37,515 bases of DNA from a virus. Shown here in pieces: positions 1 through 37,515 of this stretch (positions within the stretch are counted from its first letter, which is position 1; each line of letters starts with the position of its first letter). The stretch covers positions 1 to 37,515 of IMG/VR virus record IMGVR_UViG_3300025132_000113. One strand, given 5' to 3'. Position numbers and translations under genes: made by a program. Below the pieces are notes generated by a model. That model was not told where the DNA came from, did not search any database, and was given only the letters and a program-made list of their open reading frames with translations.

Positions 1-1276
1 TACCTTGTTCTTTATGTGCCGCAGTCTTAGCAACAACCTTAACTACATAAGTTTCTTGAGTAGGAACATGTTTTCCATAAACTCCTAAATATCTATCTTC
101 TGAATCATTTGCAAAATAAGAAAGATAATTCCAAGTAGTTCCTGATGTTGTGTATTTAAGTCTGACTGTTAATCCACTATCACCAGTAAACCCAGAAGGT
201 AAAGATGCTAAAGGACTAAATGATTCAATCCCTGTACTATCTGCAACTTCTATGTAATCTCCATCACTAGGACTTCCAGGGATACCAGCGACATTAACAA
301 CAGGAGAATAAAGAACAGCAGCAGATACAGCATTTTGAGCAGAGGTGGCAGTTGCACTAGCTGAGTTCGCAGTTGTAACGGCTGCCGAGGCATTTGTGTT
401 GGCTGTGTTGGCTAAAGCGGAAGCGGCGTTGGCGGTTGATACGGCTGACGAAGCATTTGTACTTGCGGTATTAGCAGTTGATATTGCAGTATCAGCTTTT
501 CCATCAGCAGTTGAAGCCAAACTAGAAGCTGAGTTTGCCGTTGTAGTAGCAGAATTAGCGGTAGAAGTCGCTGAGTTAGCAGTTGTAGTTGCGGCGTTGG
601 CAGTCGTAACCGCATTTGAAGCGTTAGTGCTTGCAGTATTGGCAGTTGAGCTTGCAGCGTTAGCAGTCGTTACAGCGTTAGAAGCATTTGTGCTTGCGGC
701 ATTAGCTGTAGTAACTGCTGTATCAGCTTTGGTATCTGCTGCGTTTGCTGTTGTTACTGCTGCATCAGCTTTAGTATCGGCTGCATTTGCTGTGGTAGTG
801 GCAGCGTTAGCAGTTGTAGTCGCTGAGTTAGCAGTTGTAGTTGCTGCGTTCGCCGTAGTGGTTGCTGAGTTAGCAGTCGTAGTAGCAGTATTAGCAGCAG
901 TCGTTGCAGCAATAGCTTTAGTTGCTCCTAGGTCATTACTATCTGATTGTTCTTGGACAACATATAAATTCTGCAAGTCTGCATTATTTAATGCTTCTGC
1001 CGTTAAATTTGAGCCATCAGTCCAAGGTGATAATTGTGCCGAACCTGGAGTCTGTCTTTCAATTGTTACTACTTCACCTGAAGCAATAGCAGTAGCAAGT
1101 GTTATCTGACTAGCACCTGTCCATGTGTAATGGGTAGTCTCAGACAGGAGTGTCCCTGTATCTGCTAGTCGATCTCTATTTTTATATACCTTGACATGCG
1201 CTCTCAGAAGGAAAGACCAACTGAGATTACACGCAGTTGTGCCAGCGCTAGTGAATTCGTTATAGGAAAGAGCCAC
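1..1276 (-). CDS. T7-like tail fibre protein (C-terminus cut by window edge)
   Basis: Receptor-binding or stalk fibre of the virion. The reading frame runs from a GTG at 1276 (MALSYNEF) to the left edge, about 425 codons, so the distal tip is missing. Residues 1 to about 115 resemble the gp17-type attachment domain seen in podoviruses: an AHVKVYKNRDRL segment, then a THYTWTG and ITLATA segment, then a VTIERQTPGS segment. After that come roughly 26 alanine/threonine/asparagine-rich heptads of the type TTANAAT (about positions 345-910), which should form a trimeric coiled-coil shaft. An in-frame TAA at 1298-1300 just upstream limits the choice of start; GTG is the only standard start before the conserved N-terminus. 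A CTGCA/TGCAG dyad lies 4 bases upstream. Last visible gene of the late minus-strand block. Confidence 0.88.
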   Translation of the reverse strand, partial: MALSYNEFTSAGTTACNLSWSFLLRAHVKVYKNRDRLADTGTLLSETTHYTWTGASQITLATAIASGEVVTIERQTPGSAQLSPWTDGSNLTAEALNNADLQNLYVVQEQSDSNDLGATKAIAATTAANTATTTANSATTTANAATTTANSATTTANAATTTANAADTKADAAVTTANAADTKADTAVTTANAASTNASNAVTTANAASSTANTASTNASNAVTTANAATTTANSATSTANSATTTANSASSLASTADGKADTAISTANTASTNASSAVSTANAASALANTANTNASAAVTTANSASATATSAQNAVSAAVLYSPVVNVAGIPGSPSDGDYIEVADSTGIESFSPLASLPSGFTGDSGLTVRLKYTTSGTTWNYLSYFANDSEDRYLGVYGKHVPTQETYVVKVVAKTAAHKEQG

Positions 1277-1280
1277 TGAT

Positions 1281-1309
1281 CTGCACAGATGCAGTCTTTA
1301 TGTTATCCG
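1281..1309 (-). promoter_or_regulatory. Motif 1 dyad with upstream GATAA/ATAAAG box, before tail fibre
   Basis: On the minus strand the sequence GATAACATAAAGA is followed by CTGCATCTGTGCAG (1281-1294), an exact CTGCA-N4-TGCAG dyad. The same layout precedes tail tubular A at 15298. It sits in the 60-bp gap between the gp16-like gene and the tail fibre. It could be a phage RNA polymerase promoter, a host promoter with an operator, or a 5' mRNA hairpin; the sequence alone does not decide. Confidence 0.55.
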
Positions 1310-1336
1310 ATTTCAGGCTTAATGGCACGTTTATTG

Positions 1337-4300
1337 TTATTGACGGCCTACTCCTAGGATGGTTGCTTCAGTATCAGCCTGTTCATTCTTTCTTCTAAGA
1401 CGAATTACTTTTTCATATCTAGCCATAAATGATGGATGGTTTTTCATCATTTCTAAAGTGGCTAATTTTTGGTAGTAATTAATAATCATGTTATAGGGTT
1501 CTTTTAAATTACCAGTATCTAGCTTGCTTCTATCTCCGCTAGTAAAATAACTAGGACTCTTTGCTCTACTTGGACTTGTACTCCATGTTTCTAAGAAATC
1601 ATTATATTGTGGATTTTTTCTCAATAAATTTAACGCCTCAGTCAGAGTATTACCGTTTACATACCTTTCTATATTTCCAGCCTTAGTATTTAAAGATTTC
1701 CTTCCTAGAACTTGAAACGCTGGAATATAACCCTTGAGTGTATAAGCGGCTTCTCTATGTGTTTTTTCTTCTTCTCTATTCATTTGAATTGATGCAGCAT
1801 TTTCACCTCTCCCAATAGCAATTCTGCCATCTCTATTTGGATTAGTACCTAAACCATGTCTTGTAATCCACCTAGATAAAGCATCATCTTTCTTTGTAAT
1901 TGTTGCTCCTGGCATTGCTCTATCAGCAGGGAGGCCGAGAAGAGTAGCTTTTGTCTCATAACCCAACCAATCTTTTTCTGTTGGTTGAGGGAACAAATCA
2001 TCAGCAAAAGGAATACGATTGAAAGTTTCGCCTAGATAATCTTGTGTAGTTACTTTTAATGTGTCCATTATTCTTCTTACAGAACGCATCGTAGGATCGT
2101 CTTCTAAGGCTAGAAGCATTTGATTTGTCATATAACGCCTAGGTACTGTTCTTTCTCCTGCTTGTTGAAATTCGGATGCAGCGTCCACATTGCCAAGTCC
2201 TCCACTAAAAGGGAACCAACCTCTACTTACGCTCGCTAAAACTTTTCCATGATTTCTTGCATTGCCATCAACATTAGTAAAGTAATTCATTACATCTACC
2301 ATTGCTTTTAATGAGTTTTTATTTCTAAGTACTCTTGTATAAGCTTGTGTAAAATCAGCAAGTGTATCTCTCTGTTGTTCGTGCGTAAAGAATCCATCTT
2401 TTATTCCCCGAACAATATCAGCTTGTAAAAATATTAAGTCAAATAAATCAATAGATTTTAGTGATATTTTTCCCATCAACTCAACACCATATCTTCCTAA
2501 AGAGAATGAATATGGTGTGTTATGCCTTAGCCAATCTCTTCTATGATTTGGGTCTGCTGGTGGTGAACCTGTTATCTTTCCTGCCCCATCATCTTCCATC
2601 TCTGTTAATACAAAAACCATGCCAGCAAACATGGCTGAAACAACAGTTTTAGCTCTTTGATCTGCTAACTCTTCTCTAGTTATCTTCTTTCCAACTCCAC
2701 TTGCGTTTTGAGCTTCCATCAATGCACTTCTCACACCATTAACAATGATGTCTCTATCAAACATCCAGCCTAAACCTTTTGCAGTTGTTTTAAATGCTGG
2801 CATCAACCAACTCATGTAAGGGTTTTTTCTAGCTAAATTAACTGCATTTCCAAGATAAGCGGCTGCTCCTTTGTTTGAAAAATCTCCAGTAAAAGTAACG
2901 TCATCTCCTCTTTGTTTCGCTAAATTTCCATATAAATCTGTCGTGTTTGGAACTCCAACTAAGTCATTAAATATTTTTAGTCTTAACTCATCATCTGGTA
3001 AGTTCTGGCCTGCTGGCATTCCTACATATTTTTGTCTTAGCTTTTTAATATCTAACTCCTTCATTAATTTATCGGATTCAAATACCCAATTTTTTACAGC
3101 TTCATCTGCATATCGTTGAGCAAAGGCATCAATACTGTCGGGTTGCATCGCTGGCCCCATTCTGGCCCCACCCATGTCACCACCTCTAATTCGATCACCT
3201 ACATTTTGGCTTGGAGTAACTTTCCCTTTTGCTACTTCTACTCCCTCTGTATAGGCTTGCATGTGTATTACTTCCATTCCTGACGTATATCTAATGCCTT
3301 CATCTACTGCTGATAAAGCTCTAAATTCAGGGAAATAACCAAAATCGCTATCAAAGAATTTTTCTGATAAACCACCTGTTAATTGCCTAACCGAAGCATT
3401 TAAAAGATTAAGAGTAGCGAAAGGTGCTGCTGATAATTTGCCAAAATTAAGGACAGTATCTTTATTCATTCCTTTTGGAATGTTGATAGATTCAGGGAAT
3501 TGTTTCCCTAGTCTTAATTTCTCAGGAATGTTATTTAACGCATTAATAGGAACTTCCCAACTTTCACCTGAGAAGAGAAATTCATAAGATTCATTTAAAG
3601 CATTTGTATTGAAATCTTTTGCAGCTTGTAAAGCAGCAGGACTCATTTCTTTTACATTCTTTCCTCCCATCCTTTGCCTTCCTGTCATAAAGGCACTTGT
3701 TGTATAGTTCCAGGCATTTTGCCAGTTTTCAATTAATTTTCTATTTGTATAACCAACTGCTTTTAATGCAGTCATATAATCAGTTCTAAAGGCTGATTTG
3801 TTTAAATCTTGCAGATAGAAATCGGCTCCAACTGAGATACCTGAAACTGGATTTCGCACAGCCCAAGTTGAAACTGAACTAAATAAATTAGCTTTTTTAT
3901 ATTGAACCAAAGTCCTTAATTGAGCGCTTAATGCAGGCTCATTAATTGTTTCTTCTCTTAGTCCTGTAATTCTTCTTGAAATTGCTAGTTGCCTTAATTT
4001 TTTATGATCACCTTTATCAATATGGTCGATGACTTGTGCTAATAAACTATCTCCAGTTACATCCTCAAGAGTTAATAATTCTGCATCTTTATTAAAGGTA
4101 AGAAGATCAAAACCTAAATCCATATCTTTTTGATAGCCCTGTAAAGCTTGTCCTAATTTTCTTCTTGTATAAGAATCCATCTGTTCCATTGTGTATGCCC
4201 ACTTAGCTAAATAGCCCAACTCTTGTACGTTTTGCGGTGGCATAACTCCTGATTCTTCAATGATATTTGCTGCATCTTCCAGACCATCAGCGTATGCCAA

Positions 4301-4876
4301 AGATGTTTCCCAACGACTCTTAGCAATCATGTATGCAGTTGTAGGAAGATCCGCTATACCACCTCTTTTTAATTGCCTTGTAAAGTATTGAGCTAAGTCG
4401 TTAGGGTCTGCGTTGTATCTTCTAGCCGTATCAAGGATTGCTTCTGTAGCTACCTGTTGAGTAAAAGGCATCATAAACTGTTGCCCACCTTTTGATTGCG
4501 ACCAACCGCCTTGGGCTAGGTTTAAAAATGCAGCGACATTAGCTTTCGTTGGAGGTACTAACGAGTAGTTAATCATTTGCCCTGTTGAACCCATTGGCCT
4601 CTGTTGGGTTGCCATACCCTCTGACACCAACTCCTGAATCTTTTCATCACCTATTGCCATTGCGTCCTGCTCTACTCTCTTAGCCCACTCAGCAGGGTCT
4701 ATGCCTATCTCTGTCCCATCAATCATCGTAAGGATCTTGCGCTTATACAAGCCCTTAGCATCAGTTGTATTAAGAGAAGCGTTGACCGCTAGTTGTCTCC
4801 TTTTTAATCTTTGAATTTCTTCAAGCTCTCTTTGAGCTTCTTCAATTTGTTCGTTGAGATCATTACAGTCGGTCAT
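1337..4876 (-). CDS. Large internal virion protein, gp16-like part 2 (1179 aa)
   Basis: Probable internal core/ejection protein placed where T7 gp16 lies, directly before the tail fibre. It starts with a charged coiled-coil segment (residues about 5-30, repeated E/Q/R/L). Several hydrophobic stretches follow, one around VVSAMFAGMVFVLTEM in the second half, as expected of a protein that inserts in the host membrane. I see no lytic catalytic motif. Its ATG overlaps the stop of the 1035-aa gene by 4 bases (ATGA), so the two are translationally coupled. T7 gp16 is 1318 aa; here two proteins of 1035 and 1179 aa occupy that slot. Function is inferred mainly from position and size. Confidence 0.75.
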   Translation of the reverse strand: MTDCNDLNEQIEEAQRELEEIQRLKRRQLAVNASLNTTDAKGLYKRKILTMIDGTEIGIDPAEWAKRVEQDAMAIGDEKIQELVSEGMATQQRPMGSTGQMINYSLVPPTKANVAAFLNLAQGGWSQSKGGQQFMMPFTQQVATEAILDTARRYNADPNDLAQYFTRQLKRGGIADLPTTAYMIAKSRWETSLAYADGLEDAANIIEESGVMPPQNVQELGYLAKWAYTMEQMDSYTRRKLGQALQGYQKDMDLGFDLLTFNKDAELLTLEDVTGDSLLAQVIDHIDKGDHKKLRQLAISRRITGLREETINEPALSAQLRTLVQYKKANLFSSVSTWAVRNPVSGISVGADFYLQDLNKSAFRTDYMTALKAVGYTNRKLIENWQNAWNYTTSAFMTGRQRMGGKNVKEMSPAALQAAKDFNTNALNESYEFLFSGESWEVPINALNNIPEKLRLGKQFPESINIPKGMNKDTVLNFGKLSAAPFATLNLLNASVRQLTGGLSEKFFDSDFGYFPEFRALSAVDEGIRYTSGMEVIHMQAYTEGVEVAKGKVTPSQNVGDRIRGGDMGGARMGPAMQPDSIDAFAQRYADEAVKNWVFESDKLMKELDIKKLRQKYVGMPAGQNLPDDELRLKIFNDLVGVPNTTDLYGNLAKQRGDDVTFTGDFSNKGAAAYLGNAVNLARKNPYMSWLMPAFKTTAKGLGWMFDRDIIVNGVRSALMEAQNASGVGKKITREELADQRAKTVVSAMFAGMVFVLTEMEDDGAGKITGSPPADPNHRRDWLRHNTPYSFSLGRYGVELMGKISLKSIDLFDLIFLQADIVRGIKDGFFTHEQQRDTLADFTQAYTRVLRNKNSLKAMVDVMNYFTNVDGNARNHGKVLASVSRGWFPFSGGLGNVDAASEFQQAGERTVPRRYMTNQMLLALEDDPTMRSVRRIMDTLKVTTQDYLGETFNRIPFADDLFPQPTEKDWLGYETKATLLGLPADRAMPGATITKKDDALSRWITRHGLGTNPNRDGRIAIGRGENAASIQMNREEEKTHREAAYTLKGYIPAFQVLGRKSLNTKAGNIERYVNGNTLTEALNLLRKNPQYNDFLETWSTSPSRAKSPSYFTSGDRSKLDTGNLKEPYNMIINYYQKLATLEMMKNHPSFMARYEKVIRLRRKNEQADTEATILGVGRQ

Positions 4877-7800
4877 TTGCAGATACCTCCATTTGCATCA
4901 GCTTGTTTTTGAAGTTTTTCCAACTTCTTAGCTGCTTTTTGTTCAGCTAAGTCTAGGTTCCTTACCGACTCATTTCCTGCTTGTATCTCTCCTAATGATC
5001 CTCTCTTAGCTTTTTTAGTTGTCTTTGTAGGTTTAGTCTTCTTAATTGTCTCCTCTGGCACAATGCCTTCTGCTGTAAATTCCATTTTTTGTTTGGGCTT
5101 TTTAGGTGGTTTAGGTGGCTTAGGTTCTAAGGTTTTAATTAATTTCTCCTGTTGTTTTTGAATATTTTTTAAAGGTTGTACGTTATTAATTAATTTATTG
5201 TCTACAACATCTTCACCTTTTAAGGCATACTCCCATTTGCTGTATAAACCTAGCTCTCTCTTTTCTTCAAAAGGTAAATCTTCCCATCCGTTTTGCTGAA
5301 TCCAGGCTTCCTTTTGCGCCCTTAATGATTTTGTATCTAATTCTTGATACTCACTTCTAAGTCTAAATTCATCAATAATTGCTCCTGAATTTTTACCACC
5401 AGCTTCATAAGCAGGAATCAAGTTTGCGTTATATAGCATTGAAAGTTGTCCTGTCTCGTCAGAAAGCAATTCATCAATAAATGATTCTTGACTGAAGTTT
5501 GTTGTAGGTCTTTCAGGTAATGGTGATGATGGTGGTTGGATCTCTCCATTTCTGATAGCAGCCTCCAGTATCCCTTGTTTCATTATCTCTCTTTCGCTTG
5601 CTTCCATCCCTCTAGGTTTGTAATCAGTTTGAGGAACCATGCTTTCGACTCCCTCTGGATCAACTGATCTACCAAGCTTTGAAGTGGTTTTTACATCGTC
5701 TGGCCCTAGTCCTAAATCTGTTTGTATTCCTTCCCCTGGTAATAATGGTCTGCCATAAAAACCTGTTTTCTTGTAATACTCAACAAATGCCTCGACAATA
5801 TCTGATTTCTTAGACTGCCAAACTCTACGACCAGTTTTTTGGGTCACTATTGCAGCTATTTCTGGATTAGATGAAGGGGCAGCAGCGTTTCTTAATTCAT
5901 CTCTGTGAAGCTGCATTAAATCATTTTTATATACGTCATAAGTAGGTGGGCCACCTTCATAAGGATCTAACGGCTTCTTAGCTTTAGGTTCTATTGGCGC
6001 TTCTTTAAATGGTTTTTTATTGGCTATTCTGTCGGCTTTTGCATCTCTTAAAATTGTGTTAGCAGATAATCTTTGAACATCTCTGCTTGCTTTTTTAATA
6101 ATTTCTTCGGCTGTAACTCTTCCTACATTTGCAACATTTATGTAGTTGCCGATTGATTCAATAGGACCATTTTTCCATTGCGTTCCAAAAGCCTTGTCAA
6201 AGGATTGAACAATTCTATTGATCGCATCATCACCAGCATTTATATCTTTTGGATCAACTTTATTAATCCAACTAAATAATGTTGTTTCACCTTCTACAGG
6301 TGCAGGAGAAATATATTCATCTAACCCAAGCTTTAGTTGATCTCCTACTAAAACATCTTTTTGCTTGTCTTTGTTAGTTAAATTATCAAGATCTAATTGT
6401 GCTTGTTCTAGGTCTTTCTCTAGTGCTTTAACTTTCCTTTTTGCTCCTAATTCTGTTAAGCCTCCTTTTCCAGCTTTTCCTTTTGTTGCTAAATTTTCGG
6501 CTCCTACTTTTAGCTTTTCAGGAATCGCATCTAATTCAGCTTGAATACTTTTAACCTTTTCAGATTGTTGAGTAATTAAATCAAGCTGTGCTTTTTGTCT
6601 TGCGGGAATATTTACTTGGGTATGAAGCTCTCTGATTTGTGTATCTGAAAGCTCGTCTAGCTTGGCAAGTACGGTATCAAGTTCATCTCTTACATCAGGC
6701 AAATCAAGCTGTCTTGGCTTAAACCCAGGTATAGCAGCAGGATCACCAGCCATGCTTAGTTCTGTTAGCTGTTCTTCTGCTTTATCTAATTCGTCTAGTT
6801 GTTTTGTTATATCTTCTCCAGTTGCATTGGCTTGTTTAATTAATTGACCTCTTTGAGATCTGATAGCGTCAAATTGACCTTTAATTTCTTTATTAACAAC
6901 GCCTGGATAAATCAATTCAAGTTGATTGTTTTCACCAACTTCAATCAGCCCCATCTTTGTTAGACGATCTCTCTGATCTGTGACTTGCTTGATCTGTGTC
7001 TGTTCAGCGATTGCTCGGCTAATAGCAGAATCGTATGTAGCTAATTCACCTCCTTTCTGGCCTACTGGTAAACCATCGAAACCTTTCTCTAATGCTGGCT
7101 TGTAGGTACTAACGACTGAATCAGAGAAATTATCCATGATCTCAACAGGAACGCTTTTTGCAGTTGTAAAAGCATCTGTTCCCATGTTGACAAGATTCCT
7201 CGTTAGTCCTGAAAAACCTAATATCCCAATCGGCATAGCGAAAGCATCAGTAGCCCATCCCTTTCCGAAAGAATCTAAATAATTGTCTCCAGGCTTAACG
7301 CTTAAAGGCAGATCTATATCTGTATCAAAGTATCTATTAATTAAATCCTCTGTCAGGTTAGATAAGTTACCTTCTGAGTAATCAAAGAAAGGTGCAGCAA
7401 AACTTGTTGAAAGACTCCATCTTGCAGCAAACTTTCCTCTGTCTGCCCACCTTTTAGCCCTGTCAACAGCAACAGCAGATTTAATACCTGTATTAACTTT
7501 TCGAGATCTTCTTAAAGCATTAGTAAGAGAATAGAGCCATGCTGCTCTACTACCCATTTTAAGAAGACTTGTTCCTGTCATCCATCCTGCGAATTCTGCA
7601 CCAGCCGCTTCACCAAAATCCAAGCCTGACTCGTCAGATTTAGTTACCCCTTCTCTGCCAAGCCTAAAAGGATTTAATTTCCTTGTCGTTTCATCGCTTA
7701 TTTTTAAATAATTATCGCTAACATCTATTGGTTTTCTTTGTATTAAGTCACCAGTTGCATTGGTTAAATTAGTAATTGCGTTCCAAGGGCCAACGACCAT

Positions 7801-7980
7801 ACCAGCCTTTACATCTTCAGAACCTAAAGTATTAAGTAGCTGAACAGCAGGCTTTAATGCACCAGCCTTTTCTTCAGTGCTAGTTTCTAAGGTTTGCATA
7901 CTTTCTGTTCTTGTTTGTCTCCTAGGTTTTAAACCATCAATTTCTGATTCAGTAAGAGAAGGTAAGTTAAAAGTTTCCAT
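4873..7980 (-). CDS. Large internal virion protein, gp16-like part 1 (1035 aa)
   Basis: Probable internal core protein of the ejectosome. The sequence is rich in coiled-coil-type segments (residues about 385-420 and 500-545, with many K/E/L/Q) and has a very basic, proline/lysine-rich C-terminal third (KPPKPPKKPKQKME). A hydrophobic region near residues 130-160 includes GAEFAGWMTGTSLLKMGSRA. It lies between the gp15-like protein (2-base gap) and the 1179-aa protein (4-base overlap). I recognise no enzymatic motif. T7 has a single gp16 with an N-terminal transglycosylase; here that activity appears to sit in the preceding gp15-like protein. Confidence 0.72.
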   Translation of the reverse strand: METFNLPSLTESEIDGLKPRRQTRTESMQTLETSTEEKAGALKPAVQLLNTLGSEDVKAGMVVGPWNAITNLTNATGDLIQRKPIDVSDNYLKISDETTRKLNPFRLGREGVTKSDESGLDFGEAAGAEFAGWMTGTSLLKMGSRAAWLYSLTNALRRSRKVNTGIKSAVAVDRAKRWADRGKFAARWSLSTSFAAPFFDYSEGNLSNLTEDLINRYFDTDIDLPLSVKPGDNYLDSFGKGWATDAFAMPIGILGFSGLTRNLVNMGTDAFTTAKSVPVEIMDNFSDSVVSTYKPALEKGFDGLPVGQKGGELATYDSAISRAIAEQTQIKQVTDQRDRLTKMGLIEVGENNQLELIYPGVVNKEIKGQFDAIRSQRGQLIKQANATGEDITKQLDELDKAEEQLTELSMAGDPAAIPGFKPRQLDLPDVRDELDTVLAKLDELSDTQIRELHTQVNIPARQKAQLDLITQQSEKVKSIQAELDAIPEKLKVGAENLATKGKAGKGGLTELGAKRKVKALEKDLEQAQLDLDNLTNKDKQKDVLVGDQLKLGLDEYISPAPVEGETTLFSWINKVDPKDINAGDDAINRIVQSFDKAFGTQWKNGPIESIGNYINVANVGRVTAEEIIKKASRDVQRLSANTILRDAKADRIANKKPFKEAPIEPKAKKPLDPYEGGPPTYDVYKNDLMQLHRDELRNAAAPSSNPEIAAIVTQKTGRRVWQSKKSDIVEAFVEYYKKTGFYGRPLLPGEGIQTDLGLGPDDVKTTSKLGRSVDPEGVESMVPQTDYKPRGMEASEREIMKQGILEAAIRNGEIQPPSSPLPERPTTNFSQESFIDELLSDETGQLSMLYNANLIPAYEAGGKNSGAIIDEFRLRSEYQELDTKSLRAQKEAWIQQNGWEDLPFEEKRELGLYSKWEYALKGEDVVDNKLINNVQPLKNIQKQQEKLIKTLEPKPPKPPKKPKQKMEFTAEGIVPEETIKKTKPTKTTKKAKRGSLGEIQAGNESVRNLDLAEQKAAKKLEKLQKQADANGGICK

Positions 7981-7982
7981 GA

Positions 7983-10877
7983 TTAAGACCTCGGTAAAGT
8001 TGAAAGATTAGAGCGCTCTTTCAATAATGTTTTTAACGCTTTAGCATAATTAGGATCAGTTGCATAACCCTGTTCCTGCAAAAGTTCTGCTATCTTCTGT
8101 GGGTTGCCTCCTGATTCTACTCCGATATAACCTTTATAATCTTTGTACCATCTATCTATTAAGTATTTAAAGGAATCTTTAGGTGAATCAAAGTTAATGA
8201 AATAATCTTTTGTTTTTGTAGATTTACCTTGTTTATCATCTTCTTCTGTATTAGTTAATTTACTATTACTTCCCTTTAATCCTTTAAGTCCAAAGTAATT
8301 ATGTGTTCCGCTAGGTTCTCTTCCAAAGCCAGATTCTTTAGCGAATTGTGCTGCAATAACTTCAGGATATTCTGCACCTAATTCAGTGGCTAAAGACACA
8401 GCAGCTTGCCATCTCTCATCATCCGTACCAGTAAGAAGTTTGCTTCTAGGGTTAAGCATTGTTATTTCAGACGCACTAGCAGGGCCACCAAAAAGCATAT
8501 TGGCTAACCAATTGGAACCTGATTGCTGCATGTATGCACTTGAAACTGTGGCGTTTTCTTTTCTTGAATTAATTCTGTTCTGCAAAAATCTTTTTATATT
8601 CCCTTCTGGGTCTAATCTCTTGTCGTAAAACTTGAGTTGTTCGAGCATCAACCTGTCTGGGTGGACTCCTGCTCTTTCAGCTATTTTGATAAACCGATCA
8701 GAATAGGAGTTACTTTCTCTAAAGCCTGTAAGTTCTGAATAAATAAAACGACCACCGATAATTGCTCTGCTTTCATAAGTCTTGATCACATGAGTAGGTA
8801 ATGAAAAAGAATCCTTTTGGTCAAGTTCTACATCGTCAAAATCATTACCGCCTCTATCTGTTGTTGGTGGTGTTCTTTCTCCAGGGTCGCCAGCTTTTCG
8901 ATCTAATTTTGATTTAGGATTGACATCAGTAGGGCCTGAAGATGGTTCAGGATCTTTAATTCCAAAATATTCTTTCATCTTTTCTTCACCAACTGCTCTC
9001 GCATAAATCGTTTGGAACGTAATATTGTTTGGATCTTTCTTTGAAAGATTTGTTCTCGCTTGTTGATAAAGGTTTGTTTTCGCAGTAGGCCCAAGAATTT
9101 CACCAGGATTCTTTTTTCTCCAATCAGTTAGTAGAGAATCAAATTCAACCGTTAAAGCATCATTGATATCGTTATAGAACCTTATGTATTCAGGCTTCTC
9201 TTGAGCTAGTGCGTTACCAAATAATGCTGCTGCTGTAAGACCTTCTCCTGCAAGCAGTGAGGAGCCAGCTACCTCAATTGCTTTTATGTCAGGTAAAGCA
9301 AGAAATTCTTTGGCTATAGAATTTAATTGGGTTTTTGCTCCTTCTGGTAATTTCTCTAGGTCTGTTTTGTATTCTGAAACCGCTTGATTTAATCTTTTAG
9401 CGACGTTTGGCCTTTCACTAGGTGCAGCTTTTTCAGTAATTTCTCTAATGTTTTTATATAGGTTTTCAGTATCTTTTAGGGACTCTGGTGTTAATCCATT
9501 TTCAAATTGACTGATCTTACGTTCAGTTGTTATTGCATCATCTGACTCTAAAAACTCTTCTGATTTCTGTTCTATTTTTGTTTGGTCATTAAGCCATTCT
9601 TGCATCTCTAACCAATCTTCAAACTTTGGGTTGTCAGTAAATAATTCTTTAATTTTCTTTTTCCACGCTGGACTTCCTACAGGTTCACTCCCTGGGCCAT
9701 CTGCCCCCCAATAAAGTTCAGAACCTTCAATTTCAAAACCTTTTTGTCTATGTTCAAATATCTTTGATTTTCTATCTAAGGCTTTTGACTCTAGTTCTAA
9801 AAATGTGCCTGGATTTGTATCACCGAATAAAGGTCTACTCTCCCATTCCATGTCAGGGCTACCGACTTTTATATTCCTAATTGCATCTGCGATAGGAGTT
9901 TCATCCATAAAGCCTGTTAGCTCTTTCTGAAGTGCTTTCCAGACTTTTACTTTGTCCTCTCCTCCAAATAGAGATAAAGCCTGATCTATTTCTCTTGTCA
10001 ATGCACCAGCCGCTAACTCAGTAAACCTAGGGTCAGTCATTGGGATCATCCCAACAGGGCCAAGGAAAAATCCGTTTACGGCATAGTCATCAACTAAGCC
10101 TTTAATAGATGCAATTGTTTTTTGTTGTGTGTCTACTTGTAAGGTTGAGTCCCATAACTTTTCATGCTTGTCTGTGTAGTCGTCATAAGCTCTAGTTTCT
10201 TTAGGGACTACATAGTATTGATACTCTTTTTCATCACCAGTTAATTGATATTTATCTTGTACTTTTTTTACAAGGTCATATCTTCTTTTTGCTAATTCTG
10301 GAGAACCAGGCTTAATTGTTGCTAGGAGTGATGCGTTATTAGCTAAATCTTCTTTATAAACATTATCTATTTCATTTGCGGCTATTTGAGACAATGCTCT
10401 TCTCCTTCCTGTTAGCTCAAAAGGATTAGTAGTCTTTAGTAGTTCTGCTGCTTCTTGATCTATTTTCCATAAAGCTCCTATTTGTGCCGCAACATTGCCA
10501 GCCGATTTTTCTTCTTGAATCTGTAAAGATAATTTTGCTTTTGCTATTTCATTTTCTGCCTGTTTTCTTGCAAACTCGGTAGCATCATCAAACCCTTTCT
10601 CAATCCTCCTTTTCCCATAGTCCAGATATGCGTTAGTACCTGCTGCTATTAAGTTCTGAGTAAACGGCCCTAGAGCCTCAGATAATTGTTGGAACTGGTT
10701 ATATCCTTGTACGTTTCCCTGACTTCCTCTTTGCAAAGTAGCGATCTGTGGAACACCACCAATCATTGATGGTTTAGCGGCCCCTGCTGTTCGCTTTTGC
10801 CCTGGAGTTATAAAAGAACCTAAAGGCTTTGCAACTGGTGTTATTTGTCCGAAAGGGAGTTGTTTTTCTTTAGCCAT
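7983..10877 (-). CDS. Internal virion protein, gp15-like, with C-terminal glucosaminidase-type domain
   Basis: Probable ejected core protein that also opens the host peptidoglycan. Residues 1 to about 800 are polar and helix-rich, as in gp15-type proteins. Residues about 807-964 resemble a FlgJ/glucosaminidase-type lytic domain: AAQFAKESGFGR carries the likely catalytic Glu848, followed by THNYFGLKGLKG, the typical NxFGIK-like block, then YFINFDSP and a DSFKYLIDRW stretch, and a final GYATDPNYAKAL block. T7 gp15 is 747 aa without a lytic domain, so this 964-aa protein appears to be a fusion. It abuts the gp14-like gene upstream by a 1-base overlap. Confidence 0.82.
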   Translation of the reverse strand: MAKEKQLPFGQITPVAKPLGSFITPGQKRTAGAAKPSMIGGVPQIATLQRGSQGNVQGYNQFQQLSEALGPFTQNLIAAGTNAYLDYGKRRIEKGFDDATEFARKQAENEIAKAKLSLQIQEEKSAGNVAAQIGALWKIDQEAAELLKTTNPFELTGRRRALSQIAANEIDNVYKEDLANNASLLATIKPGSPELAKRRYDLVKKVQDKYQLTGDEKEYQYYVVPKETRAYDDYTDKHEKLWDSTLQVDTQQKTIASIKGLVDDYAVNGFFLGPVGMIPMTDPRFTELAAGALTREIDQALSLFGGEDKVKVWKALQKELTGFMDETPIADAIRNIKVGSPDMEWESRPLFGDTNPGTFLELESKALDRKSKIFEHRQKGFEIEGSELYWGADGPGSEPVGSPAWKKKIKELFTDNPKFEDWLEMQEWLNDQTKIEQKSEEFLESDDAITTERKISQFENGLTPESLKDTENLYKNIREITEKAAPSERPNVAKRLNQAVSEYKTDLEKLPEGAKTQLNSIAKEFLALPDIKAIEVAGSSLLAGEGLTAAALFGNALAQEKPEYIRFYNDINDALTVEFDSLLTDWRKKNPGEILGPTAKTNLYQQARTNLSKKDPNNITFQTIYARAVGEEKMKEYFGIKDPEPSSGPTDVNPKSKLDRKAGDPGERTPPTTDRGGNDFDDVELDQKDSFSLPTHVIKTYESRAIIGGRFIYSELTGFRESNSYSDRFIKIAERAGVHPDRLMLEQLKFYDKRLDPEGNIKRFLQNRINSRKENATVSSAYMQQSGSNWLANMLFGGPASASEITMLNPRSKLLTGTDDERWQAAVSLATELGAEYPEVIAAQFAKESGFGREPSGTHNYFGLKGLKGSNSKLTNTEEDDKQGKSTKTKDYFINFDSPKDSFKYLIDRWYKDYKGYIGVESGGNPQKIAELLQEQGYATDPNYAKALKTLLKERSNLSTLPRS

Positions 10878-11689
10878 TAGTTGTTATTTTTTAGGGCTTG
10901 TAAAGTGTCAGCTTTGTTTTTTACGTCGTAGTAAGTGCTAACTCCACCTAAGACAGCAGAGCCAGCATTAAGGATCGCTGCACCCATTGATGGGGCTCCA
11001 CCTGTCATGGTTGGGCCACTAGGAGTAATCAATGTTGGCAATGGTGCGAACGGTGCTATTGGATCTATATAAGGCTGCTCTTCATAGAACTGTTGACTAT
11101 TCCAGCGGCTTATATATTGAGCGACTTGTGCCGCTTGTGTTCTGTTGTATTGCCTTGTTCTTAACCCTTCATTGATCTGCTGTAACGCTTCATAATCTCC
11201 CTGTTGTCTTGAGTAGTCATTCACTATTCGATCAACTGAATTACCTTCTGCGCCCATTGCCTGAACTGACGCTCTTGCTTGTAAAGCTCTCCATCTATAT
11301 TGCTTAGTTGCAACAGCATCTTGCATTGAAACTTCTTCAAACTGTTGGCTTATTGCTTCGCTATCACTAATAAAACTTGCGCCTGCTGCTGCTCTTGTTT
11401 GCTCAACAACTTCTGCTTGTCTAATTGATTTAGTTAGCTCAACATTTCTAAGTGCATTGACATAGGAAAGTTGGCTGTTGTGATTAACTGTTTCTTTCCA
11501 ATAATTATGTTGTTGATTTGCATCTCTAACCTTTGAATTAAAGCCAGCTTGCCAAGCAGCAAATTCGTTATTAGCACTTTGAAAAGCTTTCTTGTTTAAG
11601 TAGTCCTGCTTTTGAGCTTTATACCCTGCGATTGATTGAAATATGCCTAGACCCATTTGGCCTAGACCTAGCATGGTGGCTGGATCCAT
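10877..11689 (-). CDS. Internal virion protein, gp14-like (270 aa)
   Basis: Likely the T7 gp14 counterpart, an inner core protein that forms the outer-membrane channel on ejection. It begins with a small glycine/hydrophobic segment (LGLGQMGLGIFQSIAGY, residues 7-23), is then alanine/glutamine-rich and helical (AFQSANNEFAAWQAGFN, residues 35-51; RWRALQARASVQAMGAEG), and ends with a proline/glycine-rich segment. This layout and size are typical for the family. It overlaps the next upstream gene by one base at 11689 and starts immediately before the gp15-like gene. Confidence 0.78.
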   Translation of the reverse strand: MDPATMLGLGQMGLGIFQSIAGYKAQKQDYLNKKAFQSANNEFAAWQAGFNSKVRDANQQHNYWKETVNHNSQLSYVNALRNVELTKSIRQAEVVEQTRAAAGASFISDSEAISQQFEEVSMQDAVATKQYRWRALQARASVQAMGAEGNSVDRIVNDYSRQQGDYEALQQINEGLRTRQYNRTQAAQVAQYISRWNSQQFYEEQPYIDPIAPFAPLPTLITPSGPTMTGGAPSMGAAILNAGSAVLGGVSTYYDVKNKADTLQALKNNN

Positions 11690-12135
11690 TACGCTTTCCT
11701 CCAGAAGTGGCTAAATAATTGAGCGCTTGCACCCATTGGCTTTGGCACATCAACAGTGAAACCCAAATGCTTTAACCATCGAATAGTTATTTGATTAGAG
11801 TGCATTGCCCAGTTATGTAAGAAGTCATTGCCATCATCAATTAATCCATCAACCCATTTCCGACCTCCACGAATGAATTGCCTTCGATGACTAGAAGTTG
11901 CAAATAAATCATCTGTTCCTAATAACCAAATTAAAGATTCATTTACACCACATATCCCTACTGGCAATCCATTATCTCCATCTATGCAATGACAAATTTC
12001 ACTTTCCTTCCAGCTTCCAATCACAGCTTCTTTGCCAGTAACACCATGACTATAATGCACTTCCAATTCATCCTGCTTTCTTACATTATTACTTATGTAC
12101 TCCACTCTTGCAGGAGTCGCCACAGCCCACTTCAT
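11689..12135 (-). CDS. gp13-like protein, GNAT-fold family (148 aa)
   Basis: By position, between tail tubular B and gp14-like, and by size (T7 gp13 is 138 aa), this is the gp13-type protein needed for virion morphogenesis, a family related in fold to GNAT acetyltransferases (DUF2833). The sequence shows ICHCIDGDNGLPVGICGVN followed by WLLGTDDL and a C-terminal HSNQITIRWLKHLGF block, typical of GNAT-like proteins. A catalytic acyltransferase activity is not claimed. Its ATG overlaps the stop of tail tubular B (ATGA), and its stop overlaps the gp14-like start. Confidence 0.75.
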   Translation of the reverse strand: MKWAVATPARVEYISNNVRKQDELEVHYSHGVTGKEAVIGSWKESEICHCIDGDNGLPVGICGVNESLIWLLGTDDLFATSSHRRQFIRGGRKWVDGLIDDGNDFLHNWAMHSNQITIRWLKHLGFTVDVPKPMGASAQLFSHFWRKA

Positions 12136-14642
12136 TGAACACCTCTAGCTTGACTTGTTAATAATCCAACCCATTCACATGTACTAAATTTGCATGGGTG
12201 AATTGTGTCATTGTGGATTTCAACAATGCAATTTTCGCCTTTGGAATTTATAGGGATTCTGAAAACACCTTCATGGTATCTATCTTCATCTTCTCCGTAT
12301 CCTCCAGAGGGAAGAGCGCTTCCTAAAGTTGAATTTCTTACTCTTAATGTTGTGTCGTCATATTTATAAATTGCTGTATCTCTACGTTCAGCCATGACAT
12401 GTATTTCAAAGTAATAGCTTTCGTGGTATCGAATCTTTGCATGTCTTATCTGTGATCTTTGTGTATTACTTGCAGCCTTTCCACCTCCTATTTCTTTATA
12501 AAGTTTGAATTTGGTAAATCTATAAACAAAGTCATAAGGCTCACCAAAGTAAACAGGCGCACCAGACCAATCACCATCAGCAACAATTTGATTACCGCTT
12601 GTAGCTGAACCTAAATACACACCTCCAATATTTGTTGTTGCATATCCTGACCATGCTTCTGTCTTGGAGGTCATCGTGTAGGTCAATGTCCATGTGGTCT
12701 TTTTAGTTACAGCGTTATAAGTTCCTGCACCAACTCTTAATGCTGACGGTGTTTCAGTTGTTGTTGAGATTTGTCTATCTAATAAGAACGGATATGGGCT
12801 TGGTGTTACATCACTAAGTCGATCTGATACTGCTACTTTCTCAAGCCAAACATCATTGCCATATTCAGCTAATAAATAAATAACTTCCTCAACGCAAAGA
12901 ATTTGAAGAATCTTTGTCACCCCTGACATTTCCCAGTAAGACCAACTGCTTTGCGCTCGTTCCGTTCCTCCTCCCTGATTCCTGTAAAAGTATTTATAAA
13001 CATAGATTCTCTTTTGATAGCCTGACTTATCAGACAAAGCAAACCAAGTATTACCTGTATCGTTGGTTGTTAATTTATAAACATCAGATGGAATATAACT
13101 ACTGACATAGCTAGTTAAATCAGACGCATCAGCAACTAAAGCAGAACCAGCGCCCTTAACACTAAACTCTCTAAACTGACTCCATTGACCATTGGTTTGG
13201 CAGAAGATAATCGTGCCAGCTACAGGGACAGGTCTACATTGAATGTCTATTTCATACTGAGTTAGAACAGATATAACTGCACTTTTAGGTGTAAGTATTG
13301 TTTCTGCTGCATTAAATCTAAATTGAATTTGGTCAGAAAATACAATCAATTCATCCTGATATGGTATGGCATATCTAAGGATTGACACTTTATTATTACT
13401 TGCCTGAATATCAATCGGATCAGAATCTAATACAGTAGTTACTGTCTCTGGATAGAAACTAAAGAACTCTTTTGCTCTACTTAAAACAATATATTCATCA
13501 GCTAGTATTCCTAATCTTCCTTTGTAGATAAATACATCTTGGATGGGATAGCCAATGAAACTTGGATTGGGTGCGCTAGTTGAATCACCACATGTTCTTT
13601 CTCCCCATTTTGGAATCTTTGTTCCACTCTGAGTGCTTCCATCAGCAGGGCCAAAATAGAATTGACCGTTAGCTAAACGCACCAAAACTTGAGGCATTGT
13701 CGAATCATCAATCTTATATTTCTCTCCAGGGCTGACGCACTCTTGCCATGATCCTTCTCCGAATGTTCCTGATCTTGGAACAAATTCAATGTGGTAATTG
13801 TCAAAGTTATTGCCTGGATCTCCTACGATTTCTATTTGATAACCCTCTGGTGCAATCGTTGGTAGCTCTGTAAACACCTGAACAGAGTTAGTGATTGCAG
13901 TTAGATCAGCGTTCGCTCTAGCACACTTGGCTGAAACAGTTATGGCATTAGCTGACTTTGCGTGAATAACACTTCCACTTCTAGTAAAGGTGACACCAGA
14001 AACACCAGACAAACCAGTAATGATATTTGTGGCAATAGTCGCTGTATCAATTCTGTGTTCAGTCGTTGTACTTCCACTAACAACTACAGGAGCTACAGCA
14101 GTTTCAACTGTGGCTAATGTTCCATTGACATTGACTTCATATTTCTGCCCGTAATTTGCTGCCTTCACCCATATCAAACATTCGTGAGCAGCAGGCCGAG
14201 CAGTAGCAGGAGCCGTATCACTGGTCATTGCAGGAACAGCCTTTGTATTACTAATGAAAGTAAAGTCGGCAATGGTCGCTGCTCTTATATCTGTCTTGGC
14301 GCTGACTACAGAGTTTAAATAGTTATAAGCATTAGTAGCTGCGTTAACTGTCTTTTCATTTCCATCTAAGTCAAAAACTTTTATTGCTGTTTTTCCAATA
14401 ACAACTAAATATTTTTCACCAGAATCACGCAGAATTTGATGAAAGAAAACATCGCCAAATGTAGAAGTTGAAACCTTCTTAATACATTTAGTTCCCTCTC
14501 TTTTTCTAAGCCCCTCGGCAAGAGAACTCATCCCATTGATTTGTTTCTCTCCCTGTGTGGGATCTCTTTGAGCGTCAGGTTGTAGTGATGTTCCCTGAAT
14601 TAAATTCGGGATTGTATAAGAAGCAAGATTAGCCATCGACAT
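12132..14642 (-). CDS. Tail tubular protein B, gp12-like (836 aa)
   Basis: Forms the nozzle of the short tail. Length is close to T7 gp12 (794 aa). The N-terminus (IPNLIQGTSLQPDAQRDPTQGEKQINGM) is a strong family signature: the 'iQGVSQQPd..R..gq...q.N' motif of podoviral nozzle proteins. Later motifs also fit, including YKGRLGILADEYIVLSRAKEFFSFY and SNNKVSILRYAIPYQDELIVFSDQIQF, the typical propeller region where the protein is described as recording the inspected surface. It overlaps tail tubular A by 14 bases and gp13-like by 4, so the three are coupled. Confidence 0.93.
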   Translation of the reverse strand: MSMANLASYTIPNLIQGTSLQPDAQRDPTQGEKQINGMSSLAEGLRKREGTKCIKKVSTSTFGDVFFHQILRDSGEKYLVVIGKTAIKVFDLDGNEKTVNAATNAYNYLNSVVSAKTDIRAATIADFTFISNTKAVPAMTSDTAPATARPAAHECLIWVKAANYGQKYEVNVNGTLATVETAVAPVVVSGSTTTEHRIDTATIATNIITGLSGVSGVTFTRSGSVIHAKSANAITVSAKCARANADLTAITNSVQVFTELPTIAPEGYQIEIVGDPGNNFDNYHIEFVPRSGTFGEGSWQECVSPGEKYKIDDSTMPQVLVRLANGQFYFGPADGSTQSGTKIPKWGERTCGDSTSAPNPSFIGYPIQDVFIYKGRLGILADEYIVLSRAKEFFSFYPETVTTVLDSDPIDIQASNNKVSILRYAIPYQDELIVFSDQIQFRFNAAETILTPKSAVISVLTQYEIDIQCRPVPVAGTIIFCQTNGQWSQFREFSVKGAGSALVADASDLTSYVSSYIPSDVYKLTTNDTGNTWFALSDKSGYQKRIYVYKYFYRNQGGGTERAQSSWSYWEMSGVTKILQILCVEEVIYLLAEYGNDVWLEKVAVSDRLSDVTPSPYPFLLDRQISTTTETPSALRVGAGTYNAVTKKTTWTLTYTMTSKTEAWSGYATTNIGGVYLGSATSGNQIVADGDWSGAPVYFGEPYDFVYRFTKFKLYKEIGGGKAASNTQRSQIRHAKIRYHESYYFEIHVMAERRDTAIYKYDDTTLRVRNSTLGSALPSGGYGEDEDRYHEGVFRIPINSKGENCIVEIHNDTIHPCKFSTCEWVGLLTSQARGVQ

Positions 14643-15288
14643 ACCCCCTTGTTCTACCCATCAAGCCCCAACCTGGAGAGAATGTTCGAGCAGGCAATAG
14701 ACCAGGGCCACCAGTTAAGGCGTTGGCTTGTGCTTGATCTAGCTCTACTCTTTGCAGTTCAACTAAGGCTGCCTGCTCATCCATTGCGGTGTACTTAAAT
14801 ATCGAATCATCAGCTAACACTCGGTCACTAAATACTCTGGCTGATCGAATCGTTGTCCATCGGTTATAGATCTCTGGACATTCATCCCAAGGCAAGTAAG
14901 AAATAATATCTGCTTTAAGCGTTGTTAATACATCATCAGGAATTGTGTATGTTCTTTTCTCTCTGTCATATACCTTTTGCCCTCTCATCACAAATCTTCC
15001 ATCCCATTCATATTCATCAGTGACAAAAGAAGCAATGTTGGCAGGAAGAACTATTTGATTATTGGTGTCTTTGGAAAATTCAAAAGCAAGCTCAGTGTTC
15101 CAACTCCATCCTCTTGTCTGACCTTCTTTAAAAAACTCAAGAATAGTAGTCTCAGCCTGTGCAGCTTCATTGATTTGTTGTGTCTCCAAACTATTAACAG
15201 GTTGCTCACCAATGTTCTGTAGACAAATGTTTACAGCTTCTAAAAGAGTGGTTCGGCCTGGTGCTTGTGACTGTTTATCTAAGCCCAT
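14629..15288 (-). CDS. Tail tubular protein A, gp11-like (219 aa, start corrected)
   Basis: Adaptor/gatekeeper ring between portal and nozzle; T7 gp11 is 196 aa. Family signatures: LLEAVNICLQNIGEQPVNSLE at the N-terminus, then TRGWSWNTELAFEFSKDTNN, then LPANIASFVTDEYEW, and a late ARVFSDRVLADDSIFKYTAMDEQAALVEL. The frame stays open to 15357, but the start is placed at the ATG at 15288 (MGLDKQSQ), because homologous sequence begins there and the upstream 23 codons cover a promoter-like dyad (15298-15311) and reach toward a terminator hairpin. Nine bases separate the dyad from this ATG. No clear Shine-Dalgarno is seen. Confidence 0.9.
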   Translation of the reverse strand: MGLDKQSQAPGRTTLLEAVNICLQNIGEQPVNSLETQQINEAAQAETTILEFFKEGQTRGWSWNTELAFEFSKDTNNQIVLPANIASFVTDEYEWDGRFVMRGQKVYDREKRTYTIPDDVLTTLKADIISYLPWDECPEIYNRWTTIRSARVFSDRVLADDSIFKYTAMDEQAALVELQRVELDQAQANALTGGPGLLPARTFSPGWGLMGRTRGYVDG

Positions 15289-15297
15289 AAAAAAAGA

Positions 15298-15326
15298 CTG
15301 CACACATGCAATCTTTATCTTATCGG
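15298..15326 (-). promoter_or_regulatory. Motif 1 dyad with GATAA/ATAAAG box, before tail tubular A
   Basis: Minus-strand sequence CCGATAAGATAAAGA followed by TTGCATGTGTGCAG (15298-15311). It matches the element at 1281-1309 across nearly 29 positions, the best pair in the window. It lies between the capsid terminator and the tail tubular A start and probably restarts transcription of the tail genes. Confidence 0.6.
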
Positions 15327-15342
15327 TTATTCGTAAGAAAGT

Positions 15343-15366
15343 CCCCTGACTGAACAAAATCAGGGG
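15343..15366 (-). terminator. Intrinsic terminator after the capsid gene
   Basis: Perfect 7-bp stem CCCCTGA (15343-15349) / TCAGGGG (15360-15366) with a 10-base loop, 25 bases after the capsid stop codon. On the minus strand it is followed by a moderately T-rich ACTTTCTTAC. T7 has its terminator T-phi at exactly this place, after the major capsid gene, which supports the call. Confidence 0.75.
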
Positions 15367-15391
15367 AAATTAACTCCCTCCCAGTAATAAA

Positions 15392-16399
15392 TTATGGGAT
15401 TTCGATTACACCTGCACACTCAGCACGAAGAACATTCATACCAATTGCCATGCGAGCAACCATAAGGCTGGACTGATACATGACGTTGAATGATGAACCC
15501 TCGCTAGTTACCTGAAGGCTAGGAGCCTTTAAGGTAAGAACTCCGATTGCATCCTTGTGGAAGATGATGGCTCTGTTCTTAGTCAAGTTCTGCTGATAAG
15601 CAGTGTTCTTGTCGTAAGTACCATTTGTGTATGCGGACTGAGCAACATGGTTCGACTCATACACATCTATGCCTTTGACACGTAATACACGACCTCCAGC
15701 AAATGACCCATTCTCGCCACCACCACTGTTGAAATCAGTGTTGATTGCTCTAGTGGAATCAAGTAGATAATCGTACTCGTCAGGGCCAACAACACAAGCT
15801 AAGTTCTCTGTTGGAACATCAGCCTTCTTCATCTCAACTTTGATAGAACTAATCTTTTCAACTAGCTCATCGCCTTTAGCGTTCTTAGTTGCGGCTGCAT
15901 AGCCAGATGAAAGTGTTGCGCTATGACCTGTGCGGTTAGCGTTGATAGTTCCTGATAGAGGCTCAGTTGTGGTTTTAGCTGCTGCATAGAGAACTCTAGC
16001 GGCTCTTTTATCCCACTCGTAAGCAAGGGCTAAACCTAGCTGATTGGTGATATCACTACGATCTTCGTAGTAATTCATTAACCTATCAAGGTCATATACG
16101 ACCTGATCGGCTATTAACAATCCGTCTAAATTAATAACCTGTTCGTTTCTCTGACCAGGAGAGTTTGTTGCCCCTAATATTGGAGCCCCAGGTACATGAT
16201 AAGCCGCCGAAGCTCTTCCGCTAACTGGGAAGGCTGCACTTTTACCACCTGAGATAGTACGCTCTTTAACTTTTCCTTTGAATACGCAATTTCTCTCAAA
16301 AGCTGAAAGTAATTCCGCTATTCCCAATTTGAGGAACAGAGCGTCAACCGCACCTGTACCTTTAATCTGACCTAAACGGTCTAAACTGGCATTAGCCAT
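15392..16399 (-). CDS. Major capsid protein, gp10-like (335 aa)
   Basis: Main shell protein of the icosahedral head, HK97 fold. Close in length to T7 gp10A (345 aa). Clear family blocks: ALFLKLGIAELLSAFERN (residues about 20-37), RTISGGKSAAFPVSGRASAAYHVPG, INLDGLLIADQVVYDLDRLMNYYEDRSDIT, and a C-terminal MYQSSLMVARMAIGMNVLRAECAGVIEI. Its upstream leader is about 115 bases long and holds a motif 1 dyad at 16475. A terminator follows the gene. This lets capsid be expressed as its own unit, as expected for the most abundant virion protein. Confidence 0.95.
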   Translation of the reverse strand: MANASLDRLGQIKGTGAVDALFLKLGIAELLSAFERNCVFKGKVKERTISGGKSAAFPVSGRASAAYHVPGAPILGATNSPGQRNEQVINLDGLLIADQVVYDLDRLMNYYEDRSDITNQLGLALAYEWDKRAARVLYAAAKTTTEPLSGTINANRTGHSATLSSGYAAATKNAKGDELVEKISSIKVEMKKADVPTENLACVVGPDEYDYLLDSTRAINTDFNSGGGENGSFAGGRVLRVKGIDVYESNHVAQSAYTNGTYDKNTAYQQNLTKNRAIIFHKDAIGVLTLKAPSLQVTSEGSSFNVMYQSSLMVARMAIGMNVLRAECAGVIEIP

Positions 16400-16474
16400 T
16401 GGACTATTTTTTTATAGGTGAGTGTCTTTCTTTGTTTGTTTAATTAAGTTGTCTCCCGCAAGAGGCTTAATCAA

Positions 16475-16488
16475 CTGCACAAGTGCAG
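16475..16488 (-). promoter_or_regulatory. Motif 1 dyad in the leader of the capsid gene
   Basis: Exact CTGCA-CAAG-TGCAG dyad on the plus strand (minus: CTGCACTTGTGCAG) in the 114-bp gap between scaffold and capsid. It is preceded on the minus strand by GTTGTT and by the AT-rich TATTTTTATATGAG. It is about 75 bases from the capsid ATG, much farther than at most other sites, which argues for a transcriptional rather than purely ribosome-site role. Confidence 0.55.
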
Positions 16489-16513
16489 AACAACTCATAT
16501 AAAAATAATAGCG

Positions 16514-17413
16514 TTATCTGTCAAATATGGATTGATCAGACCTAGCCATTGTTGTCTCAACCCATTTTCTATACTTAGGATCTACGTCATATTTTCTTCT
16601 GCCTGTTGCTTTATCCGTTGCACTTATAGCAGCTTGCGCTTGTTGTCTTGAATCAAATTTATCTGTAGCCGTAGCACTACCACCTTGTATTAATTTAGGT
16701 TCACCACTTCCATTCTTTAAATCATATCTAGCCTTCATTGCGCTAACTGTTTGAAGCTTTTGTTGGTAGCTTTGCCCAGAATCAACAGCGTTATTAAATG
16801 ATGTCAGTTCTGATTCGGATAGATTGCTAGTCATCCAATCAGTCATAGCCTTGTAATCTTCTGCACCCCCCACGGTGTTAACGATATTGGAATAATCACT
16901 ATCGCCTGTTTGCTTTGCTGCCTGTTGAGGGCTTGAACCTTCTTGCTTTGTTCTCCCTTGTAAGTAAGCATCAACTAACTTTCTAGGGATGCCACCTTTC
17001 TCAACGAGAGCATCTATCTCAGCATCAACATTCTGTCCTGACCAGAACTTGCTAGACATTTCAATGGGGTTAACTTCTGCCTTCTCTAAGGCGTTAGTAA
17101 CGTCTTCCCCATAAAACTCAATACCAACATCTCTTGTGTAATCATCAGGAGTCTCAGGCCAATTATCAGGCGTTTCAGATTGTTCTGTTTCCTGCTTGCC
17201 TTCACTTAGTTTTCTCTCAGCTTCTTGATAAGCCTTTAATAAGTCATCCTGAGATTTAAACTTTCCACCAATAAGCTCTTCATCGGTTTGAGGTCGCTCT
17301 TGTGTCTCAGTCTGATTAATAGCCGATTGTTCTTCTTCGACTTCTTTAACAAAATCGTCAAGCAAATCTTGTTGCCCAGGGCCGAGCATTTCAGGGCTTG
17401 GTGTGGTGGTCAT
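16514..17413 (-). CDS. Capsid assembly/scaffolding protein, gp9-like (299 aa)
   Basis: Scaffold that guides prohead assembly and leaves the finished shell. Position between portal and capsid and size (T7 gp9 is 307 aa) are diagnostic. The N-terminal half is strongly acidic (DDFVKEVEEEQSA, then QTDEELIGGKFKSQDDLLKAYQEAERKLSE, the conserved 'GKfks.ddLlkAY.elE.K' block of podoviral scaffolds). The C-terminus is basic (RRKYDVDPKYRKWVETTMARS), as expected for capsid contact. Overlaps the portal stop by 4 bases. Confidence 0.9.
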   Translation of the reverse strand: MTTTPSPEMLGPGQQDLLDDFVKEVEEEQSAINQTETQERPQTDEELIGGKFKSQDDLLKAYQEAERKLSEGKQETEQSETPDNWPETPDDYTRDVGIEFYGEDVTNALEKAEVNPIEMSSKFWSGQNVDAEIDALVEKGGIPRKLVDAYLQGRTKQEGSSPQQAAKQTGDSDYSNIVNTVGGAEDYKAMTDWMTSNLSESELTSFNNAVDSGQSYQQKLQTVSAMKARYDLKNGSGEPKLIQGGSATATDKFDSRQQAQAAISATDKATGRRKYDVDPKYRKWVETTMARSDQSIFDR

Positions 17414-19050
17414 TGTTGTTCTTCAGTAGGTTGAGGTTGAGCCATTTCTTGACTCGTAGCAGCAGCATTAGCCAACTTTTGAGGGTCAGCCATGCCCGAC
17501 TGCATTGCTTGTTGCATCATTGCTTGTTGTTGTGCTTGCTCTTGCTCTTGTGCAATCTGTTCTTCAGTCTTAATAAGACCGTTTAACTCCATGCCCATAG
17601 ATGATGCAAGCCTTCTAATCAATTCGCTAGTGTCAACAAACGTACCTATTCCTTCAGGGCCAATTGTTTGTTGAAGTATTTGCATAAATCTTGCAGTTTT
17701 CTCAAGGTCGTTTGATCTGCCTAACGCTCTTAAACCAACTGATATAACTGGCTTAACAAGGTCATTAGGTAGCGTTGGAAGCTTGCCTCTTCTTGTTAGT
17801 AATACAAGCTTTCTTGCAATGTATGGACGGACAAGTTCTTGTGAAAGTATTGAGAATACAGACCCCAATGAGGCTTCAATTTCGTTGATCAAAATTCTGT
17901 TTTCTTCCGCAGTAACCCTCTCCGCATCTCTTGGAGAATGAAGCATGAAACTTTTTGAAAGCCTTGCTTCTACTGTTGCCAAGCTCTGAAGAGCCACCTG
18001 CATGTCGTTACCTTTATCGGTTCTGATCGTAAAGACATCATCAGGATTACCAGCTAGATATGCACCATTAGCTGCCTCTGCCAGCTTCTTAGGATTAACA
18101 ACACTACTAGGTTTAACAAGGTGTTTAGTCTGTGCTGCGATTAATGCACCTTCTGTGATGGCCTGACTTAAGGCTTCTGCTGTTCTTAAATCAGCTAGGC
18201 ATACAGCTTCTATATATGAAGGCGAATAACTTTCGCTATCCGTCCTATACATCCTTAATGGCAAGAATGGACTCTCATCTTTCGGTGCTGATCCTCTTTG
18301 TCCCTCAACCTCTACCCCTTTAACTTCTTGATACCAGTGAACTTTATTGTTCTCCCAATAAACATGTGTATAAACTTCAATGTTTTTCTGGTAATCAGGA
18401 GATTCTTCCCCTGGGATTACTCCTTTAATTTCACCATCTTCATCAACAAGCATTTGCTTTACTGCTTCTGGCAAAGCCTGATAACCAATCTTTTCACAGA
18501 TCACACATTCAAGAGGGTTGCCAATAGCATCTCTCTTTAGAACATATTTCCTCATCGGAAAACATTTCAGCCCATCTTTCTCTATATAAATAAGGGCGTT
18601 TCCATAGACCACTAAATGAGTTAATGCCTCTTGAATCGCTAGTCGGTCATTGGAAGTTTCAACATCATTCAATACAACTCTTTCTAACCTTGCTAACCCT
18701 AAATCAAATTCAGTTTTCTGTTTCGCTAGTTCTTCTGGTTGTGCGCCTGCTTGCAGCATTTGTTGTTGCTGCGTTGCCAGTTTTATTTCATCAATTGTCA
18801 ATCTAAATATCTGTTCTGTTGGAGGTAGTAATGATAAAAGTAATTTGGCAACAATTGTCTGGACACCTTTCTGGCCTACTCCATTCCAAGGATTTCGTTG
18901 AATGGAATTATCTCTTTGACCAAAGCCATCATCTCTAACGAGATAAGGCAGAGTAAAACTTGCACAGGTGTCACCTTTCTCAACTTGTGCATTGCGTTCT
19001 GATTCGAGCGCTTTATATGTGGCAGCGCAATTGCCTGTTCGTAGTTTCAT
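17410..19050 (-). CDS. Portal (head-tail connector) protein, gp8-like (546 aa)
   Basis: Dodecameric portal at the packaging vertex; T7 gp8 is 536 aa. Recognisable blocks: GDTCASFTLPYLVRDD near residue 30, NPWNGVGQKGVQTIVAKLLLSLLPP (residues about 53-77), ALTHLVVYGNALIYIE, and SKSFMLHSPRDAERVTAEENRILINEIEASLGSVFSILSQEL in the second half, the standard portal signature. The C-terminus is glutamine-rich (EQEQAQQQAMMQQAMQ), as is common in this family. It abuts the upstream 158-aa gene and overlaps the scaffold by 4 bases. Confidence 0.95.
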   Translation of the reverse strand: MKLRTGNCAATYKALESERNAQVEKGDTCASFTLPYLVRDDGFGQRDNSIQRNPWNGVGQKGVQTIVAKLLLSLLPPTEQIFRLTIDEIKLATQQQQMLQAGAQPEELAKQKTEFDLGLARLERVVLNDVETSNDRLAIQEALTHLVVYGNALIYIEKDGLKCFPMRKYVLKRDAIGNPLECVICEKIGYQALPEAVKQMLVDEDGEIKGVIPGEESPDYQKNIEVYTHVYWENNKVHWYQEVKGVEVEGQRGSAPKDESPFLPLRMYRTDSESYSPSYIEAVCLADLRTAEALSQAITEGALIAAQTKHLVKPSSVVNPKKLAEAANGAYLAGNPDDVFTIRTDKGNDMQVALQSLATVEARLSKSFMLHSPRDAERVTAEENRILINEIEASLGSVFSILSQELVRPYIARKLVLLTRRGKLPTLPNDLVKPVISVGLRALGRSNDLEKTARFMQILQQTIGPEGIGTFVDTSELIRRLASSMGMELNGLIKTEEQIAQEQEQAQQQAMMQQAMQSGMADPQKLANAAATSQEMAQPQPTEEQQ

Positions 19051-19527
19051 TTAACCTCCGAGGTTGACACCTACACCGCCTTCCCTTTCGGAGAAGCCGA
19101 CACGTAGATCTTTTGTAGGTGAGTTATATCTAGCTTGATTACCTTCTCCTTTCCTTGATGGATCTTTACCAGCCATAGGAACTTTCTTTTTCTTCTTGTC
19201 CTTTGTTGCTAACACCTGTAAAGACTGACTAACAGATTGATTGACTCTGTTCTGCTGTTCAATCCTAGCTTTCTCTGCTGCGTAGCTTGCTTGTTGAGAT
19301 GCTCTGGCTGCTGCAAAATTAGCAGTGGCTTCATTCTGTCCTGCAACAATAGTTTCTTGTGCCTTGTTTAAATTTGAAAGAGTAGTTTCTTGTTCAGCCG
19401 CTTTGATTTCTAACAAAGCATTGTTGTCATCAATAATCTGTTGATTATCTATAGCAAGTTGATCAAGCCTTGCTTGTTCTTTAGCAGCCGCCCTAGCGGC
19501 CCTTCTTCTTCTCCCTCCACCACACAT
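19051..19527 (-). CDS. Small Met-Cys protein 3 (158 aa), unknown function
   Basis: One of three tandem small proteins just upstream of the portal. It starts MCGGGRRRRAARAAAKEQ, then forms a long alanine/glutamine-rich, probably coiled-coil helix (residues about 20-110, with ATANFAAARASQQASYAAEKAR), then a lysine cluster (KDKKKKK) and a glycine-rich end with DLRVGF and GVGVNLGG. The same plan (MC start, helical middle, basic patch, short L-x-V...N-L tail) recurs in the next two genes. The stop abuts the portal start. Function unknown; a minor virion or connector role is guessed from position. Confidence 0.8.
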   Translation of the reverse strand: MCGGGRRRRAARAAAKEQARLDQLAIDNQQIIDDNNALLEIKAAEQETTLSNLNKAQETIVAGQNEATANFAAARASQQASYAAEKARIEQQNRVNQSVSQSLQVLATKDKKKKKVPMAGKDPSRKGEGNQARYNSPTKDLRVGFSEREGGVGVNLGG

Positions 19528-19530
19528 GAT

Positions 19531-19941
19531 CTATACCCCCAAGTTAAGTGTTGAACCTGCTGAGTTAGCAGTGCCACCTTTAGAAACTTTTAGTGTTCCT
19601 TTAGTGTCTTCCTTTTTCTTTTTCTTAATTGATTCTGTTACCTGTGCATTTACGGGATCACTTTGAGTTGTTGTAACTGAATACGTTGGCTTGTTAATTG
19701 GCATGTTGGCTAGTTGTGCTGCTGCTGCTGCTCGATCAGCCGCTAATGAATCTCTTAAAGTTGCTGCGTTTGTATTGGCAGTATCAATTTGAGCTTGTAA
19801 AGAGTTTGCAAATTTTTCATTAGTGTCTGCTGAAGTCTTTAAAAAATTATCAATTCTTGTTTGACTAGCATCAATATCTTCTTGGCTACGACCAACGTAT
19901 TTAATCTCTGGGGCTTTTGGTTTGCTGAAAATGTTGCACAT
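19531..19941 (-). CDS. Small Met-Cys protein 2 (136 aa), unknown function
   Basis: Starts MCNIFSKPKAPEI and continues with a polar helix containing SLQAQIDTANTNAATLRDSLAADRAAAAAQLANMP, followed by a lysine patch (KKKKKEDTKGTLKVSKGG) and the ending STLNLGV. It shares its plan with the genes on either side, from which it is separated by gaps of 3-4 bases. Probably a diverged tandem paralogue. No transmembrane segment or enzymatic motif is visible. Confidence 0.8.
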   Translation of the reverse strand: MCNIFSKPKAPEIKYVGRSQEDIDASQTRIDNFLKTSADTNEKFANSLQAQIDTANTNAATLRDSLAADRAAAAAQLANMPINKPTYSVTTTQSDPVNAQVTESIKKKKKEDTKGTLKVSKGGTANSAGSTLNLGV

Positions 19942-19945
19942 GATC

Positions 19946-20353
19946 TTAGTAGGTAGTGAGGTTGGTGTTTAATCCAGTGCCTTTGCCCTGGGTAGCTTTT
20001 GATTTTCTTCTTACTTTTAAGCTATTTCTTCCTTTTGGTTTCCCTTGGCTTTGATCTCTATCTCTTCCAACAACAGGTGCTTGCGCTGTCTTCTCTGGTG
20101 GTGGTGCGCCTATTAAGTTAGCCATCCTTGCGGCATTAGCTCTTACATCATTTGCTTGTTCGATTCTAAAATCTCTTGCTTCCGTTAATACTTGTTGTTG
20201 TGATGCTAATGCAGAATTTAATTCACCCTGCTTAATCATTGCAGTACTGTTTTGAGTTTGCTGCATAGCGGCAATCTGTAAATCCAAATGATCATCGTAA
20301 GAATCAGTCTCAGGGATTTCGATTGTGGCTCTACTGCCTCCACCACCGCACAT
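19946..20353 (-). CDS. Small Met-Cys protein 1 (135 aa), unknown function
   Basis: Starts MCGGGGSRATIEIPETDSYDDHLDLQIAAMQQ, then a glutamine/alanine-rich helix (NSALASQQQVLTEARDFRIEQANDVRANAARMANLIG), a proline stretch (PPPEKTAQAP), a basic patch (NSLKVRRKSK) and the ending GTGLNTNLTTY. Related in plan to the two following genes. It begins immediately after the stop of the 63-aa gene. Likely a virion-associated or assembly protein by location; not otherwise identified. Confidence 0.8.
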   Translation of the reverse strand: MCGGGGSRATIEIPETDSYDDHLDLQIAAMQQTQNSTAMIKQGELNSALASQQQVLTEARDFRIEQANDVRANAARMANLIGAPPPEKTAQAPVVGRDRDQSQGKPKGRNSLKVRRKSKATQGKGTGLNTNLTTY

Positions 20354-20545
20354 TTAGATCACCTCCAAATTAACTTGATCAGTTTTTTGCTCTTCAAGAA
20401 GCATCTTTAAATAGGCGACAACCTCTTGCTGTCCGATCATTACATCAAGTTCTCGATGGGTCATAGACCTAAGAGGATTACTTGGAAAAGTATCCTCTAA
20501 TTTCTTGATTAAAGTTTCAGTAACAAGAGGCTCAAACACCTGCAA
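20354..20545 (-). CDS. Small acidic-helical protein opening the late block (63 aa), unknown
   Basis: First gene of the virion block. The frame can start at TTG 20545 or GTG 20539; both lie at or inside the end of a motif 1 dyad (20540-20553), so the exact start is uncertain and ATG is absent from the first 27 codons. The protein is mostly helical (LVTETLIKKLEDTF, RELDVMIGQQEVVAYLKMLLEEQK). The stop abuts the next ATG. The block from here to the capsid is tightly packed, so this gene is probably real despite its odd start. Function not recognised. Confidence 0.65.
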   Translation of the reverse strand: MQVFEPLVTETLIKKLEDTFPSNPLRSMTHRELDVMIGQQEVVAYLKMLLEEQKTDQVNLEVI

Positions 20546-20553
20546 CTATGCAG
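20540..20553 (-). promoter_or_regulatory. Motif 1 dyad at the head of the virion block
   Basis: CTGCA-ACTA-TGCAG on the plus strand (minus CTGCATAGTTGCAG), preceded on the minus strand by CCGATAAACTGATAATGTT, again with GATAA boxes. It lies between the exonuclease stop and the first structural gene and overlaps that gene's possible start codons. Confidence 0.55.
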
Positions 20554-20560
20554 AACATTA

Positions 20561-21307
20561 TCAGTTTATCGGTGGATTCCAAATTAGGGGAGTATTAGTT
20601 TTTAAGTTGTATTCTCCTTGCCTTAATATTCGAGCGCATCTTGCTTGACTTAAAGCAAATCTTTCATCAAATCCTGCCTTCTCATAAGCAGCCAAAACGC
20701 TGTGCCACATATCATTTTCATTTTTACATTTAGCAAGTATTTTACTAGCGCCTACTTTCCCACATTTTTTTAAGCCAGGATAAGAATCTGTTGTATCTCC
20801 AGATAAAACTTGTGTAAAGAAAGCATGATCGGCTGCATATTTTGATACTTCTATCATTTCTCCACCCCTGAGATGCAGTCCAGGGATAGTCAACATGTCC
20901 TTATCTTCAGAGACAATTACATCATTTGGACAATACAAAACACCCATAACATCATCACCTTCTACACCTTCTAAAGCAGCAGAAGGAAACTTCTCTTGCA
21001 GTTTCTTTTTAAACTCTGCGTAGCCTGCTGGAATTGATCTTAATTTCTTTTTTCGATCACTTTTGTAGGTATCCCAAACGTCATAACGAAAGCTTTTACC
21101 CTGACCCCAACAAAGAACTAACCCATACTCAGGTAATAGATCATTAATTATGTGTAGCTGGTCAGTAAAGTTAGCTAACGCCTCTTGATAATCAATGGTG
21201 TAATGCCATGTATCAGGGTGATTTTCTGGATCCCATAATGTATAATTTTCTGTTGCAAATGCAGCTTTAATAGAGAATAATTCTGCATCAATTAATGCCA
21301 TCTTCAT
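20561..21307 (-). CDS. FEN-type 5'-3' exonuclease, T7 gp6-like (248 aa)
   Basis: Flap-endonuclease superfamily nuclease that would remove RNA primers or resect DNA ends. Visible metal-binding motifs: LEGVEGDDVMGVL (Glu116, Asp118, Asp119), IVSEDKDMLTIPG (Asp135, Asp137), and VLSGDTTDSYPGLKKCGKVGASKIL (Asp171, Asp174, followed by the helix-hairpin-helix loop). The first motif (MALIDAELFSIKAAFA) carries Asp7. About 50 residues shorter than T7 gp6 (300 aa). In T7 this enzyme works with the phage replisome; no phage polymerase is visible here, so it may act with host enzymes or in recombination. Last gene of the DNA metabolism block. Confidence 0.9.
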   Translation of the reverse strand: MKMALIDAELFSIKAAFATENYTLWDPENHPDTWHYTIDYQEALANFTDQLHIINDLLPEYGLVLCWGQGKSFRYDVWDTYKSDRKKKLRSIPAGYAEFKKKLQEKFPSAALEGVEGDDVMGVLYCPNDVIVSEDKDMLTIPGLHLRGGEMIEVSKYAADHAFFTQVLSGDTTDSYPGLKKCGKVGASKILAKCKNENDMWHSVLAAYEKAGFDERFALSQARCARILRQGEYNLKTNTPLIWNPPIN

Positions 21308-21308
21308 A

Positions 21309-21527
21309 TCATCTTTCTCCTACAACAATAACTCTTACATTTGGATGCTCTTTAGAAAGATCAGCAACAGCTTTTCTTTTGGCTTCGGCTGCATTAGTTG
21401 CAGTAACTAAGATTTCAGCACTTCCATTTCTCATCTTTGGAGAGTTATATCGCACACGAAAAAGTTTATGATCACCTAAAAAAGGATCACGAAAGGTAGC
21501 TGGAATTGTTTTTCCCATGTTGTTCAT
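21309..21527 (-). CDS. Small protein of unknown function (72 aa)
   Basis: A compact alpha/beta-looking protein with LFRVRYNSPKMRNGSAEILVTATNAAEAKRKAVADL, reminiscent of small domains that recur in phage replication blocks, though I assign no family. Two starts are possible: ATG 21527 (MNNMGK) or ATG 21518 (MGKTIP). The gene overlaps the one upstream by 41 or 32 bases, which is long but within the packed pattern of this block. It ends 1 base before the exonuclease start. Confidence 0.65.
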   Translation of the reverse strand: MNNMGKTIPATFRDPFLGDHKLFRVRYNSPKMRNGSAEILVTATNAAEAKRKAVADLSKEHPNVRVIVVGER

Positions 21528-21708
21528 TAAATGTTTTTAGATCTCTAAAGTTAAAGTCTTGAAATTCTGGATGTTCTTTGAAAAAATTATCTGTTGGCAA
21601 ATGCGCTTGAGTATTCCCCTTATTGAATTGAGCGATAGACCATTTCCCACTGAGAAGCCCACGTTCTAAAATTCTTATTAACTGGGAATCGTCGATTAAC
21701 TTGTCCAT
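21487..21708 (-). CDS. Small protein of unknown function (73 aa)
   Basis: Polar protein with LIDDSQLIRILERGLLSGKWSIAQFN and a C-terminal HPEFQDFNFRDLKTFNEQHGKNN. The ATG at 21708 overlaps the stop of the upstream 148-aa gene by one base, a clean coupling that supports it. No domain recognised. Confidence 0.7.
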   Translation of the reverse strand: MDKLIDDSQLIRILERGLLSGKWSIAQFNKGNTQAHLPTDNFFKEHPEFQDFNFRDLKTFNEQHGKNNSSYLS

Positions 21709-22154
21709 CAGTTCCCTCCTTTGAGCGCTCGGTTAGACCTAAAAGTTTTGTAAGCCTGTTTGTTTTCTTTATCTGGTGGTTCATAATTGGATACTGGCTT
21801 AGGTGGCATTAAGGCCAATTGATTTGGGACAGGTTGACACATTTGAGGAAGAGTTTCTTTAAATCCCCAACTTCTATTAGGCTTTCCGTTCTCAACCCTG
21901 TAAAGAAATGTCATTAACTCATCCCAAGTGGGATAGCGCAGGAAATCTTTATTAGTTGTTGTCTGAACAAACTGCTCAGAAGCCCATAAGAATTGTTCTT
22001 GACTTACCTCTGGGTAGGCTTGAGAAAAAGAGACAAACTTCAGTTGAGATATTTGAGCCGACCACCGATCAGCTTCCTTTATTCTTAAGTGTGCAGCTAT
22101 CATCTCGGATGCTGCTAAGAATGTTTGGATAGTTAGCTTGCTTTGTTTTGCCAT
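21708..22154 (-). CDS. Unknown protein in the replication block (148 aa)
   Basis: Starts MAKQSKLTIQTFLAASEMIAAHLRIKEADRWSAQISQL and has a helical, tryptophan-containing middle (QEQFLWASEQFVQ, YPTWDELMTFLYRV), followed by a proline-rich linker (PVPNQLALMPPKPVSNYEPP) and a basic end. The layout, a helical N-domain then a disordered basic tail, resembles small phage replication or helicase-loader type proteins. I cannot show that and record it only as a possibility worth testing because no replicase is encoded nearby. It overlaps the upstream gene by 22 bases. Confidence 0.7.
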   Translation of the reverse strand: MAKQSKLTIQTFLAASEMIAAHLRIKEADRWSAQISQLKFVSFSQAYPEVSQEQFLWASEQFVQTTTNKDFLRYPTWDELMTFLYRVENGKPNRSWGFKETLPQMCQPVPNQLALMPPKPVSNYEPPDKENKQAYKTFRSNRALKGGN

Positions 22155-22699
22155 TGCCTTACTGCTTCATTCATGGCTGAATCTTTAGGAGCTAGACCTC
22201 CTTCTGGATTAGGTGTTGGCTCTGGTGCATGATTTAAGTAGCTATATTTTAAAGCTTGCCAACCATGTTCAATGCCAGCCTTAGCCAATTCTTCTTGTAA
22301 GTAAGAAGGCAATCCATATAACCGTTGGACACTCAAAGTAAAAGCATCCTTTGACCAAACAGCTTTGCTCTTTTGCTTAAGCCATCTGCTTTCATTCCAC
22401 CATTTACAGATCAATGGTCGAACATCTATAGCGATGCCATCTAAAACTTCAGCGTCTTCCTTGGCTACATATTTTTCACCTGAAGGAAGTGCTGAGACTC
22501 TTGTTCTTTTAACTTTGTTTGGTTGAATTGGACTTACTTCACAGACTCCGAAAGGCTCACCAACTGATACGCAAACACGTTCCATAGTTGAGAACTTAAA
22601 ACTACAGTCCAAGCACATCCTGACCCTCATATCACACTCTGCGTGTTTACGAGTTTCCATTACTTTGGTATTTGTTTTTCTACATTTTGGGCATTGCAT
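22133..22699 (-). CDS. NrdR-like zinc-ribbon protein (188 aa)
   Basis: The N-terminus has a four-cysteine zinc ribbon, MQCPKCRKTNTKVMETRKHAE then VRMCLDCSFKFSTME (CPKC at 3-6, CLDC about 29-32), closely resembling the ribbon of the NrdR repressor. The NrdR ATP-cone is absent. The rest (residues 60-188) is unfamiliar, with CKWWNESRWLKQKSKAVWSKDAFTLSVQRLYGLP. It may bind DNA or RNA in replication or transcription. One-base overlap with the RusA gene upstream (TAATG) and 22-base overlap with the gene downstream. Confidence 0.7.
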   Translation of the reverse strand: MQCPKCRKTNTKVMETRKHAECDMRVRMCLDCSFKFSTMERVCVSVGEPFGVCEVSPIQPNKVKRTRVSALPSGEKYVAKEDAEVLDGIAIDVRPLICKWWNESRWLKQKSKAVWSKDAFTLSVQRLYGLPSYLQEELAKAGIEHGWQALKYSYLNHAPEPTPNPEGGLAPKDSAMNEAVRQWQNKAS

Positions 22700-23073
22700 T
22701 AGTAAGTTACCTGTAAATGAATGTACGAGTCTTTAGGTTTAGTTTTACTCCATATCCAAACGCCATGAGGCATGATACTTACTCGGTCATCAGACCAAAT
22801 AATACCTTTGCCAGCATCTAAGACAGCGCCACATAAGTTATCGCCGTCATGTCTTGCAGGGCCACCGAAATGGAGGGTAACTTGTTTAACCCTTTCTAAG
22901 GGAGGTGCAGTCCACCACTCCCTCATTTGTGCCTTTAAATCTGCCTGCCATTGTTTATATTCTTTGGACATATATGGAGGCATAGGCTTACCATTTTTCA
23001 CACCAAAGCGAGGTCTTTCTTTACTCTTTAAAGGAACATAAAAAGTAAATTCTGCGACACTATCTTTAATCAA
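22699..23073 (-). CDS. rusA: RusA-type Holliday junction resolvase (124 aa)
   Basis: Dimeric endonuclease resolving four-way junctions. E. coli RusA is 120 aa. Motifs: FYVPLKSKERPRFGVKNGKP near the N-terminus (residues about 11-30), then ARHDGDNLCGAVLDAGKGIIWSDDRV with the acidic set Asp76, Asp78, Asn79, Asp86, Asp95, Asp96, matching the family's D-x-D-N...LD...W-x-DD layout. T7 uses gp3 (endonuclease I) instead, so a RusA family enzyme is a replacement of that function. Overlaps SSB by 4 bases. Confidence 0.92.
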   Translation of the reverse strand: MIKDSVAEFTFYVPLKSKERPRFGVKNGKPMPPYMSKEYKQWQADLKAQMREWWTAPPLERVKQVTLHFGGPARHDGDNLCGAVLDAGKGIIWSDDRVSIMPHGVWIWSKTKPKDSYIHLQVTY

Positions 23074-23702
23074 AATGGAATGTCCTCTTGATTAACTTTG
23101 TTGAGTTGTTCCTGAACATTGGAAGAGTCAACATTCAATGAAGATGGTGTGCCTACTGCTTCAAAGTCTGTTTCTTTATCAGCAAATTCTTCATCAACGC
23201 TAAAGATGTTTGCGTCAGGATCATATTCAACGTGCTTAAGAACTTGAACCCCTTTAAGAAACAAGCCAACACCACATCCACCTTGATCGTAAGGAAAAAT
23301 AGTAAAGGAAATTCTAATGATGCTGCCATTGCCAATAAGCTTTTCTTGATCCCAAGGTCTTAGGTTTGCATCAACTACTTTTGGTGCGCCTAATGGTTCT
23401 CCATTACGACTTAGTTCTTTTCTTTTAAATTTGAATTTGATATAGCCAGTTAGCTGTAATTCTCCTTTGTCATCAGTAAAAGATTCAGGCTCATAAGGAA
23501 GTCCATGTGCTGCTGGCTTCTTTTTGCCATGCGCTTCTGTAAAAGCATTATCAATTGATTTTTGTAGATGCTTGCAGTCCTCTGGCTTGAAGCGCTGACC
23601 GATTGTGTATTCTCTTTGACCGTTAAATTGATTGAGCCTTGGTTCACCCAATACGCAAGCAAAGACTGATTCTCCTTTTGGAGTAGTCATTGACTGTGGC
23701 AT
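23070..23702 (-). CDS. Single-stranded DNA-binding protein, gp2.5/DUF2815-like (210 aa)
   Basis: Probable phage SSB. The body has beta-rich segments with basic and aromatic residues (ELQLTGYIKFKFKRKE, NGSIIRISFTIFPYDQGGCGVGLFLKGVQVLKHV), typical of the T7 gp2.5/DUF2815 group. The C-terminus is acidic and ends QEDIPF, the classic SSB tail used to recruit partners. First gene of the DNA metabolism block; its 60-bp upstream gap contains both a motif 1 half-dyad (23708-23721) and an exact CTCCTA/TAGGAG operator (23737-23752). The ATG at 23702 lies 5 bases from motif 1. Confidence 0.85.
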   Translation of the reverse strand: MPQSMTTPKGESVFACVLGEPRLNQFNGQREYTIGQRFKPEDCKHLQKSIDNAFTEAHGKKKPAAHGLPYEPESFTDDKGELQLTGYIKFKFKRKELSRNGEPLGAPKVVDANLRPWDQEKLIGNGSIIRISFTIFPYDQGGCGVGLFLKGVQVLKHVEYDPDANIFSVDEEFADKETDFEAVGTPSSLNVDSSNVQEQLNKVNQEDIPF

Positions 23703-23707
23703 TTGTT

Positions 23708-23721
23708 GTGTATGTATGCAG
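23708..23721 (-). promoter_or_regulatory. Motif 1 (degenerate) before the SSB operon
   Basis: Plus strand GTGTA-TGTA-TGCAG; minus strand CTGCATACATACAC. One half-site is exact, the other degraded. Preceded on the minus strand by GGTTAAAACCT. It starts the DNA metabolism block and lies 15 bases from the second dyad. Confidence 0.4.
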
Positions 23722-23736
23722 AGGTTTTAACCATAA

Positions 23737-23752
23737 CTCCTAGGATTAGGAG
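23737..23752. promoter_or_regulatory. Motif 2 operator-like dyad, before SSB operon
   Basis: CTCCTA-GGAT-TAGGAG, a perfect 6+4+6 inverted repeat, identical in both arms to the one at 27883-27898. It lies between the RNA polymerase stop and the SSB start. Probable binding site of a dimeric winged-helix regulator. Confidence 0.6.
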
Positions 23753-23762
23753 ACGCAAGCCC

Positions 23763-26180
23763 CTAGGAATAAGCGTATGGGTTCTCTCCAGGTCTTAGAC
23801 ACGAAATGGTTTTCTGTACTGGTGGGCCATCTATATTCTTGATACCAGTGTTAGCAATGATTTCACTCCTTATCTTCTTTAGCCACCTTGTCTTGAATGT
23901 AACTTCTAGTTGCTTTAGAAGTATCTTATGTAACTCTTCAGCGTCAGTTGGGATGGTTGCAAAACAGTCATGGTTTGTAAGGATTTGAATATTTAATTCT
24001 CTACATGTGGAGACTACTTGGAGACATATTGCAGCATCAAAGCTAGTGATAGTGTTAGCCATTATTGAACGCTTAGTAATTCGAGCAGAAAACAGATCTT
24101 TATTTTCGTATTCGTTCCAAGGTGTCCATCTCCTTTTACCTCTTGTTAATGAGTGAACGCTCTTTCTTGGGTCAATCTCATCACCCAATTCAATAGGCCA
24201 ACCAACAGGTGAAGTCCATTTAATTTTTTTGTTCTGTTCTAATACTTGTTTGGCAACTAGCTTCAACCATTTCTGCAATCTGAAGCTTGAGTTTAAATAA
24301 TTATCCAATGACAATTTAATTATCTTTGCCAAGTAACAGGCTGGAGAAAGGTAATGATGTTGCCAGTCATAAACCATTTTGCCTGGGGCTTTCTCTTCTA
24401 ATCTTGCAACTAAATAATCTACAAGCCCTAAGTATTGCGCCCCATATATTGCAGTCATACAGGGGAGTTTCATTAACGATCTATCTATCCCATATTCAAG
24501 CCAAAGTTCTGCAAATTTCTTCTTGGTCGGATTGCTTTGTAGATCCTTAGTAACTTCCAAGTGAACATGATCAGCAACGACTTGATATAGATCGCTCTTT
24601 CTATCACCAACACAATTTGTCCAAGCCGCCAATCTATAATCTCCAGTCAACATGCTTGAGATTGCAACACCACTACAACATTGATCTAATCTGATTGGAC
24701 ATTTAGAAATGCTATTTGGATTGTCGATCTGTTCTTTAACAGCCCTGCACAGTTGTAGATATTGCCACTTATCTTTTGCATCTCTCCATAACTCAAGACG
24801 GTCTAACGGCGCTTCTGCTACCGCACACATCTGTTTAATATGATCTTCTCCCCACTTATGTCTTTTAATCCATAGATCATTGATTCCATAGTGTCCTGCT
24901 GCTGCTATTAATAACCATGAAAAACCTTCTTCACTACAGCGTTTACCCTTAGCAAAATTAATACAAGCCTTAGACCAATCTGGCCCTTGATGTGTTGCAA
25001 GTTTATTCAATGTGTAGATTCTTCCTCTTTGATCTGCGAAATATTGGTTGTAAACAGTACGTCCTGCGACCTCTTCTAATTCCCTTATGTCTTGTTCAAT
25101 TTTATTTCTAATTGCTGCACCATTGTTGCGATCTTTTTGTGCGGCCCATCTCTCTTTTACATAATTTTTATATGCTTCTGATCCTATATGTTCTGTTGGT
25201 GCTACAGGCTCTTCTTTGGGGTCACGTTGGACTGGAAATAACCCACGAATATTGCAGTCCCACGCAGTTCTCATATCACCCACCATCGGTCTGTCGATTT
25301 CTACTGCTTGATCCTCTAAGTAGTGGGCTGGTTTTTTAATTACCCTTAGATCTCTCTCAGTGATGTAACTAATATCATTTCTTGATCTTATAAATGGCTT
25401 GTTCTCTCCTCGCCTATACATTGTCCAACAAGGCTTAGGCTTGATTAATAAAGGCAGCCTTCTTACTGGTGTTGGCTTTGGTGGGTTCCTTTTAATAATT
25501 TCTTGAGTAGCTTCTGTTGCATCAACAATTGTTTTGATCTTTCCCTTGTTACTTAAAGGCAAGATCTCAATCAGATTTGTATGAGCAACAATGACCTGAA
25601 GTAATAATCCTCCGACTTCTTTCTGCTGAATAGTTGTCCAACGTTCATCCTCAATCCGTAGCTGCTGCAATATTCTTTTGTTACTTAAAGCTTTTGGCCC
25701 CTTCTTTTTCTTGATTAAACGCATCAAGTGAGGGTTCATCTTCTCAACTTTCCCTGCCCTTAACTCATCCTCTAATGCTCGGCCTATCCCTTTAGCTAAA
25801 TCATTTTCATAAGGTCTAGAGCTAATGGTGTCTAGCACCACACTTAAAGCAATTGAAGATATAGTTCTTGGCCCTCTATTTGTTACATGTAAAAGCAAAG
25901 GCCATGCTGCAAAATGTGGCCCAGGTTTATGTGGATTTTCTAGAAGATCTTCTAATAATATTCCTAAACCAATTGATATTTTTTCAGCGTTCTCATTAAA
26001 CAAAACTCTTCCATACTCAGTAACACTTTCATTGCCCTGAGCTTTTAATTTTGCTCGGTCATTAATTGCTTTCCATTTAGCATTTTCTTTCTCCCTAGCC
26101 TCACGTTTTTTCTGAAGCGAAATGGTTTCAGTGGATGGAAAATTTGCGTTGTATTCCCCCTTTTTTCCCCCTTTTTCCAT
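23763..26180 (-). CDS. Single-subunit T7-type DNA-directed RNA polymerase (805 aa)
   Basis: Transcribes the phage genome from phage promoters. All catalytic landmarks are present: motif A RLDQCCSG with Asp499; motif B RSLMKLPCMTAIYG with Arg567, Lys571 and Tyr579, at the same spacing as T7 Arg627, Lys631, Tyr639; motif C NHDCFATIP with His737 and Asp738. The protein ends PYAYS, matching the aromatic C-terminal foot (FAFA in T7). T7 RNAP is 883 aa; the N-terminal domain is shorter here. The ATG at 26180 immediately follows the stop of a 67-aa ORF and has no Shine-Dalgarno, suggesting coupling. It lies between the integrase/tRNA and the SSB operon, so its expression sets the onset of the whole left arm. 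Confidence 0.97.
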   Translation of the reverse strand: MEKGGKKGEYNANFPSTETISLQKKREAREKENAKWKAINDRAKLKAQGNESVTEYGRVLFNENAEKISIGLGILLEDLLENPHKPGPHFAAWPLLLHVTNRGPRTISSIALSVVLDTISSRPYENDLAKGIGRALEDELRAGKVEKMNPHLMRLIKKKKGPKALSNKRILQQLRIEDERWTTIQQKEVGGLLLQVIVAHTNLIEILPLSNKGKIKTIVDATEATQEIIKRNPPKPTPVRRLPLLIKPKPCWTMYRRGENKPFIRSRNDISYITERDLRVIKKPAHYLEDQAVEIDRPMVGDMRTAWDCNIRGLFPVQRDPKEEPVAPTEHIGSEAYKNYVKERWAAQKDRNNGAAIRNKIEQDIRELEEVAGRTVYNQYFADQRGRIYTLNKLATHQGPDWSKACINFAKGKRCSEEGFSWLLIAAAGHYGINDLWIKRHKWGEDHIKQMCAVAEAPLDRLELWRDAKDKWQYLQLCRAVKEQIDNPNSISKCPIRLDQCCSGVAISSMLTGDYRLAAWTNCVGDRKSDLYQVVADHVHLEVTKDLQSNPTKKKFAELWLEYGIDRSLMKLPCMTAIYGAQYLGLVDYLVARLEEKAPGKMVYDWQHHYLSPACYLAKIIKLSLDNYLNSSFRLQKWLKLVAKQVLEQNKKIKWTSPVGWPIELGDEIDPRKSVHSLTRGKRRWTPWNEYENKDLFSARITKRSIMANTITSFDAAICLQVVSTCRELNIQILTNHDCFATIPTDAEELHKILLKQLEVTFKTRWLKKIRSEIIANTGIKNIDGPPVQKTISCLRPGENPYAYS

Positions 26181-26384
26181 CTATTTACTCTGTACCTGTG
26201 TATCGCCTTTATTTTCCCCCGAAACACTAGGTTTTAGAACTACTTTGCACTGGTGGAATGGTCGCCAACGGATTTTAAGTCTGGTGGTTTCATCAAGAAC
26301 ACTGACTGGTACTAAAGGGCTTTCATTGTTTTGATTGTAGATCATGGTGTAAAAAGTGCAAAAATTTGGTCTTGGTAGACGCAT
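26181..26384 (-). CDS. Possible small protein coupled to the RNA polymerase (67 aa)
   Basis: ATG at 26384 (MRLPRPNF) to a TAG whose last base touches the polymerase ATG. The sequence looks protein-like (SPLVPVSVLDETTRLKIRWRPFHQCKVVLKPSV) and fills a gap that is otherwise unexplained. Against it: no clear Shine-Dalgarno and no family recognised. If it is not a gene, the stretch is the leader of the polymerase. Confidence 0.5.
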   Translation of the reverse strand: MRLPRPNFCTFYTMIYNQNNESPLVPVSVLDETTRLKIRWRPFHQCKVVLKPSVSGENKGDTQVQSK

Positions 26385-26400
26385 GATTGTGTGCAAGTTC

Positions 26401-26416
26401 CACCTAGGGTTATAGG
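26401..26416. promoter_or_regulatory. Imperfect motif 2 dyad between tRNA-Leu and RNA polymerase
   Basis: CACCTAGGGTTATAGG: the arms CCTA and TAGG are kept, but the spacer is 6 rather than 4 bases. A degraded TGCA/TGCG element (26382-26396, minus TTGCACACAATCATGCG) lies next to it. Together they sit at the head of the polymerase unit, 17 bases before the tRNA. Confidence 0.35.
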
Positions 26417-26432
26417 ATTGTAAAAACCACTT

Positions 26433-26518
26433 GCCAGCGTGGTGGAATTGGTAGACACACAGGACTTAAAATCCTGAGATGCGCAAGCATCGTACGAGTT
26501 CAAGTCTCGTCGCTGGTA
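26433..26518 (+). tRNA. tRNA-Leu, anticodon UAA
   Basis: An 86-base gene with a complete cloverleaf: acceptor GCCAGCG (26433-26439) pairs with CGCTGGT (26511-26517, one G-U) and discriminator A is at 26518. The anticodon stem-loop is CAGGA-CTTAAAA-TCCTG, reading UAA, which decodes leucine codon UUA. The long variable arm (ATGCGCAAGCAT) is typical of tRNA-Leu, and the T arm ACGAG-TTCAAGT-CTCGT is present. CCA is not encoded and there is no intron, although many cyanobacterial tRNA-Leu(UAA) genes carry a group I intron. The integrase stop codon begins at the very next base. It probably doubles as the attachment site (next entry). Confidence 0.93.
26475..26518. other. Candidate phage attachment site (attP) in the 3' half of tRNA-Leu
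   Basis: Integrases of this type recombine in the 3' half of tRNA genes and lie next to attP. Here the integrase stop touches the tRNA 3' end. P-SSP7 is reported to carry a 42-bp match to its host's tRNA-Leu downstream of its integrase. The exact crossover cannot be set without a host genome; the limits given cover the 3' end from the anticodon stem onwards. Confidence 0.5.
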
Positions 26519-27526
26519 TTAGTTCTCAAGAGCATCAATACAATCACTCAAGGCTATTGTATTTGTATGTAGATAAACTTGCACCGCCGCAAGGCTTTTC
26601 CATCCTCCAAATTGTTTGATTTTTAATAATTGAACACCTTTCTTTGCCAATTTTGTGGCGCAAGTATGCCTAGTGCAATGCCAAGTCAATCGCTTGTCAT
26701 CTTCGATGCCCATTTCTCTTTTAACTTCTTTAATTAATCTTCTTAAAATGTTGTAAGTAATCTCATCTCTCCATACATAATCATCCTTTCTCTTTCCTTC
26801 TATCCAAGGCTTAATCGCTTTATACGCTCTATTTGTCATAGGAACAGTTCGAGGTTCTCCATTCTTTGATTTATAGATAAGCACTTCTTTAGTTTTTAAA
26901 TTTACATGTTTAACTTTTACCCTTAAAGATTCTCCCCACCTCGTACACATATCTAATGACCATTTGAATAGATCAACTAACTGTATGTAACCGCAATCAG
27001 TCCAGTATTGAATAAAAAAAGCTTCTTCATCTTCTTCAAAACATCTCTTAGGTCTTTTTACATCTTTTAAAAATGGTGGTAATACTGGATATTCTTTTAA
27101 ATGACCAAAGGTAATGGCAGCGCCAATCATTCCTTTTAAATAAGTTTGTTTCTTATTAACTGTTGTCGGTTGCTTGTCCTCAGATAATTGATCTTCTCTG
27201 AAATCCTGCCATTGGTTTGCATCAATATCTTTTAATAAAAAATCCTCGCCAAAGAATCTAATAATTTGATTGCTTCCATGCATACAAGCATCGGATGAAG
27301 CAAGGTCTTTCCATACTGTTCTCTCTGCTAACTTCTGCGCCTCACCTAAAGTTATATGCAGTTTTACTTGTCGTGTTTGTTTAGCTTTTTTCTTAAATAA
27401 CTCATTAAATTCTTTTTGCTTTGCAAGTGCATCTTGCTTTGTCTTGCAACTTGTTTGCCTTCTAGCGCCATTGATAGTGACATCAACGATATAGCCCTTC
27501 TGGGCTTTGCGGATAGTTCCTAGCAT
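26519..27526 (-). CDS. int: Tyrosine site-specific recombinase (integrase, 335 aa)
   Basis: Catalyses phage integration and excision. Catalytic residues appear in order: Arg196 (DMCTRWGES), Lys219 (IYKSKNGEPRTVPM), His283 and Arg286 (TWHCTRHTC), Trp309 (FGGWKS) and Tyr318 (VYLHTNT). The N-terminal half contains the arm-binding region (residues 1-55) and the core-binding SAM-like domain (about 80-150). The gene is minus strand with its end against tRNA-Leu. Its leader carries the repeat GGTTGGTGGTTGTTG (27537-27551), shared with the ArdC leader. Complete, with no sign of decay. Confidence 0.95.
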   Translation of the reverse strand: MLGTIRKAQKGYIVDVTINGARRQTSCKTKQDALAKQKEFNELFKKKAKQTRQVKLHITLGEAQKLAERTVWKDLASSDACMHGSNQIIRFFGEDFLLKDIDANQWQDFREDQLSEDKQPTTVNKKQTYLKGMIGAAITFGHLKEYPVLPPFLKDVKRPKRCFEEDEEAFFIQYWTDCGYIQLVDLFKWSLDMCTRWGESLRVKVKHVNLKTKEVLIYKSKNGEPRTVPMTNRAYKAIKPWIEGKRKDDYVWRDEITYNILRRLIKEVKREMGIEDDKRLTWHCTRHTCATKLAKKGVQLLKIKQFGGWKSLAAVQVYLHTNTIALSDCIDALEN

Positions 27527-27536
27527 GATTCAGTTT

Positions 27537-27551
27537 GGTTGGTGGTTGTTG
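27537..27551 (-). repeat. Motif 3 leader repeat upstream of integrase
   Basis: GGTTGGTGGTTGTTG on plus (minus CAACAACCACCAACC), 10 bases before the integrase ATG. An 18-base exact match including three upstream T/G bases exists at 32437-32454; variants lie at 29838 and 31132. Confidence 0.6.
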
Positions 27552-27552
27552 T

Positions 27553-27870
27553 TTAAATTTTGTCGAGCTGGCGTTTTAATGCTTTGCCTTTAGGTTTTAG
27601 CCAAACACAAAAGCGTCGGCCTTCTTCTGGGTCAGGTTGAACTTCTAATAATTCAAAGCCTTTATATCCTTTTCTATGAGTTTCGCCTAAAGCATTAATA
27701 GTTCTGCTCACTGTTGAATTAGTCAGGTTTAATGCCTCTTCTATCTCTGAATAGGTGCATCCCTCGTTCTGACAAACAAAGATAAACACCTGAACATGAT
27801 GTAGCGGCATCCCTGTCGGATTAATAGTGGCAAAGGCTTCAAGACCTTTCTCCAATTCAAATAAATCCAT
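27553..27870 (-). CDS. MarR-like winged-helix regulator (105 aa)
   Basis: Probable DNA-binding repressor or activator of the lysis/integration switch. The core (residues 22-100) is a winged-helix domain: MPLHHVQVFIFVCQNEGCTYSEIEEALNLTNSTVSRTINALGE is helix 1, then the helix-turn-helix with recognition helix NSTVSRTINAL, then a beta wing around LLEVQPDPEEGRRFCVWL and a final helix. It resembles the 115-aa protein upstream, and the two look like diverged paralogues. Its own leader contains an exact motif 2 dyad (27883-27898) and a motif 1 dyad (27901-27914), suggesting autoregulation. AGGAGG, part of motif 2, is 12 bases from the ATG. Confidence 0.8.
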   Translation of the reverse strand: MDLFELEKGLEAFATINPTGMPLHHVQVFIFVCQNEGCTYSEIEEALNLTNSTVSRTINALGETHRKGYKGFELLEVQPDPEEGRRFCVWLKPKGKALKRQLDKI

Positions 27871-27882
27871 CCGTTGTAGTGC

Positions 27883-27898
27883 CTCCTACCCCTAGGAG
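27883..27898. promoter_or_regulatory. Motif 2 operator-like dyad before the 105-aa regulator
   Basis: CTCCTA-CCCC-TAGGAG, a perfect inverted repeat with the same arms as the site at 23737. It lies between motif 1 (27901) and the start codon, a position suited to blocking transcription or translation. Confidence 0.65.
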
Positions 27899-27900
27899 AT

Positions 27901-27914
27901 ATGCAGCTTTGCAG
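27901..27914 (-). promoter_or_regulatory. Motif 1 dyad before the 105-aa regulator
   Basis: Plus ATGCA-GCTT-TGCAG; minus CTGCAAAGCTGCAT, preceded on the minus strand by GGTTAAATTTGAT. Adjacent to the motif 2 dyad. Confidence 0.5.
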
Positions 27915-28095
27915 ATCAAATTTAACCTGCTTTTGTACCTTGTGTCCATTGCTTAATTTTTTGAAAACTTTTTGAAAACCATATGAGGCATGGAGAATAA
28001 ACTCCTTGTAGCCACTTTCAAGAGGTATGGTAACGCTCAGTAAAAGCTCTCTTTCCATTCGATTGTTTGCGAAGTTCGTTTATTCCTAAGTGCGT

Positions 28096-28111
28096 CGCCT
28101 ATCCCTAGGAA
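28096..28111. promoter_or_regulatory. Motif 2 operator-like dyad (variant) between winged-helix genes
   Basis: CGCCTA-TCCC-TAGGAA: inner arms CCTA/TAGG and the 4-base spacer are kept; outer bases differ by one in each arm from CTCCTA/TAGGAG. Confidence 0.45.
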
Positions 28112-28134
28112 ACAAGAACGTTATTACAATACAT

Positions 28135-28148
28135 CTGCACCTATACAA
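28135..28148 (-). promoter_or_regulatory. Motif 1 (degenerate) downstream of the 115-aa regulator
   Basis: Plus CTGCA-CCTA-TACAA; minus TTGTATAGGTGCAG, close to the 20540 site (CTGCATAGTTGCAG). Preceded on the minus strand by the AT-rich TTCTATA. Confidence 0.4.
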
Positions 28149-28158
28149 TATAGAACAG

Positions 28159-28506
28159 CTAGTCTGACAAATAGTTACCAATTAGGTCTTTTCCTACATC
28201 GGTAAGTATCAATTGATAGCCTCGTTTATGTGGGTGTTCCCTTCGTTGTATTAATGGTTCACCTCCTTGATTAATCCATTTCCCCTTGCTGTACCTACCT
28301 CTTCCTGATAGGTAATGAATTACTCTTGTAACTGTTGTAAGAGGCATAGATTCACCTCTTTCATTAAGCATTATCGAAGTCAAATCAGAGATGTTATCAA
28401 CACCTGAAGCGACAAACAACAATGCCTCCACCTGTGTAGTAGTGATTATTTTATTTCTTTTCCTGAACTCACTTAGAAAAGAGGCAAATTTAAAAGTGTC
28501 ATTCAT
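28159..28506 (-). CDS. Winged-helix regulator, paralogue of the 105-aa protein (115 aa)
   Basis: Has the same fold order as its neighbour: TTTQVEALLFVASGVDNISDLTSIML, a recognition helix LTTVTRVIHYLSG, a basic wing (GGEPLIQRREHPHKRGYQLIL) and the closing helix TDVGKDLIGNYLS. The two proteins align across their length, with an extra 12-residue insertion (GRGRYSKGKWIN) here. Likely DNA-binding. ATG overlaps the stop of the upstream gene by 4 bases, so it belongs to the small-gene operon that begins with ArdC. Confidence 0.78.
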   Translation of the reverse strand: MNDTFKFASFLSEFRKRNKIITTTQVEALLFVASGVDNISDLTSIMLNERGESMPLTTVTRVIHYLSGRGRYSKGKWINQGGEPLIQRREHPHKRGYQLILTDVGKDLIGNYLSD

Positions 28507-28655
28507 TTTTTAACCTCCTTTGCTTGTGGTTTTCTTTTGGGTTTCGTTGCTAGACCTCGTTCTGGACTGGATTCCATTAATTTAACCAGCTTTTCTAAGG
28601 CATTTGCACACCTGTTGAGATCAATTTCAGCATCAGATTTAAAGACTCTTTGCAT
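28503..28655 (-). CDS. Small basic protein (50 aa), start corrected
   Basis: Starts at ATG 28655 (MQRVFKSDAEIDLNRC), which has a strong GGAGGAGGAAG Shine-Dalgarno directly upstream; a longer frame to 28703 lacks one. A helix (RCANALEKLVKLMES) is followed by a very basic tail (KPKRKPQAKEVKK). It overlaps both neighbours. Function unknown; small basic proteins in such blocks often target host enzymes, but nothing here shows which. Confidence 0.7.
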   Translation of the reverse strand: MQRVFKSDAEIDLNRCANALEKLVKLMESSPERGLATKPKRKPQAKEVKK

Positions 28656-28923
28656 CTTCCTCCTCCTTAGATATTTCAATCCATAGCTCTTTGTTTTCAG
28701 CATGAATCAAGACGTGATTAAGCGCTTTCGCTATCGTTTCTTGATTCTCTTTTAATTGTTTAAGTAATTTAAAAAGTGTCTTTACCTCTTGCGTTAAGCT
28801 ACTCATCCTTTGGGCAAAGGTAGCTAACGCCTCCATCACGTTTAATCTATCCCCTTGAGATAGTTGCCTAGCCCTCGCTAACTCGTAGCCGAGATCATCA
28901 AAATCTATTTTATCTTTAGTCAT
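28639..28923 (-). CDS. Small helical protein (94 aa), unknown
   Basis: Almost entirely predicted helix and coiled coil: LNVMEALATFAQRMSSLTQEVKTLFKLLKQLKENQETIAKALNHVL. Possibly oligomeric. The ATG overlaps the stop of the 45-aa gene (ATGA) and it has an AAAGGAGGTTAA ribosome site. No family recognised. Confidence 0.75.
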   Translation of the reverse strand: MTKDKIDFDDLGYELARARQLSQGDRLNVMEALATFAQRMSSLTQEVKTLFKLLKQLKENQETIAKALNHVLIHAENKELWIEISKEEEDAKSL

Positions 28924-29057
28924 TTAACCTCCTTTAATGGTTCTGGGAATTGGTCAGTTAGATGATGAAACCATGCGTCCTCCTGAGCCGCATAAATAGC
29001 GGCTTTATCAGGATCAGGTAAGTTGATTTCTTCTATTCGTAATTGATTCTTATCCAT
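28920..29057 (-). CDS. Micro-protein (45 aa), unknown
   Basis: MDKNQLRIEEINLPDPDKAAIYAAQED begins it and it ends QFPEPLKEVK. Start ATG 29057 is preceded by GGAGGTTTGCA and overlaps the stop of the 82-aa gene by 8 bases. The stop overlaps the next ATG (ATGA). Acidic and hydrophilic. Supported by position and ribosome site rather than by homology. Confidence 0.7.
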   Translation of the reverse strand: MDKNQLRIEEINLPDPDKAAIYAAQEDAWFHHLTDQFPEPLKEVK

Positions 29058-29298
29058 TGCAAACCTCCTGTAACTTTTGAACTGTATTAATCATTTTTAG
29101 TTGATCACTTTTTATCTTTTTATATAACTTGTTTACTTTCTTTACTGCGCTGTATCCATGCTCATTTGTTTCTTTTAGTTCCTTTAAACCGTAGTTTTTG
29201 CTGACTAGATCACAATAATATTTAAGGAAAGCTAATTCACTTAAATTCATTTCAAGGATGCCTGTTTTCTTATCAAGCATTTCATCAAGATTTGGCAT
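29050..29298 (-). CDS. Small protein (82 aa), unknown
   Basis: Helical and lysine-rich, with MNLSELAFLKYYCDLVSKNYGLKEL in the middle and VNKLYKKIKSDQLKMINTVQKLQEV toward the end. A good Shine-Dalgarno (TTGGAGGAC) precedes the ATG at 29298. Overlaps the 54-aa gene upstream by 14 bases and the 45-aa gene downstream. Confidence 0.75.
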   Translation of the reverse strand: MPNLDEMLDKKTGILEMNLSELAFLKYYCDLVSKNYGLKELKETNEHGYSAVKKVNKLYKKIKSDQLKMINTVQKLQEVCNG

Positions 29299-29449
29299 GA
29301 GAGTTTGTCCTCCAATAGTTAATTAGTTTGGTTAATTCATCTATTCGCTTTTGCGCTAGATAAATCTTTTCTTTAGTAGTGTTATTTATTTTATTAATCC
29401 AATTAGTTCTAACTGGATAATAAACATTTTGAATAGGATGATGTACCAT
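29285..29449 (-). CDS. Micro-protein (54 aa), unknown
   Basis: Begins MVHHPIQNVYYPVRTNWINKIN and ends in a basic helix (IYLAQKRIDELTKLINYWR). It fills an otherwise empty gap in the operon, keeps the operon's overlap pattern (14 bases with the next gene), and a GGTGAG element lies upstream at the end of the 117-aa gene. Not recognised. Confidence 0.6.
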   Translation of the reverse strand: MVHHPIQNVYYPVRTNWINKINNTTKEKIYLAQKRIDELTKLINYWRTNSHAKS

Positions 29450-29473
29450 TATTAATTAAGTGTTACTCACCTG

Positions 29474-29827
29474 TTAAAGTACCTCATATTTATATAAATT
29501 AGCAGCCATGTCACCATGCGCTAAATCAACATTTTTTGTCTTTAGTTCTTCTTCTGTAAACTCTTTATAATAACCAATACTACCTCCAACATAACGACGA
29601 GTCTCCATAGGATTTCTTTCCCTTGCATATAAATAATATTTACATGCAAATGTATTAAGTTCGCCGCTTGCATGAGTAGGAATCAATGTAAGTTTTTCAA
29701 CATTGTACTTTTTACTTTTAGTCCTTCTGCCTACTTCTAAAATCATTTCTCTTTTACTGTAAGTATCATGAATACTTGCCTTAATCCTTTGCTTATACTT
29801 AAGCTTTAAGAACTGCTCATAGTCCAT
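29474..29827 (-). CDS. Protein of unknown function (117 aa)
   Basis: Very basic and tyrosine-rich (QRIKASIHDTYSKREMILEVGRRTKSKKYNVEKLTLIP, then YYLYARERNPMETRRYVGGSIGYY). A compact beta-rich fold is likely. Its leader holds a variant of motif 3 (29838-29852) 11 bases before the ATG, and a hairpin lies further upstream. Not recognised. Confidence 0.72.
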   Translation of the reverse strand: MDYEQFLKLKYKQRIKASIHDTYSKREMILEVGRRTKSKKYNVEKLTLIPTHASGELNTFACKYYLYARERNPMETRRYVGGSIGYYKEFTEEELKTKNVDLAHGDMAANLYKYEVL

Positions 29828-29837
29828 AATTTACCTC

Positions 29838-29852
29838 GGTTGATGGTTGTTG
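29838..29852 (-). repeat. Motif 3 leader repeat (one mismatch) upstream of the 117-aa gene
   Basis: GGTTGATGGTTGTTG on plus, one base different from the integrase copy. Located between the hairpin at 29878 and the ATG at 29827. Confidence 0.5.
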
Positions 29853-29877
29853 AATAGATGACATTTAAGCCATCCAT

Positions 29878-29902
29878 GAAGCCCACTGATTAAGAAGGCT
29901 TC
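29878..29902 (-). terminator. Hairpin between 86-aa and 117-aa genes
   Basis: GAAGCC (29878-29883) / GGCTTC (29897-29902), 6-bp perfect stem with a 13-base loop, just after the stop of the 86-aa gene. No T-run follows on the minus strand, so it is a weak terminator or an mRNA-processing hairpin. Confidence 0.4.
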
Positions 29903-29911
29903 AGGGATAGA

Positions 29912-30172
29912 TTAATTAACTTCGTATCTTTCTAAATATGCTTTCTTTTCTTGTTCTCTATCTTTTACAATCTGTTTATAAAAATCTATTTGTTCATCCA
30001 TTAAAGTTAGCTTTCTAATTTGTGTTTTATAATCATTTTCTTTTGCTCTTTCTAGATCGTTATAAGTACAAACAATATCATCATCGGCTTTATCTCCTAG
30101 GGATGACCACGCCTTCTCAGCCCTTTTTAAGGCTGAGTTAAAGCGTTCTTTATATGTATTAGTTTTATTCAT
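29912..30172 (-). CDS. Small coiled-coil protein (86 aa), unknown
   Basis: Highly charged: KERFNSALKRAEKAWSSLGDKADDDI, then a helix KENDYKTQIRKLTLMDEQIDFYKQIVKDREQEKKAYLERYE. Its ATG directly follows the ArdC stop. Probably co-expressed with ArdC. No domain recognised. Confidence 0.75.
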   Translation of the reverse strand: MNKTNTYKERFNSALKRAEKAWSSLGDKADDDIVCTYNDLERAKENDYKTQIRKLTLMDEQIDFYKQIVKDREQEKKAYLERYEVN

Positions 30173-31117
30173 TTACTTCACCTCACTTCCTAAGATTCTA
30201 TTTACTGCGCTTGTAGCCTTTCCTAGTGCTTTCATTAAGTACTTAGGATCTTGTCTAAGTGAACTAATCCAACTGTTTAAATAAGCCGCATGGTTAGTTG
30301 TATTAGAACTAATTTGTAACCGATGACATATAAGAAAAGCGCCAAGTTCAGCAACTAATTCCTCTTTTGCATATTCACTACTTCCAAAGCTTGCAGGCTT
30401 TAATCTCTTAAGCCTTGATTCATGGCCTGTACTGTGAACCATTTCATGAAACCAAGTTGCATATAAAGCCTCAGAATTATCAAATAACCTTCTCTCAGGC
30501 ATGTTGATTTGATCTCTAGAAGGCTTGTAGCAAGCTCTACTGCCCATCCAAAGTGTTTCTAGCTTCTCTTGCTTGTGATATGCCTTAGCAGCATTTTCAC
30601 AGTCCTCTAAGCGCTTTGGTTCCTCATTCCTAGCCTGTTCTTCTCCTAGTGCTTTCTTTATCATTTCCTGAAGTCCTTCACCTTCAAAGCAAGAGACATG
30701 GAAAACAGGACAAGGCTTATAGCTAGTCCATGCTGCAATTTCAGGATTACCATCATTGTCTAGCTTTGGCTTTCCATCCTTTCCTTCTATCTCTCTTGCA
30801 TTTAGTTGAGGTCTAGTTATATAAACTGCTTTACTTCCTTTCTTAATCGTTAGACCTGCCTTGATACCTTGATTTCCTCCCAACCATAAAGACTCCTCAT
30901 AATTCCTAGCCATTGCGTACATTTCAAGCAATGCCACGTTGCCACCATGATAAAAATTACCAGTGATTAGATTCTGATGTCTTCCATCATTCTTGCTAAC
31001 CCATTCTTTACGCCAAGGATTCTTACCTTTCTCCATTAACTCAATCAATTCATTACAAAGCTTTTCTTCTGGTGAAGGCTTAGTAGTTGCCTTCTTAGTT
31101 CGTTCTTTAGTAGCCAT
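30173..31117 (-). CDS. ArdC-type antirestriction/zincin protein (314 aa, start corrected)
   Basis: ArdC proteins protect incoming DNA against restriction. The N-terminal ssDNA-binding domain is shown by NPWRKEWVSKNDGRHQNLITGNFYHGGN (about 33-60) and the YITRPQ/TSYKPCPVFHVSCFEGEG segment, and the C-terminal metallopeptidase by TWFHEMVHSTGHESRL with HEMVH at 224-228 and a third ligand at Glu257 (KEELVAELGA). Start is placed at ATG 31117 (MATKERTKK): the frame stays open to 31204, but that stretch contains motif 1 and motif 3 and is not protein-like. First gene of the minus-strand early operon, which suits a function needed right after DNA entry. Confidence 0.88.
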   Translation of the reverse strand: MATKERTKKATTKPSPEEKLCNELIELMEKGKNPWRKEWVSKNDGRHQNLITGNFYHGGNVALLEMYAMARNYEESLWLGGNQGIKAGLTIKKGSKAVYITRPQLNAREIEGKDGKPKLDNDGNPEIAAWTSYKPCPVFHVSCFEGEGLQEMIKKALGEEQARNEEPKRLEDCENAAKAYHKQEKLETLWMGSRACYKPSRDQINMPERRLFDNSEALYATWFHEMVHSTGHESRLKRLKPASFGSSEYAKEELVAELGAFLICHRLQISSNTTNHAAYLNSWISSLRQDPKYLMKALGKATSAVNRILGSEVK

Positions 31118-31131
31118 AAGACTTAATTGAT

Positions 31132-31146
31132 CGTTGGTGGTTGTTG
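31132..31146 (-). repeat. Motif 3 leader repeat upstream of ArdC
   Basis: CGTTGGTGGTTGTTG on plus, one base different from the integrase copy, 14 bases before the ArdC ATG and next to a motif 1 dyad. Confidence 0.5.
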
Positions 31147-31148
31147 TT

Positions 31149-31167
31149 CTGCACTGGTGTTGTGCAG
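31149..31167 (-). promoter_or_regulatory. Motif 1 variant (long spacer) before ArdC
   Basis: CTGCAC-TGGTGTT-GTGCAG, a 6-bp inverted repeat with a 7-base spacer. On the minus strand it is preceded by GATAATAATAAGAACA, similar to the GATAA/ATAAAG box at 1281 and 15298. Likely the early promoter region of the ArdC operon. Confidence 0.5.
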
Positions 31168-31362
31168 TGTTCTTATTATTATCACTAATGACCACCGATG
31201 GCAAGTAAAGGGATTAGGCAAACTCTCTATCTGTAACAAATGTCACACCCTTTACCTCTACTCTCCACCCCTTCACACTTCACCACGTCCACCCTTCACA
31301 CCCCTTTTAGTTGCACACCAGATTGATAGTCTTGTGGTTATTCAGTCAGTCACTAGATAGAT

Positions 31363-31455
31363 ATACCCCACCCCACCCCATAGCTATTTTTTTATTGATT
31401 CTTTTGATCTTTTTTTTATTTTTCTATGATTTTTTAAAGGGGGCTATGGGGGTAT
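31363..31455. repeat. Large inverted repeat with T-rich loop, candidate origin
   Basis: Left arm ATACCCC (31363-31369) and CCCCATAGC (31376-31384); right arm GCTATGGGGGTAT (31443-31455), which matches the left arm if 5-6 of the repeated C/A bases loop out. The 58-base loop is almost pure T/A on plus. Easily melted DNA framed by GC-rich arms, near a RepL-like gene, is origin-like, but this is inference. Confidence 0.4.
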
Positions 31456-31516
31456 GAGCGCCAAGCGCTGTAGAGGTACCCACCTAAAAATGCGAGGTAA
31501 AAAATGGAAAAAAAAA

Positions 31517-31545
31517 GACCCAGGGCATTATGCGAACCCTGAGTC
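31517..31545. terminator. Bidirectional intrinsic terminator
   Basis: Nine-bp stem GACCCAGGG (31517-31525) / CCCTGAGTC (31537-31545) with one weak pair and an 11-base loop. It is flanked by an A-run (31508-31516, a T-run on minus) and a T-run on plus (31549-31554), so it can stop transcription both ways. It would insulate the divergent ArdC and RepL-like units. Confidence 0.75.
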
Positions 31546-31692
31546 AGATTTTTTGTGTGTGAGGAGTTTAAGTTGTATTGTTTTTTCTGCGTTAGTAGGT
31601 TGGGGCGTACCTACGTTTTTATTGTTACCAGTATAGAGATCATAGTGCAAGTAGGAGTAGATAATTGTGGGAGTAGTTGAAATGCAGGTGTG

Positions 31693-31722
31693 TTGATGTA
31701 TGATTCACTTTACCAATATAAG
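31693..31722 (+). promoter_or_regulatory. Sigma70-like promoter of the plus arm
   Basis: TTGATG (31693-31698), an 18-base spacer, then TATAAG (31717-31722). It would give a leader of about 85 bases with a hairpin (CTGACTGG ... CCAATCAG) and the motif 2 dyad. A host-read promoter here would let the RepL-like gene be expressed before phage polymerase exists. Confidence 0.45.
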
Positions 31723-31768
31723 ATCCCCTCCCCTGACTGGGCCGTTTCGCAAACACCAATCAGGAGTG

Positions 31769-31784
31769 ACCCTAGGGTTAGGGG
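31769..31784. promoter_or_regulatory. Motif 2 operator-like dyad (variant) before the RepL-like gene
   Basis: ACCCTA-GGGT-TAGGGG keeps the CCTA-N4-TAGG core of the 23737 and 27883 sites. Positioned in the leader, between the putative promoter and the ribosome site AAGGAGG. Confidence 0.5.
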
Positions 31785-31813
31785 ACTCGTCAGAAGGCAA
31801 GGAGGTCTGACTA

Positions 31814-32188
31814 ATGCAGTCTAATGGATTCGAGAATTTTGTTATGCTTCACCAAGAAGAATTTGAGAATGTATTTGGGTTAATAAGTGAGAGGCGATTG
31901 GAGTTAAGGGATATGGCTGTGTATGTGGGATTAATCAGTGAAATGAACTGGAGGACGGGGAGAGTTAGGTTAACTGCTAGGGCATTAGCGAGGAAATTGA
32001 ATATCAAAGATTCTGTATGTGTTATGTCGTTGGGAAGGTTAAAGAAGGAGTTGTTAGTTGTGAGGGTGAGGGAAAAAAGGAGTGGGGATGTTTATTTTTT
32101 ATTGAATCCACATTTTGCGAGTGTGGGAGGAGTAAAGAGGCGAGGATATTTACAAAGTCAATTTGAGGAGGCAATAAACGATTTGTGA
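31814..32188 (+). CDS. RepL-like winged-helix protein (124 aa)
   Basis: First gene of the plus arm. The ATG at 31814 has a strong AAGGAGG site 8 bases upstream. The middle is a winged helix: MAVYVGLISEMNWRTGRVRLTARALARKLNIKDSVCVMSLGRLKKELLVVRV, where a helix-turn-helix (LTARALARKLNI, then SVCVMSLGRLKKE) precedes a two-strand wing ending YFLLNPHFASVGG. That final 'yflNPh' block is reminiscent of RepL-type plasmid replication proteins. A transcription regulator is an equal alternative. Guanine-rich codon use (GGG, AGG, GTG, GAG) is visibly unlike the left arm. Overlaps the next gene by 4 bases (GTGA). Confidence 0.7.
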   Translation: MQSNGFENFVMLHQEEFENVFGLISERRLELRDMAVYVGLISEMNWRTGRVRLTARALARKLNIKDSVCVMSLGRLKKELLVVRVREKRSGDVYFLLNPHFASVGGVKRRGYLQSQFEEAINDL

Positions 32189-32391
32189 AATATAGTGAGT
32201 ATCAGAAACTAAGGATTGCACCCATGTATGTATCAAATGAAGAAAGGATGAGGTTAGGTATTCAGAGGTATGGGAGTGATGTACCTGTTGCTGAATATGA
32301 GAAAGCGAAAGCAGCAAAGGATGGAGTTGTTACGAAAGCAGTTGAAGAAGTTAAAGAGGAAGTAGAGGCCGATAGTGTGGATGAGGGTTAG
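32185..32391 (+). CDS. Small acidic protein with GTG start (68 aa), unknown
   Basis: GTG at 32185 overlaps the upstream stop (GTGA). N-terminal half contains YQKLRIAPMYVSNEERMRLGIQRYG; the C-terminal half is acidic (EEVKEEVEADSVDEG). Probably co-translated with the RepL-like protein. An opposite-strand frame is a shadow. Not recognised. Confidence 0.65.
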   Translation: MKYSEYQKLRIAPMYVSNEERMRLGIQRYGSDVPVAEYEKAKAAKDGVVTKAVEEVKEEVEADSVDEG

Positions 32392-32439
32392 AATGAAAAT
32401 GCTTTTCCAGGTGGTACTGGGAAGCCTGCCAGCCATTTT

Positions 32440-32454
32440 GGTTGGTGGTTGTTG
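32440..32454. repeat. Motif 3 repeat in the plus arm
   Basis: GGTTGGTGGTTGTTG, identical to the integrase leader copy (18 bases match including the preceding TTT). Here it lies between plus-strand genes, not directly before a minus-strand start. Confidence 0.55.
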
Positions 32455-32460
32455 GCAAAG

Positions 32461-32492
32461 CCTCTCTGTCACTAAAAAGATAGGGAGGTTTT
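32461..32492 (+). terminator. Probable intrinsic terminator or attenuator before the terminase unit
   Basis: CCTCTCT (32461-32467) pairs with AGGGAGG (32482-32488, one G-U) and is followed by TTTTG. Only a few bases separate it from the ATG of the 47-aa gene, so it may control read-through into the terminase. Confidence 0.55.
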
Positions 32493-32496
32493 GTTT

Positions 32497-32640
32497 ATGA
32501 ATTGCTGGCATTGCAAGACAGAATTAATTTGGGGAAGTGATTCTAATTGCGAACATTTAGAAGAATTTGATTTTATTAGTTTTTTAAGTTGTCCTAAATG
32601 TGGATCAGATGTTGAGGTTTACCACAAGAAAGAAAAATGA
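32497..32640 (+). CDS. Zinc-ribbon micro-protein (47 aa), coupled to terminase
   Basis: MNCWHCKTELIWGSD at the start and LSCPKCGSDVEVYHKK at the end give CxxC...CxxC (Cys3, Cys6, Cys32, Cys35), a rubredoxin-type zinc ribbon. Very similar small proteins are, from memory, widespread in marine cyanophages. The TGA overlaps the terminase ATG (ATGA), a coupling that suggests a role with packaging or DNA binding. Function unknown. Confidence 0.85.
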   Translation: MNCWHCKTELIWGSDSNCEHLEEFDFISFLSCPKCGSDVEVYHKKEK

Positions 32641-34445
32641 ATTGGGAACCATTACCAGAAGAATTGTGGCCTTTTAAAAATTTCCTTTGTTACTTGTTAA
32701 GGGAATTGGGGTTGGCTGATACTCCGACGTTGAGGCAATTATCTGTAGCGGAATGGTTAGAGAACGGGCCAGATCGTTGCATTACAACTGCGTATCGTGG
32801 ATTGGGTAAATCATTTGAAAGTGGTGCTTATGCTTTGTGGCGTTTAAGGCATGATCCATTTACTGAAAAGATCTTGATTCCTGCTGCAACTGCTGAGAAA
32901 GCAGAGGAGGTAGCAACATTTATGGCTAGATGTATTCGAGATGTTGATATTTTGAGATGCTTGGAACCAAGACCAGATGGAAGATCAAGTTTTAAAGCAT
33001 TTGATGTTGGGCCTGCTGTTATTGATCAAAGTCCAAGTGTTAGAACGGTTGGGATATTAAGTCCAAGTTTGACTGGAAAGCGTTGTACTTTGGCGCTGCC
33101 TGATGACATTGAGACTTTAAATAATTCAATTACACCGTTAAAGCAAGAAAGATTAGCGCAGGCGGTTACGGAACTAGAGGCAATTATTAAACCAGATGAT
33201 CCTGGGTTTGATCCGAATGGCAAAAGGGATTACACGATGGGAGGAAAGAAACAAATATTCCCAAGGCAAATTAGATACTTAGGAACGCCCCACCTTGAAA
33301 GTTCACTTTATCTAAAGCTAGTGAGGGAGAGGAGTTACGCTATTCGTTTTTGGCCTGCACGTTTTCCTGATCCTAAAGATTCTGAGCAATGGGATTGTTA
33401 TGAAGGATTCTTAGCACCTGATATTGAATCAACTGTTAAAGAGAATCCAGAAGTAGCTGGTAATCCAACTGATCCTGAACGTTTTGGGCATGAGGAATTA
33501 TTAAAGCGTGAAACAAGGATGACAAGATCCGCAGTTCAATTGCAGTTTCAGTTGAATTGTCGTTTAAGTACTCTTGATCGTTATCCAATCCGATTAAGTG
33601 ATTTGATCGTGATGGATTTAGATGGGAAGGCTTTACCTGAAATAGCTATATGGGGCAATAGCCCCGATTTAAGGATTCAGAATTTGATTTGTGTTGGAAT
33701 GGGTGCTGATCGTTATTACCACCGTCCTGCGGCTGTTAACGGGTGGATTCCGACGAAAGATGAGTGGCGTTGTGTTCTAGCAATTGACCCATCAGGCCGA
33801 GGCAGCGACGAATTAGCTTGGGCCTGCATAGCAGAACTCAATGGTAATTTCTTTGTTTTAGAAAGTGGTGGTACGACTAGAGGATATGAAGTTGAGGTTT
33901 TACAGCTATTAGCAAAAGTTGCAAAGAAATGGAATGTAACTCAAGTCGTTGCTGAATCAAATATGGGTGATGGCATGTTTACAGCTTTATTGCAGCCAGT
34001 AATGAATAAAATTTATCCTGTTGGAATCGAAGAAGTTAGAGTCAGCATCCAAAAGGAAAGAAGAATTGTTGATACTCTTGCACCGTTAATTCAACAACAT
34101 CGAATGATTGTCAGCACAGATGTAATCAAAAAGGATTATGCAACGGCTGAACGTGATCCAGAATCAGGGCATCAAAGATCTTTGCTTTATGGCATGTCAA
34201 GAATAACGACGGATCGTGGGAGCTTATTATTCGACGATAAAATTGATGCTCTTAGCTTAGGAATTAAGTTCTTTACGGAAGCTGCTGCACAAGATCAGGT
34301 CAGACAAAAGAGAGAGCGTCAGGAAGAGTTAGATGATCTAATTAGAGATGCTTGGTTTGATGAAACTGGTGCAGGTTTAGATGATTTAGCATGTGGATTT
34401 AAACCACAACAAAGATCAGGTGCTTACGGTGGTATCAAGCGTTAG
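32637..34445 (+). CDS. Terminase large subunit, gp19-like (602 aa)
   Basis: ATP-driven DNA packaging motor and nuclease; T7 gp19 is 586 aa. Walker A is TTAYRGLGKSFES with Lys58 and Ser59; Walker B is TLALPDDIET with Asp156-Asp157. The C-terminal RNase H-like nuclease begins VLAIDPSGRGSDE with Asp384 and continues with VVAESNMGDG (second acidic residue) and LLFDDKIDALSLG. Complete. It lies on the opposite strand from all capsid genes, next to a zinc-ribbon micro-protein, and ends inside the 3' end of the small terminase gene. Confidence 0.95.
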   Translation: MNWEPLPEELWPFKNFLCYLLRELGLADTPTLRQLSVAEWLENGPDRCITTAYRGLGKSFESGAYALWRLRHDPFTEKILIPAATAEKAEEVATFMARCIRDVDILRCLEPRPDGRSSFKAFDVGPAVIDQSPSVRTVGILSPSLTGKRCTLALPDDIETLNNSITPLKQERLAQAVTELEAIIKPDDPGFDPNGKRDYTMGGKKQIFPRQIRYLGTPHLESSLYLKLVRERSYAIRFWPARFPDPKDSEQWDCYEGFLAPDIESTVKENPEVAGNPTDPERFGHEELLKRETRMTRSAVQLQFQLNCRLSTLDRYPIRLSDLIVMDLDGKALPEIAIWGNSPDLRIQNLICVGMGADRYYHRPAAVNGWIPTKDEWRCVLAIDPSGRGSDELAWACIAELNGNFFVLESGGTTRGYEVEVLQLLAKVAKKWNVTQVVAESNMGDGMFTALLQPVMNKIYPVGIEEVRVSIQKERRIVDTLAPLIQQHRMIVSTDVIKKDYATAERDPESGHQRSLLYGMSRITTDRGSLLFDDKIDALSLGIKFFTEAAAQDQVRQKRERQEELDDLIRDAWFDETGAGLDDLACGFKPQQRSGAYGGIKR

Positions 34446-34707
34446 CAATATTATTCTCTAACTTTTTCCTTACTGTAGAGAAATCTAATTTCTTAGCCAT
34501 TTGTGCTTTTAATTTTTCACTATCTGCTTCTGCAAGGTTGGCAGTTATATTGTTTTGCTTAAGTAATTGAGCAGCTAATCTAAGGTCATCATTTGATACA
34601 GGAAGAGGGTTTCCATCTTTGTCGTAACTACCTTTTTTTATACGATCAATAACTGTTTCTATCGTCAAAGTTTGAAGTTCAGCTAAATTTTCAGCGTCAT
34701 TTTTCAT
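34435..34707 (-). CDS. Terminase small subunit, gp18-like (90 aa)
   Basis: DNA-recognition partner of the packaging motor. Length matches T7 gp18 (89 aa). The motif DGNPLPVSNDDLRLAAQLLKQNNITANL is the signature of podoviral small terminases. The start is taken at ATG 34707 (MKNDAEN); a TTG at 34728 would extend it by seven residues. It faces the large subunit and overlaps it by 11 bases, whereas in T7 the two lie in the same operon. Confidence 0.8.
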   Translation of the reverse strand: MKNDAENLAELQTLTIETVIDRIKKGSYDKDGNPLPVSNDDLRLAAQLLKQNNITANLAEADSEKLKAQMAKKLDFSTVRKKLENNIANA

Positions 34708-34746
34708 AACTTGATTGTTACTTAACAAATAGATACTAAACTAAGT

Positions 34747-34760
34747 CTGCATAGATGCAA
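34747..34760 (+). promoter_or_regulatory. Motif 1 dyad between small terminase and the membrane protein gene
   Basis: CTGCA-TAGA-TGCAA on plus, with TACTAAACTAAGT before it, 10 bases from the ATG at 34771. The divergent gap also serves the small terminase on minus. Confidence 0.5.
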
Positions 34761-34770
34761 AGTTTCGCAC

Positions 34771-35226
34771 ATGGCAACAACCGCCCCACCAAAAGAAAAA
34801 GAAGTAAAAGTTACTGAGGAAGATGACGATACTCCTGAATACCAGGAGATGATCATGTTCTATATATCCAATGCAATCAGGGCGAGTTTGACCCTTTGGT
34901 GCTTGGCAATAATTTCTCTTGCGTATATAAAATTGCCCCCAAGGATGTTTGGCATGGATATACCTGAACAACGTATAGATGCGACCTATTCTGCTGGACT
35001 CCTCGGAAATCTACTTGCCTCGTATGGTATTTCGATAGGAGGTATGAGCAAAAAGAAGAAAAGGGAAAACGGAGAAGGTCAAAATGGTAGTGGAAGTAGC
35101 AACAACTGTGCAGAAACTGTTGTAAGAATCCTTCAACCTATTGAGATTAGAGCCGACAAACCTAAGATCGATCCAATCACAAAGAAAACTATTGACCCTG
35201 TTACTGGTCGCTTGGAGACAACATGA
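34771..35226 (+). CDS. Membrane protein with two hydrophobic segments, possible holin (151 aa)
   Basis: Acidic N-terminus (EEDDDTPEYQEM), transmembrane segment 1 about residues 34-54 (AIRASLTLWCLAIISLAYIKL), segment 2 about 73-90 (SAGLLGNLLASYGISIGG), then a basic stretch (SKKKKREN) and a proline-rich tail. Two membrane segments and a basic end are usual for holins, though the long tail (60 residues) is not. It heads the four-gene plus operon and overlaps the next gene by 4 bases. Similar proteins occur, from memory, in marine cyanophages. Confidence 0.65.
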   Translation: MATTAPPKEKEVKVTEEDDDTPEYQEMIMFYISNAIRASLTLWCLAIISLAYIKLPPRMFGMDIPEQRIDATYSAGLLGNLLASYGISIGGMSKKKKRENGEGQNGSGSSNNCAETVVRILQPIEIRADKPKIDPITKKTIDPVTGRLETT

Positions 35227-35714
35227 AACGACTACTAATTCTTTTCCTACTAGCATCACCAGCTAGTGCCGATATTCATCACACAATTTCAAAATCAACG
35301 GCTTTAAAAGTAAACGCACCAGCAACGCAAACAACGAGGCTAGGTTCGAGTTATTCAGTAAGCGGATCAGGTGTGGATACGAGTTACACGCCTTCAGGAG
35401 GAAGTGCCGTTAGTGATGGACTTGGTTCATTGACTATAAGTTCAGGAGTTGGTGCTATTCCTTCATTAGAAGTCACACAGAAAACCGCAGGAAATTCTTT
35501 TAGTTTCAGCCAAAATTTTTTCCAAGGGGACGCTGTAAGTACCTCTGCCCCAACAGTAGGAACAGTCGGTAACTTCTCAGAGCAGACATCAACTCTAGCT
35601 GGATCAGCAGGATCGCTCGCAGGCACAATCACAGACACAGCAATAACTTTGACTGCTGGAGGCGCAGGCACAGAGGCAGTTGGGCAAATAATTAATGAAA
35701 TCGTGGTTAAGTAA
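35223..35714 (+). CDS. Secreted serine/threonine/glycine-rich protein (163 aa), unknown
   Basis: Signal peptide MKRLLILFLLASPASA (cut after residue 16), then low-complexity, beta-prone sequence (VNAPATQTTRLGSSYSVSGSG, then SDGLGSLTISSGVGAIPSLEVTQKTAGNSFSFSQNFFQGD). Probably exported or membrane-associated, and unusual for a phage. It overlaps the 145-aa gene by 20 bases. No function is recognised. Confidence 0.75.
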   Translation: MKRLLILFLLASPASADIHHTISKSTALKVNAPATQTTRLGSSYSVSGSGVDTSYTPSGGSAVSDGLGSLTISSGVGAIPSLEVTQKTAGNSFSFSQNFFQGDAVSTSAPTVGTVGNFSEQTSTLAGSAGSLAGTITDTAITLTAGGAGTEAVGQIINEIVVK

Positions 35715-36132
35715 ATTAGCTTTGCTATCTATTACTTTTGCCCCACAAGTTAGGGCAGAAAAGATAGTGCCAAATTTTCAGCAAGGAGTTTTAAACAATC
35801 ACACCGAAACCAAGACAATTCTGAAACGTGACCTGACCGTTTTTGAGTTTAGGAATGGCTACGAACTGACAATTGGTGGTTCTGGGATTAAGCCATCAAC
35901 AAATAATATTGCACCTTCAGGGTTTGTAAAAACAGCAGGAACAGTATCAGGAGTCGCTACTACTTACGTCATGCCAGATCTCTCAACTAAGCCTCAGTAC
36001 TCAATAGTTAGCGAGGGTGCAGCCTTTAGTTACTATGAAACATTGGAAACTCCAGGGATTAAATCTATGACAAAAATAATAGAAGAACAAACCATAGAAA
36101 GTATCTCAGATAGTACGAGTACTTTTCAATGA
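35695..36132 (+). CDS. Secreted protein (145 aa), unknown
   Basis: Signal peptide KLALLSITFAPQVRA (cut near residue 21), then EKIVPNFQQGVLNNHTETKTILKRDLTVFEFRNGYELTIGGSG and a beta-rich rest. Overlaps the gene on each side by 20 and 4 bases, so it is firmly part of the operon. Not recognised outside of similar cyanophage proteins I recall. Confidence 0.75.
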   Translation: MKSWLSKLALLSITFAPQVRAEKIVPNFQQGVLNNHTETKTILKRDLTVFEFRNGYELTIGGSGIKPSTNNIAPSGFVKTAGTVSGVATTYVMPDLSTKPQYSIVSEGAAFSYYETLETPGIKSMTKIIEEQTIESISDSTSTFQ

Positions 36133-36809
36133 AGCATATATATTTAACTCTCTTATTTATTACTCTACCTGTTAAATCCCTCGCACAAAGTATTAATACA
36201 TCGAGCCAATCGACGGGAAGTGTAGTTAATCAAGCTGTCCAGATCGTGCCTTCACGCCAGTTTCAATATCAACTAGGAGCTAATCAAGTTTGCCAAGGAG
36301 CAACATTAAATATATCACCATTCCTTAGTTCTACCAATAGCTTTGGGTCGCCTTATCAGCCCTATTATTCTAGAAATATCTATTCAACAAAAGATATAGT
36401 GGGTGCAATTGACGCTGATGGAAATGATATAGGAGATGGAGAACCAGACGAACCCACAAAGATAATTAGAACAGAACAAGTTCGTACAGGGATGCAAGAG
36501 TCAAACACAAGTTTAAATGCTGGCATAACTGCTACATTCAGTATTCCATTGTCTTTCAGATACCAAAAGCTTTGCAGGCTTGGGATGAAAAGGCAAGTCG
36601 AAATGTATGAGGCATCTTTAGCATCAAAAAGATTAAATTACGAAATGTCGAGATTAGCGACCTGCTCAAAACACATCAGAGAAGGAAATATTTTTGTTGG
36701 AGAAATGGCAAAAATATGTGCAGATGTGAAAGTAGTTTCGCCACCTAATGTTGAACATACCCACGCTATTTCTTCCGATCTCTCTGTAACTTCTGACGCT
36801 CAAAAGTAG
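36129..36809 (+). CDS. Secreted protein (226 aa), unknown
   Basis: Signal peptide MKHIYLTLLFITLPVKSLAQ, then VNQAVQIVPSRQFQYQLGANQVCQGATLNISPF, a tyrosine-rich stretch (PYQPYYSRNIY), an acidic linker (DADGNDIGDGEPDEP) and a helical half (YQKLCRLGMKRQVEMYEASLASKRLNYEMSRLATC). Several cysteines could form disulfides outside the cell membrane. Its 3' end overlaps the facing 206-aa gene by 44 bases. Perhaps acts in envelope breakdown or surface modification; not proven. Confidence 0.75.
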   Translation: MKHIYLTLLFITLPVKSLAQSINTSSQSTGSVVNQAVQIVPSRQFQYQLGANQVCQGATLNISPFLSSTNSFGSPYQPYYSRNIYSTKDIVGAIDADGNDIGDGEPDEPTKIIRTEQVRTGMQESNTSLNAGITATFSIPLSFRYQKLCRLGMKRQVEMYEASLASKRLNYEMSRLATCSKHIREGNIFVGEMAKICADVKVVSPPNVEHTHAISSDLSVTSDAQK

Positions 36810-37386
36810 ATAATACTTTTTGTTTTTTACCAATCATTTTTTTAACTTTAGCTATTAATTTTTTAAATATTGGTTTTAATGCTTTGGTTAATATGGGTGT
36901 CAATGTAGCAGCGGTTGTAGCCACAACAGTTATTCCGAATGTGGTGGCAGCTACGCTTGAACTAGGGAGATACTTATCTGCAATATTAGTTGGCCCCCAT
37001 ATCTCAAGACACTTATCACCAACAACTTCAAATCCAATAACCTTTTCCTTAGCCTTTGCATTTCTTATATCACCTAACCGATACTGTTGATCTTTAGCAG
37101 GACATTCAATTTCTATTTCTCCTGTATCAGTTAAACCAGTATCTACATCCGTATTATTATTCTTGTTTTTTTGCGATTTAGAATTGTCGTCAGGGGGTGT
37201 AGGGGTAGGAGGTTTTTTTAAAGTTTGCATTTTTACAGGGTTATATCTCATCGGTTCAAAGAACGGAAAGATAAAATCAAACCCTGGCTTTTCTACATTT
37301 AATTCTCTTGTTATCTGAGGAACAGTAGGAAGACTATTTATTTTTGGTATTCCAACTTTCTCTACTTCTATCTTTTCAATCTTCAC
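36766..37386 (-). CDS. Membrane-anchored protein (206 aa, GTG start), unknown
   Basis: GTG start at 37386 directly after the stop of the gene to its right. Proline-rich N-half (PPTPTPPDDNS), then IECPAKDQQYRLGDIRNAKAKEKVIGFEVVGDKCLEIWGP, then a hydrophobic segment (VAATTFGITVVATTAATLTPIL, about residues 145-166) and a very basic tail (KKLIAKVKKMIGKKQK). Proteins of this plan are, from memory, common in cyanomyoviruses. Minus strand, converging on the secreted-protein operon with a 44-base overlap. Confidence 0.75.
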   Translation of the reverse strand: MKIEKIEVEKVGIPKINSLPTVPQITRELNVEKPGFDFIFPFFEPMRYNPVKMQTLKKPPTPTPPDDNSKSQKNKNNNTDVDTGLTDTGEIEIECPAKDQQYRLGDIRNAKAKEKVIGFEVVGDKCLEIWGPTNIADKYLPSSSVAATTFGITVVATTAATLTPILTKALKPIFKKLIAKVKKMIGKKQKVLSTFERQKLQRDRKK

Positions 37387-37515
37387 TTAGCAATCTACAA
37401 AATCGCCACCTATTTCTTTTCCTAACTGGCCCGCTTTCTTGGTGGCTAATGCGCTGGCAATCCATCCCACCACAGGTATCCCAGACAAAGTACTAGCTGC
37501 TGGAGTGGCAGTAAT
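37387..37515 (-). CDS. Partial small membrane-like protein (C-terminal 42 codons)
   Basis: Open to the right window edge. The visible end reads PAASTLSGIPVVGWIASALATKKAGQ and then LGKEIGGDFVDC, glycine/alanine-rich and partly hydrophobic. Its stop TAA touches the GTG of the 206-aa gene. Too little is visible to name it. Confidence 0.6.
   Translation of the reverse strand: MTATPAASTLSGIPVVGWIASALATKKAGQLGKEIGGDFVDC

Follow-up and report, generated by a model that had tools for sequence, protein, structure and literature searches.

Sites for a MarR protein in temperate T7-like phages were reportedly first proposed by Boeckman et al. in 2022 (Virology). According to the report on phage LUZ100, its MarR-integrase operon has a proposed role in lysis and lysogeny, and sites are hypothesised around the polymerase promoter (PMC10134795). 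Phage S-TIP37 is reported to integrate without stable lysogeny, and the same study found no recognisable repressor in T7-like cyanophages (PMC8776855). The paper describing Synechococcus phage S-SRP02 names a MarR gene and makes no mention of operators or promoters (PMC8790148). The literature searched, some of it accessible in part, contained no operator sequence for a MarR-integrase module, with an earlier mention in Boeckman et al. 2022 being possible. A text search of the literature for the operator string returned nothing relevant.

The DNA analysed here (the window) is a complete IMG/VR record of 37,515 bases. Its source is an integrase-bearing T7-like phage. Pfam and PHROG searches identify a T7-type RNA polymerase, a Gp2.5-like single-stranded DNA-binding protein (SSB), a RusA resolvase, a tyrosine integrase, an ArdC-like protein, and a T7-type terminase. 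A MarR-like gene is located beside the integrase, together with a probable tRNA attachment region and the polymerase. The close relatives of the window are other IMG/VR contigs. The nearest isolate found is S-SRP02, in which the MarR, integrase, and polymerase genes are arranged in the same order; identity to the window is 59% for the MarR protein (homologue QTP86376.1) and 45% for the polymerase. Megablast of the region against phage records gave zero matches, and the sole match in an Rfam search was the tRNA. The following genes are considered below.

23070-23702, minus strand: Gp2.5-like ssDNA-binding protein (phrog_112), the first gene behind operators O1 and O2.
23763-26180, minus strand: single-subunit T7-type RNA polymerase (PF00940, 7e-50).
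26432-26519, plus strand: tRNA-Leu (TAA) beside the integrase, a probable attachment-site remnant.
26519-27526, minus strand: tyrosine integrase (Pfam Phage_integrase), adjoining the MarR gene.
27553-27870, minus strand: 105-aa MarR-like winged-helix protein (Pfam MarR_2, PHROG 9665), the proposed repressor.
27741-28058, minus strand: unannotated conserved open reading frame, which overlaps the MarR start in another frame and contains operator C1.
28159-28506, minus strand: 115-aa winged-helix protein (MarR2; PHROG 9665) with a hypervariable recognition helix.
31814-32188, plus strand: 124-aa protein of no known family, behind operator D.

At E 0.01, neither Pfam nor PHROG gives a family for the 124-aa protein, and the RepL label given to it in an earlier note on this DNA is unsupported.

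The same note described a perfect 16-bp dyad, CTCCTA-N4-TAGGAG, with variants. The exact dyads are present at 23737-23752 and 27883-27898, weaker forms with two and three mismatches at 28096-28111 and 31769-31784, respectively, and the reported longer-spaced site at 26401 is a CCTAGG with a spaced TAGG at 26403. An additional CCTAGG at 23762-23767, which overlaps the RNA polymerase stop codon, had been missed. It is positioned 23 bp from the core at 23739, a spacing equal to that of the S-SRP02 pair 18908/18931. The sites and the predicted promoter associated with two of them are designated as follows.

23730-23758, minus strand: sigma70-like promoter of the SSB unit, with -35 TTGCGT (23758-23753), a 17-bp spacer, and -10 TATGGT (23735-23730).
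23737-23752: operator O2 (site A), CTCCTAGGATTAGGAG, occupying the -35/-10 spacer of the SSB promoter; aligned in near relatives.
23760-23769: operator O1, CCCCTAGGAA (CCTAGG 23762-23767), directly upstream of the -35 element; with O2 it forms one of the 23-bp CCTAGG pairs.
26401-26416: candidate operator (core 26403-26408) between tRNA-Leu and the RNA polymerase unit; identical in near relatives.
27883-27898: operator C1, whose CCTAGG core stands at -26 relative to the start of the 105-aa MarR-like gene, a position shared by 29 loci.
28096-28111: operator C2 (core 28104-28109), upstream of the overlapping reading frame and the MarR-integrase genes; belongs to the second CCTAGG cluster.
31769-31784: operator D (core 31771-31776), within the leader that precedes the 124-aa gene; 23 of 41 orthologues carry CCTAGG somewhere in the 110 bp upstream.

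Within the window, the recurrence of a perfect 6-4-6 dyad with identical arms is moderately unusual: such a recurrence was seen in 10.5% of 200 resampled sequences, and in 1% when the arms had to be at least half G+C. Counted with up to three mismatches, CTCCTA-N4-TAGGAG occurs 12 times against 13.5 expected, which is no excess over chance in the window, so the weaker sites stand on their conservation. When oriented, the sites of the window read CCTAGG[GA]N-TAGG (CCTAGGRWTAGGMGAC), a pattern derived from the same sites that it counts, and this form was found five times against 1.0 expected (0 of 100 shuffles). The spacers had been described as free; since CCTAGG is followed at these sites by two bases and then TAGG, they are constrained. 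In near relatives, the sites form islands of identity within diverged gaps. Both arms of site A are altered jointly in G001 (CGCCTAGG...GGCG).

Because the loose count shows no excess, we turned to conservation across the family. We assembled 139 loci from IMG/VR, GTDB genomes, and phage records, of which 107 are distinct, and performed an unbiased count of all 64 six-bp palindromes over the distinct loci. At exactly three homologous places the most frequent palindrome is CCTAGG: 46 of 78 loci carry it ahead of the MarR orthologue (background 1.0), 60 of 97 past the RNA polymerase stop (background 1.8), and 23 of 41 ahead of the orthologue of the 124-aa gene (background 1.1). At the control places, upstream of the integrase, after the SSB, and upstream of the terminase, CCTAGG is outside the top six palindromes. 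Of the 342 CCTAGG in the 71 loci that carry one or more sites, 205 fall within the three places, which make up 1.2% of the sequence; the resulting density, 127-fold that of the remainder of these loci, is somewhat inflated because the loci were chosen for having a site. In 29 loci, the window and S-SRP02 among them, the MarR-side CCTAGG begins 26 bases ahead of the ATG, and a second cluster at -185 to -239 from the MarR start matches the window site at 28096. Five of the seven CCTAGG in the S-SRP02 genome are at the three places (13599 before MarR, 18908/18931 after the polymerase, and 10058/10072 before the 124-aa orthologue), and a sixth (13440) matches the second cluster. Judged by their placement and conservation, the dyads are real control sites. 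The earlier note had listed a lack of conservation in relatives among the observations that would refute its reading; the dyads are conserved.

The flanks of CCTAGG were compared in 195 distinct sites. At the first three flanking positions, the two sides complement each other more often than base composition predicts (p about 0.0025, 0.0005, and 0.002, values that are optimistic because related sequences are not independent), and the complementarity stops after the third base on each side. This limit defines the predicted operator as ACWCCTAGGWGT. The conserved unit is the palindrome ACWCCTAGGWGT with the core CCTAGG, and the 16-bp dyads of the window are a lineage-specific, oriented elaboration of it. 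The sites of S-SRP02 have the symmetric form ACTCCTAGGAGT, not the 16-bp form. The dyad symmetry is consistent with binding by a dimer.

The gap between the polymerase and SSB genes indicates what the sites may control. The whole dyad at 23737-23752 fits inside the 17-bp spacer of the TTGCGT-17-TATGGT arrangement, which is kept in the window and all six near relatives. Past the polymerase gene, the commonest layout in the family is a pair of CCTAGG 23 bp apart (27 pairs), and the overlooked site at 23762 is the upstream member of such a pair. A TTG lies exactly 13 nucleotides before CCTAGG in 22 loci and 14 before it in 12 more, and most of the 22 have TA...T 23 nucleotides after the TTG. This layout resembles a sigma70-type promoter with a 17-bp spacer and the operator inside. 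At neither D nor C1 could a sigma70 promoter be established; at D, the operators come after a conserved hairpin-like leader.

The 105-aa protein matches Pfam MarR_2 with 29.9 bits (cutoff 27). Its single-chain AlphaFold model has a pLDDT of 90.7, and the best Foldseek matches to the model are MarR-family regulators, with the best PDB match being 5h3r, MarR on operator DNA. The recognition helix comprises approximately residues 51-61 (NSTVSRTINAL). Among CCTAGG loci, this helix is conserved, with a variability of 0.92 bits versus 1.38 for the whole protein. CCTAGG accompanies helices of the N[SG].VSR type. In the NASVSRT clade, the MarR site reads ACTAGT and the SSB gap contains repeats of the CTAG type, whereas NASVSRG/N loci retain CCTAGG. 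In the clade with NA[SGA][AV]SR[IC] helices, CCTAGG is absent from 24 of 25 members; the exception, L016 (helix NASASRI), carries it beside the MarR gene. A by-eye search established no motif for the clades that lack CCTAGG, and a TTTCTTTA/TAAAGAAA dyad was noticed in L139. Dyad and recognition helix, whose covariation the earlier note had proposed to compare, change together, though the independent changes are few: the helix-site label changes about three to four times on the tree, and shared ancestry could mimic such a linkage. CCTAGG is very probably recognised by the 105-aa protein.

We propose that the 105-aa MarR-like protein uses the dyads as its operators and represses its own operon, the SSB promoter, and the unit behind D; we consider this reading likely. 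A dimer of the protein would recognise ACWCCTAGGWGT, extended in the window to CTCCTAGGRWTAGGMG. When bound at O1 and O2, it would cover the -35 to -10 region of the host-sigma70 promoter between the polymerase gene and the SSB, and its occupancy would block host-driven expression of the SSB and the replication genes. Occupancy of C1 and C2 would limit the repressor's own operon with the integrase, and that of D would limit the divergent unit leading to the terminase. If the repressor were absent or overwhelmed, the promoters would open and the lytic programme would follow. The most probable action of the protein is repression of its own gene, together with the integrase, and of the host-driven replication-gene promoter. 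We infer binding, repression rather than activation, and the role in lysogeny from the sequences. The single dimeric regulator of the earlier note is supported, with predicted sites at the integration operon, at the junction of polymerase and SSB, and at an early gene that is transcribed divergently. The note also named the polymerase itself as a target. The general site lies after the polymerase gene, where the one at 23737 would act on the SSB promoter downstream; the polymerase-upstream site at 26403 is confined to the lineage of the window and two sister loci (L112 and L033) and is not family-wide.

Some MarR proteins activate, and the 105-aa protein might bind the sites and activate, or act differently at different sites. 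For the leader sites at D and C1 there is no link to a mapped promoter, and an argument from sequence alone fits a repressor or an activator. O1 and O2, however, cover -35 to -10 with an ordinary 17-bp spacer, the classical layout for repression, and we regard activation as quite unlikely.

Binding by the second winged-helix protein, of 115 aa, either by itself or within a heterodimer, is decidedly unlikely. This protein is a relative of the 105-aa protein (PHROG 9665), and both winged-helix genes occur in every locus with enough sequence. Its recognition helix, however, is hypervariable among CCTAGG loci (2.23 bits versus 1.81 for the whole protein), in contrast to the conserved helix of the 105-aa protein, and diverges even between closely related phages. 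The window and G002 have their operators in common, yet only 4 of 14 helix residues of their 115-aa proteins are identical, versus 71 of 92 residues elsewhere. Because the helix varies freely while the sites stay constant, the 115-aa paralogue is a poor candidate, and we rejected it as the binder; of the two proteins suggested in the earlier note, the 105-aa one is retained as the probable regulator. We speculate, as an unlikely extension of repression by the 105-aa protein, that the two form a two-repressor switch, in which MarR1 gates the host-driven replication genes through the family-wide operators and MarR2 sets a fast-changing specificity, for example of the superinfection-immunity type.

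The sites could instead be promoters of the phage RNA polymerase, which we consider very improbable. They follow the polymerase gene and precede other units, as promoters of T7-like phages do, and those of the window are oriented. The family-wide core, however, is symmetric and confined to three places, the orientation of site A (23737) opposes the genes, and O2 sits within a host-type promoter. Moreover, late-gene gaps lack the sites, and a separate motif of the CTGCA-N5-TGCAG type is located upstream of the SSB and several late genes. We rejected this reading on the symmetry and position of the sites and the existence of the separate motif.

Least probable of all is that the sites act in RNA, as a hairpin, terminator, or sequestered ribosome site, or are conserved as coding sequence: the 16-bp dyads are able to fold and C1 covers a Shine-Dalgarno-like TAGGAGG, but the folding is no better than that of shuffles (z -0.2 to -1.0), no T run follows the sites, and the arms vary without consistent RNA pairing. 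Not all dyads are in gaps, as had been stated, since that at 27883 lies inside the overlapping conserved reading frame, and the conservation of C1 could partly be coding. Of 300 Pro-Arg pairs elsewhere in these loci, only 11 are written as CCTAGG, and the copies between the polymerase and SSB genes lie in non-coding DNA; constraint at the DNA level therefore explains the conservation of C1 better, and we rejected coding as its main cause.

Repression by the 105-aa protein comes with a named candidate regulator, a predicted operator, and a predicted promoter, conserved in dozens of phages, one of which, S-SRP02, is cultured. The finding bears on whether T7-like cyanophages with an integrase can be kept dormant and which factor would keep them so. 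The helix-operator pairs (CCTAGG, ACTAGT) form a natural series for studying recognition.

Compared with known systems, the finding is a specific, testable variant of an already proposed kind of switch. LUZ100 resembles the window in that a MarR-like gene immediately precedes the integrase, a tRNA-Leu lies close by, and the T7-type RNA polymerase comes next; its proposed sites flank the promoter upstream of the polymerase (PMC10134795). In contrast, the family-wide sites described here are located after the polymerase in the SSB promoter and in the leaders of the MarR gene and the divergent gene. E. coli MarR (PDB 5h3r) likewise has a winged-helix fold, a palindrome in its own leader, and sites overlapping promoter hexamers, whereas the phage protein has only 105 residues, a CCTAGG core, an integrase operon, and no known ligand. 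S-TIP37 is likewise a T7-like cyanophage with an integrase (PMC8776855), from which the present lineage differs in its candidate repressor and conserved operator set. S-SRP02 is the closest match, with gene order and operators as in the window.

The second winged-helix protein, the 115-aa MarR2 (28159-28506, minus strand), is conserved outside its recognition helix between the window and the related lineages G002 and G003. The helix is a hotspot of amino-acid change, with 10-11 of its 14 residues differing between the window and these lineages. The changes in the helix look like a switch in DNA specificity.

In L139, a locus of a clade that lacks CCTAGG, the core of the proposed MarR operators, the palindrome TTTCTTTA-GT-TAAAGAAA is located about 45-25 bp 5' of the MarR gene, near the corresponding place. 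It is possible that this palindrome is the operator of the L139 clade. A conserved, hairpin-like leader (31725-31770) precedes the operators and the 124-aa gene, and has the form ACTGGG...CCAG in other clades, including those devoid of CCTAGG.

Two conserved reading frames, neither with a match in PHROG, were observed near the MarR and RNA polymerase genes:
27741-28058, minus strand: unannotated but conserved ORF that begins upstream of the MarR gene and overlaps it in a different frame
26181-26396, minus strand: 71-aa ORF, flanked by a tRNA and the RNA polymerase gene

The former contains the motif L.ASI.IP.GQ...LY.E...LHRCQTPRSRR, and related ORFs are positioned upstream of MarR in most loci. 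The latter is very strongly conserved among near relatives.

Two short motifs recur in the window:
27531-27551, 29832-29852, 31133-31147, 32434-32454: repeated GTTGGTGGTTGTTG element
1282, 15299, 16476, 20541, 23709, 28136, 31149, 34748: near-palindromic motif of CTGCA-N5-TGCAG type

The GTTGGTGGTTGTTG element, which reads CAACAACCACCAAC on the minus strand, lies immediately 5' of several start codons and is also present in one plus-strand gap; it possibly functions as a translation or promoter element. The CTGCA-N5-TGCAG-type motif is located in gaps upstream of the genes for the Gp2.5-like single-stranded DNA-binding protein, the capsid, and other late genes, and is a candidate promoter of the phage RNA polymerase. 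Its counterparts in Synechococcus phage S-SRP02, the nearest isolate found, are at positions 18954, 28436, and 21.

Follow-up and report, generated by a model that had tools for sequence, protein, structure and literature searches.

The DNA analyzed here, which we call the window, is the complete 37.5-kb (37,515-nucleotide) virus record IMGVR_UViG_3300025132_000113, from a T7-like cyanopodovirus of the S-SRP02/uvMED group G9 lineage. Its large terminase (TerL) is 80.6% identical to that of Synechococcus phage S-SRP02 and 63% identical to that of uvMED S38-C3, the order of its head and tail genes is that of S-SRP02, and its gene content includes a T7-like RNA polymerase, an integrase, a single-stranded DNA-binding protein (SSB), RusA, and a 5'-3' exonuclease. 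Early genes occupy the minus strand and run leftwards from ~31.1 kb. On the plus strand, an operon starting at 31814 encodes a 124-aa protein, a 68-aa protein, a small zinc-ribbon ORF, and TerL, and synteny checks place the 124-aa gene first in this TerL-side operon, opposite the divergent early genes. The features at this locus are as follows.

31205..31813, no strand assigned: divergent intergenic region with a C-to-G skew flip, proposed origin region
31376..31451, no strand assigned: inverted repeat, arms CCCCATAGC (31376-31384) and GCTATGGGG (31443-31451), 58-nt T-rich loop
31457..31469, no strand assigned: short palindrome AGCGC-CAA-GCGCT (fold z -3.3)
31508..31554, minus strand: terminator-like hairpin
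31625..31660, no strand assigned: most conserved intergenic block (CAGTATAGAGATCATAGTGCA), possible promoter or binding site
31677..31704, plus strand: sigma-70-like site TTGAAA-16-TATGAT, 10/12 matching positions
31814..32188, plus strand: RepL-like winged-helix protein, 124 aa, proposed replication initiator
32185..32391, plus strand: 68-aa ORF, operon partner, overlapping the repL-like stop codon
32637..34445, plus strand: large terminase TerL
34435..34728, minus strand: small terminase TerS (PF11123; profile match at 34483-34692)

Homologs of the 124-aa ORF occur in dozens of IMG/VR contigs as well as in two phage records. The S-SRP02 record annotates its copy as hypothetical and has a similar reading frame at the position of the 68-aa ORF. 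A hairpin GTCAG..CTGAC (31786-31813, plus strand) surrounds the AGGAGG ribosome-binding site before the repL-like start and recurs at the matching place in S-SRP02; it may serve translational control. Before terL, a three-helix RNA element (32395-32502, plus strand) is conserved; relatives have it immediately 5' of terL, as in L007 (9273-9379, minus strand). Two-sided changes occur in 20 of its 34 pairs, covariation is 0.452 against 0.264 in shuffles (0/500), and its covariance model detects it in further relatives with E values down to 1.5e-21. The covariation is strong; with no match in Rfam, the element is new, possibly a terL leader regulator, a packaging signal, or a terminator. Elsewhere in the window, a tRNA-Leu(TAA)-like sequence (26432-26519, plus strand) abuts the integrase gene and is probably an attP copied from the host; in S31-C1, a tRNA feature overlaps the integrase. 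The relative L019 contains a Phage_DGR RNA of Rfam (11734-11860, minus strand; 70 bits) and may carry a diversity-generating retroelement.

Relationship of the 124-aa protein to RepL

The original prediction described a winged-helix protein with a RepL-like NPH ending. Both features are borne out: the AF2 model is a winged helix (pLDDT 86.8), and the NPH motif is present, with its NP conserved. Across 13 members, N98 and P99 are invariant and G105 nearly so, giving the RepL signature N-P-x5-G; N, P, and G are published conserved residues of RepL (PMC5779722). The signature G is missing from S38-C3 and from some of the more distant members.

The suggested relationship to RepL itself held up better than expected in profile comparisons, in Pfam matches of orthologs, and in the N-P-G signature. 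A profile of the family aligned by hhalign to seven plasmid RepL proteins with a probability of 97.8% over 108 columns. As controls, the family scored 9% against the phage MarR proteins of the clade, and RepL scored 33% against MarR (40 columns). The plasmid proteins (from Streptomyces, Lactiplantibacillus, Selenomonas, Arsenophonus, Acetobacter, Tunicatimonas, and Staphylococcus epidermidis) came from a search with a staphylococcal RepL sequence, which 134 records match at an identity of at least 99%. Their profile produced 57 matches in 22,788 phage ORFs, all of them to the 124-aa family, and matched 0 of 60 MarR genes. The alignment to RepL spans residues 2 to 120 of the window protein, C-terminal signature included.

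Single-family searches were less uniform. Pfam RepL (PF05732) matches 9 of 13 family members, with a best E value of 4.6e-5; orthologs G003, G004, and G006 lie above the curated cut-off and S-SRP02 lies below it. The window's own protein falls below the cut-off and gives no PF05732 match, which counts against its being an initiator. Scans with this single sequence returned only a weak MarR_2 (PF12802) match at residues 53-88, at 15.3 bits against a curated cut-off of 27. It also counts against an initiator that the PDB fold neighbors of the model are winged helices of a generic kind, for the most part transcription regulators, MarR-type ones included; with no RepL entry among the matches listed, this fold search was uninformative about RepL. 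Foldseek matches to viral proteins include phage proteins annotated as RepL. For nearest cellular relatives there is just a 3.8-kb Cyanobium MAG contig, itself probably phage, and a tblastn search of plasmids with the S-SRP02 member of the family found no match.

Synteny had raised the idea that the 124-aa protein is TerS. This was ruled out, as the sole PF11123 match in the window lies in a separate gene and the 124-aa protein is unmatched. A separate T7-type TerS is present in all nine records searched (the window and eight relatives); TerS being a gene of its own, the 124-aa protein is not TerS.

The divergent intergenic region

In the GC-skew analysis, the sharpest skew jump of the window fell at 31406, a position within the inverted-repeat loop, and cumulative skew reached its minimum 390 bases before the RepL-like start codon. 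Conservation of the flip extends to 37 relatives, in whose upstream regions mean skew passes from -0.18 ± 0.05 to +0.30 ± 0.03. The combination that the original prediction had named as adverse to it, a regulator match only and no skew change, was not what was found. The flip is compatible with an origin and also with divergent transcription. It coincides with the divergent gene orientation, and the global skew minimum of S-SRP02 lies elsewhere, both of which count against an origin; S38-C3 agrees only after detrending. The region is a candidate origin.

The large inverted repeat with GC arms and a 58-base T-rich loop is present as originally described. Within it lies the 60-nt stretch with the highest AT content in the intergenic region, at the 99.7th percentile for the window as a whole. 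As a single strand it folds with a z of -3.1 (0/200 shuffles as good), and when its own band was block-shuffled with composition preserved, 0/60 shuffles reached its score; dinucleotide shuffling of the entire intergenic region yields a GC-arm repeat of at least 9 in 5% of cases. The role assigned to it, that of an origin element, fared less well among relatives, where the repeat is not generally conserved. Only 6 of 37 members reached p<=0.05 (two nulls), and we rejected it as a clade-wide origin element. No shared iterons were seen, no DnaA boxes were found by a strict cyanobacterial pattern, and the leader contained no tRNA or Rfam RNA at gathering score.

Three elements mostly persist among close relatives, some with compensating changes as read by eye: the T-rich stretch flanked by C- and G-tracts, the minus-strand hairpin of the terminator, and the small palindrome. 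The palindrome, which the original prediction had listed, is one of these, its hairpin being kept in L013 with a compensating change in an alignment read by eye. The terminator had been described as bidirectional; the minus-strand half of that claim is strong (z -5.7) and the plus-strand half is weak (z -2.0). In L014, the hairpin and the minus-strand T-run are kept and the plus-strand T-run is lost, which hints that the repL leader is crossed by leftward, antisense transcription. A host-type promoter had also been noted. The sigma-70-like site exists, but promoter-like sites in the region are no more frequent than chance (3 found against 4.7 ± 2.7 expected). The conserved block at 31625 has a partial near-copy 85 bp downstream, at 31710, and no repeat elsewhere in the window. 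It was set aside as a phage promoter motif, as it is not repeated before other phage genes.

Codon use in the RepL-like gene had been read as foreign. The unusual codons are real (AGG at 89 per 1000, third-position G skew +0.77), but a foreign origin is not supported. Third-position G skew is highest in this gene and its 68-aa neighbor (+0.81), drops to +0.40 in TerL, as it does in ArdC on the opposite side, and is mostly lower further out. Because the neighboring gene, the leader, and close relatives share the G skew, the odd codons reflect strand asymmetry, and we rejected horizontal transfer as their cause.

A proposed replication system without a phage polymerase

The original prediction had remarked on a phage with no replicase seen, and DNA_pol_A is indeed absent from the window and its relatives: none of 25 records of the lineage and relatives matched, with control phage 9515-10a positive (26 records searched). 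A DnaB-type helicase (DnaB_C) is present in S37-C6, S31-C1, P-SCSP1u, 9515-10a, and G005. The RepL-like gene occurs in 20 of the 26 records, of which 19 are without the helicase; one has both, four have the helicase only, and two have neither. The two genes are therefore nearly exclusive (Fisher p 0.005, from counts that are not independent of phylogeny). The one record with both, G005, counts against an initiator role. Genes of the window that lie away from this locus, and the DnaN-like gene of a relative, are as follows.

20561..21307, minus strand: 5'-3' exonuclease, no polymerase domain
21708..22154, minus strand: 148-aa protein, proposed helicase loader, G39P-like fold
22133..22699, minus strand: NrdR-type zinc-ribbon protein, paired with the 148-aa protein
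22699..23073, minus strand: RusA-type Holliday junction resolvase
23070..23702, minus strand: single-stranded DNA-binding protein (weak Enc34/T7-type matches)
27553-27870: MarR gene, separate from the 124-aa gene
L007 10903-11604, plus strand: DnaN-like sliding-clamp gene (also in L067, L059, L058, L070, and L018)

RepL-bearing phages of this lineage carry the NrdR-type zinc-ribbon protein and the 148-aa protein, the latter taking the place of the primase-helicase in the 19 records that lack it. A tentative guess that the 148-aa protein resembles a helicase loader preceded the structure search. Its AF2 model (pLDDT 88.3) superposes on SPP1 G39P with Z 5.3 and 2.5 Å over 67/67 residues, a Z that alone is middling; the Foldseek hit to G39P is weak (E 3.5), and the G39P sequence profile PF11417 matched 0 of 8 records. 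On this modeled likeness, the 148-aa protein is put forward as a weak candidate for a helicase loader. Nearly all relatives have the NrdR-type gene beside it; S31-C1 instead has an NrdR-like ORF before its primase gene. About nine relatives, S-SRP02 among them, encode a DnaN-like protein (motifs TDGHR and LLMPVQIR) on the opposite side of the intergenic region from the RepL-like gene. The S-SRP02 copy matches the PHROG processivity factor (2e-8) and, weakly, Pfam. The window has an ArdC-type anti-restriction gene at this position. In S-SRP02, which is cultured, all of the proposed parts are present, the DnaN-like gene included.

Taken together, we favor the reading, at a probability of somewhat under 60%, in which the 124-aa protein serves as a RepL-type replication initiator of divergent sequence, with its origin in the divergent intergenic region, using host DnaB and Pol III. 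Its observed basis is RepL homology, a conserved position and skew flip, and a phage with neither DNA polymerase nor helicase; from these we infer that the protein acts as an initiator, where the origin lies, that DNA is melted and not nicked, that a loader takes part, and that the host replisome is used. The protein would bind within 31205-31813, the site of the T-rich inverted repeat and skew flip, and would open the DNA there by melting and not by nicking. The 148-aa loader would then bring in host DnaB helicase, host Pol III would copy the phage genome, and in some relatives the phage DnaN-like clamp may help. A broader and more tentative proposal, to which we give somewhat less than even odds, is that a whole T7-like cyanophage lineage swapped its T7 replisome, DNA polymerase and primase-helicase alike, for a plasmid-style set of RepL and an origin beside terL, together with the G39P-like loader, the NrdR-type protein, and in some members a DnaN-like clamp, all relying on host DnaB and Pol III.

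Several other explanations bear on the same evidence. The protein might be a RepL-derived or MarR-like regulator acting on the divergent promoters, governing early genes versus the terL operon or lysogeny, with no role in replication. Pfam MarR_2 matches 10 of 13 family members (best 9.6e-5), MarR-type regulators are among the fold neighbors, and the gene sits between divergent operons of an integrase-bearing phage. The MarR match is, however, confined to the helix-turn-helix, whereas RepL aligns over nearly the whole protein; the phage already has a separate MarR gene, and the RepL-like gene co-occurs with loss of the primase-helicase. A precedent is SEN1990, which is annotated as RepL and yet is not required for replication of its island (PMC10655114), so that a RepL annotation need not mean replication; SEN1990 is without the NP residues that the 124-aa family keeps. 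On balance, we regard a purely regulatory role as unlikely, although it is the main rival.

Nicking of one strand in rolling-circle fashion, as proposed for the pSN2 family and with the inverted repeat as nick site, is improbable. Staphylococcal RepL plasmids are so classed (PMC5703833), and a GC-arm inverted repeat would suit a double-strand origin. Against this, the conserved columns include neither an invariant Tyr nor a His-x-His metal site, the repeat is not generally conserved, and work on the RepL plasmid pBAS2 turned up no obvious nick site and no single-stranded DNA (PMC5779722). We think it very improbable that the region is instead a concatemer junction or packaging end, with skew and hairpins reflecting that and the 124-aa protein serving as TerS or a packaging cofactor. 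Such a role would fit a region directly preceding TerL, and the ends of the P-SCSP1u record fall between TerL and the early genes, in a stretch comparable to this one, but the separate TerS in every record searched argues otherwise. Finally, transcripts made by the phage RNA polymerase from the intergenic region could prime replication in T7 style, with the RepL-like protein as an accessory. The T7-like RNA polymerase and the conserved block with its near-copy are in keeping with this, but the block makes only a putative phage promoter, being unrepeated before other phage genes, and the phage has no DNA polymerase or primase-helicase; this explanation is highly improbable.

The preferred reading, that of a RepL-type initiator using host machinery, bears on an acknowledged problem. 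How abundant cyanopodoviruses without DNA polymerase replicate is an open question, for which host Pol I, host Pol III, and another polymerase of unknown kind have been hypothesized (PMC9860041). The present analysis proposes an initiator, a candidate loader, and a region for the origin in another polymerase-less T7-like lineage, which makes the host Pol III hypothesis directly testable. If the reading is true, the phage would copy its genome plasmid-style on host machinery, and that would answer the question for these viruses. Phage-borne RepL is already known from annotation; a putative RepL with loader and clamp candidates in a polymerase-less T7-like lineage was not found in the literature searched.

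Among known systems, the RepL family (PF05732; pSN2, pIM13, and pBAS2) shares the winged-helix core with the 124-aa protein, the two aligning over near full length and both having the N-P-x5-G motif followed by a YL/HL..F helix. The window protein differs in missing ~30 N-terminal residues and in having an RRLELRD insertion and a longer wing; it is <20% identical to plasmid RepL and is housed in a T7-like phage, before terL. Pseudoalteromonas phage HS1 likewise bears a RepL (YP_010660201) in a record without an annotated DNA polymerase. Its RepL gene lies directly 5' of a primase-helicase gene pair, which favors a replication role for phage RepL; HS1 keeps a primase-helicase module, its gene content is not T7-like, and its RepL is 17% identical to the window protein. 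The MPP-C cyanopodoviruses P-SCSP1u and P-SCSP2 are, like the window, T7-like cyanophages without DNA polymerase (PMC9860041), but in P-SCSP1u, unlike in the window, a RepL-like gene is absent and the primase-helicase of T7 type is retained. In SPP1 G38P-G39P-G40P and lambda O-P, an origin binder and a small loader recruit a DnaB-type helicase, as proposed here. The likeness to SPP1 lies in the resemblance of the 148-aa model to the G39P domain, with no G39P sequence match; in contrast to SPP1 and lambda, the initiator of the window comes from another family and there is no phage helicase. Phage P1 RepL, which shares the name and is compared here by description, is a lytic initiator whose AT-rich origin, oriL, lies at its gene (PMC9948254).
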